From Alphaproteobacteria bacterium (lineage in GTDB: Bacteria > Pseudomonadota > Alphaproteobacteria > Micavibrionales > Micavibrionaceae): a stretch of 41,054 nt of DNA. The notes under the pieces are model-generated. The model was not told the origin of the DNA. It did not search any database and worked only from the letters and a program-made list of their open reading frames with translations. Of this stretch, positions 1-41,054 are shown one piece after another. Location: assembly GCA_024275825.1 (NCBI GenBank), contig JAJRYK010000049.1:1-41054 (forward strand). The letters run 5' to 3'. Position 1 is the stretch's first letter; each line of letters opens with the position of its first letter. A program made the position numbers and the translations under genes.

Positions 1-100
1 CCATCAAATCAGCCGCTGTGCGTGCCGTGACTTCGGCCACGAAAAACTCCAGCAACTTCCGCTGAACTCTATCCCTTAATCTGCAACGCTTTAAACCCAT
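1..100 (-). CDS. IS1595-family (IS1016-type) transposase, N-terminal fragment
   Basis: Only the first 33 codons are present, beginning at the ATG at 100-98, 21 bases inside the IS end. The translation starts MGLKRCRLRDRVQRKLLEFF and continues with a VAEVTARTAADLM stretch. That is the N-terminal helix-turn-helix region seen in IS1016-type transposases, which carry a 'F-V-A-x-V-T-A-R-T-A-A' block. Members of this family move DNA by a DDE-type (DDN/DDE) reaction; the catalytic part is not in the window. The reading frame is open to the window edge, so this is truncated by the window and not visibly broken. Confidence 0.85.
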   Translation of the reverse strand, partial: MGLKRCRLRDRVQRKLLEFFVAEVTARTAADLM

Positions 101-139
101 AAACTATCCTAAATAATTTTACTTATCTACGACAGCCCC
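1..139 (-). mobile_element. IS1595-family insertion sequence, left copy, transposase 5' end
   Basis: The terminal inverted repeat, read on the minus strand from 139 to 121, is GGGGCTGTCGTAGATAAGT. The same 19 bases occur at 40915-40933, at the edge of the other copy. Inside this end lies the start of a transposase (see 1-100). The GGGGCTGT end and the transposase N-terminus fit the IS1016-like group of the IS1595 family, from memory of the family. The rest of the element lies outside the window. The flanking 8 bases (140-147) do not match those beside the right copy, so the two copies are not one duplicated target. Confidence 0.85.
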
Positions 140-234
140 TAAAACAATCATAAAATTTTATCTAATTTAAATCCTTTTTTTATATATATTTGATATTATA
201 GAAAATATAGGGTTAAGTGTAGAAGGGTTTTCAG

Positions 235-384
235 ATGGGTGTTAGGAATAGGGTGCAGCAGGCTCTCGAGGGAGAAGTGCAAGTCGGGGTTGATATTCTC
301 GTGGGAGATGAATCGCAAGGCGCGCTTGAAAAGCTGCGTTTGGACGTGGCGCTTCAGGATATTGGCTTTGATGAGGAGTGTTAG
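235..384 (+). CDS. Small unknown protein (49 aa)
   Basis: A short open frame starting at an ATG preceded by GAAGGG seven bases upstream, a good ribosome-binding site, in an otherwise AT-rich stretch next to the IS end. The product is acidic and soluble-looking (MGVRNRVQQALEGEVQ..., ending DIGFDEEC), and its codon choice resembles the core genes of the window. The stop at 382-384 is followed within a few bases by the convergent end of the 392-637 gene. I do not recognise the family. It could be a remnant of a longer gene cut by the IS insertion, since the start lies only about 95 bases from the IS end. Confidence 0.5.
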   Translation: MGVRNRVQQALEGEVQVGVDILVGDESQGALEKLRLDVALQDIGFDEEC

Positions 385-391
385 ATCGCTT

Positions 392-637
392 TTATGCAGG
401 AGTGGCCAGTGTATATGTTGTGGCATTAGCTCTATAAAATGTAACTTTTCTTAAGGTATAGCGCTTTCCTTTTTTTAAATCGGGCTCGTTTCCGGAGCAA
501 AACCCTACCTGTAGGCGCTCTCCACTTTTTGTAGAAAAGCGGGCATGTACAAAAGAAATTATTGGATGCTCTGTTTTTTCTAAGCCAACAAAAGTGGCTG
601 TTATATTTTCTATTGTTCTATCTGGTAGCGGTTTCAT
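392..637 (-). CDS. Small unknown protein (81 aa)
   Basis: The frame is open from a GTG at 649, but the ATG at 637-635 is the more natural start, with GTGAGAG just upstream as a possible ribosome-binding site. The product (MKPLPDRTIENITATFVGLE...) is basic, with alternating beta-like segments and a short Lys-rich stretch (PDLKKGKRYTLRK), and has no signal peptide or membrane segment. I do not recognise a family. An 8-bp inverted repeat covers the presumed ribosome-binding site (see 641-666). It faces the small gene at 235-384 tail to tail. Confidence 0.5.
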   Translation of the reverse strand: MKPLPDRTIENITATFVGLEKTEHPIISFVHARFSTKSGERLQVGFCSGNEPDLKKGKRYTLRKVTFYRANATTYTLATPA

Positions 638-640
638 CTT

Positions 641-666
641 ATCTCTCACTTGCTTGAATGAGAGAT
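641..666. promoter_or_regulatory. Inverted repeat over the start region of the 392-637 gene
   Basis: ATCTCTCA (641-648) and TGAGAGAT (659-666) are perfect 8-bp arms around a 10-base spacer. On the minus strand the second arm contains the GAGAG that would serve as ribosome-binding site for the ATG at 637. There is no T-run, so a terminator for map is unlikely. It may be an operator or a translation-controlling hairpin; this is inference. Confidence 0.4.
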
Positions 667-708
667 ATGCTTACAGAAAACTTAAGTTTATGTCAATAAA
701 AGTAACGG

Positions 709-1536
709 TTACGCATATGGCGGCTTCGTATAACCCTTTGGCGAGTGCGTGAAAATTTCAAACCCATCATCGGTCACGGCTAGCGTATGCTCAAATTGTG
801 CAGAGAGGCCGCGATCACGCGTGACGGCTGTCCAGCCATCTGCCAGTACTTTTGTGCTGGCTTTTCCTGTATTAATCATTGGCTCGATCGTGAAGAACAT
901 ACCGGCCTCAAGTACCGTGCCTTCGCCGGGATTGCCGACATGCATGACAGAGGGCGGGGCGTGGAATACGCGGCCCAAGCCGTGCCCGCAGAAATCTGTG
1001 ACCACGCCGTAGCGATGGCTCTCGGCCAGACTCTGGATCGCATAGCCAACATCGCCGAGCGTCGCGCCGGGTTTGACGACGTCTATCCCGGCCATCAGAC
1101 AATCATAGGTAATGTCGACGAGGCGCTTGGCCTTCACGGAAATTTTATCGCCCACCATATACATGCGCGATGTATCACCGTGCCAGCCATCAAGGATAAC
1201 GGTCACATCGATATTGAGGATATCGCCCTCGCGCAGCTTGCGGTCTTCTGGAATGCCGTGACAGACCACGTGATTGATCGAGGTGCAGATGGATTTTGGG
1301 AATCCGGGCCGCCCCGGCGCTTCGCCGTAATTGAGTGGGGCCGGAATAGCGCCATTTTTTGTGATGAAATCAAAGCAGAGCTTATCCAGCGCTTCGGTCG
1401 TTACGCCCGGCACAACGTGCGGTGTGATCATATCCAGTGTTTCCGCCGCGAGGCGCCCAGCCTTGCGCATGCCCTTGAAGCTCTCTGGCGGGTGAAGTTC
1501 TATGCCCTCGGCAGTAAATTTTGATTTTGCGCTCAT
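709..1536 (-). CDS. map: Methionine aminopeptidase, type I
   Basis: Removes the N-terminal methionine from nascent proteins in the cytoplasm, using two divalent metal ions. The 275-residue product shows the full pita-bread metalloprotease signature: His93 (VCHGIP), Asp110 (NIDVT), Asp121 (GDTSRM), His185 (CGHGLG), Glu218 (FTIEPM) and Glu249 (QFEHT). The length is typical of alphaproteobacterial type I enzymes, which carry a short N-terminal extension and no zinc-finger domain. The start ATG at 1536 is preceded by AGAAG. It lies just downstream of tRNA-Leu on the same strand and may be co-transcribed with it. Confidence 0.97.
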   Translation of the reverse strand: MSAKSKFTAEGIELHPPESFKGMRKAGRLAAETLDMITPHVVPGVTTEALDKLCFDFITKNGAIPAPLNYGEAPGRPGFPKSICTSINHVVCHGIPEDRKLREGDILNIDVTVILDGWHGDTSRMYMVGDKISVKAKRLVDITYDCLMAGIDVVKPGATLGDVGYAIQSLAESHRYGVVTDFCGHGLGRVFHAPPSVMHVGNPGEGTVLEAGMFFTIEPMINTGKASTKVLADGWTAVTRDRGLSAQFEHTLAVTDDGFEIFTHSPKGYTKPPYA

Positions 1537-1556
1537 AGTTTTGCTTCTTGTTTAAA

Positions 1557-1642
1557 TGGTGGGCCTGGCGAGACTTGAACTCGCACGTCCGTAAGGACAA
1601 CGGATTTTAAGTCCGCAGCGTCTACCATTCCGCCACAGGCCC
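1557..1642 (-). tRNA. tRNA-Leu (anticodon UAA)
   Basis: On the minus strand the 5' acceptor arm GGGCCTG pairs with CAGGCCC, followed by discriminator A and an encoded CCA (1559-1557). The D-arm contains GGCGGAATGGTAGACGC. The anticodon loop reads CTTAAAA, giving anticodon TAA. A long variable arm (TGTCCTTACGGACG) identifies a class II leucine tRNA, and the T-arm has GTTCAAG. It is read in the same direction as map, about 20 bases before that start codon. Confidence 0.97.
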
Positions 1643-1833
1643 TTGGTCATCGATCCTTGTTGCTTGGCGTCGTTGCTCTTCGCTTGCGTAGTTAAACTTA
1701 CGCGGCGTTCATCGCGTTTAGCCAAGCGACAAATCTCTTTGACCAACGCGCTTATGTGTAGCGCGTTAACACCGCTGAAGATAAGCATAGAAAAAACCCT
1801 TATGCAATCCTCTGCGTTATGAGGCGTGTAAAA

Positions 1834-2472
1834 TTACCCGGACAGTTTGTGTGGGTTGTTTTTTAGGCGCTTATTGTCTCCGGCCGTTAAAAAGCGATTG
1901 AGGTGAGACATGAGCCGTCCATAATCATAGGGCATATGGCCGTGAAAAGTGCGATCTTTCATCATAATAATCGGCTTTTTACTGATGCCCTTAACCACTA
2001 CAGGGGGGCGTGACATACGTGTTTCCTGACCGTGCGCGTTAAGGAACAGGCATTGCTTCATAGCGCGCACATGGCTGAAATCAAGACTGAAGCACGAGAG
2101 CGTTGAAAACTCCGAGAAGGAGATGTTCGCCCCGGTGATATCTGTCGCGCCAAATGATGCTCCCTTAAAGTCACAGGCTTGAATTTCCGAGTATGCAAAG
2201 CACGTATTATAGAGCACCGCATCCTTGAATAGTGCGCCATTGAGCATGCTTTCTGATAAATTGGCACCGCTCAAATTGCTGCCGGTAAAATCGGCATACG
2301 GCATGATGGCGTTGTCGAGATTGATGTTGCTGAGATTGGAGTATTGTAGATCGGCATAGGCCAAGCTTACGTTGTTTTGTACAGCATTTTCTATGCAGTC
2401 ATTGGTGTTTTCAAAGGTGCCTTCATACAGTAGGCTATAGTCTTTATACGAGTGTATTTTGATGTTATTCAT
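1834..2472 (-). CDS. Pentapeptide-repeat protein
   Basis: A 212-residue protein with a run of A(D/N)LXX-type pentapeptides between about residues 35 and 135 (for example YADLQYSNLSNINLDNA, then YADFTGSNLSGANLSESM). These would form a short right-handed quadrilateral beta-helix. The last 60 residues are basic (RTFHGHMPYDYGRLMSHLNR...) and have no repeats. There is no signal peptide, so it is probably cytoplasmic. The start is supported by GGGAG about ten bases upstream. It is divergent from uvrC across 210 bases in which I see no other gene. Some family members bind gyrase as DNA mimics, but nothing here shows that role. Confidence 0.85.
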   Translation of the reverse strand: MNNIKIHSYKDYSLLYEGTFENTNDCIENAVQNNVSLAYADLQYSNLSNINLDNAIMPYADFTGSNLSGANLSESMLNGALFKDAVLYNTCFAYSEIQACDFKGASFGATDITGANISFSEFSTLSCFSLDFSHVRAMKQCLFLNAHGQETRMSRPPVVVKGISKKPIIMMKDRTFHGHMPYDYGRLMSHLNRFLTAGDNKRLKNNPHKLSG

Positions 2473-2682
2473 CGATTAGCTCCCACACTTAGTTTACTCT
2501 AGTCATTTTTAGTCAGATTAATTTTCCCGGTTTAATCTGTTTGGTTATGTGCAAGTAGTAGTTGCATTTTGAAAATATTGTCAAGTACATTATGAATATC
2601 TAAAGTATAGGATTTGCGTGAAAACACGCTTTAATTGGTTGATAAACTTGCTAGAAGTGAAGGGTAGCCTTAGGTTTTTGTA

Positions 2683-4542
2683 ATGATTGAGCAGGTGCAG
2701 CAAACGTCTTTAAAAAAAGGCTGTCATACAATTGCAACCTATGTAAAAAGGTTGAAGAACACCCCTGGCGTGTATCGAATGCTGTCTGAGCGGGGCGATG
2801 TTTTATATGTGGGTAAGGCAAAGGCGCTTAAAAAACGTGTGAACTCCTATACCAATCCAAACCGCCTGACGATCCGGTTGCAGCGCATGGTGGCGCTGAC
2901 ACATGCAATGGAGTTTGTGGAGACGCATACGTAGGCGGAAGCGCTTTTGCTCGAGTCTAATCTGATCAAAAAGCTTAAGCCCCGCTATAATATCTTGCTG
3001 CGCGATGATAAATCTTTTCCTTATATTTTGATTACGGGCAATCACGACTTTCCGCTGGTCACCAAGCATCGCGGTGCGAAAAAGCCGAAGGGGCAGTATT
3101 TTGGGCCGTTCGCCGGGGCGGGCGATGTGAACCGGACGATTGCGATCCTGCAGCGTGTGTTCTTGCTCCGTAATTGCAGCGACAATGTTTTCGCCAATCG
3201 CAGCCGTCCGTGCTTGCAATATCACATCAAGCGCTGCACCGCGCCGTGCGTGGGGAAGGTGACGCAGGGCGAATATGCTGCGCAGGTGGCAGAGGCTCAG
3301 GATTACCTGGAGGGTAAAAGCAAGGCCGTTCAAACGCGTATGTCAAAGGCGATGCAAAAGGCGAGCGATGATCAAGATTACGAGCGCGCGGCGCATTTTC
3401 GCGACCGTATCCGCGCGCTGACTTCCATTCAGGCGCGGCAGGATATTAATATCGAGGGGCTCGGTAATGCCGATGTGATCGCGCTGGTGCAAAAGGGCGG
3501 GCGCAGTTGCGTGCAAGTATTTTTCTTCCGCGCAGGTCGGAATTACGGCAACCGCGCCTATTTCCCGCGCCATGATCAGGAGGACGCGCCAGAGGCTATT
3601 CTTTCCGCCTTTATTGCGCAGTTCTATGAGAATAAGCCGGTGCCGCAGGAGGTTGTGAGCTCGCATGTGCCGGAGGAGCGCGCACTGCTCGAAGAGGCGT
3701 TCTTGGATAAAATGAAGTATAAGGTGAACATCACAACGCCATCGCGCGGCAAGCGTAAGCGCTTGGTTGAATTTGTGCTGAAGAATGCGCAGGGCGCGCT
3801 GGCGCGTGATATGACGGAGCGGGCGAGCGAGGCGGTTCTTCTGCAAGGTGTCGCTGATTTGTTTGGTCTGGACGAGCCGCCGCGGCGTATTGAGGTCTAT
3901 GATAATTCCCACATTTCCGGCACGAATATGGTGGGCGGGATGATCGTGGCGGGGCCGGAAGGGCTCATGAAAAATGCCTACCGCAAACTCAATATCAAGC
4001 GCGCCGAGGCCGCCGATGATTACGGCATGATGCGCGAGGTTTTGGGGCGGCGCTTTAAGAAGGCGCTAGAGGGCGATGCGCATATCGGCGGAGAAGACTG
4101 GCCAGACATTGTACTGATTGATGGTGGTAAGGGGCAGCTGAGCGCTGTGACAGAGGTGCTGGAGGAGTACGGTATTTTGGATACGCTCACGCTAGTTGCG
4201 ATTGCGAAGGGCGAGGATCGTGATGCAGGGCGCGAGACGTTTTTTATGAATGGAAGGGCGCCGTTTCAGCGTCCGGTCAGCGACCCTGTGCTGTATTACC
4301 TGCAACGTCTGCGTGATGAAGCGCACCGCTTTGCTATCGGTACGCACCGCGCGCGGCGTACAAAACAAATCACCAGTTCGCCGCTCGATGAAATCGCCGG
4401 GATCGGCCCAAAACGCAAAAAAGCGCTGCTGCATCATTTTGGCTCCGCCAAAGCCATTGCGCAGGCGGGGGTGGAGGATATGGAGAAGGTTGAGGGAATC
4501 TCACGCGCGGTCGCGCAGAAAATTTATGATCATTTTCATTGA
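2683..4542 (+). pseudogene. uvrC: Excinuclease ABC subunit C, interrupted by an in-frame TAG
   Basis: UvrC makes both incisions around bulky DNA lesions in nucleotide excision repair. The reading frame is continuous over 620 codons, the normal length, except for a TAG at codon 84 (2932-2934). Before it is the GIY-YIG nuclease start (GVY 29-31, YVG 42-44). Directly after it the same frame continues AEALLLESNLIKKLKPRYN, the usual sequence, in which a Glu is expected at the stop (GAG to TAG). The C-terminal part is intact: UVR motif (DYERAAHFRDRI), the RNase H-like nuclease (YDNSHISG, LIDGGKGQL, RDEAHRFA) and helix-hairpin-helix repeats. A product restarted at the TTG at 2947 would lack most of the GIY-YIG domain. 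No second defect is visible, so the change is recent, a sequencing error, or read through. Confidence 0.93.
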
Positions 4543-4779
4543 ATATAAAGCACACAAAACCACTTTCGATACGCCGCCTGTGTGTAACCGCATTTTTAAA
4601 AACAAAAACAATTCACTATCATTTTTCTTTAAAAAAATGGTGACTCTGCACTTGCGAGAGGGGGGTGGTCATGATACCGTCCGTATCAATTCAGATATAT
4701 TTAAATTCAAAACGAGACGTTTTCTTATTGCGCTGTATTGCGTTGTCAGTGGGCGTTTCACAAGAAGGGGATAGACACC

Positions 4780-5646
4780 ATGTTTCACCGCGTGACACCA
4801 GAACATAAGCCCAAAGAGGCACAAAAAGAGACTGAAGAGCAGGCCGTTCCAGCGAGCGAAAAGGCCACTGAAACGACAAGTGAAAAAACCACCGATTCAA
4901 CTGACCTGAGCACTGAGGACAATACAACAGATGAGCAAACATCTGATCTGCGTAAAACTGCTGACCATAAACCATCAAACACAGAAAACACACAAGAGGA
5001 CACACCAACAATGAACCAATTTACGCAAGGCACGCCAGCAGATACAAATACAAATGAGCAGGCGCAAACAGGCACGTTTGAAAAAGTGACAAGCTCTTAC
5101 CAGCGTCCAGGTCAAGCGCCAGTTGCACAGCAGGCAGCACCTTACGCATCTACATATGCGGCACCAACCGCGCCGGTAACACATGAAACCGCACAAACAG
5201 GCGAGCGTATGCTGACCATTGGTCGCGGTATCACAATGTCTGGTGAGATCGATTCTTGTGACTATTTGTTGGTTGAAGGAACTGTTGAAGCTGCCCTTAA
5301 GGGCGCCAGCGTTCTGGATATCTCAGAAAGCGGAACATTTTACGGCACTGTTGAAATCGATGAAGCCACTGTTGCTGGTCGTTTCGAAGGCGACATCACA
5401 GTGAATGGTCGTTTGACGATCCGTGCTGGCGGTATCGTGACGGGGTCAATTGCTTATAAAGAGCTTGAAGTTGAATCTGGCGCGGTGATTGATGGTCGTT
5501 TGACACCAGTTTCTGTCGCTAAGCCAGTGCAAGTGGCTAAGCCGATGAGCAAGCCTGCTGCTAAGGTTGACCAGACACCAGCCAAGGTTGATGTCGCACC
5601 AGCCAACACTGACGGAGGGCTATTCTCCAATAAGGCGACCTCTTAA
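4780..5646 (+). CDS. Bactofilin
   Basis: Bactofilins polymerise into nucleotide-free beta-helical filaments that organise cell shape or envelope assembly at the inner membrane. The C-terminal half (about residues 145-245) shows the bactofilin core: MLTIGRGITMSGEIDSCD, then repeated G-x-V/I-x-G turns such as EGTVEAA, YGTVEID, RFEGDITVNGRL and VTGSIAYKELEVESGAVIDG. The first 140 residues are Thr/Glu/Gln-rich and disordered-looking. The tail is Lys/Ala/Pro-rich (repeated AKPV, AKVD), and no membrane segment is present. I chose the ATG at 4780 because AGAAGGGG lies eight bases before it; an upstream TTG in frame is less likely. A hairpin terminator follows at 5688. Confidence 0.88.
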   Translation: MFHRVTPEHKPKEAQKETEEQAVPASEKATETTSEKTTDSTDLSTEDNTTDEQTSDLRKTADHKPSNTENTQEDTPTMNQFTQGTPADTNTNEQAQTGTFEKVTSSYQRPGQAPVAQQAAPYASTYAAPTAPVTHETAQTGERMLTIGRGITMSGEIDSCDYLLVEGTVEAALKGASVLDISESGTFYGTVEIDEATVAGRFEGDITVNGRLTIRAGGIVTGSIAYKELEVESGAVIDGRLTPVSVAKPVQVAKPMSKPAAKVDQTPAKVDVAPANTDGGLFSNKATS

Positions 5647-5687
5647 TTAGATTTAATTGGACCTTCATCCATAAATAAAGTATACAT

Positions 5688-5734
5688 ATTAACCCAAGCT
5701 ATAAATTATACATAATGGCTTGGGTTAATTTTAT
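5688..5734 (+). terminator. Rho-independent-like terminator after bactofilin
   Basis: ATTAACCCAAGC (5688-5699) and GCTTGGGTTAAT (5718-5729) form a perfect 12-bp stem around an AT-rich 18-base loop, followed by TTTAT. It sits 41 bases after the bactofilin stop. The large loop makes it an imperfect intrinsic terminator. Confidence 0.65.
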
Positions 5735-5760
5735 GTGAGATAGAAGAAAAAGAGAATAAA

Positions 5761-6249
5761 ATGCTGCGTAATAATAGCTTGAGTGTCCTGATCGCCCTGT
5801 TTGTAGGGCTTAGTGTCTTTGGCGCGAAAGAGCTTCTAAAAACTGATGAAACTGGTCGTGCGCAAGCGGCGGCAGCCAATATCGCAGCGGAATCTGGTAA
5901 AATTCATAACGCGCTGCAGGCTGATATTTTACGCGAAATCTCTTATAATCCGAATGCTGTGCTGCGCCTGAAGGGACGTGATATTGTCGAGGCCCTCAAA
6001 GCCCCGGGCCTGATCCGCAAAGATCTGCCGACAGTGATTTGGCAATATCGTTCTGATCAATGTGTGCTTGATGTGTTCTTCAAAACGTCATCTGGCGAGG
6101 TCGAAAGCGCAAGGCCTGCGCATTACGAGCTGCGGATGCGCGATGGCCGCGAAGACCAGGAAAGCGTCGCAGCGTGTATGAAAAATATCGCCCGTCACAA
6201 AACTGGCTTGCGTATGGTTGATTTGAAATCTGTCTATAAGGCGCTTTAG
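5761..6249 (+). CDS. Membrane-anchored or secreted unknown protein (162 aa)
   Basis: The N-terminus is a single hydrophobic segment (LSVLIALFVGLSVFGA, residues 7-22) after a short positively charged start, consistent with an inner-membrane anchor or uncleaved signal. An Ala-rich helix (RAQAAAANIAAES) follows, then a mixed soluble domain with two cysteines (DQCVLDVFF and VAACMKNI) that could form a disulfide in the periplasm. The start has a purine-rich ribosome-binding site (AGAAGAAAAAGAGAA). Its last four bases overlap the end of convergent nth. I do not recognise the family. Confidence 0.75.
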   Translation: MLRNNSLSVLIALFVGLSVFGAKELLKTDETGRAQAAAANIAAESGKIHNALQADILREISYNPNAVLRLKGRDIVEALKAPGLIRKDLPTVIWQYRSDQCVLDVFFKTSSGEVESARPAHYELRMRDGREDQESVAACMKNIARHKTGLRMVDLKSVYKAL

Positions 6250-6890
6250 GCCGTTTTATCCTTAAACCCACATAAATCAGACACAATACAGGCCGCGCAA
6301 TCCGGCGTGCGGGCCTTGCACACATAACGCCCATGCAGGATTAGCCAGTGATGTGCGTCGCGCAGGAAGTCCTCCGGCACGCGGTTCATCAGCGCCGCTT
6401 CTACCTGTTCAACATTTTTGCCGAGTGCCAGACCTGTGCGGTTTGACACACGGAAGATATGCGTATCCACCGCCATCGTCAGCTCGCCAAATGCCGTGTT
6501 GAGCACAACATTGGCCGTCTTGCGCCCCACGCCGGGCAAGCGCATCAGCGCCGCGCGCGTGTTTGGCACTTCACCGCCAAACTCATTCACCAAAATCTCC
6601 GCCGCCGCGATCACGTTTTTGGCCTTGGTGTTGTAAAGCCCGATGGTTTTTATATGCGCCCGCAAACCCTCAAGCCCCAAATCCAACATCTCCTGTGGCG
6701 CTTGGACAATCTCGAACAACGCGGTCGTCGCCTTATTCACCCCTACATCCGTCGCTTGCGCCGACAGCGCCACGGCAACCAGCAGCGTGTACGGGTTCGT
6801 CCAGTTCAGCTCTGTCTCCGGCTGCGGATTGGCAGCGCGTAGGCGGGTGAAGAAGTCTTGAATTTGGGGTTTATTCATTAATTTTGACAT
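6246..6890 (-). CDS. nth: Endonuclease III (DNA glycosylase/AP lyase)
   Basis: Removes oxidised pyrimidines from DNA and nicks the abasic site in base excision repair. The 214-residue product has the family's helix-hairpin-helix (LPGVGRKTANVVL, residues 118-130) with the catalytic lysine at Lys124, and the catalytic aspartate at Asp142 (VDTHIFR). A C-terminal [4Fe-4S] loop has the expected C-X6-C-X2-C-X5-C spacing (Cys191, Cys198, Cys201, Cys207). A second ATG at codon 5 is an alternative start. It is divergent from the AraC-type gene at 6950 across 59 bases. Confidence 0.97.
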   Translation of the reverse strand: MSKLMNKPQIQDFFTRLRAANPQPETELNWTNPYTLLVAVALSAQATDVGVNKATTALFEIVQAPQEMLDLGLEGLRAHIKTIGLYNTKAKNVIAAAEILVNEFGGEVPNTRAALMRLPGVGRKTANVVLNTAFGELTMAVDTHIFRVSNRTGLALGKNVEQVEAALMNRVPEDFLRDAHHWLILHGRYVCKARTPDCAACIVSDLCGFKDKTA

Positions 6891-6949
6891 GCTTCGTCAT
6901 TAATATTAAAAAGGATGTATGAATATAAAGCTAGAGTATTGTATACGTC

Positions 6950-7510
6950 ATGCCAAGTGAGTTTGGAAAAGCTGTAAGGCTATCCGATTTTAACGAACAG
7001 CAGGCCACGCAAGAAACGCGGCAGCGGCAGCTTGTTATTCAGACCAAGGAAATGCTGCGTAAATTCGATTTGTCTGCAAAAGAGATAGCAGACGATCTTT
7101 GTGTTCCTTATTCCAAGTTGTTACAATACTTTAAAGATGATGTCGGATGCTCATTTTCTCAATATCGTGCAGATCACAAACTGTCTCGCATTAAGCGTTA
7201 TTTAAGAAGAACAAATGAAACCGTTTCAGATATAAGGCGCAATCTAGGTTATACGTCATCTGATAGTTTTAGTAAATTTTTTGCAAAACATGCTGGAATA
7301 TCTATTGTTCAATATAGAAAGAAAGTGCGTGTTGAGCGTGCGAAACAACTTCTTTCTGCAAATTTTAAGATAAGTGACATTGCAAAAATGGTTGGGCTTA
7401 GTTCGGAAGCGCTGCTGCAAAATTTTAAACGATCTACAGGAATGTCACCGAGAGAGTGGCGGACAATACACAAATCTGGCGGTTTTAAATGTGAAAGTTT
7501 CGACATATAA
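6950..7510 (+). CDS. AraC-type regulator with three HTH units
   Basis: A 186-residue DNA-binding protein without a recognisable sensor domain. Three successive units share the AraC/XylS pattern of a helix-turn-helix followed by 'G-x-S-x-x-x-Y/W-R'. Unit 1 is about residues 38-75 (SAKEIADDLCVPYSKLLQYF, then FSQYR). Unit 2 is about 78-124 (SDIRRNLGYTSSDSFSKFF, then GISIVQYR). Unit 3 is about 128-176 (ISDIAKMVGLSSEALLQNFK, then MSPREWR). A normal AraC domain has two. The gene is more AT-rich than its neighbours, which hints at transfer. It precedes the Ada-like gene, which has its own AraC domain, so the pair may be functionally linked, although the regulated genes are unknown. Confidence 0.82.
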   Translation: MPSEFGKAVRLSDFNEQQATQETRQRQLVIQTKEMLRKFDLSAKEIADDLCVPYSKLLQYFKDDVGCSFSQYRADHKLSRIKRYLRRTNETVSDIRRNLGYTSSDSFSKFFAKHAGISIVQYRKKVRVERAKQLLSANFKISDIAKMVGLSSEALLQNFKRSTGMSPREWRTIHKSGGFKCESFDI

Positions 7511-7568
7511 TTAATAACCCCAAAAATCGGATTGGCTTTGTGTGGGTTTGTCCGGTATGACCTAATCT

Positions 7569-8411
7569 ATGACTCATCAAAAGCAAATTATCGCAGGCAC
7601 CATTGATTACCTTGTCGCGCATTATCAGGAGCAGCCGGATTTGAATGTGCTGGCGGCGCGTGCGGGCTATGAGGCGACGCATTTTCAGAAATTATTTAAA
7701 GATCATGTGGGGATCAGCCCGAAACGGTTGGTGCAATATATGAATATGCGTTATGCGCGGGAGTTGCTGGTTGGCGGGCATTCTGCGCTCGATACGGCGC
7801 TGGAGACAGGACTGTCCGGTACGGGGCGGCTGCACGATCTGTTTGTCGCGTGTGAGGGTGTTACGCCCGGCGCAGTGAAGGGGCGCGGCAAAGGGCTGCG
7901 TATTATCTATGGCTTTCACCCCACGCCGCTGGGTGAAGTGATGGTCGCCAAGACCGAGAAAGGCGTGTGCTATCTCGGTTTTTTGATGGAACAGGAGCGC
8001 GCTTTTCCGATAGAGAAAATGCAAGCGCATTGGCCGCTTGCGATGTTTGTGCATGATGATGCGGCGCTGTCCGGCGAGGCGGCGCAGATCATAGATATTT
8101 GGAGCGGGCAGGAGGCAAACGAAAAGCTGAAGCTTGACCTCTACGGCACGAACTTCCAGATACAGGTTTGGCAAGCGCTCTTGAAAATCCCGGTTGGCGA
8201 GATGGCGACCTATAAGGATATCGCTGAGGGGGTCTGCAGCGCCAAAGCCTCGCGCGCCGTTGGCAGCGCCGTGGGTGCAAACCCCATTTCGCTGCTCATC
8301 CCCTGCCACCGCGTGATCCGCGGCACAGGCATCATCGATAATTACATGTGGGGTAGCCCGCGGAAGAAGCTTATTCTAGCGATGGAATCTAATGTTGGCC
8401 TAGAGCCCTAA
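7569..8411 (+). CDS. Ada-like AraC regulator fused to O6-alkylguanine-DNA alkyltransferase
   Basis: Residues 1-105 form an AraC-type HTH domain (FKDHVGISPKRLVQYMNMRY). Residues 110-275 form a methyltransferase with the acceptor cysteine Cys246 in PCHRV and the preceding YKDIAEGV...SRAVGSAVGANPI block. It takes alkyl groups from O6-alkylguanine onto itself. The N-terminal zinc/phosphotriester domain of E. coli Ada is absent, as in many short 'Ada-like' proteins. The loop after the active site reads RGTGIIDNYMWGSPRKK, where G-x-x-x-G-Y-x-W-G is usual, so the Gly-Tyr is altered to Asn-Tyr. There is no clear ribosome-binding site; a possible -10 (TATGAC) lies exactly 7 bases before the ATG. Its stop overlaps the end of convergent dapB. 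Confidence 0.9.
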   Translation: MTHQKQIIAGTIDYLVAHYQEQPDLNVLAARAGYEATHFQKLFKDHVGISPKRLVQYMNMRYARELLVGGHSALDTALETGLSGTGRLHDLFVACEGVTPGAVKGRGKGLRIIYGFHPTPLGEVMVAKTEKGVCYLGFLMEQERAFPIEKMQAHWPLAMFVHDDAALSGEAAQIIDIWSGQEANEKLKLDLYGTNFQIQVWQALLKIPVGEMATYKDIAEGVCSAKASRAVGSAVGANPISLLIPCHRVIRGTGIIDNYMWGSPRKKLILAMESNVGLEP

Positions 8412-9170
8412 AACATCGCGCATAGAATACAAGCCCGGCTTTTGCTTTGCTGCCCAGAGGGCAGCGCGCAGGGCGCCGCGGGCGTATAGGGCGCGGTTGG
8501 TGGCTTGTTGTTTTAGCTCTAGGCGTTCGCCTTCGCCGAGGAAATATACGGTGTGCTCGCCCACCACATCTGCGCCGCGGATGGTGGAAAAGCCGATTTC
8601 ACCGTCTGTGCGGGGGCCGGTTATGCCCTCGCGGGATAATGTGGAGACGTCGTCAAAATTTTGCCCGCGCGCGGCGGCGGCGGCGCGGCCCAGCATGATG
8701 GCGGTGCCGGATGGCGCGTCGATTTTGTGCTTGTGATGGGCCTCGATGATTTCGATATCAAAATCTGTGCCGAGGCTGGCGGCGGTTTTTTCGACCAAGG
8801 CTTCGAGCATATTGACTGCGATGCTGAAATTGGCGGAATGAATGATTGTGGTTTCTTTAGCGGCGGCGGCGATGCTGGCTTCATCATCTGCCGTAAAGCC
8901 GGTGGTGGCCAGGACGAGGATTTTCTTGTGTTTGGCCGCCAGCGCGATATGCGTGCGGCTGGCCTCGGGGATGGTGAAATCAATCACGGCATCGGCGCGA
9001 CTGAACAGCTCATCCGCATCGCTGGTGATGAAAAACTGGCTGTCTTCCGGGATGTCTGCGGGCAGGGCCGTACCGCCCGCCAGCGCCACGCCCTTTATCG
9101 CGCCAGAGAGAATTTCCTGTGTGAGCAAAGAGCCAACTCGGCCCATGCAGCCTACGATTCCGATTTTCAT
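8400..9170 (-). CDS. dapB: 4-hydroxy-tetrahydrodipicolinate reductase
   Basis: NAD(P)H-dependent step of lysine and diaminopimelate synthesis in the cytoplasm. The 256-residue product starts MKIGIVGCMGRVG with the dinucleotide-binding GxxGxxG (residues 7-13). It carries the active-site block EAHHKHKIDAPSGTA (143-157) containing the catalytic His/Lys and the SGTA substrate loop. I placed the start at 9170, preceded by AAGGA; the frame is open further upstream only through a repeat element. It lies downstream of dnaJ on the same strand, separated by about 170 bases of nested inverted repeats. Confidence 0.96.
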   Translation of the reverse strand: MKIGIVGCMGRVGSLLTQEILSGAIKGVALAGGTALPADIPEDSQFFITSDADELFSRADAVIDFTIPEASRTHIALAAKHKKILVLATTGFTADDEASIAAAAKETTIIHSANFSIAVNMLEALVEKTAASLGTDFDIEIIEAHHKHKIDAPSGTAIMLGRAAAAARGQNFDDVSTLSREGITGPRTDGEIGFSTIRGADVVGEHTVYFLGEGERLELKQQATNRALYARGALRAALWAAKQKPGLYSMRDVLGL

Positions 9171-9191
9171 GGTTTTTTCCTTTTTGTTTTT

Positions 9192-9338
9192 ACCGCAGAT
9201 GAACGCTGATTTATCCTCTGTCGTCATCGCGACAGAGCGAAGCGACGAGAGATCCATTGTGACCTCTACTTGGTCAGATTCCTCGCATACGCTCGGAATG
9301 ACGTTTCTGTATAGAATAAATCCGCGTTTATCTGCGGT
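9192..9338. repeat. Nested inverted-repeat element between dnaJ and dapB
   Basis: The outer arms are ACCGCAGATGAACGCTGATTTAT (9192 onward; 20 of its bases start ACCGCAGATGAACGCTGATT) and its near-perfect reverse complement ending at 9338, with two mismatches in 23 bp. Enclosed is an 82-bp unit (9222-9303) that begins CGTCATCGCGA and ends GGAATGACG, with internal partial hairpins. That unit belongs to the CGTCAT/ATGACG double-hairpin family also found at 28383, 37077 and 38755. The outer sequence resembles the leader at 26341-26376. The whole block lies inside the dnaJ-dapB transcript. Confidence 0.75.
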
Positions 9339-9341
9339 TTA

Positions 9342-10502
9342 TTAATCCTTCAAATCATCCCAGAATTCTTTGACTTTGTTAAAAAAGCCGCTGGATTCCG
9401 GGGAGTGTTTTCCGCCTTCTTTGATATCGCTGATCATGTCGTCGAGGTTTTTCATTACGCCCTGTTGTTTCTTATTTAGATTAACCGGGGTTTCGACGAA
9501 AATTTCAATATATAAATCACCTTTGGCTTCGCTGCGCAGCATGCTCATGCCTTTGCCTTTTAGGCGGAACTGTTGGCCAGTCTGCGTGCCGGCGGGGATT
9601 TTGACATTGCTGGTAGCCCCCTCGATGGTTGGCACTTCGACTTCGCCGCCTAGCGCGGCTTTGGTCATTGGGATAGGCACGCGGCAATATAAATTTGCAC
9701 CGTCGCGCTTGAATAATTTGTGAGGCTTGACCGATATCAGAGCATAAAGGTCACCATGTGGCCCGCCGCGCAGGCCTGCCTCGCCTTCGCCAGAGAGGCG
9801 AATGCGGCGACCATGGTCAACGCCCGCAGGAACCTTAATCTTCAGCGTTTTGTCTTTTTGAATACGCCCCTGTCCACGACATTTTTTACAGGGATTTTTG
9901 ATGGTTTTTCCCGCGCCGCCGCAGGTCGAGCAGGTACGTTCGATCGTGAAGAATCCTTGCTGTTGACGCACGCGGCCCTGTCCATCACAGCTGGGACATT
10001 TTATGGCGTTTGTGCCTTCCTCTGCGCCGGAGCCCTTACAGCCATCGCAAGTTTCATTGACCGGGATTTTGATTTTAACCTCTTTACCGCGATAGGCGTC
10101 ATCAAGGTTGATCTCTAGTGTGTATTGCAGATCTGATCCGCGCTGCGGCGCGTTGGGGTTGCGTCCGCCGCCGCCTCTGCCGCCCATAACATCGCCGAAC
10201 ATATCTTCGAAAATGTCAGAGAATGCACCAGCGCCAAAACCGCCCGCACCGCCTTGTCCGCCGCCGCCCATCGATCCATCAAACGCGGCCGCGCCATATT
10301 GATCATAGGCTGCGCGTTTTTGATCGTCTTTCAAAACCTCATAGGCCTGGCCTGCGGCTTTGAATTTTTCTTCGGCTTCCGGGTTATCTTTATTTTGGTC
10401 GGGGTGATGTTTCATGGCCTTCTTGCGATAGGCTTTTTTAATCTCATCCGCGCTGGCGCTTTTATCAACGTCCAGAATTTTGTAATAGTCAGTCTCGCTC
10501 AC
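9342..10502 (-). CDS. dnaJ: Chaperone protein DnaJ
   Basis: Co-chaperone that delivers unfolded proteins to DnaK and stimulates its ATPase. In order: J domain with HPD in [14 protein letters not shown] (residues 20-33); Gly/Phe-rich linker ([16 protein letters not shown]); a zinc-binding region with four CxxCxGxG repeats ([32 protein letters not shown]); and two C-terminal substrate-binding beta domains. It has 386 residues, the usual length. The start is GTG at 10502, only three bases after the stop of the small J-protein, so its translation is probably coupled. Operon order is dnaK, small J-protein, dnaJ, then perhaps dapB. Confidence 0.98.
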
Positions 10503-10505
10503 GGT

Positions 10506-10862
10506 TTAAATCTTTCTCGAAGAGGTTTTAGGCGTGGAAAACATTTTGGTGATATTAGAAAACCAAGAGCTGGATTGCGGCGCCGCTCCGCTCTGGTTAT
10601 CATTGCGCGCCAGCGTGCGTCTGCGCAGCATAGTGTTATAACGCGCGCGTTTTTCGTGCGATGAAATATGCGTATAGGCATCGTTGATCAGTTTAAAGCG
10701 CAGCTCGGCGATGCGTGTGTTCTGTGGGTTGTTATCTGGGTGATAGCGCTTGGCCATTGACCTGAATGCACATTTAATTTCTTGATCATCAGCGGTGGGG
10801 CTGACATTCAGAACCTCGTAATATGAGATCAGGCTTTTCGTTTTTTGGTCTTTAATGGCCAT
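10506..10862 (-). CDS. Small J-domain protein between dnaK and dnaJ
   Basis: A 118-residue protein with a single J domain (about residues 14-78: SYYEVLNVSPTADDQEIKCA, then AKRYHPDNNP with the essential HPD). A basic C-terminal tail without zinc-binding or substrate domains follows. It should stimulate DnaK's ATPase but would need another route to clients. I start it at the ATG at 10862 (MAIKDQKTK); an upstream in-frame ATG lies inside a perfect hairpin. It sits between dnaK and dnaJ with a three-base gap to dnaJ, so all three are probably made together. A dedicated second J-protein in this operon position is unusual compared with the standard dnaK-dnaJ pair. Confidence 0.85.
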   Translation of the reverse strand: MAIKDQKTKSLISYYEVLNVSPTADDQEIKCAFRSMAKRYHPDNNPQNTRIAELRFKLINDAYTHISSHEKRARYNTMLRRRTLARNDNQSGAAPQSSSWFSNITKMFSTPKTSSRKI

Positions 10863-10883
10863 TATTCTTTTTCTGCGTTTAGT

Positions 10884-10915
10884 ATATGGAGCGCGATATT
10901 TATCGCGCTCCATAT
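10884..10915 (-). terminator. Perfect 15-bp hairpin between dnaK and the small J-protein gene
   Basis: ATATGGAGCGCGATA and TATCGCGCTCCATAT are perfect 15-bp arms around two bases, starting 15 bases after the dnaK stop. There is no T-run after it on the minus strand, so it is more likely an attenuating or 3'-end-protecting hairpin that lowers expression of the J-proteins relative to dnaK than a full terminator. Confidence 0.6.
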
Positions 10916-10930
10916 AGCCTAATATGTGAT

Positions 10931-12886
10931 TTAAGCAGATTTTTCGTCGCTGCCGTCTTCGTCATCTTCGATCTCAAGATCAATGACATCGGCATCAACG
11001 GTTTCCGGTTCACTATCGGTATCAGAGTCAGCCATTTCCGCATCAGGAATATCGCTATCTGATTCGCCGGCCTCTTCTTCTTGCGCCTTACGATAGGCCA
11101 GCTCGCCTAGCTTCATGCTGGCTTGTGATAGGGTTTCGGTCTTTTCTTTTATTTCTGCAAGGTCATCGCTTTCCATCGCGGTTTTAAGCTCATCAATCGC
11201 AGCCGCCACGTTGTCACGCTCTTCTTCCGGCAGCTCATCGCTCAGATCTTCAAGAGATTTTTCGGAGGCATGGAGCAGCGCTTCGGCCTGGTTTTTAGTC
11301 TCAACCAGCTCACGTTTTTCCTTGTCGCTATCGGCGTTGGCTTCGGCGTCTTTGACCATTTGATCGATATCATCATCGGATAGGCCGCCAGAGGCTTGGA
11401 TGCGAATTTGCTGCTCTTTGTTTGTCGCCTTATCCTTGGCAGACACCTGAACAATACCGTTTGCATCAATGTCGAATGTGACTTCGACCTGCGGCACGCC
11501 GCGCGGGGCGGGGGGGATTCCGACCAAATCAAACTGGCCGAGGGTTTTATTATCCGCCGCCATTTCACGTTCACCTTGCGCAACGCGGATTGTCACGGCG
11601 TTTTGGCTGTCTTCGGCGGTGGAGAAGATCTGCGATTTTTTGGTCGGGATTGTCGTGTTGCGCTCAATCAGGCGCGTAAACACGCCGCCCAAAGTCTCAA
11701 TCCCGAGGGACAGAGGCGTTACATCAAGCAGCAGAACATCCTTCACATCGCCCTGCAGAACGCCGCCCTGAATGGCTGCGCCATCGGCAACGACTTCGTC
11801 CGGGTTTACGCCCTTATGCGGCTCTTTGCCAAAGTAATTTTCAACAGTTTTGATCACGTGCGGCATGCGAGTCATTCCGCCGACCAGCACCACATTATCG
11901 ATGTCGGATGGCTTCAGGCCAGCATCTTTCAGCGCGGCCTTGCATGGGTCAATCGTACGTTTGACCAGATCACCAACAAGGCTTTCCAGCTTCGCGCGCG
12001 TGAGCGAGATTTGCAAATGTTTCGGGCCAGAGGCATCGGCCGTCACGAACGGCAAATTCACTTCGGTTTGCGTGGTGGAGGACAGCTCAATCTTCGCTTT
12101 CTCTGCCGCTTCTTTTAAACGTTGCAGCGCGAGTTTATCTTCGCGCAGATCAATGCCCTGTTCCTTTTTAAACTCATCAGCCAGAAATTCGATGATGCGT
12201 GTATCAAAATCTTCTCCGCCCAAAAACGTGTCGCCATTGGTGGATTTAACTTCAAACACACCGTCGCCGATTTCAAGGATAGACACATCAAATGTACCGC
12301 CGCCAAGGTCATAAACGGCAATTGTGCCTGTGGCGTCCTTGTCCAGACCATAGGCCAGCGCGGCCGCCGTTGGTTCGTTAATAATACGCTCAACTTCAAG
12401 CCCGGCAATTCTACCGGCGTCTTTTGTTGCTTGGCGCTGTGCATCGTTGAAATAGGCTGGCACCGTGATCACGGCTTTGGTTACTTTCTCGCCCAAAAAT
12501 GCCTCGGCTGTTTCTTTCATTTTCTGTAGCAGCATGGCGGAGATTTGTGCTGGTGCGAATTTCTCGCCATCAACCTCAACCCACGCATCGCCATTCTCAC
12601 CTTCAACAATGTTGAACGGGGCGTGCTTGGCCATTTCTTGTACGTTCTTATCCTTAAACGGACGACCGATCAGGCGCTTAATACCGTACAGCGTGTTTTC
12701 CGGGTTCGTCACGGCCTGACGTTTCGCGGGCTGGCCCACCAAACGCTCATCATCCTTGCCGAATGCAATCATCGACGGCGTTGTGCGCGCGCCTTCTGCG
12801 TTCTCAATAACGCGCGGCTCTTGCCCATCCATTACTGCGACACACGAATTCGTCGTCCCTAAATCAATACCAATAATCTTGCTCAT
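10931..12886 (-). CDS. dnaK: Chaperone protein DnaK (Hsp70)
   Basis: ATP-driven chaperone that binds exposed hydrophobic peptides. The 651-residue product begins [20 protein letters not shown] (phosphate-1 loop). It contains the other Hsp70 signatures [18 protein letters not shown] and [17 protein letters not shown], the interdomain linker [16 protein letters not shown], and a C-terminal lid ending in an acidic tail ([12 protein letters not shown]). AAGGAG is placed well before the ATG. A candidate heat-shock promoter lies at 12989-13016. It leads the dnaK, J-protein, dnaJ operon; grpE is nearby but has its own start region. Confidence 0.99.
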
Positions 12887-12988
12887 TTTTTAACTCCTTA
12901 TTTTTAAGGCAAATTTCCCGATGGCCCAACATTAGGCACCATCACAATTTCCTAAGGTTTCTACGTATAGTTCATATTAGGCCAAGGA

Positions 12989-13016
12989 ATATAGCATAAA
13001 AGTACCTTGGCACAAG
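12989..13016 (-). promoter_or_regulatory. Candidate RpoH (sigma-32) promoter of dnaK
   Basis: On the minus strand CTTG (13016-13013) is followed after 17 bases by GCTATAT (12995-12989). This fits the alphaproteobacterial RpoH pattern CTTG-N17/18-CYTATNT with one mismatch. It lies about 100 bases before the dnaK start. A housekeeping reading (TTGTGC-N16-TATATT) overlaps it. Assignment to RpoH is inference from the pattern and the gene. Confidence 0.55.
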
Positions 13017-13022
13017 GGTTAG

Positions 13023-13057
13023 AAAACAGAATCTTCAGTGATGAACGATTCTGTTTT
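13023..13057 (-). terminator. Hairpin terminator between the 82-aa gene and dnaK
   Basis: AAAACAGAATC (13023-13033) and GATTCTGTTTT (13047-13057) form an 11-bp stem with a 13-base loop. On the minus strand the stem ends in TTTTCTAA, which suits termination of the 82-aa gene upstream of the dnaK promoter. Confidence 0.6.
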
Positions 13058-13112
13058 TCTTATTGTTTGTACGGTGGTTATAAGATTTTAGATTGAAGCC
13101 TAATCGAAATAT

Positions 13113-13361
13113 TTAAGGCTCTGGATTATCGCTTTTCTTGAAAAACCCACAGCCAACCATACCTACCAATAAGCCAAGTCCTCCAAATAATTTGTCACCG
13201 TCTTTATCCAGTTTTTTTGCGTCTTTCAGGTCAATGCTTGGGTATGCTTCTTGAATTTTATCAGTTCGGTCGTATAGTCTTGCAGCGCCATAACTGGCGT
13301 AACCTGCAGAAGCGCACAATGTAAATGCGAGAGCGGCTTTTATTAAAGGTGTCCGTGTCAT
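13113..13361 (-). CDS. Small membrane protein of unknown function (82 aa)
   Basis: A basic start is followed by a hydrophobic segment (ALAFTLCASAGYASYGAA, residues 10-27), a charged middle (DLKDAKKLDKDGDK), then a second Gly-rich hydrophobic segment (FGGLGLLVGMVGCGFF). Two membrane passes, or a signal peptide plus one, are likely. There is no ribosome-binding site. Instead a near-consensus promoter ends seven bases before the ATG (see 13369-13397), so the mRNA is probably leaderless. It lies between grpE and dnaK on the same strand but appears to have its own promoter and terminator. I do not recognise the family. Confidence 0.7.
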   Translation of the reverse strand: MTRTPLIKAALAFTLCASAGYASYGAARLYDRTDKIQEAYPSIDLKDAKKLDKDGDKLFGGLGLLVGMVGCGFFKKSDNPEP

Positions 13362-13368
13362 GTTGAAG

Positions 13369-13397
13369 AATATAGACAGCCTTTAATCATATGTCAA
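13369..13397 (-). promoter_or_regulatory. Near-consensus sigma-70-type promoter, apparently leaderless
   Basis: On the minus strand TTGACA (13397-13392) is followed after exactly 17 bases by TATATT (13374-13369), then seven bases, then the ATG of the 82-aa gene at 13361. Transcription would start at or one base before the start codon. Confidence 0.75.
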
Positions 13398-13400
13398 CAA

Positions 13401-14120
13401 TCAAGCCTCAATATCCAAATCACCACCAGCTTCCGGCGTAGCGCTACCGCCGCTACCATCATCTTTCGCCACACCAACGCGGGCGGGGCGGAGCAGGCGG
13501 CCATTTAGGGTGTAGCCGGTTTCGATGACTTGGATCACGGTGCCGGCGACTTTGCCCGGCACTGGGCTTTCGAACATGACTTCGTGGAAATTGGGGTCGA
13601 AGGGCTGATCGACGGGTTCGAGTTTTTGAATGTTGTTTTTCTCGAAAGACCGCAGCAGGGTGCGCTCGGTTGCTTCAATGCCGTCCAGAACGCCCTTGAT
13701 ACGGTCATCAACAGCCAGTAAATCTTCCGGCACAGAATCTAGCGCGCGGCGCAGATTATCGGCCACATCCAATAAATCCCGCGCAAAGCCTGAAATAGCA
13801 AAGCGAGAAGCATCTTCGCGGTCCTTCTGGGCGCGTTTGCGCGCATTCTCAGCCTCGGCTAGGGCGCGCATCATTTGGTCTTTGGCTTTTGCGAGTTCGT
13901 CTTGCAGCGCCTCTACGCTTGAGTCCTCCTCCTCTGGGATTTCTGTTGGGGCCAGAGGATCTTGTTGTGCATTATATTCTTGCTGCGCATCATATAGCGC
14001 ATCGGCTTCGGCCTCCATGCGGGCAGAGCGCTCTTCCAGGCTCTCAACGTTATTCTCGTTTGGGTCGTTTGTATTGTCTGCAGGCATGATGACTCGTTTG
14101 TTTTTGGTTATGTGCCCCAT
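13401..14120 (-). CDS. grpE: Nucleotide exchange factor GrpE
   Basis: Releases ADP from DnaK. The N-terminal 90 residues are acidic and helical or coiled-coil (EERSARMEAEADALYDAQQE, then EALQDELAKAKDQMM). The C-terminal beta domain carries the family signature FDPNFHEVMFESPVPGKVAG and continues VIETGYTLNGRLLRPARVGV (about residues 180-225). The 239-residue product starts at the ATG at 14120, with AAAGGAA upstream; a second ATG at 14087 is possible. It is divergent from rph and on the same strand as dnaK, so the chaperone machinery is clustered, though not obviously as one operon. Confidence 0.96.
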   Translation of the reverse strand: MGHITKNKRVIMPADNTNDPNENNVESLEERSARMEAEADALYDAQQEYNAQQDPLAPTEIPEEEDSSVEALQDELAKAKDQMMRALAEAENARKRAQKDREDASRFAISGFARDLLDVADNLRRALDSVPEDLLAVDDRIKGVLDGIEATERTLLRSFEKNNIQKLEPVDQPFDPNFHEVMFESPVPGKVAGTVIQVIETGYTLNGRLLRPARVGVAKDDGSGGSATPEAGGDLDIEA

Positions 14121-14230
14121 TATTTAGCGCATTCCTTTTACGCAGGCAAGGGTCGGCTGGATGTAATAAATTGACAATTATACTCAGTACCCTAAAGTGC
14201 GCCTCACATATTTAACGAACAGGAGCATTC

Positions 14231-14947
14231 ATGACCAGACCATCCGGCCGCGCGGTAGATCAAATCAGAGATGTGGAGATCATTCCCAATTTCTCAAAAC
14301 ATGCTGAAGGCTCATGCCTGATTAAGTTCGGCGACACGCATGTATTGTGCACAGCGACGGCGGAGGAAAAAGTGCCCGGCTGGATGAAAAATACCGGCAA
14401 AGGCTGGGTGACAGCAGAATATGGCATGCTGCCGCGCTCGACCAATTACCGTATGGATCGTGAAGCCGCGCGCGGAAAACAATCGGGCCGGACGCAGGAA
14501 ATTCAGCGCCTGATTGGGCGGGCCTTGCGCGCCGTGGTTGATTTTGAGGCGATGGGCGAGCGTCAAATACGCATTGACTGTGATGTGATCCAGGCCGATG
14601 GCGGCACAAGAACAGCGGCGATCACGGGTGGCTATGTCGCTATGTATCTGGCGTTCCAGCATTTGGTGAATATTGGCGCGCTGGAAAGCATTCCGTTGAC
14701 GGACAGTGTCGCGGCGATTTCTTGCGGTATTTATAAGGGCACGCCTGTGACTGATCTGGATTACGTAGAAGATTCAGATGCTGACACAGATGCAAATTTC
14801 GTGATCACTGGCAAAGGCGGCATTGTCGAAATTCAAGGCACAGCGGAGAAAGAGCCGTTTAGCGAGGCTGAGTTTTTGGAATTATTGGCGCTGGCGAAAG
14901 CGGCATGTGGAACGCTAGATAATCTTCAAAAAGACGTTGCTGCGTAA
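14231..14947 (+). CDS. rph: Ribonuclease PH
   Basis: Phosphate-dependent 3' exonuclease that trims tRNA and other RNA 3' ends; it works as a hexamer. The 238-residue product has the family hallmarks RDVEI near the start, [14 protein letters not shown] (phosphate/RNA site), [16 protein letters not shown] and [24 protein letters not shown] lies six bases before the ATG. The stop codon abuts the start of rdgB (TAAATG), so the two are translated from one message. The divergent grpE and this rph-rdgB pair form a common alphaproteobacterial neighbourhood. Confidence 0.98.
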
Positions 14948-15538
14948 ATGGTCAAGATCACCGACCTTGTTATCGCCACGCACAATCCCGGGAAAGTCAC
15001 GGAAATTTCCGCGCTGCTCGGTCCCTATGTTGAACAATTTTATAGTGCGGGAGCGTTGGATCTGCCGGAGCCTGTTGAGGATGCTTTAACGTTCCAAGAA
15101 AATGCTCTTATAAAGGCCCGCGCCGCGGCGCAAGGCTCTGGCAAGATCGCGCTGGCGGATGATAGCGGTCTTGCGGTTAATGCTTTAAACGGTGATCCCG
15201 GGATTTATTCCGCGCGCTGGGCCGGGCCGGGTAAGGACTTCAACGTCGCGATGGAAAAGGTTCATGAGGCGCTGGGCGATGCGCCAGATCGCTCTGCTTA
15301 TTTCGTCTGCGCACTTGCCATCGTCTGGCCGGATGGACGGGAAGAGGTGTTCGAGGGGCGGGTCAATGGCCAGCTCGTTTGGCCGATACGCGGCGAGAGT
15401 GGTTTTGGGTATGACCCCATGTTTCAGCCGGATGGCTATGATATTACCTTCGGCGAGATGGATGCGGCGGAGAAGCATCTAATATCTCATCGCGCGAAAG
15501 CGTTCGAAAAGCTGGTAAAAGCGTGTTTTAGCGCGTAA
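14948..15538 (+). CDS. rdgB: Non-canonical purine NTP pyrophosphatase (XTP/dITP)
   Basis: Hydrolyses dITP, XTP and ITP to monophosphates, keeping deaminated purines out of DNA and RNA. The 196-residue product contains [10 protein letters not shown] at the start, [32 protein letters not shown] (substrate and Mg sites), [11 protein letters not shown] and the C-terminal [10 protein letters not shown]. The ATG directly follows the rph stop with no gap, and no separate ribosome-binding site is evident, so it depends on rph translation. Confidence 0.97.
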
Positions 15539-15591
15539 GTCAGCTAAGCCATTTTATACAAAGGGCTTTTCGCTGTTTTAAGCTCAAAAGT

Positions 15592-15620
15592 TTGACAAAA
15601 CTCCCCTGAAACGCTACAAC
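15592..15620 (+). promoter_or_regulatory. Sigma-70-type promoter, apparently leaderless
   Basis: TTGACA (15592-15597), 17-base spacer, TACAAC (15615-15620), then seven bases (ACAGCCC) and the ATG at 15628. The spacing to the start codon is identical to that of the 82-aa gene promoter at 13369-13397, and no ribosome-binding site is present. Confidence 0.65.
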
Positions 15621-15627
15621 ACAGCCC

Positions 15628-16035
15628 ATGATTAAGCATGTAAACAACACAGTGTTGATGGTCCAATGTGCGCTTATCACTGGTTTGGTGATTAAGCCTG
15701 CGCAGGCACAGGTTGCCTATGGTGGAGCCAGAGAAAATGATTTTGGCAGCATCGCACGCAATATCACGCATTCGATCGAAGAGCTTCCGGGATTATTGAC
15801 GGGCGTTGCATATTTGATGGGGATCACGCTGGGCGTTCTCGGGATCATGAAGATTAAAGACCATGTCGAAACGCCGGCAAACACGCCACTGAAAGATGGC
15901 GCGATCAGGATCGGCACGGGCGGCGCGCTGTTCGCTCTGCCGCTTGTTTATGAATCAATGCTCAATACGATGGGCGTCACTAATGTTGGCGTCGCCCCCG
16001 CGACATTAAGCCGCGCCGAATTTAATCTCCGCTAA
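15628..16035 (+). CDS. IcmD/DotP-like small membrane protein
   Basis: A 135-residue protein with a signal peptide (VQCALITGLVIKPAQAQ, cleavage near residue 27), then two hydrophobic segments: LPGLLTGVAYLMGITLGVLG and GGALFALPLVYESML. Between them lies a polar loop IMKIKDHVETPANTPLKDG. From memory this arrangement, including the 'A-Y-x-x-G ... K-x-K-x-H ... P' pattern, resembles IcmD/DotP, a small inner-membrane part of Dot/Icm-type (type IVB) secretion systems. No other component is next to it; rdgB and hemW flank it. Its promoter ends seven bases before the ATG. An unrelated two-pass membrane protein is the alternative. Confidence 0.6.
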   Translation: MIKHVNNTVLMVQCALITGLVIKPAQAQVAYGGARENDFGSIARNITHSIEELPGLLTGVAYLMGITLGVLGIMKIKDHVETPANTPLKDGAIRIGTGGALFALPLVYESMLNTMGVTNVGVAPATLSRAEFNLR

Positions 16036-16058
16036 ACAACTCAATCAGGTTAAAGTTT

Positions 16059-17219
16059 TTGTCACATCCTCAAGGCCAAATCGGTATCTATATCCATTGG
16101 CCTTTTTGTTTGGCCAAATGTCCGTATTGTGACTTTAATTCTCATATTCGTGAGGGGGTTGATGATCAGGCGTGGCAAGAGGGTTATATCAAGACGCTGG
16201 ATCATTACGCAGCGCAAATGCCGGGACGCACTGTGCGCTCTGTATTTTTCGGTGGCGGCACGCCATCGCTGATGAAACCGAGTGTGGTCGAGAGCATTTT
16301 AGAGCGCATCCAAAAAAACTGGCGCATTGCCAATGATATAGAGATCACATTGGAGGCTAATCCGACCTCGGTAGAGGCGGATAAATTTGTGGCGTTTCGC
16401 GCTGCCGGAGTAAACCGCGTGTCGCTCGGTGTGCAGTCTCTCAATGACGATGATCTCAAGTTTTTGGGGCGCGAGCATAATGCGGCTGAGGCGCTGAAAG
16501 CCATCGACATTGCCCGAGAGAATTTTGAGCGCTACAGCTTTGACCTGATTTACGCACGCCCAGACCAAACTCTGGCGCAGTGGGAGGCCGAGCTGCGCAG
16601 CGCGCTTCCTCATATAAACGGTCACATGTCGCTCTACCAGCTAACGATTGAGCGACGCACGCCGTTTTATATGGCCCATGCGCGCGGAGAGTTTGCTATT
16701 CCCAAAGATGACTTGGCGGCAGATTTCTATACGCTAACGCAGGAGATCATGAGCGCTGAAGGCCTGCCGGCCTATGAAGTCTCAAACCACGTCGCGCCGA
16801 ACCAAGAATCTGCGCATAACATGATCTATTGGCGCTATGGTGATTATATCGGCGCAGGGCCGGGCGCGCATGGACGGCTGACGATTAATGGTCAAAAGCA
16901 TGCGACGCGCGAACATAGCGCACCAGAGATCTGGCTGGAAAAGGCGGGTGCAAACGGCCAGGCTGCGCATGAATATGAGCCCTTGAGTGCTGATGAGCGA
17001 TTCATGGAGGCCTTGATGATGGGGCTACGCCTTGCTGAGGGCGTGTCGAAAGCCGCGCTGGAACGTGAGGGTGAGTGCATGCTGGAGGATAAAACAGACC
17101 GTGCAAAACTGGATGAACTTAAGGCCCAAGGCTGGCTCACCGAAACGGACACACACATAAAGCTGGAGGTTGAAGGCCTGCTGCGCCTAAACGCGATTGT
17201 GCCTCATATCCTAAAATAG
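16059..17219 (+). CDS. hemW: Heme chaperone HemW (radical-SAM, coproporphyrinogen oxidase-like)
   Basis: A 386-residue radical-SAM protein of the HemN/HemW family. The cluster motif is CLAKCPYC (Cys17, Cys21, Cys24), preceded by IGIYIHWPF. Further family features are SVFFGGGTPSLM, EANPTSVE, RVSLGVQSLNDDDLKFLGR and DLIYARPDQT. The protein lacks HemN's extended N-terminus, which favours HemW, a heme-binding chaperone that inserts heme into proteins, over the anaerobic oxidase. The start is a TTG with AGG upstream. It completes an rph-rdgB-(IcmD-like)-hemW block. Confidence 0.93.
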   Translation: MSHPQGQIGIYIHWPFCLAKCPYCDFNSHIREGVDDQAWQEGYIKTLDHYAAQMPGRTVRSVFFGGGTPSLMKPSVVESILERIQKNWRIANDIEITLEANPTSVEADKFVAFRAAGVNRVSLGVQSLNDDDLKFLGREHNAAEALKAIDIARENFERYSFDLIYARPDQTLAQWEAELRSALPHINGHMSLYQLTIERRTPFYMAHARGEFAIPKDDLAADFYTLTQEIMSAEGLPAYEVSNHVAPNQESAHNMIYWRYGDYIGAGPGAHGRLTINGQKHATREHSAPEIWLEKAGANGQAAHEYEPLSADERFMEALMMGLRLAEGVSKAALEREGECMLEDKTDRAKLDELKAQGWLTETDTHIKLEVEGLLRLNAIVPHILK

Positions 17220-17224
17220 CCAGA

Positions 17225-17343
17225 GAACCCTCCCTCCTTGAGGGAGGGGGCTAGGGGGAGGGGTGACGAACGTCGCATCAATCAAATACCGTAATCCTTC
17301 ACTTCATTTCCTCCCCCTAAAGGGGAGGAAATGAAGTGAAGGA
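17225..17343. repeat. Double-hairpin element downstream of hemW, with a 22-bp perfect stem
   Basis: Hairpin 1: CCTCCCTC (17229-17236), loop CTT, GAGGGAGG (17240-17247). Hairpin 2: a perfect 22-bp stem, 17295-17316 against 17322-17343, with the five-base loop CTAAA; the arms start TCCTTCACTTCATTTCCTCC. Neither is followed by a T-run. The C/T-rich hairpins resemble those at 38014-38108 after another gene, so this is probably a dispersed intergenic element that may also act as a 3' end for hemW. Confidence 0.75.
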
Positions 17344-17399
17344 GCGGAAATTCCTTGGCGCATGCCCTGTTTTCCGCTATACACAGGTGAAATTTGAAG

Positions 17400-17411
17400 A
17401 TGGATTTGTAA
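17400..17411 (+). other. Three-codon upstream frame (Met-Asp-Leu-stop)
   Basis: ATG GAT TTG TAA directly precedes, and is in frame with, the ATG of the next gene at 17412. GAAG lies just before it. It may only be coincidence, or it may tune initiation of the downstream gene. Confidence 0.25.
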
Positions 17412-18542
17412 ATGTTAAGCGCACCACCAACACAGTTTAAACTCAGCGATGCGGGCGAAGTTTTATATCAGCCTGTGCCCAACAACCCCGTGCCCGGCGC
17501 GCCGGTGGCGCAAGTGGTGAAGGGCGCTGGCCCGCTGCAGCCGGCGATAGAGGTGCCTGAGGGCTCTCCGCCAGAAACGAAAGCCTTCCTCGAAAACTGG
17601 CTGAAGGGTCATATTGTACAAGTGCTTGAGCCGCTAATCGCGCTGCTGGATGAGCCAGAAGGCGAGGAGATTAAGCCGTATGTCAAAGAACTCATCGCGC
17701 GCGTGTTTAAGGCGATGGGCATTATTCCGCGTGAAGAGCTCGAAGATTTAATCGCGCAGCTCGATACTGATGATCGCCGCGTCTTACGGTCCAAGAAAAT
17801 CCGTCTCGGCCCGATCTTGGTGTTCATTCCAGATTTGAACAAACCCGCTGCTGTGCGCATGCGCGCGCTGCTTTGGTCGCTATATAATGACAAGAAAGAG
17901 CCCGGGAAAATCCCGCCCGATGGCGTGGTGTCGATGAAAGTCGAGCCTGAGGCGGTCGATAAAACTTTTTACCAATCCATTGGCTATCCTGTATATGGCA
18001 GCCGGGCGATCCGCATCGATATGCTCGATCGTGTGATTAATGCGATTTACGACAGCGCCGAGGGCGGAAAGTTTCAGGCGCAGCACCAAATGGCTGAATG
18101 GCTCGGTTGTGGGATTGAGGATCTATACGGCATTTTAAGCGCAATGGGCCATAAAAAGGGCCATGATCCGGCGGATGATGTGAAGGTGGAAGAGGAGGCG
18201 ACGAAAGAACCTGCAGCAGAAGACGCAAAAGCTGAAGTTTCTGAGATAAAAGCTGAAGATGCGCCAAAAGAAGAGCCGCAGAAAAAGCCAGAACTCGCGA
18301 CGTTCTTCCTGAAAAAGGGCAAAGCCTTTGAGAAGAAAGAGCCGCGCGCATCAAAACCAGCTTACAAGAAAGCAGATAAGCCTCAAGGCAAGTCCGATAA
18401 GAAATTCGATAAGAAAAAAGGCAAGCGCAACAAGAGCGCCAGCCGCGAGCCTAAGGTTATGAGCTTTGAAGCTGAGAAAAAGCCGGAAGATAATCCGTTC
18501 GCTGTTCTTGCTCAGTTGAAAGATGGCGGCAATGCGAGCTAG
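17412..18542 (+). CDS. Free-standing C-terminal module of a SUV3/MgpS-type RNA helicase
   Basis: A 376-residue protein. Residues 15-255 resemble, from memory, the region that follows the helicase core in alphaproteobacterial SUV3-like (MgpS) helicases: VLYQPVP...VAQVVKGAGPLQP, LENWLKGHIVQVLEPLIALL, DTDDRRVLRSKKIRLGPILV, then FIPDLNKPAAVRMRALLW, IGYPVYGSRAIRIDMLDRV and WLGCGIEDLYGILSAMGHK. No Walker A, DEAD/DEVH or other ATPase motif is present in the protein or upstream, where only hairpins occur. The tail (about 265-376) is Lys/Glu/Ala-rich and disordered, with a very basic KKADKPQGKSDKKFDKKKGK stretch suited to RNA binding. It is either a split partner of a helicase elsewhere or a remnant. 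Its 3' end overlaps the next gene by 20 bases. Confidence 0.7.
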   Translation: MLSAPPTQFKLSDAGEVLYQPVPNNPVPGAPVAQVVKGAGPLQPAIEVPEGSPPETKAFLENWLKGHIVQVLEPLIALLDEPEGEEIKPYVKELIARVFKAMGIIPREELEDLIAQLDTDDRRVLRSKKIRLGPILVFIPDLNKPAAVRMRALLWSLYNDKKEPGKIPPDGVVSMKVEPEAVDKTFYQSIGYPVYGSRAIRIDMLDRVINAIYDSAEGGKFQAQHQMAEWLGCGIEDLYGILSAMGHKKGHDPADDVKVEEEATKEPAAEDAKAEVSEIKAEDAPKEEPQKKPELATFFLKKGKAFEKKEPRASKPAYKKADKPQGKSDKKFDKKKGKRNKSASREPKVMSFEAEKKPEDNPFAVLAQLKDGGNAS

Positions 18543-18903
18543 TGGCCTTTTGGCACTCGCGGCGTTACTGCTCACGCTCTATCCACACATTTCAAACGCA
18601 GCCCAGTTTTCGGGCGACTATCTTCTGAGCGTTTGCGGTCGTGATAAGGATGGCGGGGAGCGCGTTTCTGGCGGTCACATTGCGTGCCAGAGTTACATCG
18701 CCTGCGTGCTTGATTATCACACGATCATTCGCGCTCTTGGCACGGCGCCCAGCGTTGATTTCTGTGTGCCGCAGGATAAAACGCTGAATGACCTGCAGGA
18801 TGATGTGTTTGAATATCTGCTCCACAACAAAAATGAGCATGGTGGCTTTATTGCTTCGCCGGGCGTTGCGCTTGGGCTGTTCGATAAATATCCGTGTGAG
18901 TGA
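18523..18903 (+). CDS. Rap1a/Tai-like secreted protein
   Basis: A 126-residue protein with a signal peptide (LLALAALLLTLYPHISNA, cleavage near residue 27). The mature part is short and cysteine-bearing: GDYLLSVCGRDKDGG, SGGHIACQSYIACVLDYHTI, SVDFCVPQDKTLNDLQDDVF and a final YPCE. This matches my recollection of the Rap1a/Tai family. Some members are periplasmic immunity proteins against type VI amidase effectors; many others have no known role. No effector gene or type VI component is nearby. The start lies inside the previous gene (an ATG at 18532 is an alternative), so translation is probably coupled. Confidence 0.75.
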   Translation: MAAMRASGLLALAALLLTLYPHISNAAQFSGDYLLSVCGRDKDGGERVSGGHIACQSYIACVLDYHTIIRALGTAPSVDFCVPQDKTLNDLQDDVFEYLLHNKNEHGGFIASPGVALGLFDKYPCE

Positions 18904-18914
18904 TGGCGGTTAAA

Positions 18915-19952
18915 TTATCCTGCGATATTCATCAAATACCCAATCAGCACAATTTGCGGCACAGTGATCAGCGGCAGGGATAGCGCGATTGCCCATGATT
19001 TTGTGGCTTCTCGCACGATCATGATCTCGGTATAATCTGTTGATGCGCCGGCCATCAAGAATGTAAAGCCATTGCCCGGCGCGTTTGCCTGGTGCAGCAG
19101 TTCAGAGGCAATGGGCGCGGAGCCTTCGGAGCAGACCTCAATAATCGTGCTGGCGACTAATGTCAGGAATAGCCCGAACAGGGTCGGCCCGAACCAGTCG
19201 GCAAAGATATCCGGCGGAACAAAGGCCCGGATTGCCGCAGCAATAATAACGCCCAGCAGCAGCCAGCGCAGCAGCATTTTCGCATCACCCCAGCCATTCT
19301 TGGTCACATCGACAAAGAACTTAGTGCTGGGTTTAAAGTCTTTCAGACGCTGTCTTGCATCATCAATAATCGAGAAATCCTGCGGCAAATCAACTTTGTT
19401 CGGATTGTCAGGCAGCACGCCAAATTTTATGAGCTGTAGGTAGACAAACCCCGTGATGATGGCAATTACAGCAGAGCCAACAACAAAAACAAGCGTCCAT
19501 TTCAGGCCAATCAGCGCGACTAGGATAATGGTCAGAGAAAGCGAGTTCCACGGGCTGGCGATCAGAAAGGCCATGACCTGCGCAATGCTGGCCCCGCGCT
19601 CATACAATTTTGCGCCGATCAGCAAGATTCCGTGATTGCATAAATCCAGCAGCAGCCCCGCCGCCGTTGCACGTAAAACCCCGCCCATCGTATCGCCGCG
19701 CCCCAGCAGCGCATTGAAATATTCCTTGGGAATAACGCCCATAAAGCCCACGACAATAATCCCCAGCGCAATCCCCCACCACATTGCGCCCAGCACCTCG
19801 ATCACAGTATCGGCAAAAACCGGCAGATATGGCAGATCTATACCCGCAAAATAAAGCGCAAGCGTACCCGCAATAATGCCGCTGCTGCCATAAAGAATGT
19901 AATCAAATTTGGCTTTGTGGGTATGTTCATCGGTGCTGCAACAATTGCTCAT
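18915..19952 (-). CDS. ArsP/DUF318-type permease
   Basis: An inner-membrane protein of 345 residues with about eight to ten hydrophobic segments in two halves joined by a cytosolic loop (LPDNPNKVDLPQDFSIIDDA). Conserved-looking motifs include LCNHGILLIGAKLYERGAS, AFLIASPWNSLSLT, VCSEGSAPIASEL and FLMAGASTDYTEIMI, typical of the PF03773 permeases that include the organoarsenical exporter ArsP. The N-terminus MSNCCSTDEHTHK is Cys/His-rich and could bind metal. I start it at the ATG at 19952, ten bases after the polyprenyl synthase stop, so the two may be co-transcribed. No arsenic gene is nearby, so the substrate is unknown. Confidence 0.85.
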   Translation of the reverse strand: MSNCCSTDEHTHKAKFDYILYGSSGIIAGTLALYFAGIDLPYLPVFADTVIEVLGAMWWGIALGIIVVGFMGVIPKEYFNALLGRGDTMGGVLRATAAGLLLDLCNHGILLIGAKLYERGASIAQVMAFLIASPWNSLSLTIILVALIGLKWTLVFVVGSAVIAIITGFVYLQLIKFGVLPDNPNKVDLPQDFSIIDDARQRLKDFKPSTKFFVDVTKNGWGDAKMLLRWLLLGVIIAAAIRAFVPPDIFADWFGPTLFGLFLTLVASTIIEVCSEGSAPIASELLHQANAPGNGFTFLMAGASTDYTEIMIVREATKSWAIALSLPLITVPQIVLIGYLMNIAG

Positions 19953-19962
19953 AGGTAATAAT

Positions 19963-20982
19963 CTAGTTCGTTCTGTGGATAGAATAAGTGACCAGCTCAT
20001 TTAAAATCGCCCGGCATTCATGATCTGGCGCTTCGGCCAGCGCGAGGCGGGCTTTTTCGCCGTATTGTTCGGCTAGCCTAAGGGACTCTTCAATGGCGTT
20101 ATGTTTGGCCAGAATATTTTGCGCGGTTTGAAAATCGCTATCGCGCTGATCCTTCTCCTGAATAACGCGGCTCCAGAATATTTTTTCCGTCTCGTCCGCT
20201 TTCGCCAGCGCTAAAATCACCGGCGCGGTCATTTTGCTCTCGCGGAAATCATCGCCGATATCCTTGCCCAGTTTCGTGCGATCCGCATCGTAATCCAGCG
20301 CATCATCGGCAATCTGGAACGCGATCCCCATATTCAAGCCGTACTCCGCCATCGCCTGCGCTGCGCTTACATCCGCCTCCGCAATAATCGGCCCAACCTC
20401 GCACGCTGCGGCAAATAGGGCTGCGGTTTTGGCTGTAATAATCTCAATATACTCCTTCATGCTGGTGGCCAGATTGCCGGCATTGGCCAGCTGCATTACC
20501 TCGCCCTGCGCGATAATCGCTGAAGCGCTGGAAAGAATGCGCAGCACGTCCAGTGAGCCATCATCGGTCATAATCTGAAAAGCGCGGGAGAACAGAAAAT
20601 CGCCGACCAGAACGCTGGCCTGATTGCCAAATACCAAATTCGCTGCCGGTTGGCCGCGTCGCTCCGCACTTTCATCCACCACATCGTCATGCAACAGCGT
20701 GGCGGTGTGGATGAACTCCACCGCGCTGGCCAGGCCATGTGCGCGGGTCATGGCGCCGCCATAAATCTGCGTTGCCGCAAGGGTCAGCAGGGGGCGAATG
20801 CGCTTGCCGCCTGCCGCGATCAAATAGCTGGCCAGCTGCGGGATCATCGCCACGGGCGAATCCATGCGCTTTATGATCTCGTCATTTACCGCGGCCATAT
20901 CACCCTCCAGCAACGCTGAGAGCTGTGCGAGCGGGTTGGCGCTCTCGTCTAAACTCTGGCATGTGGTTTTGTTGGCAGGCAT
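19963..20982 (-). CDS. Polyprenyl diphosphate synthase (octaprenyl/decaprenyl type)
   Basis: Builds the long isoprenoid chain used for ubiquinone. The 339-residue product has GGKRIRP (58-64), the first Asp-rich motif LLHDDVVD (Asp99, Asp100, Asp103) and the second QIADDALDYD. No bulky residue blocks the chain-elongation site close to the first motif (EFIHTATLLHDD), consistent with a long-chain product; the exact length cannot be read. The start is taken at the ATG at 20982; a TTG at 21018 is also open. It is closely divergent from the DUF2007 gene and upstream of the permease. Confidence 0.93.
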   Translation of the reverse strand: MPANKTTCQSLDESANPLAQLSALLEGDMAAVNDEIIKRMDSPVAMIPQLASYLIAAGGKRIRPLLTLAATQIYGGAMTRAHGLASAVEFIHTATLLHDDVVDESAERRGQPAANLVFGNQASVLVGDFLFSRAFQIMTDDGSLDVLRILSSASAIIAQGEVMQLANAGNLATSMKEYIEIITAKTAALFAAACEVGPIIAEADVSAAQAMAEYGLNMGIAFQIADDALDYDADRTKLGKDIGDDFRESKMTAPVILALAKADETEKIFWSRVIQEKDQRDSDFQTAQNILAKHNAIEESLRLAEQYGEKARLALAEAPDHECRAILNELVTYSIHRTN

Positions 20983-21023
20983 ACTGGGATTTAAATCAGG
21001 TTTTAACCCGCGCGGCAAGCCCT

Positions 21024-21230
21024 ATGAAAGAACTCCACCGTACAAATAATCTGCCAGAGATTTCATGGCTGCAATCCGTTTTGGCGACGGCCGGGATTGA
21101 ATCGGTGGTGCTGGATGGTGATACAGCGCAAGCTTACGGCAGCGCGCTCGTTGCGCGGCGTGTTATGGTGCTGAATGAGGATTTTGACGCCGCTGAGGCT
21201 GTGTTTGCGAAGGCCAAAGCGCTGCTTTAG
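21024..21230 (+). CDS. DUF2007-type small signalling protein
   Basis: A 68-residue protein, MKELHRTNNLPEISWLQSVL, then AGIESVVLDGDTAQAYGSAL and ending with EDFDAAEAVFAKAKALL. The pattern of two helix-strand units with 'A-G-I-x-x-x-V' and a C-terminal 'A-x-x-V' helix is that of the DUF2007/putative signal-transducing family, which has a ferredoxin-like fold and no established function. The ATG at 21024 is favoured because the conserved region starts there. It diverges from the polyprenyl synthase with almost no space between starts. Confidence 0.85.
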   Translation: MKELHRTNNLPEISWLQSVLATAGIESVVLDGDTAQAYGSALVARRVMVLNEDFDAAEAVFAKAKALL

Positions 21231-21685
21231 TTGTTAAGCCCGTCAATATGTGGCTTTTTTGGTGCCCTTGGCCGTGGCACTTCGATGGTGTTCATCTGGC
21301 TTTGTTGCGCTTTGTTCTGCTGATACTTCTGGAGAATAGCCGCGAATCCGGTGGCTTGTGGCGCGGGTTTTTCTTCTGCTGGCGCAGCCTCTGGAACAGC
21401 TTTAGGTATAGATTCTACAGGTTTTTCTTCCGCTGTGCCTGCCGCCAGTGCTTTATATTTCGTCCACACCTTGCTGGCTAACGGTTCTTCTTCCTCTTTA
21501 TCCAGCGCTGAGTGCTCAATGGTTCTCAGCTTTAGATGCCCCTGCGCTGTGTTTTTCGCCGGCGCATTTTGACCTGCGCCCACGGTTGTATAACTCATCC
21601 CGCCCTTATATGGGCTGTCCTCAGCCCAGGCGTGTGAAAGCCCCAAAACACAAAGAGCAAATAAAATGATGTGAAAGCGCGTCAT
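21227..21685 (-). CDS. Secreted protein of unknown function (152 aa)
   Basis: A signal peptide (FHIILFALCVLGLSHAWA, cleavage before EDSPYKGG at about residue 21) leads a Pro/Ala/Glu-rich, disordered-looking mature chain: KALAAGTAEEKPVESIPKAV and a Gln-rich stretch ILQKYQQNKAQQSQMNT, ending in a basic tail. AGGA is placed nine bases before the ATG. It overlaps by four bases the end of the convergent DUF2007 gene. It is likely periplasmic; no family recognised. Confidence 0.75.
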   Translation of the reverse strand: MTRFHIILFALCVLGLSHAWAEDSPYKGGMSYTTVGAGQNAPAKNTAQGHLKLRTIEHSALDKEEEEPLASKVWTKYKALAAGTAEEKPVESIPKAVPEAAPAEEKPAPQATGFAAILQKYQQNKAQQSQMNTIEVPRPRAPKKPHIDGLNN

Positions 21686-21697
21686 AATTTGTATCCT

Positions 21698-22237
21698 ATG
21701 AGCATGGCGGTAGAATCACAAACACAAAGCGCTGAGATCCATGAATTGAGCAGGGATGATATCCCGCGCCTTGATGCGATCGCCGCGCGTATGAGAACGC
21801 CAAAAGATGCCGAATATTTCCCTCGAAACTTCGATTTCGTAGAAGCCGGCGAGCGTTTAGCGCTTGTGATCAGTCATGAAGACCAAGATGCCGGTTATTG
21901 TGTCCTCAATTGGAGCCCTAAATATGCGCTATTTAAAAAGCTCGATATCCCCGAAATTCAGGACCTCAGTATTATTCCCGCTATGCGTCGCAAGGGAATT
22001 GCCACCGCTCTGATCACCTATTGCGAGAATTTAGCGCGCGAAAAAGGTTGCGCACACATGGGAATCGGCGTTGCCGTCAACGCTAGTTCTGGTCCAGCTC
22101 AAATCCTTTATGCTCAGCACGGCTACATTCCCGATGGCAATGGCGTGTCCTATGACCGCAAACTGGTCGCCGCGGGAGAGTTTAAACCGCTGGATGACCA
22201 GCTTTGCATGATGATGGTAAAGGCGCTAAAGTTTTGA
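21698..22237 (+). CDS. GNAT-family acetyltransferase
   Basis: A 179-residue protein with the acetyl-CoA-binding signature of the GNAT fold: LSIIPAMRRKGIATALITYC (motif A, R/Q-x-x-G-x-G/A), followed by CENLAREKGCAHMGIGVAVN and the motif-B-like AQILYAQHGYIPDGNG. It should transfer an acetyl group to a small molecule or protein amine; the substrate is not readable. The ATG at 21698 lacks a good ribosome-binding site and the start region overlaps the promoter side of the divergent secreted-protein gene. A candidate ppdK promoter overlaps its 3' end. Confidence 0.88.
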   Translation: MSMAVESQTQSAEIHELSRDDIPRLDAIAARMRTPKDAEYFPRNFDFVEAGERLALVISHEDQDAGYCVLNWSPKYALFKKLDIPEIQDLSIIPAMRRKGIATALITYCENLAREKGCAHMGIGVAVNASSGPAQILYAQHGYIPDGNGVSYDRKLVAAGEFKPLDDQLCMMMVKALKF

Positions 22238-22261
22238 CTTTCGTGAGAAATATGCTAACAA
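22234..22261 (+). promoter_or_regulatory. Candidate promoter of ppdK
   Basis: TTGACT (22234-22239), 16-base spacer, TAACAA (22256-22261), about 30 bases before the GTG start of ppdK. The match is moderate, and the -35 overlaps the GNAT stop codon. Confidence 0.4.
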
Positions 22262-22292
22262 ATGGCGTCTATATTAAAGGAGAGCAAAAGCC

Positions 22293-24998
22293 GTGACACA
22301 ATGGGTATATAGTTTTGGGCCAGATAACACTGATGGCGATGCCAGCCTTCGCGATCTTTTGGGTGGAAAGGGCGCGAATTTGGCGGAGATGGCGAGCCTT
22401 TGGCTGCCTGTCCCGCCGGGCTTTACCATCACGACAGAGGTTTGCACGGCTTATTACGATAAGGATAAAAATTACCCCGCTGATTTGAGCGCGCAGGTGC
22501 AGAGCGCTTTGGCAGTCGTTGAGGCTTCCATGGATATGCGTTTCGGCGATGCGAAAAATCCGCTTTTGGTTTCTGTGCGCTCCGGCGCGCGGGTGTCTAT
22601 GCCGGGCATGATGGATACCGTTTTGAATTTGGGCCTGAATGATGAGACTGTTCAGGGCTTGGCGGAGCAATCGGGAGACGAGCGTTTCGCATGGGATTCT
22701 TATCGCCGTTTCGTGCAGATGTATGGTGATGTGGTTCTGGGCGTTGAGCATCATGAATTTGAAGATGTGATTGATACTTATAAGCGCGATAATGATTGCG
22801 CCAAAGATACCGATATCACCGCCGAAGGCTGGAAAGAGATTGTCGTGGAATTTAAGGATGTCGTGGAGCGTGAGATAGGCAAGCCGTTCCCGCATGATCC
22901 AGCGGAGCAGCTCTGGGGCGCGATCAGCGCGGTGTTTGATAGCTGGATGGTGCCGCGCGCGATCACCTATCGCCGGATTAACGAGATCTCTGAAAAATGG
23001 GGCACGGCGGTGAATGTGCAATCGATGGTGTTTGGGAATATGGGCGATGATTGCTCCACCGGCGTGGCGTTCACGCGCGATCCTTCAACGGGTGAAAATT
23101 ATTTCTACGGCGAATATCTAATTAATGCGCAGGGCGAGGATGTCGTCGCCGGTATCCGCACGCCGCAATCCCTCACAAAATATGGACGTGAGAAAGAAGG
23201 CTGCGATTTACCCTCTATGGAAGAGGCAATGCCGGAGGTGTTTGGCCAGCTTGATGAGCTGCGTCATAAGCTGGAGACGCATTTCCGCGATGTGCAGGAT
23301 ATCGAATTTACGGTGCAAAAGGGGGCACTTTATTTGCTCCAAACGCGTAGCGGGAAACGTACCGCTGGCGCAGCGCTGAAGATCGCCGCTGATATGGTCG
23401 CCGAAGGCCTGATCACAGAAGATGAAGCGATCCTGCGCATCGATCCGCAAAGTCTCGATCAGCTCCTCCACCCCACGCTTGATCCGGATGGAGAGAAGAA
23501 TATTATCACCAAAGGCTTGCCGGCTTCACCAGGCGCAGCAGCCGGAACGATTGTGTTTACCTCTGAAGAGGCTGAAGAGAAATCTGCGGCTGGTCAGAGC
23601 GTTATTCTTTGCCGCCAGGAAACTAGTCCGGAAGATATTTCCGGTATGCACGCAGCAGCCGGAATTTTAACCTCGCGCGGCGGTATGACATCGCACGCCG
23701 CCGTGGTTGCGCGCGGTATGGGGAAACCGTGTGTTGCTGGCGCTGGCGAGCTGCATATTGATGTGGCAGAGCGCGTTATCCGTGTTGGCGAGCATGTGCT
23801 CAAAGACGGTGATACGCTGACGATAGACGGCTCAACTGGCGAAGTAATGCTCGGTGAAGTCGCGACGATTAAGCCAGAGCTTTCTGGGGATTTCTCAACC
23901 ATCATGTCTTGGGCTGATGATCGCCGCCGGATGACCGTTCGCACAAACGCCGAAACGCCGCTCGATGCGCAAACCGCGCTTGATTTTGGCGCGGAAGGCA
24001 TTGGCTTGTGCCGTACAGAGCATATGTTCTTCGAAGCCGACCGCATTCAAAATGTGCGTGAAATGATTTTCGCGACGACCGAAAAAGCGCGCCGCGAAGC
24101 GCTGGCGAAACTTTTGCCGGAGCAGCGCAGTGATTTTGCCGAGCTGTTTAAGATTATGGATGGTTTGCCGGTGACTGTGCGCTTGCTCGATCCACCGCTA
24201 CATGAGTTTTTACCGCATAGTGCAGAAGACGTTGAACACTTCGCGAGCGTCGCCGGAATTGATCACGATACGGTAAAGCGCCGTTTGAGTGAGCTTCACG
24301 AGACTAACCCAATGCTTGGTCATCGTGGTTGTCGTTTGGGTATTACCTATCCGGAAATCTACGAGATGCAAGCACGTGCGATTTTTGAAGGCGCACTGGA
24401 ATCTGGCGGCGATATCGTGCCGGAGATTATGATCCCGCTTGTGGGAACACGCAAGGAACTCGCGATGATGCGTAGCGTTGTGGAGCAAACGGCTGATGCT
24501 GTGTTCCAGGAGAAGGGCAAGAGCCTTGAGTATCTGGTTGGCACGATGATCGAGCTGCCGCGCGCTGCATTGACGGCTGATGAGATTGCGCACTCGGCGG
24601 ATTTCTTTAGCTTTGGGACTAATGATTTGACGCAGACAACATTGGGAATGAGCCGCGATGATGCTGCGAACTTCCTGCCCGAATATGTGTTCAAAGGGAT
24701 TTACGAACGCGATCCGTTTGTGAGTATAGATATTGATGGTGTTGGCCGTTTGGTTGAGCTGGCTTGCGCAAGCGGACGATCTGTACGCGCTGATATCAAA
24801 CTTGGTATTTGCGGTGAACATGGTGGAGATCCAGCATCTATCGCGTTTTGTGAGAGCGTTGGTTTGGATTACGTTTCGTGCTCACCTTATCGCGTGCCGA
24901 TTGCGCGTTTGGCTGCAGCGCAAGCGACGATCAAGGAGAATATTCGCCTGGGAAAGTCTGAATCTCAAGCGGAATCGAGTGCGCAAAAAGCCGCTTGA
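22293..24998 (+). CDS. ppdK: Pyruvate, phosphate dikinase
   Basis: Interconverts pyruvate, ATP and phosphate with phosphoenolpyruvate, AMP and pyrophosphate. The 901-residue product has the three expected parts. The N-terminal ATP-grasp domain contains GGKGANLAEMASLWLPVPPG and VSVRSGARVSMPGMMDTVLN. The swivelling domain carries the phosphorylated His468 in LTSRGGMTSHAAVVARGMGK. The C-terminal PEP/pyruvate barrel has the catalytic Cys840 in LGICGEHGGDP. AAAGGAGA lies nine bases before the GTG start. No PDRP-type regulatory protein gene is beside it. In alphaproteobacteria it can serve gluconeogenesis. Confidence 0.98.
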   Translation: MTQWVYSFGPDNTDGDASLRDLLGGKGANLAEMASLWLPVPPGFTITTEVCTAYYDKDKNYPADLSAQVQSALAVVEASMDMRFGDAKNPLLVSVRSGARVSMPGMMDTVLNLGLNDETVQGLAEQSGDERFAWDSYRRFVQMYGDVVLGVEHHEFEDVIDTYKRDNDCAKDTDITAEGWKEIVVEFKDVVEREIGKPFPHDPAEQLWGAISAVFDSWMVPRAITYRRINEISEKWGTAVNVQSMVFGNMGDDCSTGVAFTRDPSTGENYFYGEYLINAQGEDVVAGIRTPQSLTKYGREKEGCDLPSMEEAMPEVFGQLDELRHKLETHFRDVQDIEFTVQKGALYLLQTRSGKRTAGAALKIAADMVAEGLITEDEAILRIDPQSLDQLLHPTLDPDGEKNIITKGLPASPGAAAGTIVFTSEEAEEKSAAGQSVILCRQETSPEDISGMHAAAGILTSRGGMTSHAAVVARGMGKPCVAGAGELHIDVAERVIRVGEHVLKDGDTLTIDGSTGEVMLGEVATIKPELSGDFSTIMSWADDRRRMTVRTNAETPLDAQTALDFGAEGIGLCRTEHMFFEADRIQNVREMIFATTEKARREALAKLLPEQRSDFAELFKIMDGLPVTVRLLDPPLHEFLPHSAEDVEHFASVAGIDHDTVKRRLSELHETNPMLGHRGCRLGITYPEIYEMQARAIFEGALESGGDIVPEIMIPLVGTRKELAMMRSVVEQTADAVFQEKGKSLEYLVGTMIELPRAALTADEIAHSADFFSFGTNDLTQTTLGMSRDDAANFLPEYVFKGIYERDPFVSIDIDGVGRLVELACASGRSVRADIKLGICGEHGGDPASIAFCESVGLDYVSCSPYRVPIARLAAAQATIKENIRLGKSESQAESSAQKAA

Positions 24999-25029
24999 AT
25001 CGCCGCGCGTAAAAGCGCATGCTTAAGCC

Positions 25030-25179
25030 ATGAGCAATGATAAAAAACCAAAAAAAAGTGATGTCAATTTTGACATGTATCGCCTGTTTAGTCGCTGGGA
25101 TATGATCTTGTTGATCGCGTTTGTCATCGCATTTCTGATTTTCGCGAGTGCAATTTTTCTTTATCCATCAGTGGCTTAG
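25030..25179 (+). CDS. Small single-pass membrane protein (49 aa)
   Basis: The basic N-terminus (MSNDKKPKKSDVNFDMYRLF) is followed by one strongly hydrophobic helix (ILLIAFVIAFLIFASAIFLY), ending PSVA. It begins 31 bases after ppdK, without a strong ribosome-binding site. Its last four bases overlap the convergent 65-aa gene. The positive-inside arrangement predicts a cytoplasmic N-terminus. No family recognised. Confidence 0.6.
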   Translation: MSNDKKPKKSDVNFDMYRLFSRWDMILLIAFVIAFLIFASAIFLYPSVA

Positions 25180-25373
25180 CCGGGAGCTGTCCCGCCCTCC
25201 ATGTCAAGAAATGTGCCTTCGACAAGGAAGTCAGCATTTAATCCCAGTGCAAGCATGCCCAATGCTGCAAAGCCCCATACCAGGGTTGCTGGCCCGCCTG
25301 CCACAACTGCAAAAGCGTAGCCTAATGCGCCGCCTGCGGCCCCTACCGTTATTTCATTTGCGCCTAAATGCAT
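25176..25373 (-). CDS. Small Gly/Ala-rich membrane protein (65 aa)
   Basis: Two hydrophobic, Gly/Ala-rich stretches (ITVGAAGGALGYAFAVVAGG and LVWGFAALGMLALGLNADFL) suggest a hairpin of two membrane helices. AAAGGAG lies about eleven bases before the ATG, inside the end of ygfZ; the ATG is one base past the ygfZ stop, so the two are co-translated. Unknown function. Confidence 0.65.
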   Translation of the reverse strand: MHLGANEITVGAAGGALGYAFAVVAGGPATLVWGFAALGMLALGLNADFLVEGTFLDMEGGTAPG

Positions 25374-25374
25374 T

Positions 25375-26163
25375 CTAGGTTTGCTCCTTTAAGTTAGACA
25401 GAACCTTATAGCCCACCCTTTCAATTAGTGCAATCTCACTATTTTTCAAGAGCGCCAACCCAACATTACCGCTAGATGAGCGCATCTCGCCGATGGTTTT
25501 GCTTTCGGCCTCTATCGCCGTGCCGGGCGCGGGCAGGGCGTTTCCCTCTATTGTATAAAGATGCTTTTTCCCCAATCCGCGATAATGCATGCGCGCGGTG
25601 AGTTCCTGGCCGATATAGCAGCCCTTGTCGTAGTCGATGGCGCTCAGTGTATCCATACGGCTTTCATCCATAGTCGATTTTTCAGGAATGAGATCACGGC
25701 TGCCGTCGGGGATATGTAGGCGGATGCGGCGCTGGTCCCAAACCTCGAATGGCTTTTCGCTTATTCCCTCAGGCTTTTCAAAACTGCGATAGCCCATATC
25801 GGGATGACGGGGGTCGGGGTAGCCCGGCGCTGGCGCCTTGCCGAACACAGCATAGACGGGTACATTATCCTCCACCGAAATTTGTACATCGGCGCGCAAG
25901 CGGTACATGTTCAGGCGCTTATACAAATCTTGCGCTCTCTGGTCGCCTTCACATTCCAGCAAAATCGCCCCGTTAATCTCGCTCATGAAAAAATCATGCA
26001 AAAATTTTCCTTGCGCGGTGAGGAGGCACGCATAGACGGCGCTGCCGGGCGAAATGGCGCGTACGTCATTGGTGACAAGGCTTTGCAGGAAATCATGCCG
26101 GTCTGGTCCTTCGATGTGGATCAGGCCGCGATCTGGCAGTTTTGTGTGAAAAATATCATTCAT
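25375..26163 (-). CDS. ygfZ: YgfZ/GcvT-type folate-binding iron-sulfur assembly protein
   Basis: Folate-dependent factor that helps maintain some iron-sulfur enzymes. The 262-residue product has the diagnostic KGCYIGQELTARMHYRG with the YgfZ cysteine, and an N-terminal GcvT-like domain (DRGLIHIEGPDRHDFLQSLV, then NDVRAI). The ATG at 26163 is taken as start; a GTG at 26181 is in frame, and AAGG sits immediately before the ATG, which is closer than usual. The 65-aa membrane gene follows after one base. Confidence 0.92.
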   Translation of the reverse strand: MNDIFHTKLPDRGLIHIEGPDRHDFLQSLVTNDVRAISPGSAVYACLLTAQGKFLHDFFMSEINGAILLECEGDQRAQDLYKRLNMYRLRADVQISVEDNVPVYAVFGKAPAPGYPDPRHPDMGYRSFEKPEGISEKPFEVWDQRRIRLHIPDGSRDLIPEKSTMDESRMDTLSAIDYDKGCYIGQELTARMHYRGLGKKHLYTIEGNALPAPGTAIEAESKTIGEMRSSSGNVGLALLKNSEIALIERVGYKVLSNLKEQT

Positions 26164-26291
26164 CCTTATGGCCTGTAGCACATTGATTTTGCTGGATAAA
26201 CCTCTGTTCTTCTTTTCGTTTGACGATTTCAGGGCGGTGGGGGGATATCATATTGATTTTAAACCTTTTTCTTTGTTTTTTTGTCCAAACA

Positions 26292-26319
26292 CCAATATAG
26301 GATAAAATTCCTATATTGG
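26292..26319. repeat. 11-bp perfect inverted repeat
   Basis: CCAATATAGGA and TCCTATATTGG are separated by TAAAAT. A T-rich stretch (GTTTTTATTTT) follows six bases later on the plus strand. It could be an operator between the divergent ygfZ and glycosyltransferase genes or a weak terminator. Confidence 0.5.
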
Positions 26320-26340
26320 GAAGAGTTTTTATTTTCAAAA

Positions 26341-26376
26341 AAATCCGTGTCTATCTGTGTTGATCTATGGTTAAAA
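26341..26376. repeat. 'ATCCGTGTCTATCTGTG'-type dispersed repeat
   Basis: AAATCCGTGTCTATCTGTGT, continuing TGATCTATGGTTAAA, lies directly before the glycosyltransferase start. It resembles both outer arms of the nested repeat at 9192-9338 (ATAAATCCGCGTTTATCTGC and its partner), suggesting a dispersed intergenic repeat. Confidence 0.5.
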
Positions 26377-26382
26377 AATCCT

Positions 26383-27336
26383 ATGAAGATTTTATTTATC
26401 ACGGCTAGTCGTATCGGCGACGGTGTTTTATCAATGGGCCTGCTTGATCATATAGTGCGAACGTACCCCGATGCCAAGGTTACGATTGCGTGCGGGCCGC
26501 TGGCGATGAGTTTGTTTGAGGGCTACCCGTTGCTGGAGCGCATTATCCCGCTGCAAAAACAGAAACGCCATAAGCATTGGGCTAAGTTGTGGACCCAGAT
26601 TGTCGGGACGCGCTGGGACATGGTGGTGGATTTGCGCAATTCTGCTGTGTCACGTCTGATTTTGGCTGGGCAGCGCCATGTCTTTGGCAATCATATAAAT
26701 AAGAGCGCACATAAAATAGAGCAGAATGCAGCCGTGATGGAGCTAGCGAACGTGCCTGCGCCAAAATTGTGGTTTACCGCCGCGCAAGAAGAGGCGGCGA
26801 AGGTTTTGATCTCCGAAGGCGCGCCAGTTTTGGCTGTTGGCCCAACGGCGAATTGGCTCGCCAAAACGTGGCCGGCGGGGCGCTTTATTGAGGTTGTGGA
26901 GTGGATGCGATCAGATTCTGGCCCGATACCGGGCGCGCGGGTTGCGGTGTTCGGCGCGCCGGGCGAGGAGGCCGCGGCGCGGGAAGTGCTTTTAAGCGTA
27001 CCAGAAGGATTTGGAATTGATGTGATTGCGCGGTGTGATCCGGGAACGGCGGCGGCAGTGATTGCGCGCTGCGGCTTTTATTTTGGCAATGATTCCGGCT
27101 TGATGCATTGCGCTGCGGCGGCGGGTGTGAAGACGCTGGGGCTGTTTGGGCCGAGCTATCCGGGGGTTTATCGGCCTTGGGGTGACATGGCTGCGTATGT
27201 GGCGACGCCGGAGAGCTTTGATGAGCTGATTGATTATGAGGGATATAGTGCGGGGAGTGCGCCGTGTTTGATGGAGGGGTTGAGTGTAGAGATGGTGATT
27301 GAGGGGCTTGATGAGTTACATAACAAAAAACCTTGA
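26383..27336 (+). CDS. Glycosyltransferase family 9 (heptosyltransferase-like)
   Basis: A 317-residue GT-B enzyme like those that add ADP-heptose to lipopolysaccharide core. The start MKILFITASRIGDGVLSMGL matches the family's K-I-L-x-I-x-x-x-x-x-G-D. Residues near 180 (AVGPTANWLAKTWPAGRF) form the sugar-nucleotide loop. The C-terminal CGFYFGNDSGLMHCAAAAG is the donor-binding 'x-N-D-S-G-x-x-H-x-A' motif. The ATG at 26383 is chosen over an upstream frame that runs through a repeat. The substrate cannot be stated. It stands alone, not within an LPS cluster. Confidence 0.9.
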   Translation: MKILFITASRIGDGVLSMGLLDHIVRTYPDAKVTIACGPLAMSLFEGYPLLERIIPLQKQKRHKHWAKLWTQIVGTRWDMVVDLRNSAVSRLILAGQRHVFGNHINKSAHKIEQNAAVMELANVPAPKLWFTAAQEEAAKVLISEGAPVLAVGPTANWLAKTWPAGRFIEVVEWMRSDSGPIPGARVAVFGAPGEEAAAREVLLSVPEGFGIDVIARCDPGTAAAVIARCGFYFGNDSGLMHCAAAAGVKTLGLFGPSYPGVYRPWGDMAAYVATPESFDELIDYEGYSAGSAPCLMEGLSVEMVIEGLDELHNKKP

Positions 27337-27360
27337 CAGATGGTAAATAGAGGGTAAGCT
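27333..27360 (+). promoter_or_regulatory. Candidate promoter of the 88-aa gene
   Basis: TTGACA (27333-27338), overlapping the glycosyltransferase stop codon, then a 16-base spacer and TAAGCT (27355-27360). It lies about 50 bases before the next start codon. Confidence 0.45.
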
Positions 27361-27412
27361 AGTTTTATTACACAATTATACTTGAATTTAACCTTTTAGG
27401 GAGAGCTGCGTT

Positions 27413-27679
27413 ATGCTGAGTCGTCAAGAAGTTAAAGATTTTTATTCAAAAATTTCGCGCATTTTTTTGTTTAATAACATAGGCATGGTTAATTCTAATA
27501 ATGCTCTATCAAGTGTTTTTGATGAGGACAGGCTCGATTTTAGTATCAATACTGATCCTGCTCAATTTCCTGAAATTGGCAATGATGTAACAGGTCGATA
27601 TCCTGCTGACTATGAAAAAGAGGCATTTGTATCAGAGGTTGATCATCTAAGCATAGAATCGTGCGACCCTGAGGTTTAA
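27413..27679 (+). CDS. Unknown acidic protein (88 aa)
   Basis: AGGGAGA sits nine bases before the ATG, a strong ribosome-binding site. The product starts MLSRQEVKDFYSKISRIFLF, then is acidic and Asn/Asp/Ser-rich to the end (VSEVDHLSIESCDPEV), with no signal peptide or membrane segment. The gene is more AT-rich than neighbours. It is convergent with the lipoprotein gene. No family recognised. Confidence 0.65.
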   Translation: MLSRQEVKDFYSKISRIFLFNNIGMVNSNNALSSVFDEDRLDFSINTDPAQFPEIGNDVTGRYPADYEKEAFVSEVDHLSIESCDPEV

Positions 27680-27704
27680 GTATTTTAAAGTATTTAACTA
27701 CTCT

Positions 27705-28241
27705 TTATTCATTCACATTCCCAAAATCACCGCTATAGCCCGGCGTTTCGGCGCTCATTTTCTCGTGGCGCGCACCGGCGCGGCTTTCATAGGCGTAGTC
27801 GATATGGGCCTTGCGGTAGGTGCGGTATGAATCTTCCGCCACGTCATAGGGTACGTGCATCACGCGCTCCCATCCCTTGGCCTGCATACAGCCTTCGAAA
27901 TCGTGGTAATCGCTGTGCTCGGCATAGAGGTGTTTATCGCGCTCGGGCGTGTCCCAATCGGTGAGCTGGGTTTCGTCGATATTCATACGCTTTAGGCGCG
28001 GCGGGATCGCGTTTTTCACCGCGCCCAGCCTCTCCAGCTCGCGCAGTTCGGTCACGCAGCGAGAAATATCACGGTTTAACATTTGCTGCGCCTTTGGCCC
28101 GCGCTGGTAAACAGATTGCGAAACGCTGGCACGCTGCCAGTAATTACTGTCTTTCATAACCGATTTATTCGGGCTGCTACAGGCGGAAAGGGTGAGCAGG
28201 GCGGCGGTGCCAATTAAAAAGAGTGAGCGAGAAAAAGCCAT
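27705..28241 (-). CDS. Lipoprotein of unknown function (178 aa)
   Basis: The N-terminus MAFSRSLFLIGTAALLTLSA is followed by Cys and is a lipoprotein signal peptide (lipobox LSAC, lipidated Cys21), with Ser-Ser after it, compatible with outer-membrane sorting. The mature chain has two further cysteines (SRCVTEL and EGCMQAKGWERV), which could pair, and is rich in Tyr, Arg and Asp. The C-Met-Gln-Ala-Lys-Gly-Trp stretch is common in small proteobacterial lipoproteins. No operon partner is evident. Confidence 0.8.
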   Translation of the reverse strand: MAFSRSLFLIGTAALLTLSACSSPNKSVMKDSNYWQRASVSQSVYQRGPKAQQMLNRDISRCVTELRELERLGAVKNAIPPRLKRMNIDETQLTDWDTPERDKHLYAEHSDYHDFEGCMQAKGWERVMHVPYDVAEDSYRTYRKAHIDYAYESRAGARHEKMSAETPGYSGDFGNVNE

Positions 28242-28382
28242 GAGCGCTTATCCAATAGTTAAATGATCTAAATGTGAATCGGTTGCATGTTGCCCCGAGT
28301 CTATCAAGGCTACGCTGGCGGCTCAATGGAGATTTATGGTGCGGCGTTATTTGATCCCCATATGGCTTTGTCTTCACATTTT

Positions 28383-28459
28383 CGTCATTACCCGCTTTAT
28401 GTGGGTAATCCATTGCACAATTTATAGATGGATTGCACGGACGGAGCCGTGCAATGACG
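28383..28459. repeat. CGTCAT/ATGACG double-hairpin repeat, copy 2
   Basis: 77 bp. The ends are CGTCAT and ATGACG. Inside are TTACCC/GGGTAA and TTGCACGG/CCGTGCAA hairpins joined by AATCCA...TGGATT, so the whole can fold as a cloverleaf. It lies in the 237-base gap between the lipoprotein and the solute-binding protein gene, where I see nothing else. Confidence 0.75.
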
Positions 28460-28478
28460 GTGTGGGAGAGCAGGAGTC

Positions 28479-30392
28479 TTATTGTTTGCCCTGATCCATC
28501 CACCAGCTTTCCAGCACTATGCCATAGATTGGCGTGGCGCTAGGGCGGTTTATGGGGTGCCAATATGATACGTAATCCTCGCCGCTATAGTAAAGCGGGA
28601 TCATGTATTTTCCGGCCATAAGCTTTTCATCCAGGCGCTGGGTTTGGCGCACTAGCGCTTTGCGGGTCTTGGCCCTCGCTATGCTGGCGGCGAGCGCGTC
28701 GATTTCCGGGTCGCAGATGCCGGGGAAATTCCAGCGGGCGGGCGCATTGGCGGCCTCGCACGTCCAGTAGAGCATTTGCTCGGTGCCGGGGGAGAGCGAG
28801 TTGCTCCAATGATAAAGCGTCATGTCGAAATCGTAATCATTCATCCGTCCGCGATAGGCGGCGCTGTCTAGCACGCGGATGAGGACATTGATCCCCATTT
28901 TCTCCAAGCTGCGTTTAAAATGGAGCGCAATTTTTTCATGCGCGGGGGCATCAAGTAGGATTTCGAACTTGAGCGCCGCGCCGTCCTTCACGCGTTTGCC
29001 GTTTTCAACGCTCCAGCCTGCGGCTTTGAGCAGAGCGTCCGCGTCGCGCATTTTCTGGCGGGTGGTTTGCGGAGCCATCTGAATTGCTTCGTATGGCGCG
29101 GCAAGTTCGGAGTTGGGGAAATAGCTGTTGATGCGGCGATATTGCCCGTGGAACAAATTCTTATTCGCCCAGTCGAAATCAAACAGAAAATCAAAAGCGC
29201 GCCGCACGCGGATATCATCAAAGGGCGCGCGGCGGGTGTTGAAGATAAAGCCGCGCGCTTTTTCGGGGCGGCTATGCTTGATGTTTTCCTTTACCGCGCG
29301 GCCGTCATTAAGCGCTGGGAAGTCATAAGCGCTCGCCCATTTGCCCGCATCAAATTCACGGCGCAGATCAATATCACCGGACTTAAACGCCTCAAACGCT
29401 ACGCCGTCATCGCGGTAATAATCGTACGTCACACGATCGAAATTATAGAGACCTTTGTTGGGGAGGAGATCCGCGGCCCAATAATCCGCCACGCGTTCAT
29501 AGGTAATGCGGCGGCCGGGATCAATTTTCGCGATACGGTACGGACCGTTTAGAATTGGCGGGGAAAGCGTTGTAGAGTCAAAGCTGCGGCCCTCCCAATA
29601 TGTTTTGGACAGAACGGGCATCATCGCCAAAATCATCACCGTTTCCTGATCAAAGCCCGGACCAAGCGCAAAATGTACGGTGAGCGGGGCGGTTTTCTCG
29701 GCGTTGCTGACCAGCTTGTAAATGCGGCGCATATTCGGGCGGCCACTGGTTTTTAAAGTCTCGAACGAAAACAGCACATCATCGGCGGTGATGGGCGATC
29801 CGTCATGAAAGCGTGCCTTGGGGTTGATGTGAAACGTAATGGCGGAGCGATCATCGGCCACCTCCACGCGCTGCGCAATCAGCGGATACATCGTAAAAGG
29901 CTCGTCCCAAACCCGCGCCATCAGGCGGTCATAAACCAGATTAAGCCCCTGCGCCGCCTTGCCCTTAATGGCATAGGGATTAACCGTATCAAACGTACCA
30001 ATCGCGCCATGAGTAATCGCCCCGCCCTTCGGCGCATCGGGATTGACGTAGGATAAATGGGTATCGGCAGCGGTGTATTTAGGCGCGCCGTGCATGGCTA
30101 AGCCGTATGGGGTGTCGGCGTGGGCTTGAGGGGTGAGAAGGAAGAGGTTCACGCAAAGGGCGCAAAGGAAGGTGCGCAAAGGGCGCGAAAGAGTTTGAGC
30201 TGAAATATAATTAAGTAATTGGCTAATTAAATTTTTAGAAGAGATGAAGCTTTTATAAATCTTTTTTTCTTTTTTTCTTTGCGTTTCTTTGCGTAAAAGC
30301 TTTGCGGTCTTTGCGTGAACCTGTTTAGGCTCTAAAAAAAGGTTCACGCAAAGGAAGGTGCGCAAAGGGCGCGAAGGGTTTTTACTATTCAT
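28479..30392 (-). CDS. YejA-like ABC transporter solute-binding protein (family 5)
   Basis: A periplasmic binding protein of the oligopeptide/microcin C (SBP_bac_5) family. The mature part begins near DTPYGLAMHGAPKYTAADTH and continues YVNPDAPKGG, the YejA-type opening, with later family segments ITFHINPKARFHDGSPITAD and FNTRRAPFDDIRVRRAFDFL. The first 90 residues are unusual. They contain two copies of an SRPLRTFLC...VNLFL peptide encoded by a CTTTGCG repeat, and the second (RTFLCALCVNLFLLTPQAHA) looks like the functional signal peptide. No ATG, GTG or TTG lies just before that copy, so the ATG at 30392, overlapping the GxxExxY stop as ATGA, is the visible start. No permease or ATPase genes adjoin. 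Confidence 0.85.
   Translation of the reverse strand: MNSKNPSRPLRTFLCVNLFLEPKQVHAKTAKLLRKETQRKKEKKIYKSFISSKNLISQLLNYISAQTLSRPLRTFLCALCVNLFLLTPQAHADTPYGLAMHGAPKYTAADTHLSYVNPDAPKGGAITHGAIGTFDTVNPYAIKGKAAQGLNLVYDRLMARVWDEPFTMYPLIAQRVEVADDRSAITFHINPKARFHDGSPITADDVLFSFETLKTSGRPNMRRIYKLVSNAEKTAPLTVHFALGPGFDQETVMILAMMPVLSKTYWEGRSFDSTTLSPPILNGPYRIAKIDPGRRITYERVADYWAADLLPNKGLYNFDRVTYDYYRDDGVAFEAFKSGDIDLRREFDAGKWASAYDFPALNDGRAVKENIKHSRPEKARGFIFNTRRAPFDDIRVRRAFDFLFDFDWANKNLFHGQYRRINSYFPNSELAAPYEAIQMAPQTTRQKMRDADALLKAAGWSVENGKRVKDGAALKFEILLDAPAHEKIALHFKRSLEKMGINVLIRVLDSAAYRGRMNDYDFDMTLYHWSNSLSPGTEQMLYWTCEAANAPARWNFPGICDPEIDALAASIARAKTRKALVRQTQRLDEKLMAGKYMIPLYYSGEDYVSYWHPINRPSATPIYGIVLESWWMDQGKQ
30145..30192. 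repeat. CTTTGCG repeat, copy A (encodes the signal peptide)
   Basis: AGGTTCACGCAAAGGGCGCA, then AAGGAAGGTGCGCAAAGGGC and GCGAAAGAG. It matches copy B at 30340-30378 except for a nine-base in-frame addition. Read on the minus strand it encodes SRPLRTFLCALCVNLF inside the solute-binding protein. Confidence 0.8.
30301..30378. repeat. CTTTGCG repeat, copies C and B, forming an inverted pair
   Basis: CTTTGCGTGAACCT (30309-30322) and AGGTTCACGCAAAG (30340-30353) are perfect 14-bp inverted arms with a 17-base loop. Copy B continues to 30378 and covers the first codons of the solute-binding protein frame. Confidence 0.8.
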
Positions 30393-30781
30393 AGGGATTC
30401 CCCTTCCTTGCCATTGACGAAACGGTGTATTCCATTTTTAACGTAAGTTTCACCAAAATTTATTAAGAGTGCTAGGGGTTTTTGAGACATTTTTAGATAT
30501 GTCAGTGTTTGTGCTTTGTGGACAGGTAGTAACTTCTCGACGGATTTAATTTCTATGATTATCTTATCGTCAATAATTAAATCTGCTTTGAAGCCAGTTT
30601 TAATATTTAAACTGTCATATCGGACAGGAATAACCACTTCGCTTTCATGAGTAATGTTGGTTTTTTTAAGCTCATGTATAAAGCATGCGTGATAAACACT
30701 TTCGAGTAATCCGGGGCCAAGTTCCTTGTGGATTTTGATGGCTAATCCGATGACAATTTGCGAAAGTTTTTTATTATGCAT
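30389..30781 (-). CDS. GxxExxY protein (PD-(D/E)XK nuclease-like)
   Basis: A 130-residue protein with the name-giving motif GLLESVY (Gly24, Glu27, Tyr30) after a short helix (VIGLAIKIHKELGPG). A nuclease-like core follows: KADLIIDDKIIIEIKSVEKL, with Asp67, Glu77 and Lys79 fitting D...E-x-K of the PD-(D/E)XK superfamily, then a Gln-Thr-Leu-x-Tyr helix (Gln91). The biological role of the family is not established to my knowledge. The gene is more AT-rich than its flanks and is bracketed by CTTTGCG repeats on both sides (30145-30378 and 30781-30828). Its stop overlaps the ATG of the solute-binding protein. The context suggests a small inserted unit. Confidence 0.9.
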   Translation of the reverse strand: MHNKKLSQIVIGLAIKIHKELGPGLLESVYHACFIHELKKTNITHESEVVIPVRYDSLNIKTGFKADLIIDDKIIIEIKSVEKLLPVHKAQTLTYLKMSQKPLALLINFGETYVKNGIHRFVNGKEGESL

Positions 30782-30828
30782 CTTTGCGGCCTTTGCGGTT
30801 TACCTTTGCGTTCTTTGCGTGAACTCCT
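30781..30828. repeat. CTTTGCG repeat, copy D
   Basis: TCTTTGCGGCCTTTGCGGTT, TACCTTTGCG, TTCTTTGCGTGAACTCC lies between the adenosine kinase stop and the GxxExxY start, in the same orientation as copy C. On the minus strand it is the immediate upstream region of the GxxExxY gene. Confidence 0.75.
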
Positions 30829-31830
30829 TTAAGCCGCATCCTTCAATAATACTGCCAGCTCTATTTCTGGTCTTGGGCCTATGTGGCTGATGACTTCGGC
30901 GGCGGCTAGGGCGCCTAGTTTTCCGCATTCGGCCATGCTTTTGCCTTCGGTGAAGCCGTAGAGGAAACCGGCGGCGAATTGGTCGCCGGCGCCGGTGGTG
31001 TCTACGACTTTGTCGACGGGCTGGGCGGTGATTTTGGTGGTTTGGCCGTCTTTGATAATGACAGCGCCGTTTGGCCCGCTTGTAATGGCGGCGATTTCTA
31101 CGTGCTCGCCAATCGCGCTTACCGCATCGTCGAGATTTTCCTGCATGAACAGGGATTTAATCTCGTCTTCATTGGCAAACAGGATGTCGATATGGTTTTG
31201 CACGAGGTTGATAAAATCGCTGCGGTGACGGTCGACGCAAAACGGGTCGGACAAGGTGAGCGCAACGCGGTGTCCGGCTTCGTGCGCATATTCGGCGGCG
31301 CGGATGAAGGCTTGTTTGGCTTGCTCGCGGTCGAAGAGGTAGCCTTCCAGATATGTGACCTGCGCGGAGGCGATGAGGCCTTGGTCGACATCTTCGGCAG
31401 TGAGCTCGACGCTTGCGCCCAGAAAAGTGTTCATTGTGCGCTGGGCATCTGGCGTGATGAGAATCATGCAGCGGCCGGTGGCAGCGCCGATCACGAGGGG
31501 CTGGGTTGTGAATTCGAGGCCTTGTGCGCGGATATCGTGCTGGAAAATCTCGCCGAGTTGGTCTTGCGCGATCTTGCCGATGAAGCCGCCGGTGCCACCG
31601 AAGGAGGCGAAGCCGGCCATGGTGTTTGCTGCGGAGCCGCCGGAGGTTTCCACGCCGGGGCCCATTTTGCTGTAAAGCTCCATCGCGCGCGCCTCGTCGA
31701 TGAGGGTCATCGCGCCCTTTTCCATGCCGTTTGATTCGTGCTGAGCAGCGATGAAGTCGTCAGTGGTGTGGGCAATAACATCGACAAGAGCGTTTCCGAC
31801 GGCGACAACGCCATATTTAGGTGAGGACAT
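30829..31830 (-). CDS. PfkB-family sugar/adenosine kinase
   Basis: A 333-residue ribokinase-fold enzyme. The N-terminal VVAVGNALVDVIA and SGGSAANTMAGFASFGGTGG are the substrate-binding segments. The C-terminal DTTGAGDQFAAGFLYG carries the catalytic Asp283 and the anion hole. Sequence features (GNALVD, ETSGGSAANT) fit the adenosine kinase branch used for purine salvage (adenosine to AMP), but other nucleoside or sugar substrates are possible. The start at 31830 is close to the divergent TetR gene. Confidence 0.9.
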   Translation of the reverse strand: MSSPKYGVVAVGNALVDVIAHTTDDFIAAQHESNGMEKGAMTLIDEARAMELYSKMGPGVETSGGSAANTMAGFASFGGTGGFIGKIAQDQLGEIFQHDIRAQGLEFTTQPLVIGAATGRCMILITPDAQRTMNTFLGASVELTAEDVDQGLIASAQVTYLEGYLFDREQAKQAFIRAAEYAHEAGHRVALTLSDPFCVDRHRSDFINLVQNHIDILFANEDEIKSLFMQENLDDAVSAIGEHVEIAAITSGPNGAVIIKDGQTTKITAQPVDKVVDTTGAGDQFAAGFLYGFTEGKSMAECGKLGALAAAEVISHIGPRPEIELAVLLKDAA

Positions 31831-31919
31831 GTGTGAGGGCTTTCTTTGTTATCGGTTATTGTTTTAAAAACGTTAATTCTGCTATATCTGTATCGGAAAG
31901 AAAGGGCGAGGCCAAGGCT

Positions 31920-32510
31920 GTGACAACAAAAAATGTAAAACCATCCAAGGAAGATATTGTCGTGCTCACGCTTGAATTGGCTGCGGCGCGCGGGTGGCGC
32001 GGGGTGCGGCTTGAGGATATTGCGCAGGAGGCAGGGATAAGCATGGCCGCGCTGCGGGGGATGTTTGAGGATAAGGGGGATATTTTGGATGCGCTGGGGC
32101 GGATGATTGATCGTCAGGTGCTGGAGAATCTCGGTGAGATGGAACCGATGGAAAGCCCGCGCGACCGGTTGTTTGATTTGTTGATGGAGCGCTATGACGC
32201 GCTGAATGAGTATCGTCCCGGCGTGATCGCGGTGCTGGAATCGTTTAAATGTGACCCTAAAAATGCGCTGATTAGTCTGCCGCATGTTTGTCGCTCGATG
32301 AGTTTGATGATGGAGGCGGCGGGGCTGCATACGCCAGAATGCGCTGGCGGCGCGCTGGACGCGATTAGGCTGGCGGGGATTAGCGGGGTTTATATGAAGG
32401 GTTTGTGGCGCTGGAAAGAGGATGAAAGCCCTGATCTGGCTAAACTTATGGCCTCGCTGGATAAGGATTTGGGGCGGGCGGAACAGCTGGCTAATCTGTT
32501 CGCGCTGTAG
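31920..32510 (+). CDS. TetR/COQ9-like regulator
   Basis: A 196-residue protein from the GTG at 31920. The N-terminal HTH is VRLEDIAQEAGISMAALRGM, followed by FEDKGDIL. The all-helical C-terminal domain (RPGVIAVLESFKCDPKNALI and MSLMMEAAGL) fits the TetR/COQ9-type fold. The frame is open to a GTG at 31821, but that part reads poorly and overlaps the adenosine kinase start; AAGG precedes the chosen GTG. COQ9 acts in ubiquinone synthesis, whereas TetR proteins repress transcription; the present HTH keeps the DNA-binding reading open. It precedes hemA, separated by 147 bases. Confidence 0.7.
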   Translation: MTTKNVKPSKEDIVVLTLELAAARGWRGVRLEDIAQEAGISMAALRGMFEDKGDILDALGRMIDRQVLENLGEMEPMESPRDRLFDLLMERYDALNEYRPGVIAVLESFKCDPKNALISLPHVCRSMSLMMEAAGLHTPECAGGALDAIRLAGISGVYMKGLWRWKEDESPDLAKLMASLDKDLGRAEQLANLFAL

Positions 32511-32657
32511 CATTTTTGTGGAGATGCGGGCGTATTTTATTGGGATTGATTAAGGTCAAGGCGATAAAAGGCGTGATTTAGTAGCGTTGGAAGCGTATCG
32601 TTAGGGATAAATTTATATTGCGCTCGTGTAGGAAACACATAAGGACAGAAGGCTTTT

Positions 32658-33926
32658 ATGGCTATAAATTACAATGAACATTTCGGTGAGTGCGTGCAGC
32701 GCGTAAGAGAAGAGGGGCGTTACCGCACTTTTGCCACGCTGGCGCGTAAGGCGGGGGCGTTTCCCAAGGCCATGTATCATGCGGAGGATGGCTCTTCCAG
32801 AGAAGTCACGATTTGGTGCTCCAATGATTATTTAGGCATGGGGCAAAACCCGAAAGTTCTTCAAGCCGCGAAAGAGGCGCTGGATAATGTTGGCGCAGGC
32901 GCTGGCGGAACGCGCAATATCTCCGGCACAACGATTTACCACAAAATGCTGGAAGAAAGCGTTGCCGACCTTCACCAGAAGGAAGCCGGGCTGGTGTTTT
33001 CCTCCGGCTATGTCGCCAATGAAGGCGCGCTGAGCACGCTGGGTAAATTAATGCCGGGCTGCGCTGTATTTTCTGATTCGATGAATCACGCCTCGATGAT
33101 CCACGGGATTAAGGGCGCGAAATGCGAGAAATTTATCTTCCGCCATAATGATATTGAGTATCTGGAAAGCCAGCTTAGAAGCATTGATATCAAGCGCCCG
33201 AAGATCATCGCGTTTGAATCTGTTTACTCAATGGATGGCGATATCGCGCCGATTAAAGAGATTTGTGATCTGGCCGAAAAATATAACGCCATGACCTATC
33301 TGGATGAAGTGCACGCCGTTGGTCTTTATGGCCCGCGCGGTGGCGGCATTGCGGAGCAGCGCGGTTTGCTGGACCGGGTTGATATTCTGGAGGGCACATT
33401 TGGTAAGGGTTATGGCTGTATGGGCGGGTTTATCACGGGCAGCCGTTCGATGATTGATGCGATCCGCTGTTATGCGGCCGGGTTTATTTTCACCACCAGC
33501 CTGCCGCCGAGCGTTTTAGCTTCTGCGCACGCGGCTGTTGAGCATTTGAAAGTCTCGCAAATTGAGCGCAAGCAGCTGCAGGAGAATGCGGCAATGTTTA
33601 AGAACATGCTGCGTAATGCGGACCTACCCTTTATGGATGCCCAGAGCCATATTGTACCATTGATCGTGGGGGAGCCGAATTGTTGCCGCGAGGTGACGAG
33701 CATTTTGCTGGAAGAGTATGATCTGTATGTTCAGCCAATCAATTACCCGACCGTGCCAAAGGGCACGGAGCGTTTGCGCATGACGGCAACGGCAGTGCAT
33801 ACGCAGGCCGATATGGAGATCATGGCCGGCGCGCTGGAACATCTGTGGAATACACATCACGGCCTGATCGCGCTGGCGATGCAAAGCAAGGAATGTCCGG
33901 CCAATCTGGCTGGCGCGCAGGCATAA
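32658..33926 (+). CDS. hemA: 5-aminolevulinate synthase
   Basis: Condenses glycine and succinyl-CoA to 5-aminolevulinate, the first heme step in alphaproteobacteria; it uses pyridoxal phosphate. The 422-residue product has [33 protein letters not shown] (glycine-rich substrate loop), [11 protein letters not shown] (cofactor Asp and His) and the Schiff-base Lys250 in [20 protein letters not shown] lies six bases before the ATG. A C-terminal tail ([20 protein letters not shown]) is slightly Cys-bearing; a heme-regulatory CP motif is seen (ECPAN), though its function here is unknown. Confidence 0.97.
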
Positions 33927-33974
33927 AAAAACTCCGTTTTCACGAAGCTTTGTCGGCTATATCTTCAAGAATAG

Positions 33975-34154
33975 TTAGGCTGATGTATTTATATTTGTCC
34001 CGAGAGCGCCGCTAACAGGTGCGCTGCGGGCCGTGTCATTAATAATTTTTGCCAAAGCTTGCCCCTGTTCAGCGCTCTGCTTAATCACGGATAGTGCGAT
34101 ATTTTGACGGGTCAGAGCCATTTCAGCGGCGATGGTTGGTGGTACTGATGTCAT
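33975..34154 (-). CDS. YjfB-like putative motility protein (59 aa)
   Basis: A short helical protein, MTSVPPTIAAEMALTRQNIA, then LSVIKQSAEQGQALAKIIND and a polar tail. The 'A-x-x-x-x-x-x-Q-x-x-I-A-x-x-V-I-K-x-S' pattern resembles YjfB-type putative motility proteins, from memory. AAGGGGA lies about ten bases before the ATG, a strong ribosome-binding site. It sits next to a helical protein and a CheY-like regulator on the same strand, which supports a motility or chemotaxis setting. Confidence 0.7.
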   Translation of the reverse strand: MTSVPPTIAAEMALTRQNIALSVIKQSAEQGQALAKIINDTARSAPVSGALGTNINTSA

Positions 34155-34216
34155 TTGATTCGAATCCCCTTATTCTTCTATTATCTTACATGTTTGTTAA
34201 TAAAGTCTAAAGGCCT

Positions 34217-34717
34217 TTATTCTTCTTTATATTTCTCGAAATAGCGCGTGCAGGCTTTGTGAAGCTCGTTTACGAGCGCATCGCCAGCTTTGCCCCCATC
34301 GCCCTGCATCTTGTTGCTGATGATGGCTTGAATGGTGTTTTCGTGGGCTTGGAGTACATCATAGGCATCTTCGTTAATGTCTTCTATAGCTTCGATGAAT
34401 TGTAGAGCGATATCAGCCACGTCGCTGAGGAGCTGATAGTGAAACATGCCGCCATTCGCCTTGATTTGCATGACAGGTCCGATGATGTTCTCTTTGGATT
34501 CTGTGCGGTTTTTTGTTGCGTCTAGAGCGGTTTTTGCATGGGTTGAAAATTCTGTGAGAAAATCTTTTGCGTAAGGGAGAAAATCAAGCTTAACGCTATC
34601 AATGGCCTGCTGACTTTTTTTCAAAAGTGCGTCACTGATCCCGCCGCTACCAACTTTCATTTTAAAATGGTTGGGCGGTGTAACGAATTTTGGGTTAAGT
34701 GGTGTTGCATCGGTCAT
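34217..34717 (-). CDS. Helical protein beside a response regulator (166 aa)
   Basis: An all-helical, soluble-looking protein: DALLKKSQQAIDSVKLDFLP, FLTEFSTHAKTALDATKNRT, VADIALQFIEAIEDINEDAY and HENTIQAIISNKMQGDGGKA. There is no clear HPt histidine motif, although a His-Glu (AHENT) and a His-Lys (LHKACTRYF) occur within helices. It lies 49 bases downstream of the CheY-like gene on the same strand, so they probably form an operon. It could be a phosphotransfer or phosphatase partner, which is inference; I do not recognise the family. Confidence 0.7.
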   Translation of the reverse strand: MTDATPLNPKFVTPPNHFKMKVGSGGISDALLKKSQQAIDSVKLDFLPYAKDFLTEFSTHAKTALDATKNRTESKENIIGPVMQIKANGGMFHYQLLSDVADIALQFIEAIEDINEDAYDVLQAHENTIQAIISNKMQGDGGKAGDALVNELHKACTRYFEKYKEE

Positions 34718-34766
34718 GATTTAAAAAAATGTACTTTAAAATATCCTTGTCAGTAATTGTCTTGCC

Positions 34767-35339
34767 TTATATTTTTCTTGCATCTTCGCGTAGTTTATTA
34801 AGAATGCCTGAGAATTTTTCTTCGTCTACGGGGCTTTCTGTTTTGTTTTCCTGTTCTCTATCTCTGCGGCGAGGGCCTTCATAGTCATCGTCACTGCGGC
34901 GGCGGCGATCGGGTCCAAAAAACTTGCCAGTATCGACAAACTGTCTTGGGTTTTCAATGATTTGCGCGACGCGGCGATAAAGGTCTTTGGAATTGAAGGG
35001 CTTGACGAGGAATTCTGTGATCCCGCTATCGCGTGCATTCTCAACACGCAGGCGCGAGCTAAAGCCAGTCATCATTAAAATGGGAACATAGGGGTTGGGC
35101 GTCATGGGGTTGCGGCGAACCATGTCGGCCAGTTTTAGTCCGTCAACCGGGCTCATCATCCAATCAGTGATGACCAAATCGGGGTCGTGCTTGCAAATTG
35201 CTTGAAAGCCGTCTTCGCCATTGGTGGCGATATAAATTTCATTGAACCCGTATATGGTGAGCACGGATTTAACAAGGTCCAGCATGGGTTGCATGTCATC
35301 AATGACAACGATGCGCACTTTATCAAATTTATAGGCCAT
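34767..35339 (-). CDS. CheY-like response regulator with a basic tail
   Basis: Residues 8-127 are a receiver domain: metal-binding Asp14 and Asp15 (VVIDDMQPM), phospho-acceptor Asp59 (LVITDWMMSP), Thr91 (LMMTGFS) and Lys113 (FLVKPFNS). The C-terminal 60 residues are charged and disordered (FFGPDRRRRSDDDYEGPRRR, then EQENKTESPVDEEKFSGIL) with no DNA-binding or enzymatic domain. Phosphorylation presumably alters protein contacts, as in chemotaxis. No kinase gene is nearby. The downstream helical protein is the likely partner. Confidence 0.92.
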   Translation of the reverse strand: MAYKFDKVRIVVIDDMQPMLDLVKSVLTIYGFNEIYIATNGEDGFQAICKHDPDLVITDWMMSPVDGLKLADMVRRNPMTPNPYVPILMMTGFSSRLRVENARDSGITEFLVKPFNSKDLYRRVAQIIENPRQFVDTGKFFGPDRRRRSDDDYEGPRRRDREQENKTESPVDEEKFSGILNKLREDARKI

Positions 35340-35450
35340 GAAATTCAGAAAAATAATAGTTTAAAGGAATGCTAAGACTTGCGCGCTCATTGTAACGGTT
35401 TTACTATTTTTATTCTATAGGCGTTGGTTATTTTTACAGGAAAAATTGAT

Positions 35451-37067
35451 ATGGCATCTGGTGGTCAAGTTTTGGTGAAAACGTTGCATGATTTAGGCGT
35501 GGAGCGTATTTTTTGTGTGGCGGGGGAGAGCTATCTTCCGGTGCTGGATGCGCTGCTTGATTATCCAGATATTGAGGTTGTGACGTGCCGGCATGAATCG
35601 GGCGCGACATTTATGGCGGATGCGTATGCGAATTTGACGGGCAAGCCGGGCGTGGCGTTTGTGACGCGCGGGCCGGGCGCGTGTAATGGTGCGATTGGGT
35701 TGCACGCGGCGAAGCAGGCCTCCAGCCCTGTGATTTTGTTTGTTGGGCTGATCCACACCGACGATGTGGGGAAGGAAGCGTTTCAGGAATTTGATTTGCC
35801 GCAAATGTTTGGCTCGCTGTCCAAGCGCGCCGCAGTGATTGAGCGCGCAGGCGATATCGCGGGCGCGGTGGTTGATGGGTTTTCGCTGGCGCTATCCGGG
35901 CGGTGCGGGCCGGTGGTGTTTGGGCTGCCGGAGGATGTTTTGGTGGCGCAGGTGGCGCAGGGTGAGGCGGTTTCAGTGCAGATTAGTAGCCCTGTGGTGC
36001 AAGCGCAGGATGTGAGCGCTTTGGCTGAATTACTTTCCGCCGCGGAGAATCCCTTGCTGATTGTTGGTGGTTATGGGTGGAGCGATGAAGATTGCCGCGC
36101 GCTGGAGAAATTTGCGAGCGAGTCTGGGCTGCCCGTTGCCGCGTCGTTCCGGCGGCAGGATTTGTTTGATCATGGGCATGACTGTTATGTGGGGGAGCTG
36201 GGGTTTGGCTCCAATCCGGCGCTGCTTGTGTATGTGAAGGAGGCAGATTTGGTGATCGCGTTGGGCGCAAGGGTCTCAGACGTGATGAGCCAAGGCTATA
36301 CGTTGTTCGAGGCGGGGCAGAAGCTGGTGCATATTTATCCGGATGCGGAGGTGTTTGGGAAGGGCTATAAGACTGATTTGGGGATTGAGGCCTATCCGTG
36401 GGATGTGGTCCAAGCGCTTTCCGGCAGGATTGAGCCACGCTGGGATAATTGGCGTATGCGCGTGCGTGCGGCCTTTGAAAGCTGGACGAGCGATCAAGCG
36501 CCGCAAAACTGGCAAGGCGCGGATATGACGCAGGTGTTTATGCAGCTACGCGGGCTGTTGCCGGAGGATGCGATTGTTATCGGCGATGCGGGGAATTTTA
36601 GTGGCTGGTGCAGCCGGTATTTGCGCTATGGCAGACCGGGCAGGCAACTTGCGCCGCATAGTGGGTCGATGGGCTATGCCGTGCCCTCAGCTGTGAGCGC
36701 GGCGATTACGTGTCCGGACCGGTTGGTGATCGGGATCTGCGGTGATGGCGGGTTTATGATGGGCGCGCAAGAGATCGCCACTGCGATGCATCATGGCGCT
36801 AAACCGATTATTCTGGTGTGTAATAACAATATGTACGGTACGATCCGCATGTATCAGGAGAAGGACTTCCCGGGACGGCAAAGCGCGACGGGGCTGACGA
36901 ACCCAGATTTTATGAAGCTGGCGGAAAGTTATGGCGCGTTTGGCGCGCGGGTGCAGCGCGCGGAGGAATTTGAGACGGCGTGGCAGGGCGCGCTGGATTC
37001 GGGGCGCGCGGCGTTGATTGAGATTGTCATGGACCCGGCGCAAGTTTCGACGGTGTCTGAGGTATGA
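35451..37067 (+). CDS. Thiamine-diphosphate enzyme (acetolactate synthase-like)
   Basis: A 538-residue protein with three domains typical of the acetolactate synthase/benzoylformate decarboxylase family. The N-terminal pyrimidine-binding domain has the catalytic Glu49 (CRHESGATFMADAY). The C-terminal pyrophosphate-binding domain has GDG (431-433, GICGDGGFMMGAQEIATAM) through VCNNNMYGTIRMYQ. An acetolactate synthase partner (ilvH) is absent and the FAD-site residues cannot be judged by eye, so the substrate is uncertain. The ATG at 35451 is chosen because AGGA precedes it; a TTG at 35424 is also in frame. It stands alone. Confidence 0.88.
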   Translation: MASGGQVLVKTLHDLGVERIFCVAGESYLPVLDALLDYPDIEVVTCRHESGATFMADAYANLTGKPGVAFVTRGPGACNGAIGLHAAKQASSPVILFVGLIHTDDVGKEAFQEFDLPQMFGSLSKRAAVIERAGDIAGAVVDGFSLALSGRCGPVVFGLPEDVLVAQVAQGEAVSVQISSPVVQAQDVSALAELLSAAENPLLIVGGYGWSDEDCRALEKFASESGLPVAASFRRQDLFDHGHDCYVGELGFGSNPALLVYVKEADLVIALGARVSDVMSQGYTLFEAGQKLVHIYPDAEVFGKGYKTDLGIEAYPWDVVQALSGRIEPRWDNWRMRVRAAFESWTSDQAPQNWQGADMTQVFMQLRGLLPEDAIVIGDAGNFSGWCSRYLRYGRPGRQLAPHSGSMGYAVPSAVSAAITCPDRLVIGICGDGGFMMGAQEIATAMHHGAKPIILVCNNNMYGTIRMYQEKDFPGRQSATGLTNPDFMKLAESYGAFGARVQRAEEFETAWQGALDSGRAALIEIVMDPAQVSTVSEV

Positions 37068-37076
37068 ATACAAAAT

Positions 37077-37153
37077 CGTCATTCCGGCGAAGGCCGGAAT
37101 CTATTGTGCGTGTATTAAATTTACCATGGGCCCCGGCGTTCGCCGGGGTGACG
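37077..37153. repeat. CGTCAT/ATGACG double-hairpin repeat, copy 3
   Basis: 77 bp, starting CGTCATTCCGGCGAAGGCCG and ending GTTCGCCGGGGTGACG. It has a TTCCGGC-GAAG-GCCGGAA hairpin, a CCCCGGCG-TT-CGCCGGGG hairpin and a connecting spacer. It fills the gap between the thiamine-diphosphate enzyme and phhB. Confidence 0.8.
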
Positions 37154-37166
37154 AAGATGAAGGAGC

Positions 37167-37460
37167 CTAGCCCGCCACATACTCTTCAATCGCGGTCGCC
37201 ATTTTCACGTCGCGTTCCGACAATCCGCCGGCATCGTGGGTGCTCAGCGTGATTTCGACGCGGTTATAGACGTTGAACCATTCGGGGTGATGATCCATTT
37301 TTTCGGCGAGCAGCGCGATGCGGCTCATGAAGCTCCAGGCCTCGTTAAAGTCGCTGAACTGGAATGTTTTCTCAATCGCGTCACGGCCGTCAACGGCGCT
37401 CCAGCCCTCCATCTGTTCCAGGAATTGTGCACGGTTTTCGGCGCTTAATTTTTCAACCAT
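37167..37460 (-). CDS. phhB: Pterin-4a-carbinolamine dehydratase
   Basis: Dehydrates the 4a-hydroxy-tetrahydropterin formed by aromatic amino acid hydroxylases, regenerating cofactor. The 97-residue product has the family core [20 protein letters not shown] (two adjacent His and Pro) and [21 protein letters not shown] precedes the ATG. No phenylalanine hydroxylase gene is in the window, so the hydroxylase would be encoded elsewhere, or the protein serves another pterin role. Confidence 0.95.
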
Positions 37461-37544
37461 TGTATGAACCTCTAATTCGTTTTACATTTAAAGCTGATTC
37501 CAAAATATAAAAAATCGTGACGGAACCAACAGGGACTTAGCGTA

Positions 37545-37997
37545 ATGAGTTATATGACCGAAGGCAAAAACATTATCATGAATTTTACAACCGCGCCGGG
37601 GCTGAATGATCTTGAGGAAATGGCTGAGGAATTGCTCGAGGCCATGCCCGATGAGCTGGTTGAATATTGCGAGGATCTGGCCATCGAGGTTGAAGATTTT
37701 CCAGGCGAGGCGATTGAGCAAGAGCAGGAGCTTGATGATCCTTATGAGCTGCTCGCGCTGTATAAAGGCGGCAATGAAATTTCGCCGGGTGTGGAGAAAA
37801 AAAGCGGCAAAAATGATGATATTCTGGTGCTGTACCGCCGCCCGATTTTGGATATGTGGTGCGAGACGGGTGAGAATATTTTGAACCTGATGCGTCAGGT
37901 GATGATTGAAGAGGTTTCCCGCCAGTATGATTTCACCGATGATGAGATCGCCGAGATGGTACAAAATCACAATGTAGATCTTGCGCAGGCGGTTTAG
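37545..37997 (+). CDS. Zincin-like (PF06262) protein lacking its metal ligands
   Basis: The 150-residue protein follows the family over its length: an acidic helical start (LNDLEEMAEELLEAMPDELV), a middle segment ELLALYKGG, and ILVLYRRPILDMWCE. The position of the H-E-x-x-H-H-F-G-L-S-D motif reads E-E-V-S-R-Q-Y-D-F-T-D (residues 122-132): Glu123 is kept but all three histidines are replaced. It should therefore be unable to bind zinc in the usual way. Codon use is normal and there is no stop, so this looks like a conserved pseudo-enzyme and not a dead gene. AGGGA precedes the ATG. Confidence 0.85.
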   Translation: MSYMTEGKNIIMNFTTAPGLNDLEEMAEELLEAMPDELVEYCEDLAIEVEDFPGEAIEQEQELDDPYELLALYKGGNEISPGVEKKSGKNDDILVLYRRPILDMWCETGENILNLMRQVMIEEVSRQYDFTDDEIAEMVQNHNVDLAQAV

Positions 37998-38013
37998 AGT
38001 TTCTCTTAATGTC

Positions 38014-38108
38014 TTTCCTCCCCTTGAGGGGGAGAATTGAGGTGAGAGGTGACTGTGCTTGATGTATTTACCATTCTCACCCCTCCCCCTCCCCAAGGGA
38101 GGGGGAAT
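38014..38108. repeat. C/T-rich double-hairpin element after the zincin-like gene
   Basis: Hairpin 1 is CTCCCC-TTGAG-GGGGAG (38018-38034). Hairpin 2 is CCCCCTCCC-CAA-GGGAGGGGG (38085-38105). Between them GGTGAGA (38041-38047) pairs with TCTCACC (38075-38081). The arrangement resembles the element at 17225-17343. It occupies most of the 181-base gap. Confidence 0.7.
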
Positions 38109-38178
38109 GTTTTTTGCAATGACGTTAAGGGAAAAGAGATATTCGCCAAATCCCGTTTTTTCATGGTAAAGTATTGAT

Positions 38179-38742
38179 ATGAGGGTTTTATTGCTCATTT
38201 CTGCGGTGTTTGTGCTGATTTTTGGCGGAATTACGCCTGCGTTGGCGGGGCCGCCCGCCGCTGCGCCAGAGGTTCCGGCGACCTGTGACGGCGATTTTTA
38301 CAACGTCATGAGCAACCGGGCATGGATGGAAAGCGAGCGCGAGATGGAGGTGGCGCAGCGCTTGATTTTAAAGCCCGATAGCGTGCTGGAATATTCGTGC
38401 TTTGATCAGATTTTAGAGGCGAATGCGCAAAATACGAATTTCGCACCAACCGGCAGTATGATTGCGGATCTGATTTCCGCGCCTCTGGATACGTATCTCA
38501 GTAATAATTTTGGCAATAGCGTTGCCGGCCCGTCTTCCGCCAGCACGTGTGATGTGATGTTCCAAGTTTGGGATTTCATGAAATGTCAGAATATGGGCGT
38601 GGATGAATTCGCGATGTTTGCTGAGTTTGCCGCGGCCGATGGGCGCGCGCTGCCTGAAATGTGCGCCGCGCCAAATCGTGACAACAATTGGGAAACGGCG
38701 CAGGAAACTGTGGGCGCTTATGAGGTTGATGTGGTGGAGTAG
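38179..38742 (+). CDS. Secreted protein of unknown function (187 aa)
   Basis: The signal peptide MRVLLLISAVFVLIFGGITP is followed by ALA (cleavage before GPPAAAPE, about residue 24). The mature protein has several cysteines (TCDGDFY, YSCFDQ, STCDVMF, MKCQNMG, EMCAAP) that could form disulfides, and a central AQRLILKPDSVLEYSCF motif. It is probably periplasmic. I recall similar proteins with this opening beside type IV secretion genes in some alphaproteobacteria, but nothing here confirms that. No partner gene adjoins. Confidence 0.75.
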   Translation: MRVLLLISAVFVLIFGGITPALAGPPAAAPEVPATCDGDFYNVMSNRAWMESEREMEVAQRLILKPDSVLEYSCFDQILEANAQNTNFAPTGSMIADLISAPLDTYLSNNFGNSVAGPSSASTCDVMFQVWDFMKCQNMGVDEFAMFAEFAAADGRALPEMCAAPNRDNNWETAQETVGAYEVDVVE

Positions 38743-38754
38743 CTAAGCTCTCTG

Positions 38755-38832
38755 CGTCACTCCGGCGAATGCCGGGGTCTATGGTGAATTAAACGAAAGC
38801 ACAATGGATCCCGGATCAAGTCCGGGATGACG
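38755..38832. repeat. CGTCAT/ATGACG double-hairpin repeat, copy 4
   Basis: 78 bp, starting CGTCACTCCGGCGAATGCCG and ending ATCAAGTCCGGGATGACG. Its hairpins are CCGGCG-AAT-GCCGG-like and TCCCGGA-TCAAG-TCCGGGA. It sits between the secreted-protein gene and the end of htpG. Confidence 0.8.
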
Positions 38833-38855
38833 GTGGGGGTTGGAGTAAAAAAGCT

Positions 38856-40819
38856 CTACCCTAACCCCTTCAACATAAAATCACTCATTCGTTTTGCGAA
38901 TCCGGCCGGGTCTTTGAGATTCTGGCCTTGAATGATCTTGGCTTGGTCGAGCAGGAGGTGCGCAGCGCTTTCGAGCTCGGTGTGATCAGCGAGCTTTTCG
39001 ATTAGTGGATGCTTGTCGTTGATCTCTAGTACCGGTTTGCTTTGGCCTGCGTAGTTTTGGTGGATCTTTAAAACCTGCTCCATATGCATGTCGGCGCTAT
39101 TTTCTGACGCGACGAGGCAGACGGGGGAGTCTGTCAGGCGTTTGGAGATGCGGACGTCTTCGACTTCATCTTTTAAAATATCTTTTAATTTATCTATTAA
39201 TCTTACATAATTCAAATTAGTGGGGGTGGAATTACTTTTGTTCTCGTTTTCGTCGTTGCTGGAGCTGGAGGAGGCATCGTCGGCGTCATTATCGGTGGAG
39301 GCGCTCTTGTCTCCGCTTAGATTATCCAGATCAATATCACCCTTGGTCACGGACTTAAAATTATGGCCTTGGAAGTCGCTGACTTGTTGGAGCCAGAAAT
39401 CATCGATCGTGTCGGTGAAAAACAGGACTTCGATGCCGCGGGCTTTGAAGCCTTCGATCTGCGGGGAGTTCTTGAGGCTCTGTATGTCTTCGCCGCTGAT
39501 GTAATAGATGTCCTTTTGATCGTCTTTCATGCGCTCTACATAGTCGCTCATGCTGACCAGCTTATCGCCATTATCATGCGTGGAGTAGAAGCGGCAGACT
39601 TTGAATAAATCTTCGCGGTGCTCGTGCGCATCGTACAGCCCTTCTTTTAGCGCTGCGCCGAACTGGCCCCAGAAGGCGACGAAGCCGGGCCAGTCATCGC
39701 GGGAGAGTTTATCGAGATCGCCCAAGATGCGGCGCGTTACGCCCGCACGGATTTGGCGATCAGGGGGTTATATTGCAGGGACTCGCGGCTGATATTGAGC
39801 GGCAGATCCTGGCTGTCGATCACCCCGCGCACAAAGCGTAGCCACGGATACATCAGGCCATCGAGGCTGTCGGAAATAAAGACGCGGCGCACATACAGGC
39901 GCACGGCGCTTTTGCGGCTTGGGTCATACAGATCCCACGGGCGCATGGTGGGGATGAATAGCAGGGCGTTATATTCAAACTTGCCTTCTGCGCGCCAGTG
40001 ACTGGTCAATATGGGCTCATCAAAGCCGTGGGTGATGTGTTTGTAAAAGGCGGTGTATTCGTCTTTTGTGATCTCGTTTTTAGAGCGCGCCCAGATGGCG
40101 GAGGCATCATTGATCGGCGCGCCTTCACCGCTGTCGGTCTCTTCCGGTTTGTTCAGGAATATTTTAACGTCTACGTGGTCGGAATATTGCTGGACGGTTT
40201 GTTTGATTTTCTCATCGAGCAGGAATTCTGCGCCCTCGTCTTTTATATTGAGGATAATCGCGGTGCCGCGATCGCCGTCTAGGGCGCTTTCCTCATCGTT
40301 GGTTGGCTTGCGCACAGTAAATCCGGTGCGCCCGTCGGACTCCCACGCCCAGACGGATTTTGATCCGGCCTTGCGAGAGATGACGGTGACATCGCCCGCC
40401 ACCATGTAGGAGGCGTAGAAGCCAACGCCGAATTGTCCAATTAATTTAAGAGGATCATCGCCTTCACCGCCCTTGGCCTTCATCTTCTCCATCAACTTTG
40501 CAGTGCCGGATTTTGCAATAGTGCCCAATTGATCGGCCAGCTCGGTCTTGCTCATCCCCACGCCGTTATCCGTGATGGTCAGGGTGCGCGCATCGCTGTT
40601 CTTATAGATATGGATGCGGAAATTGGGGTTGTCTTCGCTCAGCTCCAGCTTTTGGATTGCATCATAGCGCAGACGATCGCAGGCATCTGCGGCATTCGAG
40701 ATCAGCTCACGCAGGAAGACATCATGATTGGTGTAGAGTGCATTGGCAACGATATCAAGCAGGCGCGAGACGTCGGTGTTGAAATTTTGCTTTTCGGGTT
40801 TTGTATTTGTTTTTGTCAT
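38856..40819 (-). pseudogene. htpG: Chaperone HtpG (Hsp90), frameshifted
   Basis: HtpG is the bacterial Hsp90. The first 356 codons (40819 to about 39755) carry an intact N-terminal GHKL ATPase (ELISNAADACDRLRYDA, DNGVGMSKTEL, GQFGVGFYASYMVAG) and most of the middle domain. The frame then reads NPLIAKSVRA and stops at 39737. One added base at the short A-run (39752-39754) would restore IRAGVTRRILGDLDKL and join the second frame, whose first ATG codon is at 39725 (MGDLDKLSRDDWPGF...). The second part holds the rest of the middle and the dimerisation domain down to 38856. An acidic, Ser/Asn-rich linker (DKSASTDNDADDASSSSSND) is extra relative to E. coli. A sequencing error is the simplest alternative to true loss. 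Confidence 0.93.
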
Positions 40820-40865
40820 GGGAGTTATATGGCGTGTTTTGTTAAGGTTTTCAAGGTTTTTTAAG

Positions 40866-40905
40866 GCTCACCACAAAGGCTCGAAGGACTCAAAGAATCA
40901 CAAAG
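40866..40905. repeat. CTTTGTG repeat related to the CTTTGCG family
   Basis: GCTCACCACAAAGGCTCGAA, then GGACTCAAAGAATCACAAAG lies between the htpG start and the right IS end. The CAAAG-spaced pattern is like the copies at 30145-30828 but diverged. Confidence 0.4.
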
Positions 40906-40914
40906 AAAATATAT

Positions 40915-41054
40915 GGGGCTGTCGTAGATAAGTTATAAATTTGTCCATTTTTTGAGCGTTTTTAACTGCTCTTTATGCGACCCATAATTAAACCTAAATT
41001 CCGTTTCTTTTAAGAACCAATAAAATTGCTTTTCAGGAATGCCGTTGTATTTTC
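40915..41054 (-). mobile_element. IS1595-family insertion sequence, right copy, transposase 3' end
   Basis: The 19-bp end GGGGCTGTCGTAGATAAGT at 40915-40933 matches the left-copy end exactly. The last base of the IR is the third base of the transposase stop codon. The element continues past the window edge. It has the same orientation as the left copy. Confidence 0.85.
40933..41054 (-). CDS. IS1595-family (IS1016-type) transposase, C-terminal fragment
   Basis: The last 39 residues, KYNGIPEKQFYWFLKETEFR, then FNYGSHKEQLKTLKKWTNL, end at the stop at 40933-40935. The KYNGIP...FLKE-x-E-x-R-F-N-Y-G pattern is the characteristic C-terminus of IS1016-type transposases, including the last catalytic-region residues (E-x-x-x-R-F-N). 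The 5' part lies beyond the window. Together with the N-terminal fragment at 1-100 it shows that two copies, or parts of two copies, of the same element bound this region. Confidence 0.88.
   Translation of the reverse strand, partial: KYNGIPEKQFYWFLKETEFRFNYGSHKEQLKTLKKWTNL

Follow-up and report, generated by a model that had tools for sequence, protein, structure and literature searches.

The window, by which is meant the whole 41,054-nucleotide stretch of DNA analysed here, contains two adjacent units with the same kind of inverted arms, only one of which holds a gene (Table 1). An earlier note on this DNA had proposed a single possible mobile unit around an AT-rich GxxExxY gene. The base composition is as described (G+C 0.356 for the gene, 0.513 for the window), and the mobile reading is supported by the comparisons below, but the unit is not single, since a second one without a gene lies next to it.

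Table 1. Features of the two arm-bounded units and of the host genes beside them
Feature	Position	Strand	Evidence
Complete element (arm, GxxExxY gene, arm)	30341..30824	-	Inverted arms around gene
GxxExxY gene, predicted Cas4/RecB-like PD-(D/E)XK nuclease	30389..30781	-	Family profiles, residues, predicted fold
Upstream arm (gene strand), four CGCAAAG words	30782..30824		Word positions
Downstream arm of GxxExxY gene, inverted partner	30341..30376		Inverted repeat and word positions
Second unit, gene-less, same kind of arms, A+T-rich interior	30146..30321		Inverted repeat, word positions
Gene-less unit, outer arm (92% identity over 36 nt with downstream arm of complete element)	30146..30190		Direct repeat
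Gene-less unit, inner arm	30277..30321		Word positions
Hairpin from facing tips of gene-less and complete units	30309..30353		Inverted pair, ssDNA folding
pfkB-family sugar kinase, host neighbour; stop codon ~5 bp from element	30829..31830	-	PF00294
SBP_bac_5 substrate-binding protein ORF, other host neighbour; frame crosses gene-less unit	28479..30392	-	PF00496

The CTTTGCG-type copies that the note placed once upstream and three times downstream of the gene are exact copies of CTTTGCGTGAAC, at 30147-30158(-), 30309-30320(+), 30342-30353(-) and 30813-30824(+). With up to one mismatch this sequence has four matches in the window against 0.22 expected, and none of 100 shuffles reached four or more. 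By itself the 7-mer CTTTGCG shows no enrichment over the whole window (12.8 copies expected and 17 present, a number that 16 of 100 shuffles attain); 13 of the 17 copies fall within 30152-30819. The CTTTGCGTGAAC copies are only the tips of longer arms, inverted runs in which one 7-mer word follows another at a spacing of mostly 8-9 bp. The facing copies B and C do form an inverted pair, given earlier as 14 bp; it extends to 18 nt (94% complementary) and is part of the multi-word arms. As single-stranded DNA, the 45-nt stretch that contains it has a folding energy of -16.3 kcal/mol (z -8.35). Chance or base composition as the source of the repeats is ruled out by the shuffles and by the multi-locus controls described below. 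An Rfam search of positions 29900-31000 found no family at gathering score and three microRNA-type matches (E 0.2 to 0.88).

The GxxExxY protein

The 130-amino-acid product of the gene matches TIGR04256 (138.5 bits; cut-off 35) and PF13366 (135.3 bits; cut-off 22) and no other NCBIfam or Pfam family. Its residues D67, E77 and K79, the D...ExK core of PD-(D/E)XK nucleases that had been recognised from the sequence, are invariant in alignments of 10 and of 50 rows. In the same two alignments Q91 is invariant and Y95 is present in at least 90% of rows, so the QxxxY motif of the RecB-like core is also present. The structure model (pLDDT 91.7) has a restriction-endonuclease-like predicted fold; its best match is 4ic1 (Z 9.4), and it matches 4r5q, titled Cas4, with a Z of 6.5, a score within the range that the tool calls common. 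The PADLOC Cas4 profile match is weak (E 0.006 to 0.012), as is a Cas4-type match in PHROGs, and a sequence search of solved structures gave nothing convincing (best E 0.34). Predicted fold, D...ExK...QxxxY residues and weak Cas4 profile matches together liken the protein to Cas4, RecB and lambda exonuclease, and it is probably a Cas4/RecB-like (QxxxY) PD-(D/E)XK nuclease. In Cas4 proteins an iron-sulphur cluster is bound by four conserved cysteines; GxxExxY, unlike Cas4, is a stand-alone domain of about 125 amino acids without such a conserved set, and only one alignment column has Cys in half or more of its rows (34 of 50). Purifying selection on the protein is strong, with dN/dS of 0.07-0.32 in nine pairs.

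Arms and words across GxxExxY loci

Arms of this kind are general at GxxExxY genes, and neither of the checks by which the earlier note could have been refuted went against it. Two or more C[AG]CnnAG words stand in each arm at 81 of 114 GxxExxY loci, against none of 99 displaced controls, none of 17 pfkB loci and none of 25 four-helix-bundle genes from GxxExxY-bearing genomes. The other 33 loci are negative by this test, but some carry arms of other words when inspected by eye (for example L123, L124 and L205). The 114-locus set leaves out partial or weak loci (L021, L115-L120, L125-L128, L130), the viral locus L103 and the plasmid loci H5 and H7; in eight of the retained loci a stop interrupts the matched range. 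The two arms of a locus align with one another above the 95th percentile of cross-locus pairs in 75 of 107 cases (seven of the 114 had a flank shorter than 150 bp) and fail to do so in 32; displaced positions pass in 7 of 99 and pfkB loci in 3 of 17. GxxExxY genes between word arms recur in 14 phylum-level groups.

The words themselves vary from locus to locus. CTTTGCG is the word of the window locus alone, and a fixed CTTTGCG-type repeat as signature of the family, as might have been supposed from the window, is ruled out; each element has its own word. Within an element the two arms carry the same word at 58 of 81 loci (shuffled mean 19.2, maximum 31 in 2000 shuffles). Thus the word matches between arms about 400 bp apart and yet differs among loci, which raises the question of how both arms change together; their likeness would be maintained by slippage within the word runs and by copying from one arm to the other. 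The word class also follows the GxxExxY protein tree: in a set of 74 stop-free loci that carry two or more words per arm, CAC/CGC requires 16 changes, against a shuffled mean of 24.3, and none of 300 shuffles is as low. This linkage may reflect host relatedness.

The likeness to REP/REPIN-RAYT systems that was seen in the window holds for the layout, in that a small nuclease-type gene is bracketed by its own palindromic repeats (the 81 of 114 loci) and gene-less palindromes are dispersed in the genome. It does not hold for the enzyme: RAYT (TnpA-REP) is an HUH tyrosine transposase, whereas profile and predicted fold place GxxExxY among PD-(D/E)XK (QxxxY) proteins. A GTAG or CGTC tag reportedly adjoins REP/RAYT palindromes (both are named in the title of PMC3733652); beside 168 GxxExxY arms GTAG is found three times and CGTC never, where chance alone would give about 5.9 of each. 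The GxxExxY arms are also multi-word and change their word from locus to locus, unlike REP/REPIN.

A second likeness is to the S23 intervening sequences of 23S rRNA, which also have one short ORF within a terminal inverted repeat made of short-period words and which share a mostly sense orientation in transcribed regions. The S23 protein is a four-helix bundle (TIGR02436) and the window protein is GxxExxY. The spacing differs as well, about 7 bp in TIGR02436 arms against mostly 8-9 bp in GxxExxY arms. In a strict lag test, 20 of 50 TIGR02436 arms (25 loci; 30 were fetched and five dropped for short flanks) are periodic at lag 7, and 12 of 224 GxxExxY arms at lag 8 or 9, where control positions gave 3 of 219 at any lag; the low yield in GxxExxY arms arises because the letters between the words vary. 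If the arms paired in the transcript and RNase III removed the unit, as with S23 elements, insertion in operons would be harmless. Such an RNA-level element agrees with the period of about 7 bp in TIGR02436 arms and with the Coxiella S23 element, for which PMC4990558 describes heptamer repeats and a terminal stem of 28 bp that RNase III cleaves. It also agrees with the orientation of neighbouring genes, which at 100 loci are both in the element's direction in 64, mixed in 27 and both opposite in 9 (13 of the 114 loci had less than 500 bp on a side and one had no neighbour call). On the other hand, mismatches between arms, read in the sense RNA, are G-U in 149 cases and A-C in 151 (89 loci), so that selection on an RNA stem is unsupported, and one occupant of the Dolichospermum-group site described below is inverted. 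Unlike the 23S intervening sequence, the GxxExxY element lies outside rRNA, and it gives no sign of RNA-level pairing selection. This explanation seems distinctly improbable. The same test in TIGR02436 arms leans the other way (20 G-U, 40 A-C).

Relatives, dispersed copies and exchange at one site

The same host gene pair without the element, the kind of empty site that the earlier note proposed to look for, is present in 8 of 18 relatives. GxxExxY genes are patchy: the class sample has them in 18 of 289 genomes and the relatives sample in 6 of 19 (the own genome is counted in both). The own genome has five copies at different places and 175 two-word matches, against 42 for the reversed control; of 24 further sites there, judged by eye, 19 have two facing arms and five have one. 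Many of its copies are gene-less, and nested and tandem hairpins are present. Both hairpin elements of a G165 locus are missing from genome G032, a member of the same genus, but the pair is too diverged for target-site duplications to be read.

Exchange is seen at a gap compared in 16 genomes of the Dolichospermum group. It holds an element of type A in three, of type B in five, of the inverted type C in three and a gene-less hairpin in one; in three the flanks lie apart and one has no flank match. Types A, B and C all occur among four genomes whose flanks are 95.0-96.9% identical, and the divergent tract stops about 25 bp and about 10 bp outside the arms. Related strains may have made these swaps by ordinary recombination, a possibility that counts against a selfish-element reading. 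An ordinary host gene that does not move, whose repeats resemble terminators or regulators and which is swapped and lost by homologous recombination between strains, would fit the strong purifying selection. It would also fit the recurrence of some positions: two genera have the gene between sdhD-like and sdhA-like genes, and in five genomes it lies upstream of a carB-like start. We nevertheless regard this reading as very improbable, given the patchy presence, the five scattered copies of the own genome, the nested hairpins and the occurrence, in a single tight flank clade, of three element types of which one is inverted, with divergence ending so near the arms. From these comparisons the GxxExxY element looks mobile.

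In G332, all 15 fetched dispersed arm sites are without a facing partner arm. One such arm site of the Dolichospermum group (L354) is old, with remnants present in all 11 genomes compared; therefore it shows decay and a changed number of words, not insertion. These sites count against the selfish-element reading, as do the loci that fail the word or the arm test. Neither a fresh insertion nor a target-site duplication could be made out in the comparisons of G165 with G032, of the Dolichospermum-group gap and of L354. A three-word pattern, tried as a genome-wide marker and set aside, matched 83 of 289 genomes; among the matches listed, most in G+C-rich genomes resemble coding triplets, and real hairpins were judged by eye among the matches listed and the fetched sites.

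Two hairpin-bearing genomes, G111 (18 forward and 18 reverse three-word matches; control 0) and G204 (2 and 2), have no recognisable GxxExxY gene, PF13366 being absent from both at E up to 1, and this too speaks against a selfish element centred on the gene. It would fit hairpins that are themselves mobile by means of an unrelated enzyme, with GxxExxY a passenger captured between the arms, as would the abundance of gene-less hairpins and their words, which are not clearly those of the nearest GxxExxY gene (shared at 4 of 15 loci; 548 of 5000 shuffles, not significant). This we consider unlikely: one and the same protein family is met within arms of this kind across 14 phylum-level groups, the word class tracks its tree, and the arms of TIGR02436, a further small family, differ in period and word type.

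Gene-less units resemble MITEs in being short, non-coding and mostly intergenic, with terminal inverted repeats, a description that the window's second unit fits. Their arms are common to the GxxExxY element, the apparent full-length partner, which carries a predicted nuclease gene and not a transposase. Cyanobacterial type II MITEs are described without a matching insertion sequence in PMC3542288, and the words "nuclease" and "RAYT" each occur 0 times in a review of prokaryote MITEs (PMC10969869). Spread by phages or plasmids is unsupported: by tblastn the window protein matched none of 50,697 phage records and seven of 72,556 plasmid records, five of the seven over 400 kb. One GxxExxY locus (L103) came from viral contigs.

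A possible mechanism and its meaning

For the arms, the word match within an element, presence and absence among relatives, gene-less derivatives, nesting and tandem arrangement, swapping in one gap and purifying selection, all seen in comparisons of sequence, we lean towards a compact single-gene selfish element: a nuclease gene within two inverted arms, each element with its own word, and exchange driven by the nuclease. The predicted nuclease would cut at or near hairpins of its own arm type, in a resident element or in a leftover hairpin, and repair would then copy or exchange the interval between the arms, by which elements and gene-less hairpins could spread and be swapped in place. Strand joining is beyond a nuclease by itself, and the model therefore has to call on host repair. 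Gene-less units such as the second one in the window may have been moved in trans or may be deletion products. If the nuclease does drive the swaps, the elements would move with no transposase, recombinase or reverse transcriptase of their own.

The same arm layout in distant bacteria, together with different copies in one gap, points to widespread selfish DNA, and GxxExxY elements are apparently an undescribed kind of it, as the earlier note had suspected. The open-access literature searched contains no description of GxxExxY genes paired with inverted word arms and no CGCAAAG-type strings; the open-access passages naming "GxxExxY" make no mention of repeats, and CACAGAG-type strings led to titles on animal subjects. 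No assigned function was found for GxxExxY genes, which occur in many phyla; they now gain a context as the gene of a seemingly mobile unit with cognate inverted arms. More tentatively, and as a possibility that we rate somewhat below even, the elements could constitute a new minimal class of selfish DNA: a single Cas4-like nuclease with its own word arms would be replicated and swapped in place by host repair, the word co-evolving with the nuclease, S23-type elements with 7-bp words being a second independent branch. Cyanobacterial heptamer repeats (STRR) are linked to four-helix-bundle elements, and Nostoc has small dispersed repeats. The GxxExxY elements are a candidate origin for intergenic palindromes of CACAGAG-, CACGAAG- or CGCAAAG-type words.

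The gene, its arms and the junction that they occupy

The GxxExxY gene of the window is A+T-rich (G+C 0.356 versus 0.513 in its surroundings) and is flanked on both sides by arms, short runs of a 7-mer word that are inverted between the two sides. There are four exact copies of CTTTGCGTGAAC, every one around this gene; 0.22 are expected with at most one mismatch, and none of 100 shuffles matched the four, so the earlier note's observation that CTTTGCG-type repeats bracket the gene holds. In the complete unit the arm ahead of the gene reads, in the gene's direction, TTCACGCAAAG-AACGCAAAG-GTAAACCGCAAAG-GCCGCAAAG, and an imperfect inverted partner of it lies downstream. Where the window's two units face each other, their tips fold into a strong hairpin.

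Features at the pfkB / substrate-binding protein junction
Feature	Position	Strand	Remarks
GxxExxY gene	30389-30781	(-)	130 aa; TIGR04256 and PF13366, clear match
Complete unit	30341-30824		arms and GxxExxY gene
Gene-less unit	30146-30321		adjoins the complete unit; similar arms, A+T-rich interior
Substrate-binding protein ORF	28479-30392		

Both units sit between pfkB and the gene for a substrate-binding protein. As read by eye, this junction is element-free in eight of 18 relatives (L164, L172-L178), where the substrate-binding protein comes immediately after pfkB and has a signal peptide of its own. Other DNA follows pfkB in eight more (L162, L163, L165, L167-L171), and the junction is unreadable in the remaining two (L166, L179), the window's own genome lying outside the 18. 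Sites without the unit thus exist, as the mobile unit suspected earlier would have it. In another genus, a G165 locus holds two hairpin elements and genome G032 has neither of them, the matched stretches being 74-83% identical. The apparent signal peptide of the window's substrate-binding protein seems, by eye, to come from the arm of the gene-less unit (a start at the TTG of position 30179 would yield MRTFLCALCVNLFLLTPQAHA ahead of DTPYGLAMHG), and relatives have their own signal peptide at that place; this is possibly an exaptation.

Private words and dispersed derivatives

The own genome carries five GxxExxY genes, and any such gene is present in six of 19 genomes of the relatives sample (own included). 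Their flanks hold inverted runs of other words, for example CACAGAG, CACAAAG, CACTAAG, CGCAGAT and CACGAAG. A pool of 114 loci was assembled from the best 80 of a GTDB scan, 29 from the own genome, relatives and class, and five plasmid loci. Two or more C[AG]CnnAG words within 200 bp in each arm, in inverted order, were found at 81 of the 114 versus 0 of 99 displaced positions and 0 of 17 pfkB loci, an enrichment of the kind that the earlier note had proposed to look for. When the upstream flank is aligned with the reverse-complemented downstream flank of the same locus, the score exceeds the 95th percentile of cross-locus pairs in 75 of 107 cases (7/99 displaced, 3/17 pfkB). At 58 of 81 loci both arms agree in the word's two variable letters (mean 19.2 and maximum 31 in 2000 shuffles), and successive words are mostly spaced by 8 bp (130 of the 330 spacings between 8 and 14) or 9 bp (129). 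Since the words are locus-specific and agree within a locus, the architecture is fixed and every element has a private word; repeats flank the gene at most loci, but CTTTGCG itself is not the general partner.

On a protein tree of 74 loci (49 with a named phylum, spanning 14 groups), the CAC/CGC class requires 16 changes versus a shuffled mean of 24.3 (0 of 300 as low) and the whole 7-mer 41 versus 48.7 (1 of 300 as low). Word class thus tracks the protein tree beyond shuffled labels, and host relatedness may contribute to this linkage.

With the longest ORF on each side taken as neighbor, both neighbors run in the direction of the GxxExxY gene at 64 of 100 loci, 27 are mixed and at 9 both are opposite. 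Annotated sites include fabD-fabG, radA with an FAD-dependent protein, and ade with mannose-1-phosphate guanylyltransferase; others, as we read them by eye, are presumably sdhD-sdhA, coxB-coxA, pdhA and its partner, atpG-atpD and the carB start. Five elements with differing words, from five genomes of the class (L010, L014, L019, L112, L121), lie directly upstream of a carB-like start (by eye), reflecting either shared ancestry or a hot spot.

A two-word pattern gave 175 matches in the own genome versus 42 for the reversed control. Among the matches listed, 24 sites were read, of which 19 have two facing arms and five a single one. This set includes the word of each of the five resident GxxExxY elements, although it is no fair census because its sites were partly chosen by a CTTTGCGTGAAC search. 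Hairpins lie within hairpins of another word at L345 (C16:17700-19700) and L002 (C14:43750-46761), tandem insertions occur at L348 and L018, and G165 has 57 matches to a single 3.3-kb query. Some CACTAAG and CGCAGAT hairpins (L338, L339, L342, L346) enclose a G+C-richer palindromic sequence of the CATCCCGAGCGAAGCCGAGGGAT type.

Genomes G111 and G204 have hairpins, yet PF13366 matches nothing in either at E values up to 1, and a hairpin shares its word with a nearby GxxExxY gene at only 4 of 15 loci; both observations count against a strict helper role for GxxExxY. In G111 (5.7 Mb) a three-word pattern has 18 forward and 18 reverse matches, and of six sites fetched (L181-L186), L181-L183 and probably L184 read as hairpins with CACGGAG-type words.

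Apparent exchange at the Dolichospermum-group site

The strongest evidence for apparent exchange in place comes from a single site compared across 16 genomes of the genus to which L072 (Dolichospermum circinale) belongs. Its occupant is type A (CGCAGAG words) in three genomes, type B (CGCAAAG) in five, an inverted, CGCAAAG-like type C in three, and a gene-less hairpin with B-like flanks in one; the flanks lie apart in three and have no match in one. Together with the element-free junctions, these differing occupants uphold the idea of a mobile unit. Between types the GxxExxY proteins share 61-76% identity, and within a type 83-99%, while the flanks of G332 (A), G360 (B), and G355 and G356 (C) are 95.0-96.9% identical and form one group (FastTree support 1.000). 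The swaps may be ordinary homologous replacement, which would be expected to bring longer flanks than those observed: type-linked sequence reaches about 25 bp beyond the arms on the left and about 10 bp on the right. When G332 is compared with G355 and G356, identity is 86-87% in the left 100-column window adjoining the element and 92-100% in every other flank window. As judged by dN/dS (0.07-0.32 in nine gene pairs; a tenth is saturated), the GxxExxY gene is under purifying selection.

In G361 (L321, L322) the flanks are about 15 kb apart in opposite orientation on one contig, likely a rearrangement breakpoint; in G362 and G364 (L323-L326) they lie on different contigs, of which assembly may be the cause.

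All 15 fetched dispersed arm sites of G332 lack a facing partner arm. At one of them (L354), remnants are present in 11 of 11 Dolichospermum-group genomes compared and differ in length, so deletion and change in word number are common. The L354 arm has three words in G332 and one in G360 and G356; slippage in a short tandem run would be expected to produce such variation between close genomes.

The enzyme, its possible mode of action and related systems

The AlphaFold model of the window's protein is confident (mean pLDDT 91.7). Its best fold match is 4ic1 (SSO0001, which we take to be a Cas4; Foldseek E 1.3e-3, probability 1.00; Z 9.4, rmsd 3.4 over 100 residues), followed in Foldseek by LHK-Exo and lambda exonuclease and in a second structure comparison by 3ijm (Z 8.6) and the type IIG enzyme 3s1s (Z 8.2); Cas4 4r5q (Z 6.5) and Holliday-junction resolvases (Z about 6) fall in that tool's "common" range. 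Profile matches point the same way, if weakly (PADLOC Cas4, E 0.006; PHROG 1706, CRISPR-associated, E 8.7e-6). Residues D67, E77, K79 and Q91-x3-Y95 fit a nuclease of RecB/Cas4 type that lacks the iron-sulphur cysteines.

Comparison of the sequences shows a gene-and-arms unit with private words that is present or absent at junctions and is one of several occupants of a single gap, with gene-less and nested derivatives and a protein under purifying selection. The best explanation, held with moderate confidence that is slightly lowered by the solitary G332 arms, is a selfish element of one GxxExxY gene that moves via host repair. The nuclease would open DNA where hairpins of its own type form; repair by the host would then copy or swap the interval between the arms, multiplying the element and leaving gene-less hairpins behind. 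No G-U excess was found among arm mismatches at 89 loci (149 versus 151); RNA pairing is therefore unsupported as the reason that arms are alike, which leans towards DNA.

The earlier note's REP/RAYT analogy holds for the layout of a gene with its own repeats, but the element is not a member of that family: no HUH transposase was found, and the arms show no GTAG/CGTC tag (GTAG in 3 and CGTC in 0 of 168 arms). MITEs and S23 intervening sequences are partly similar. The pairing of repeats with GxxExxY, thought to be undescribed, has no account that we found in the open literature searched.

TIGR02436 four-helix-bundle genes are also present in 34 of the 44 genomes behind the GxxExxY loci. They too lie in inverted arms (L256-L285), the own arm being the best partner at 23 of 25 loci; the arms have a period near 7 bp (in a lag test at 7, 20 of 50 are positive), and GxxExxY words, as a specificity control, occur at 0 of 25. 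Thus, as each gene family has inverted word arms, one design appears with two word systems and two protein families. One report describes a Coxiella 23S rRNA S23 element with a four-helix-bundle ORF, a 28-bp terminal stem and heptamer repeats, which is excised by RNase III (PMC4990558).
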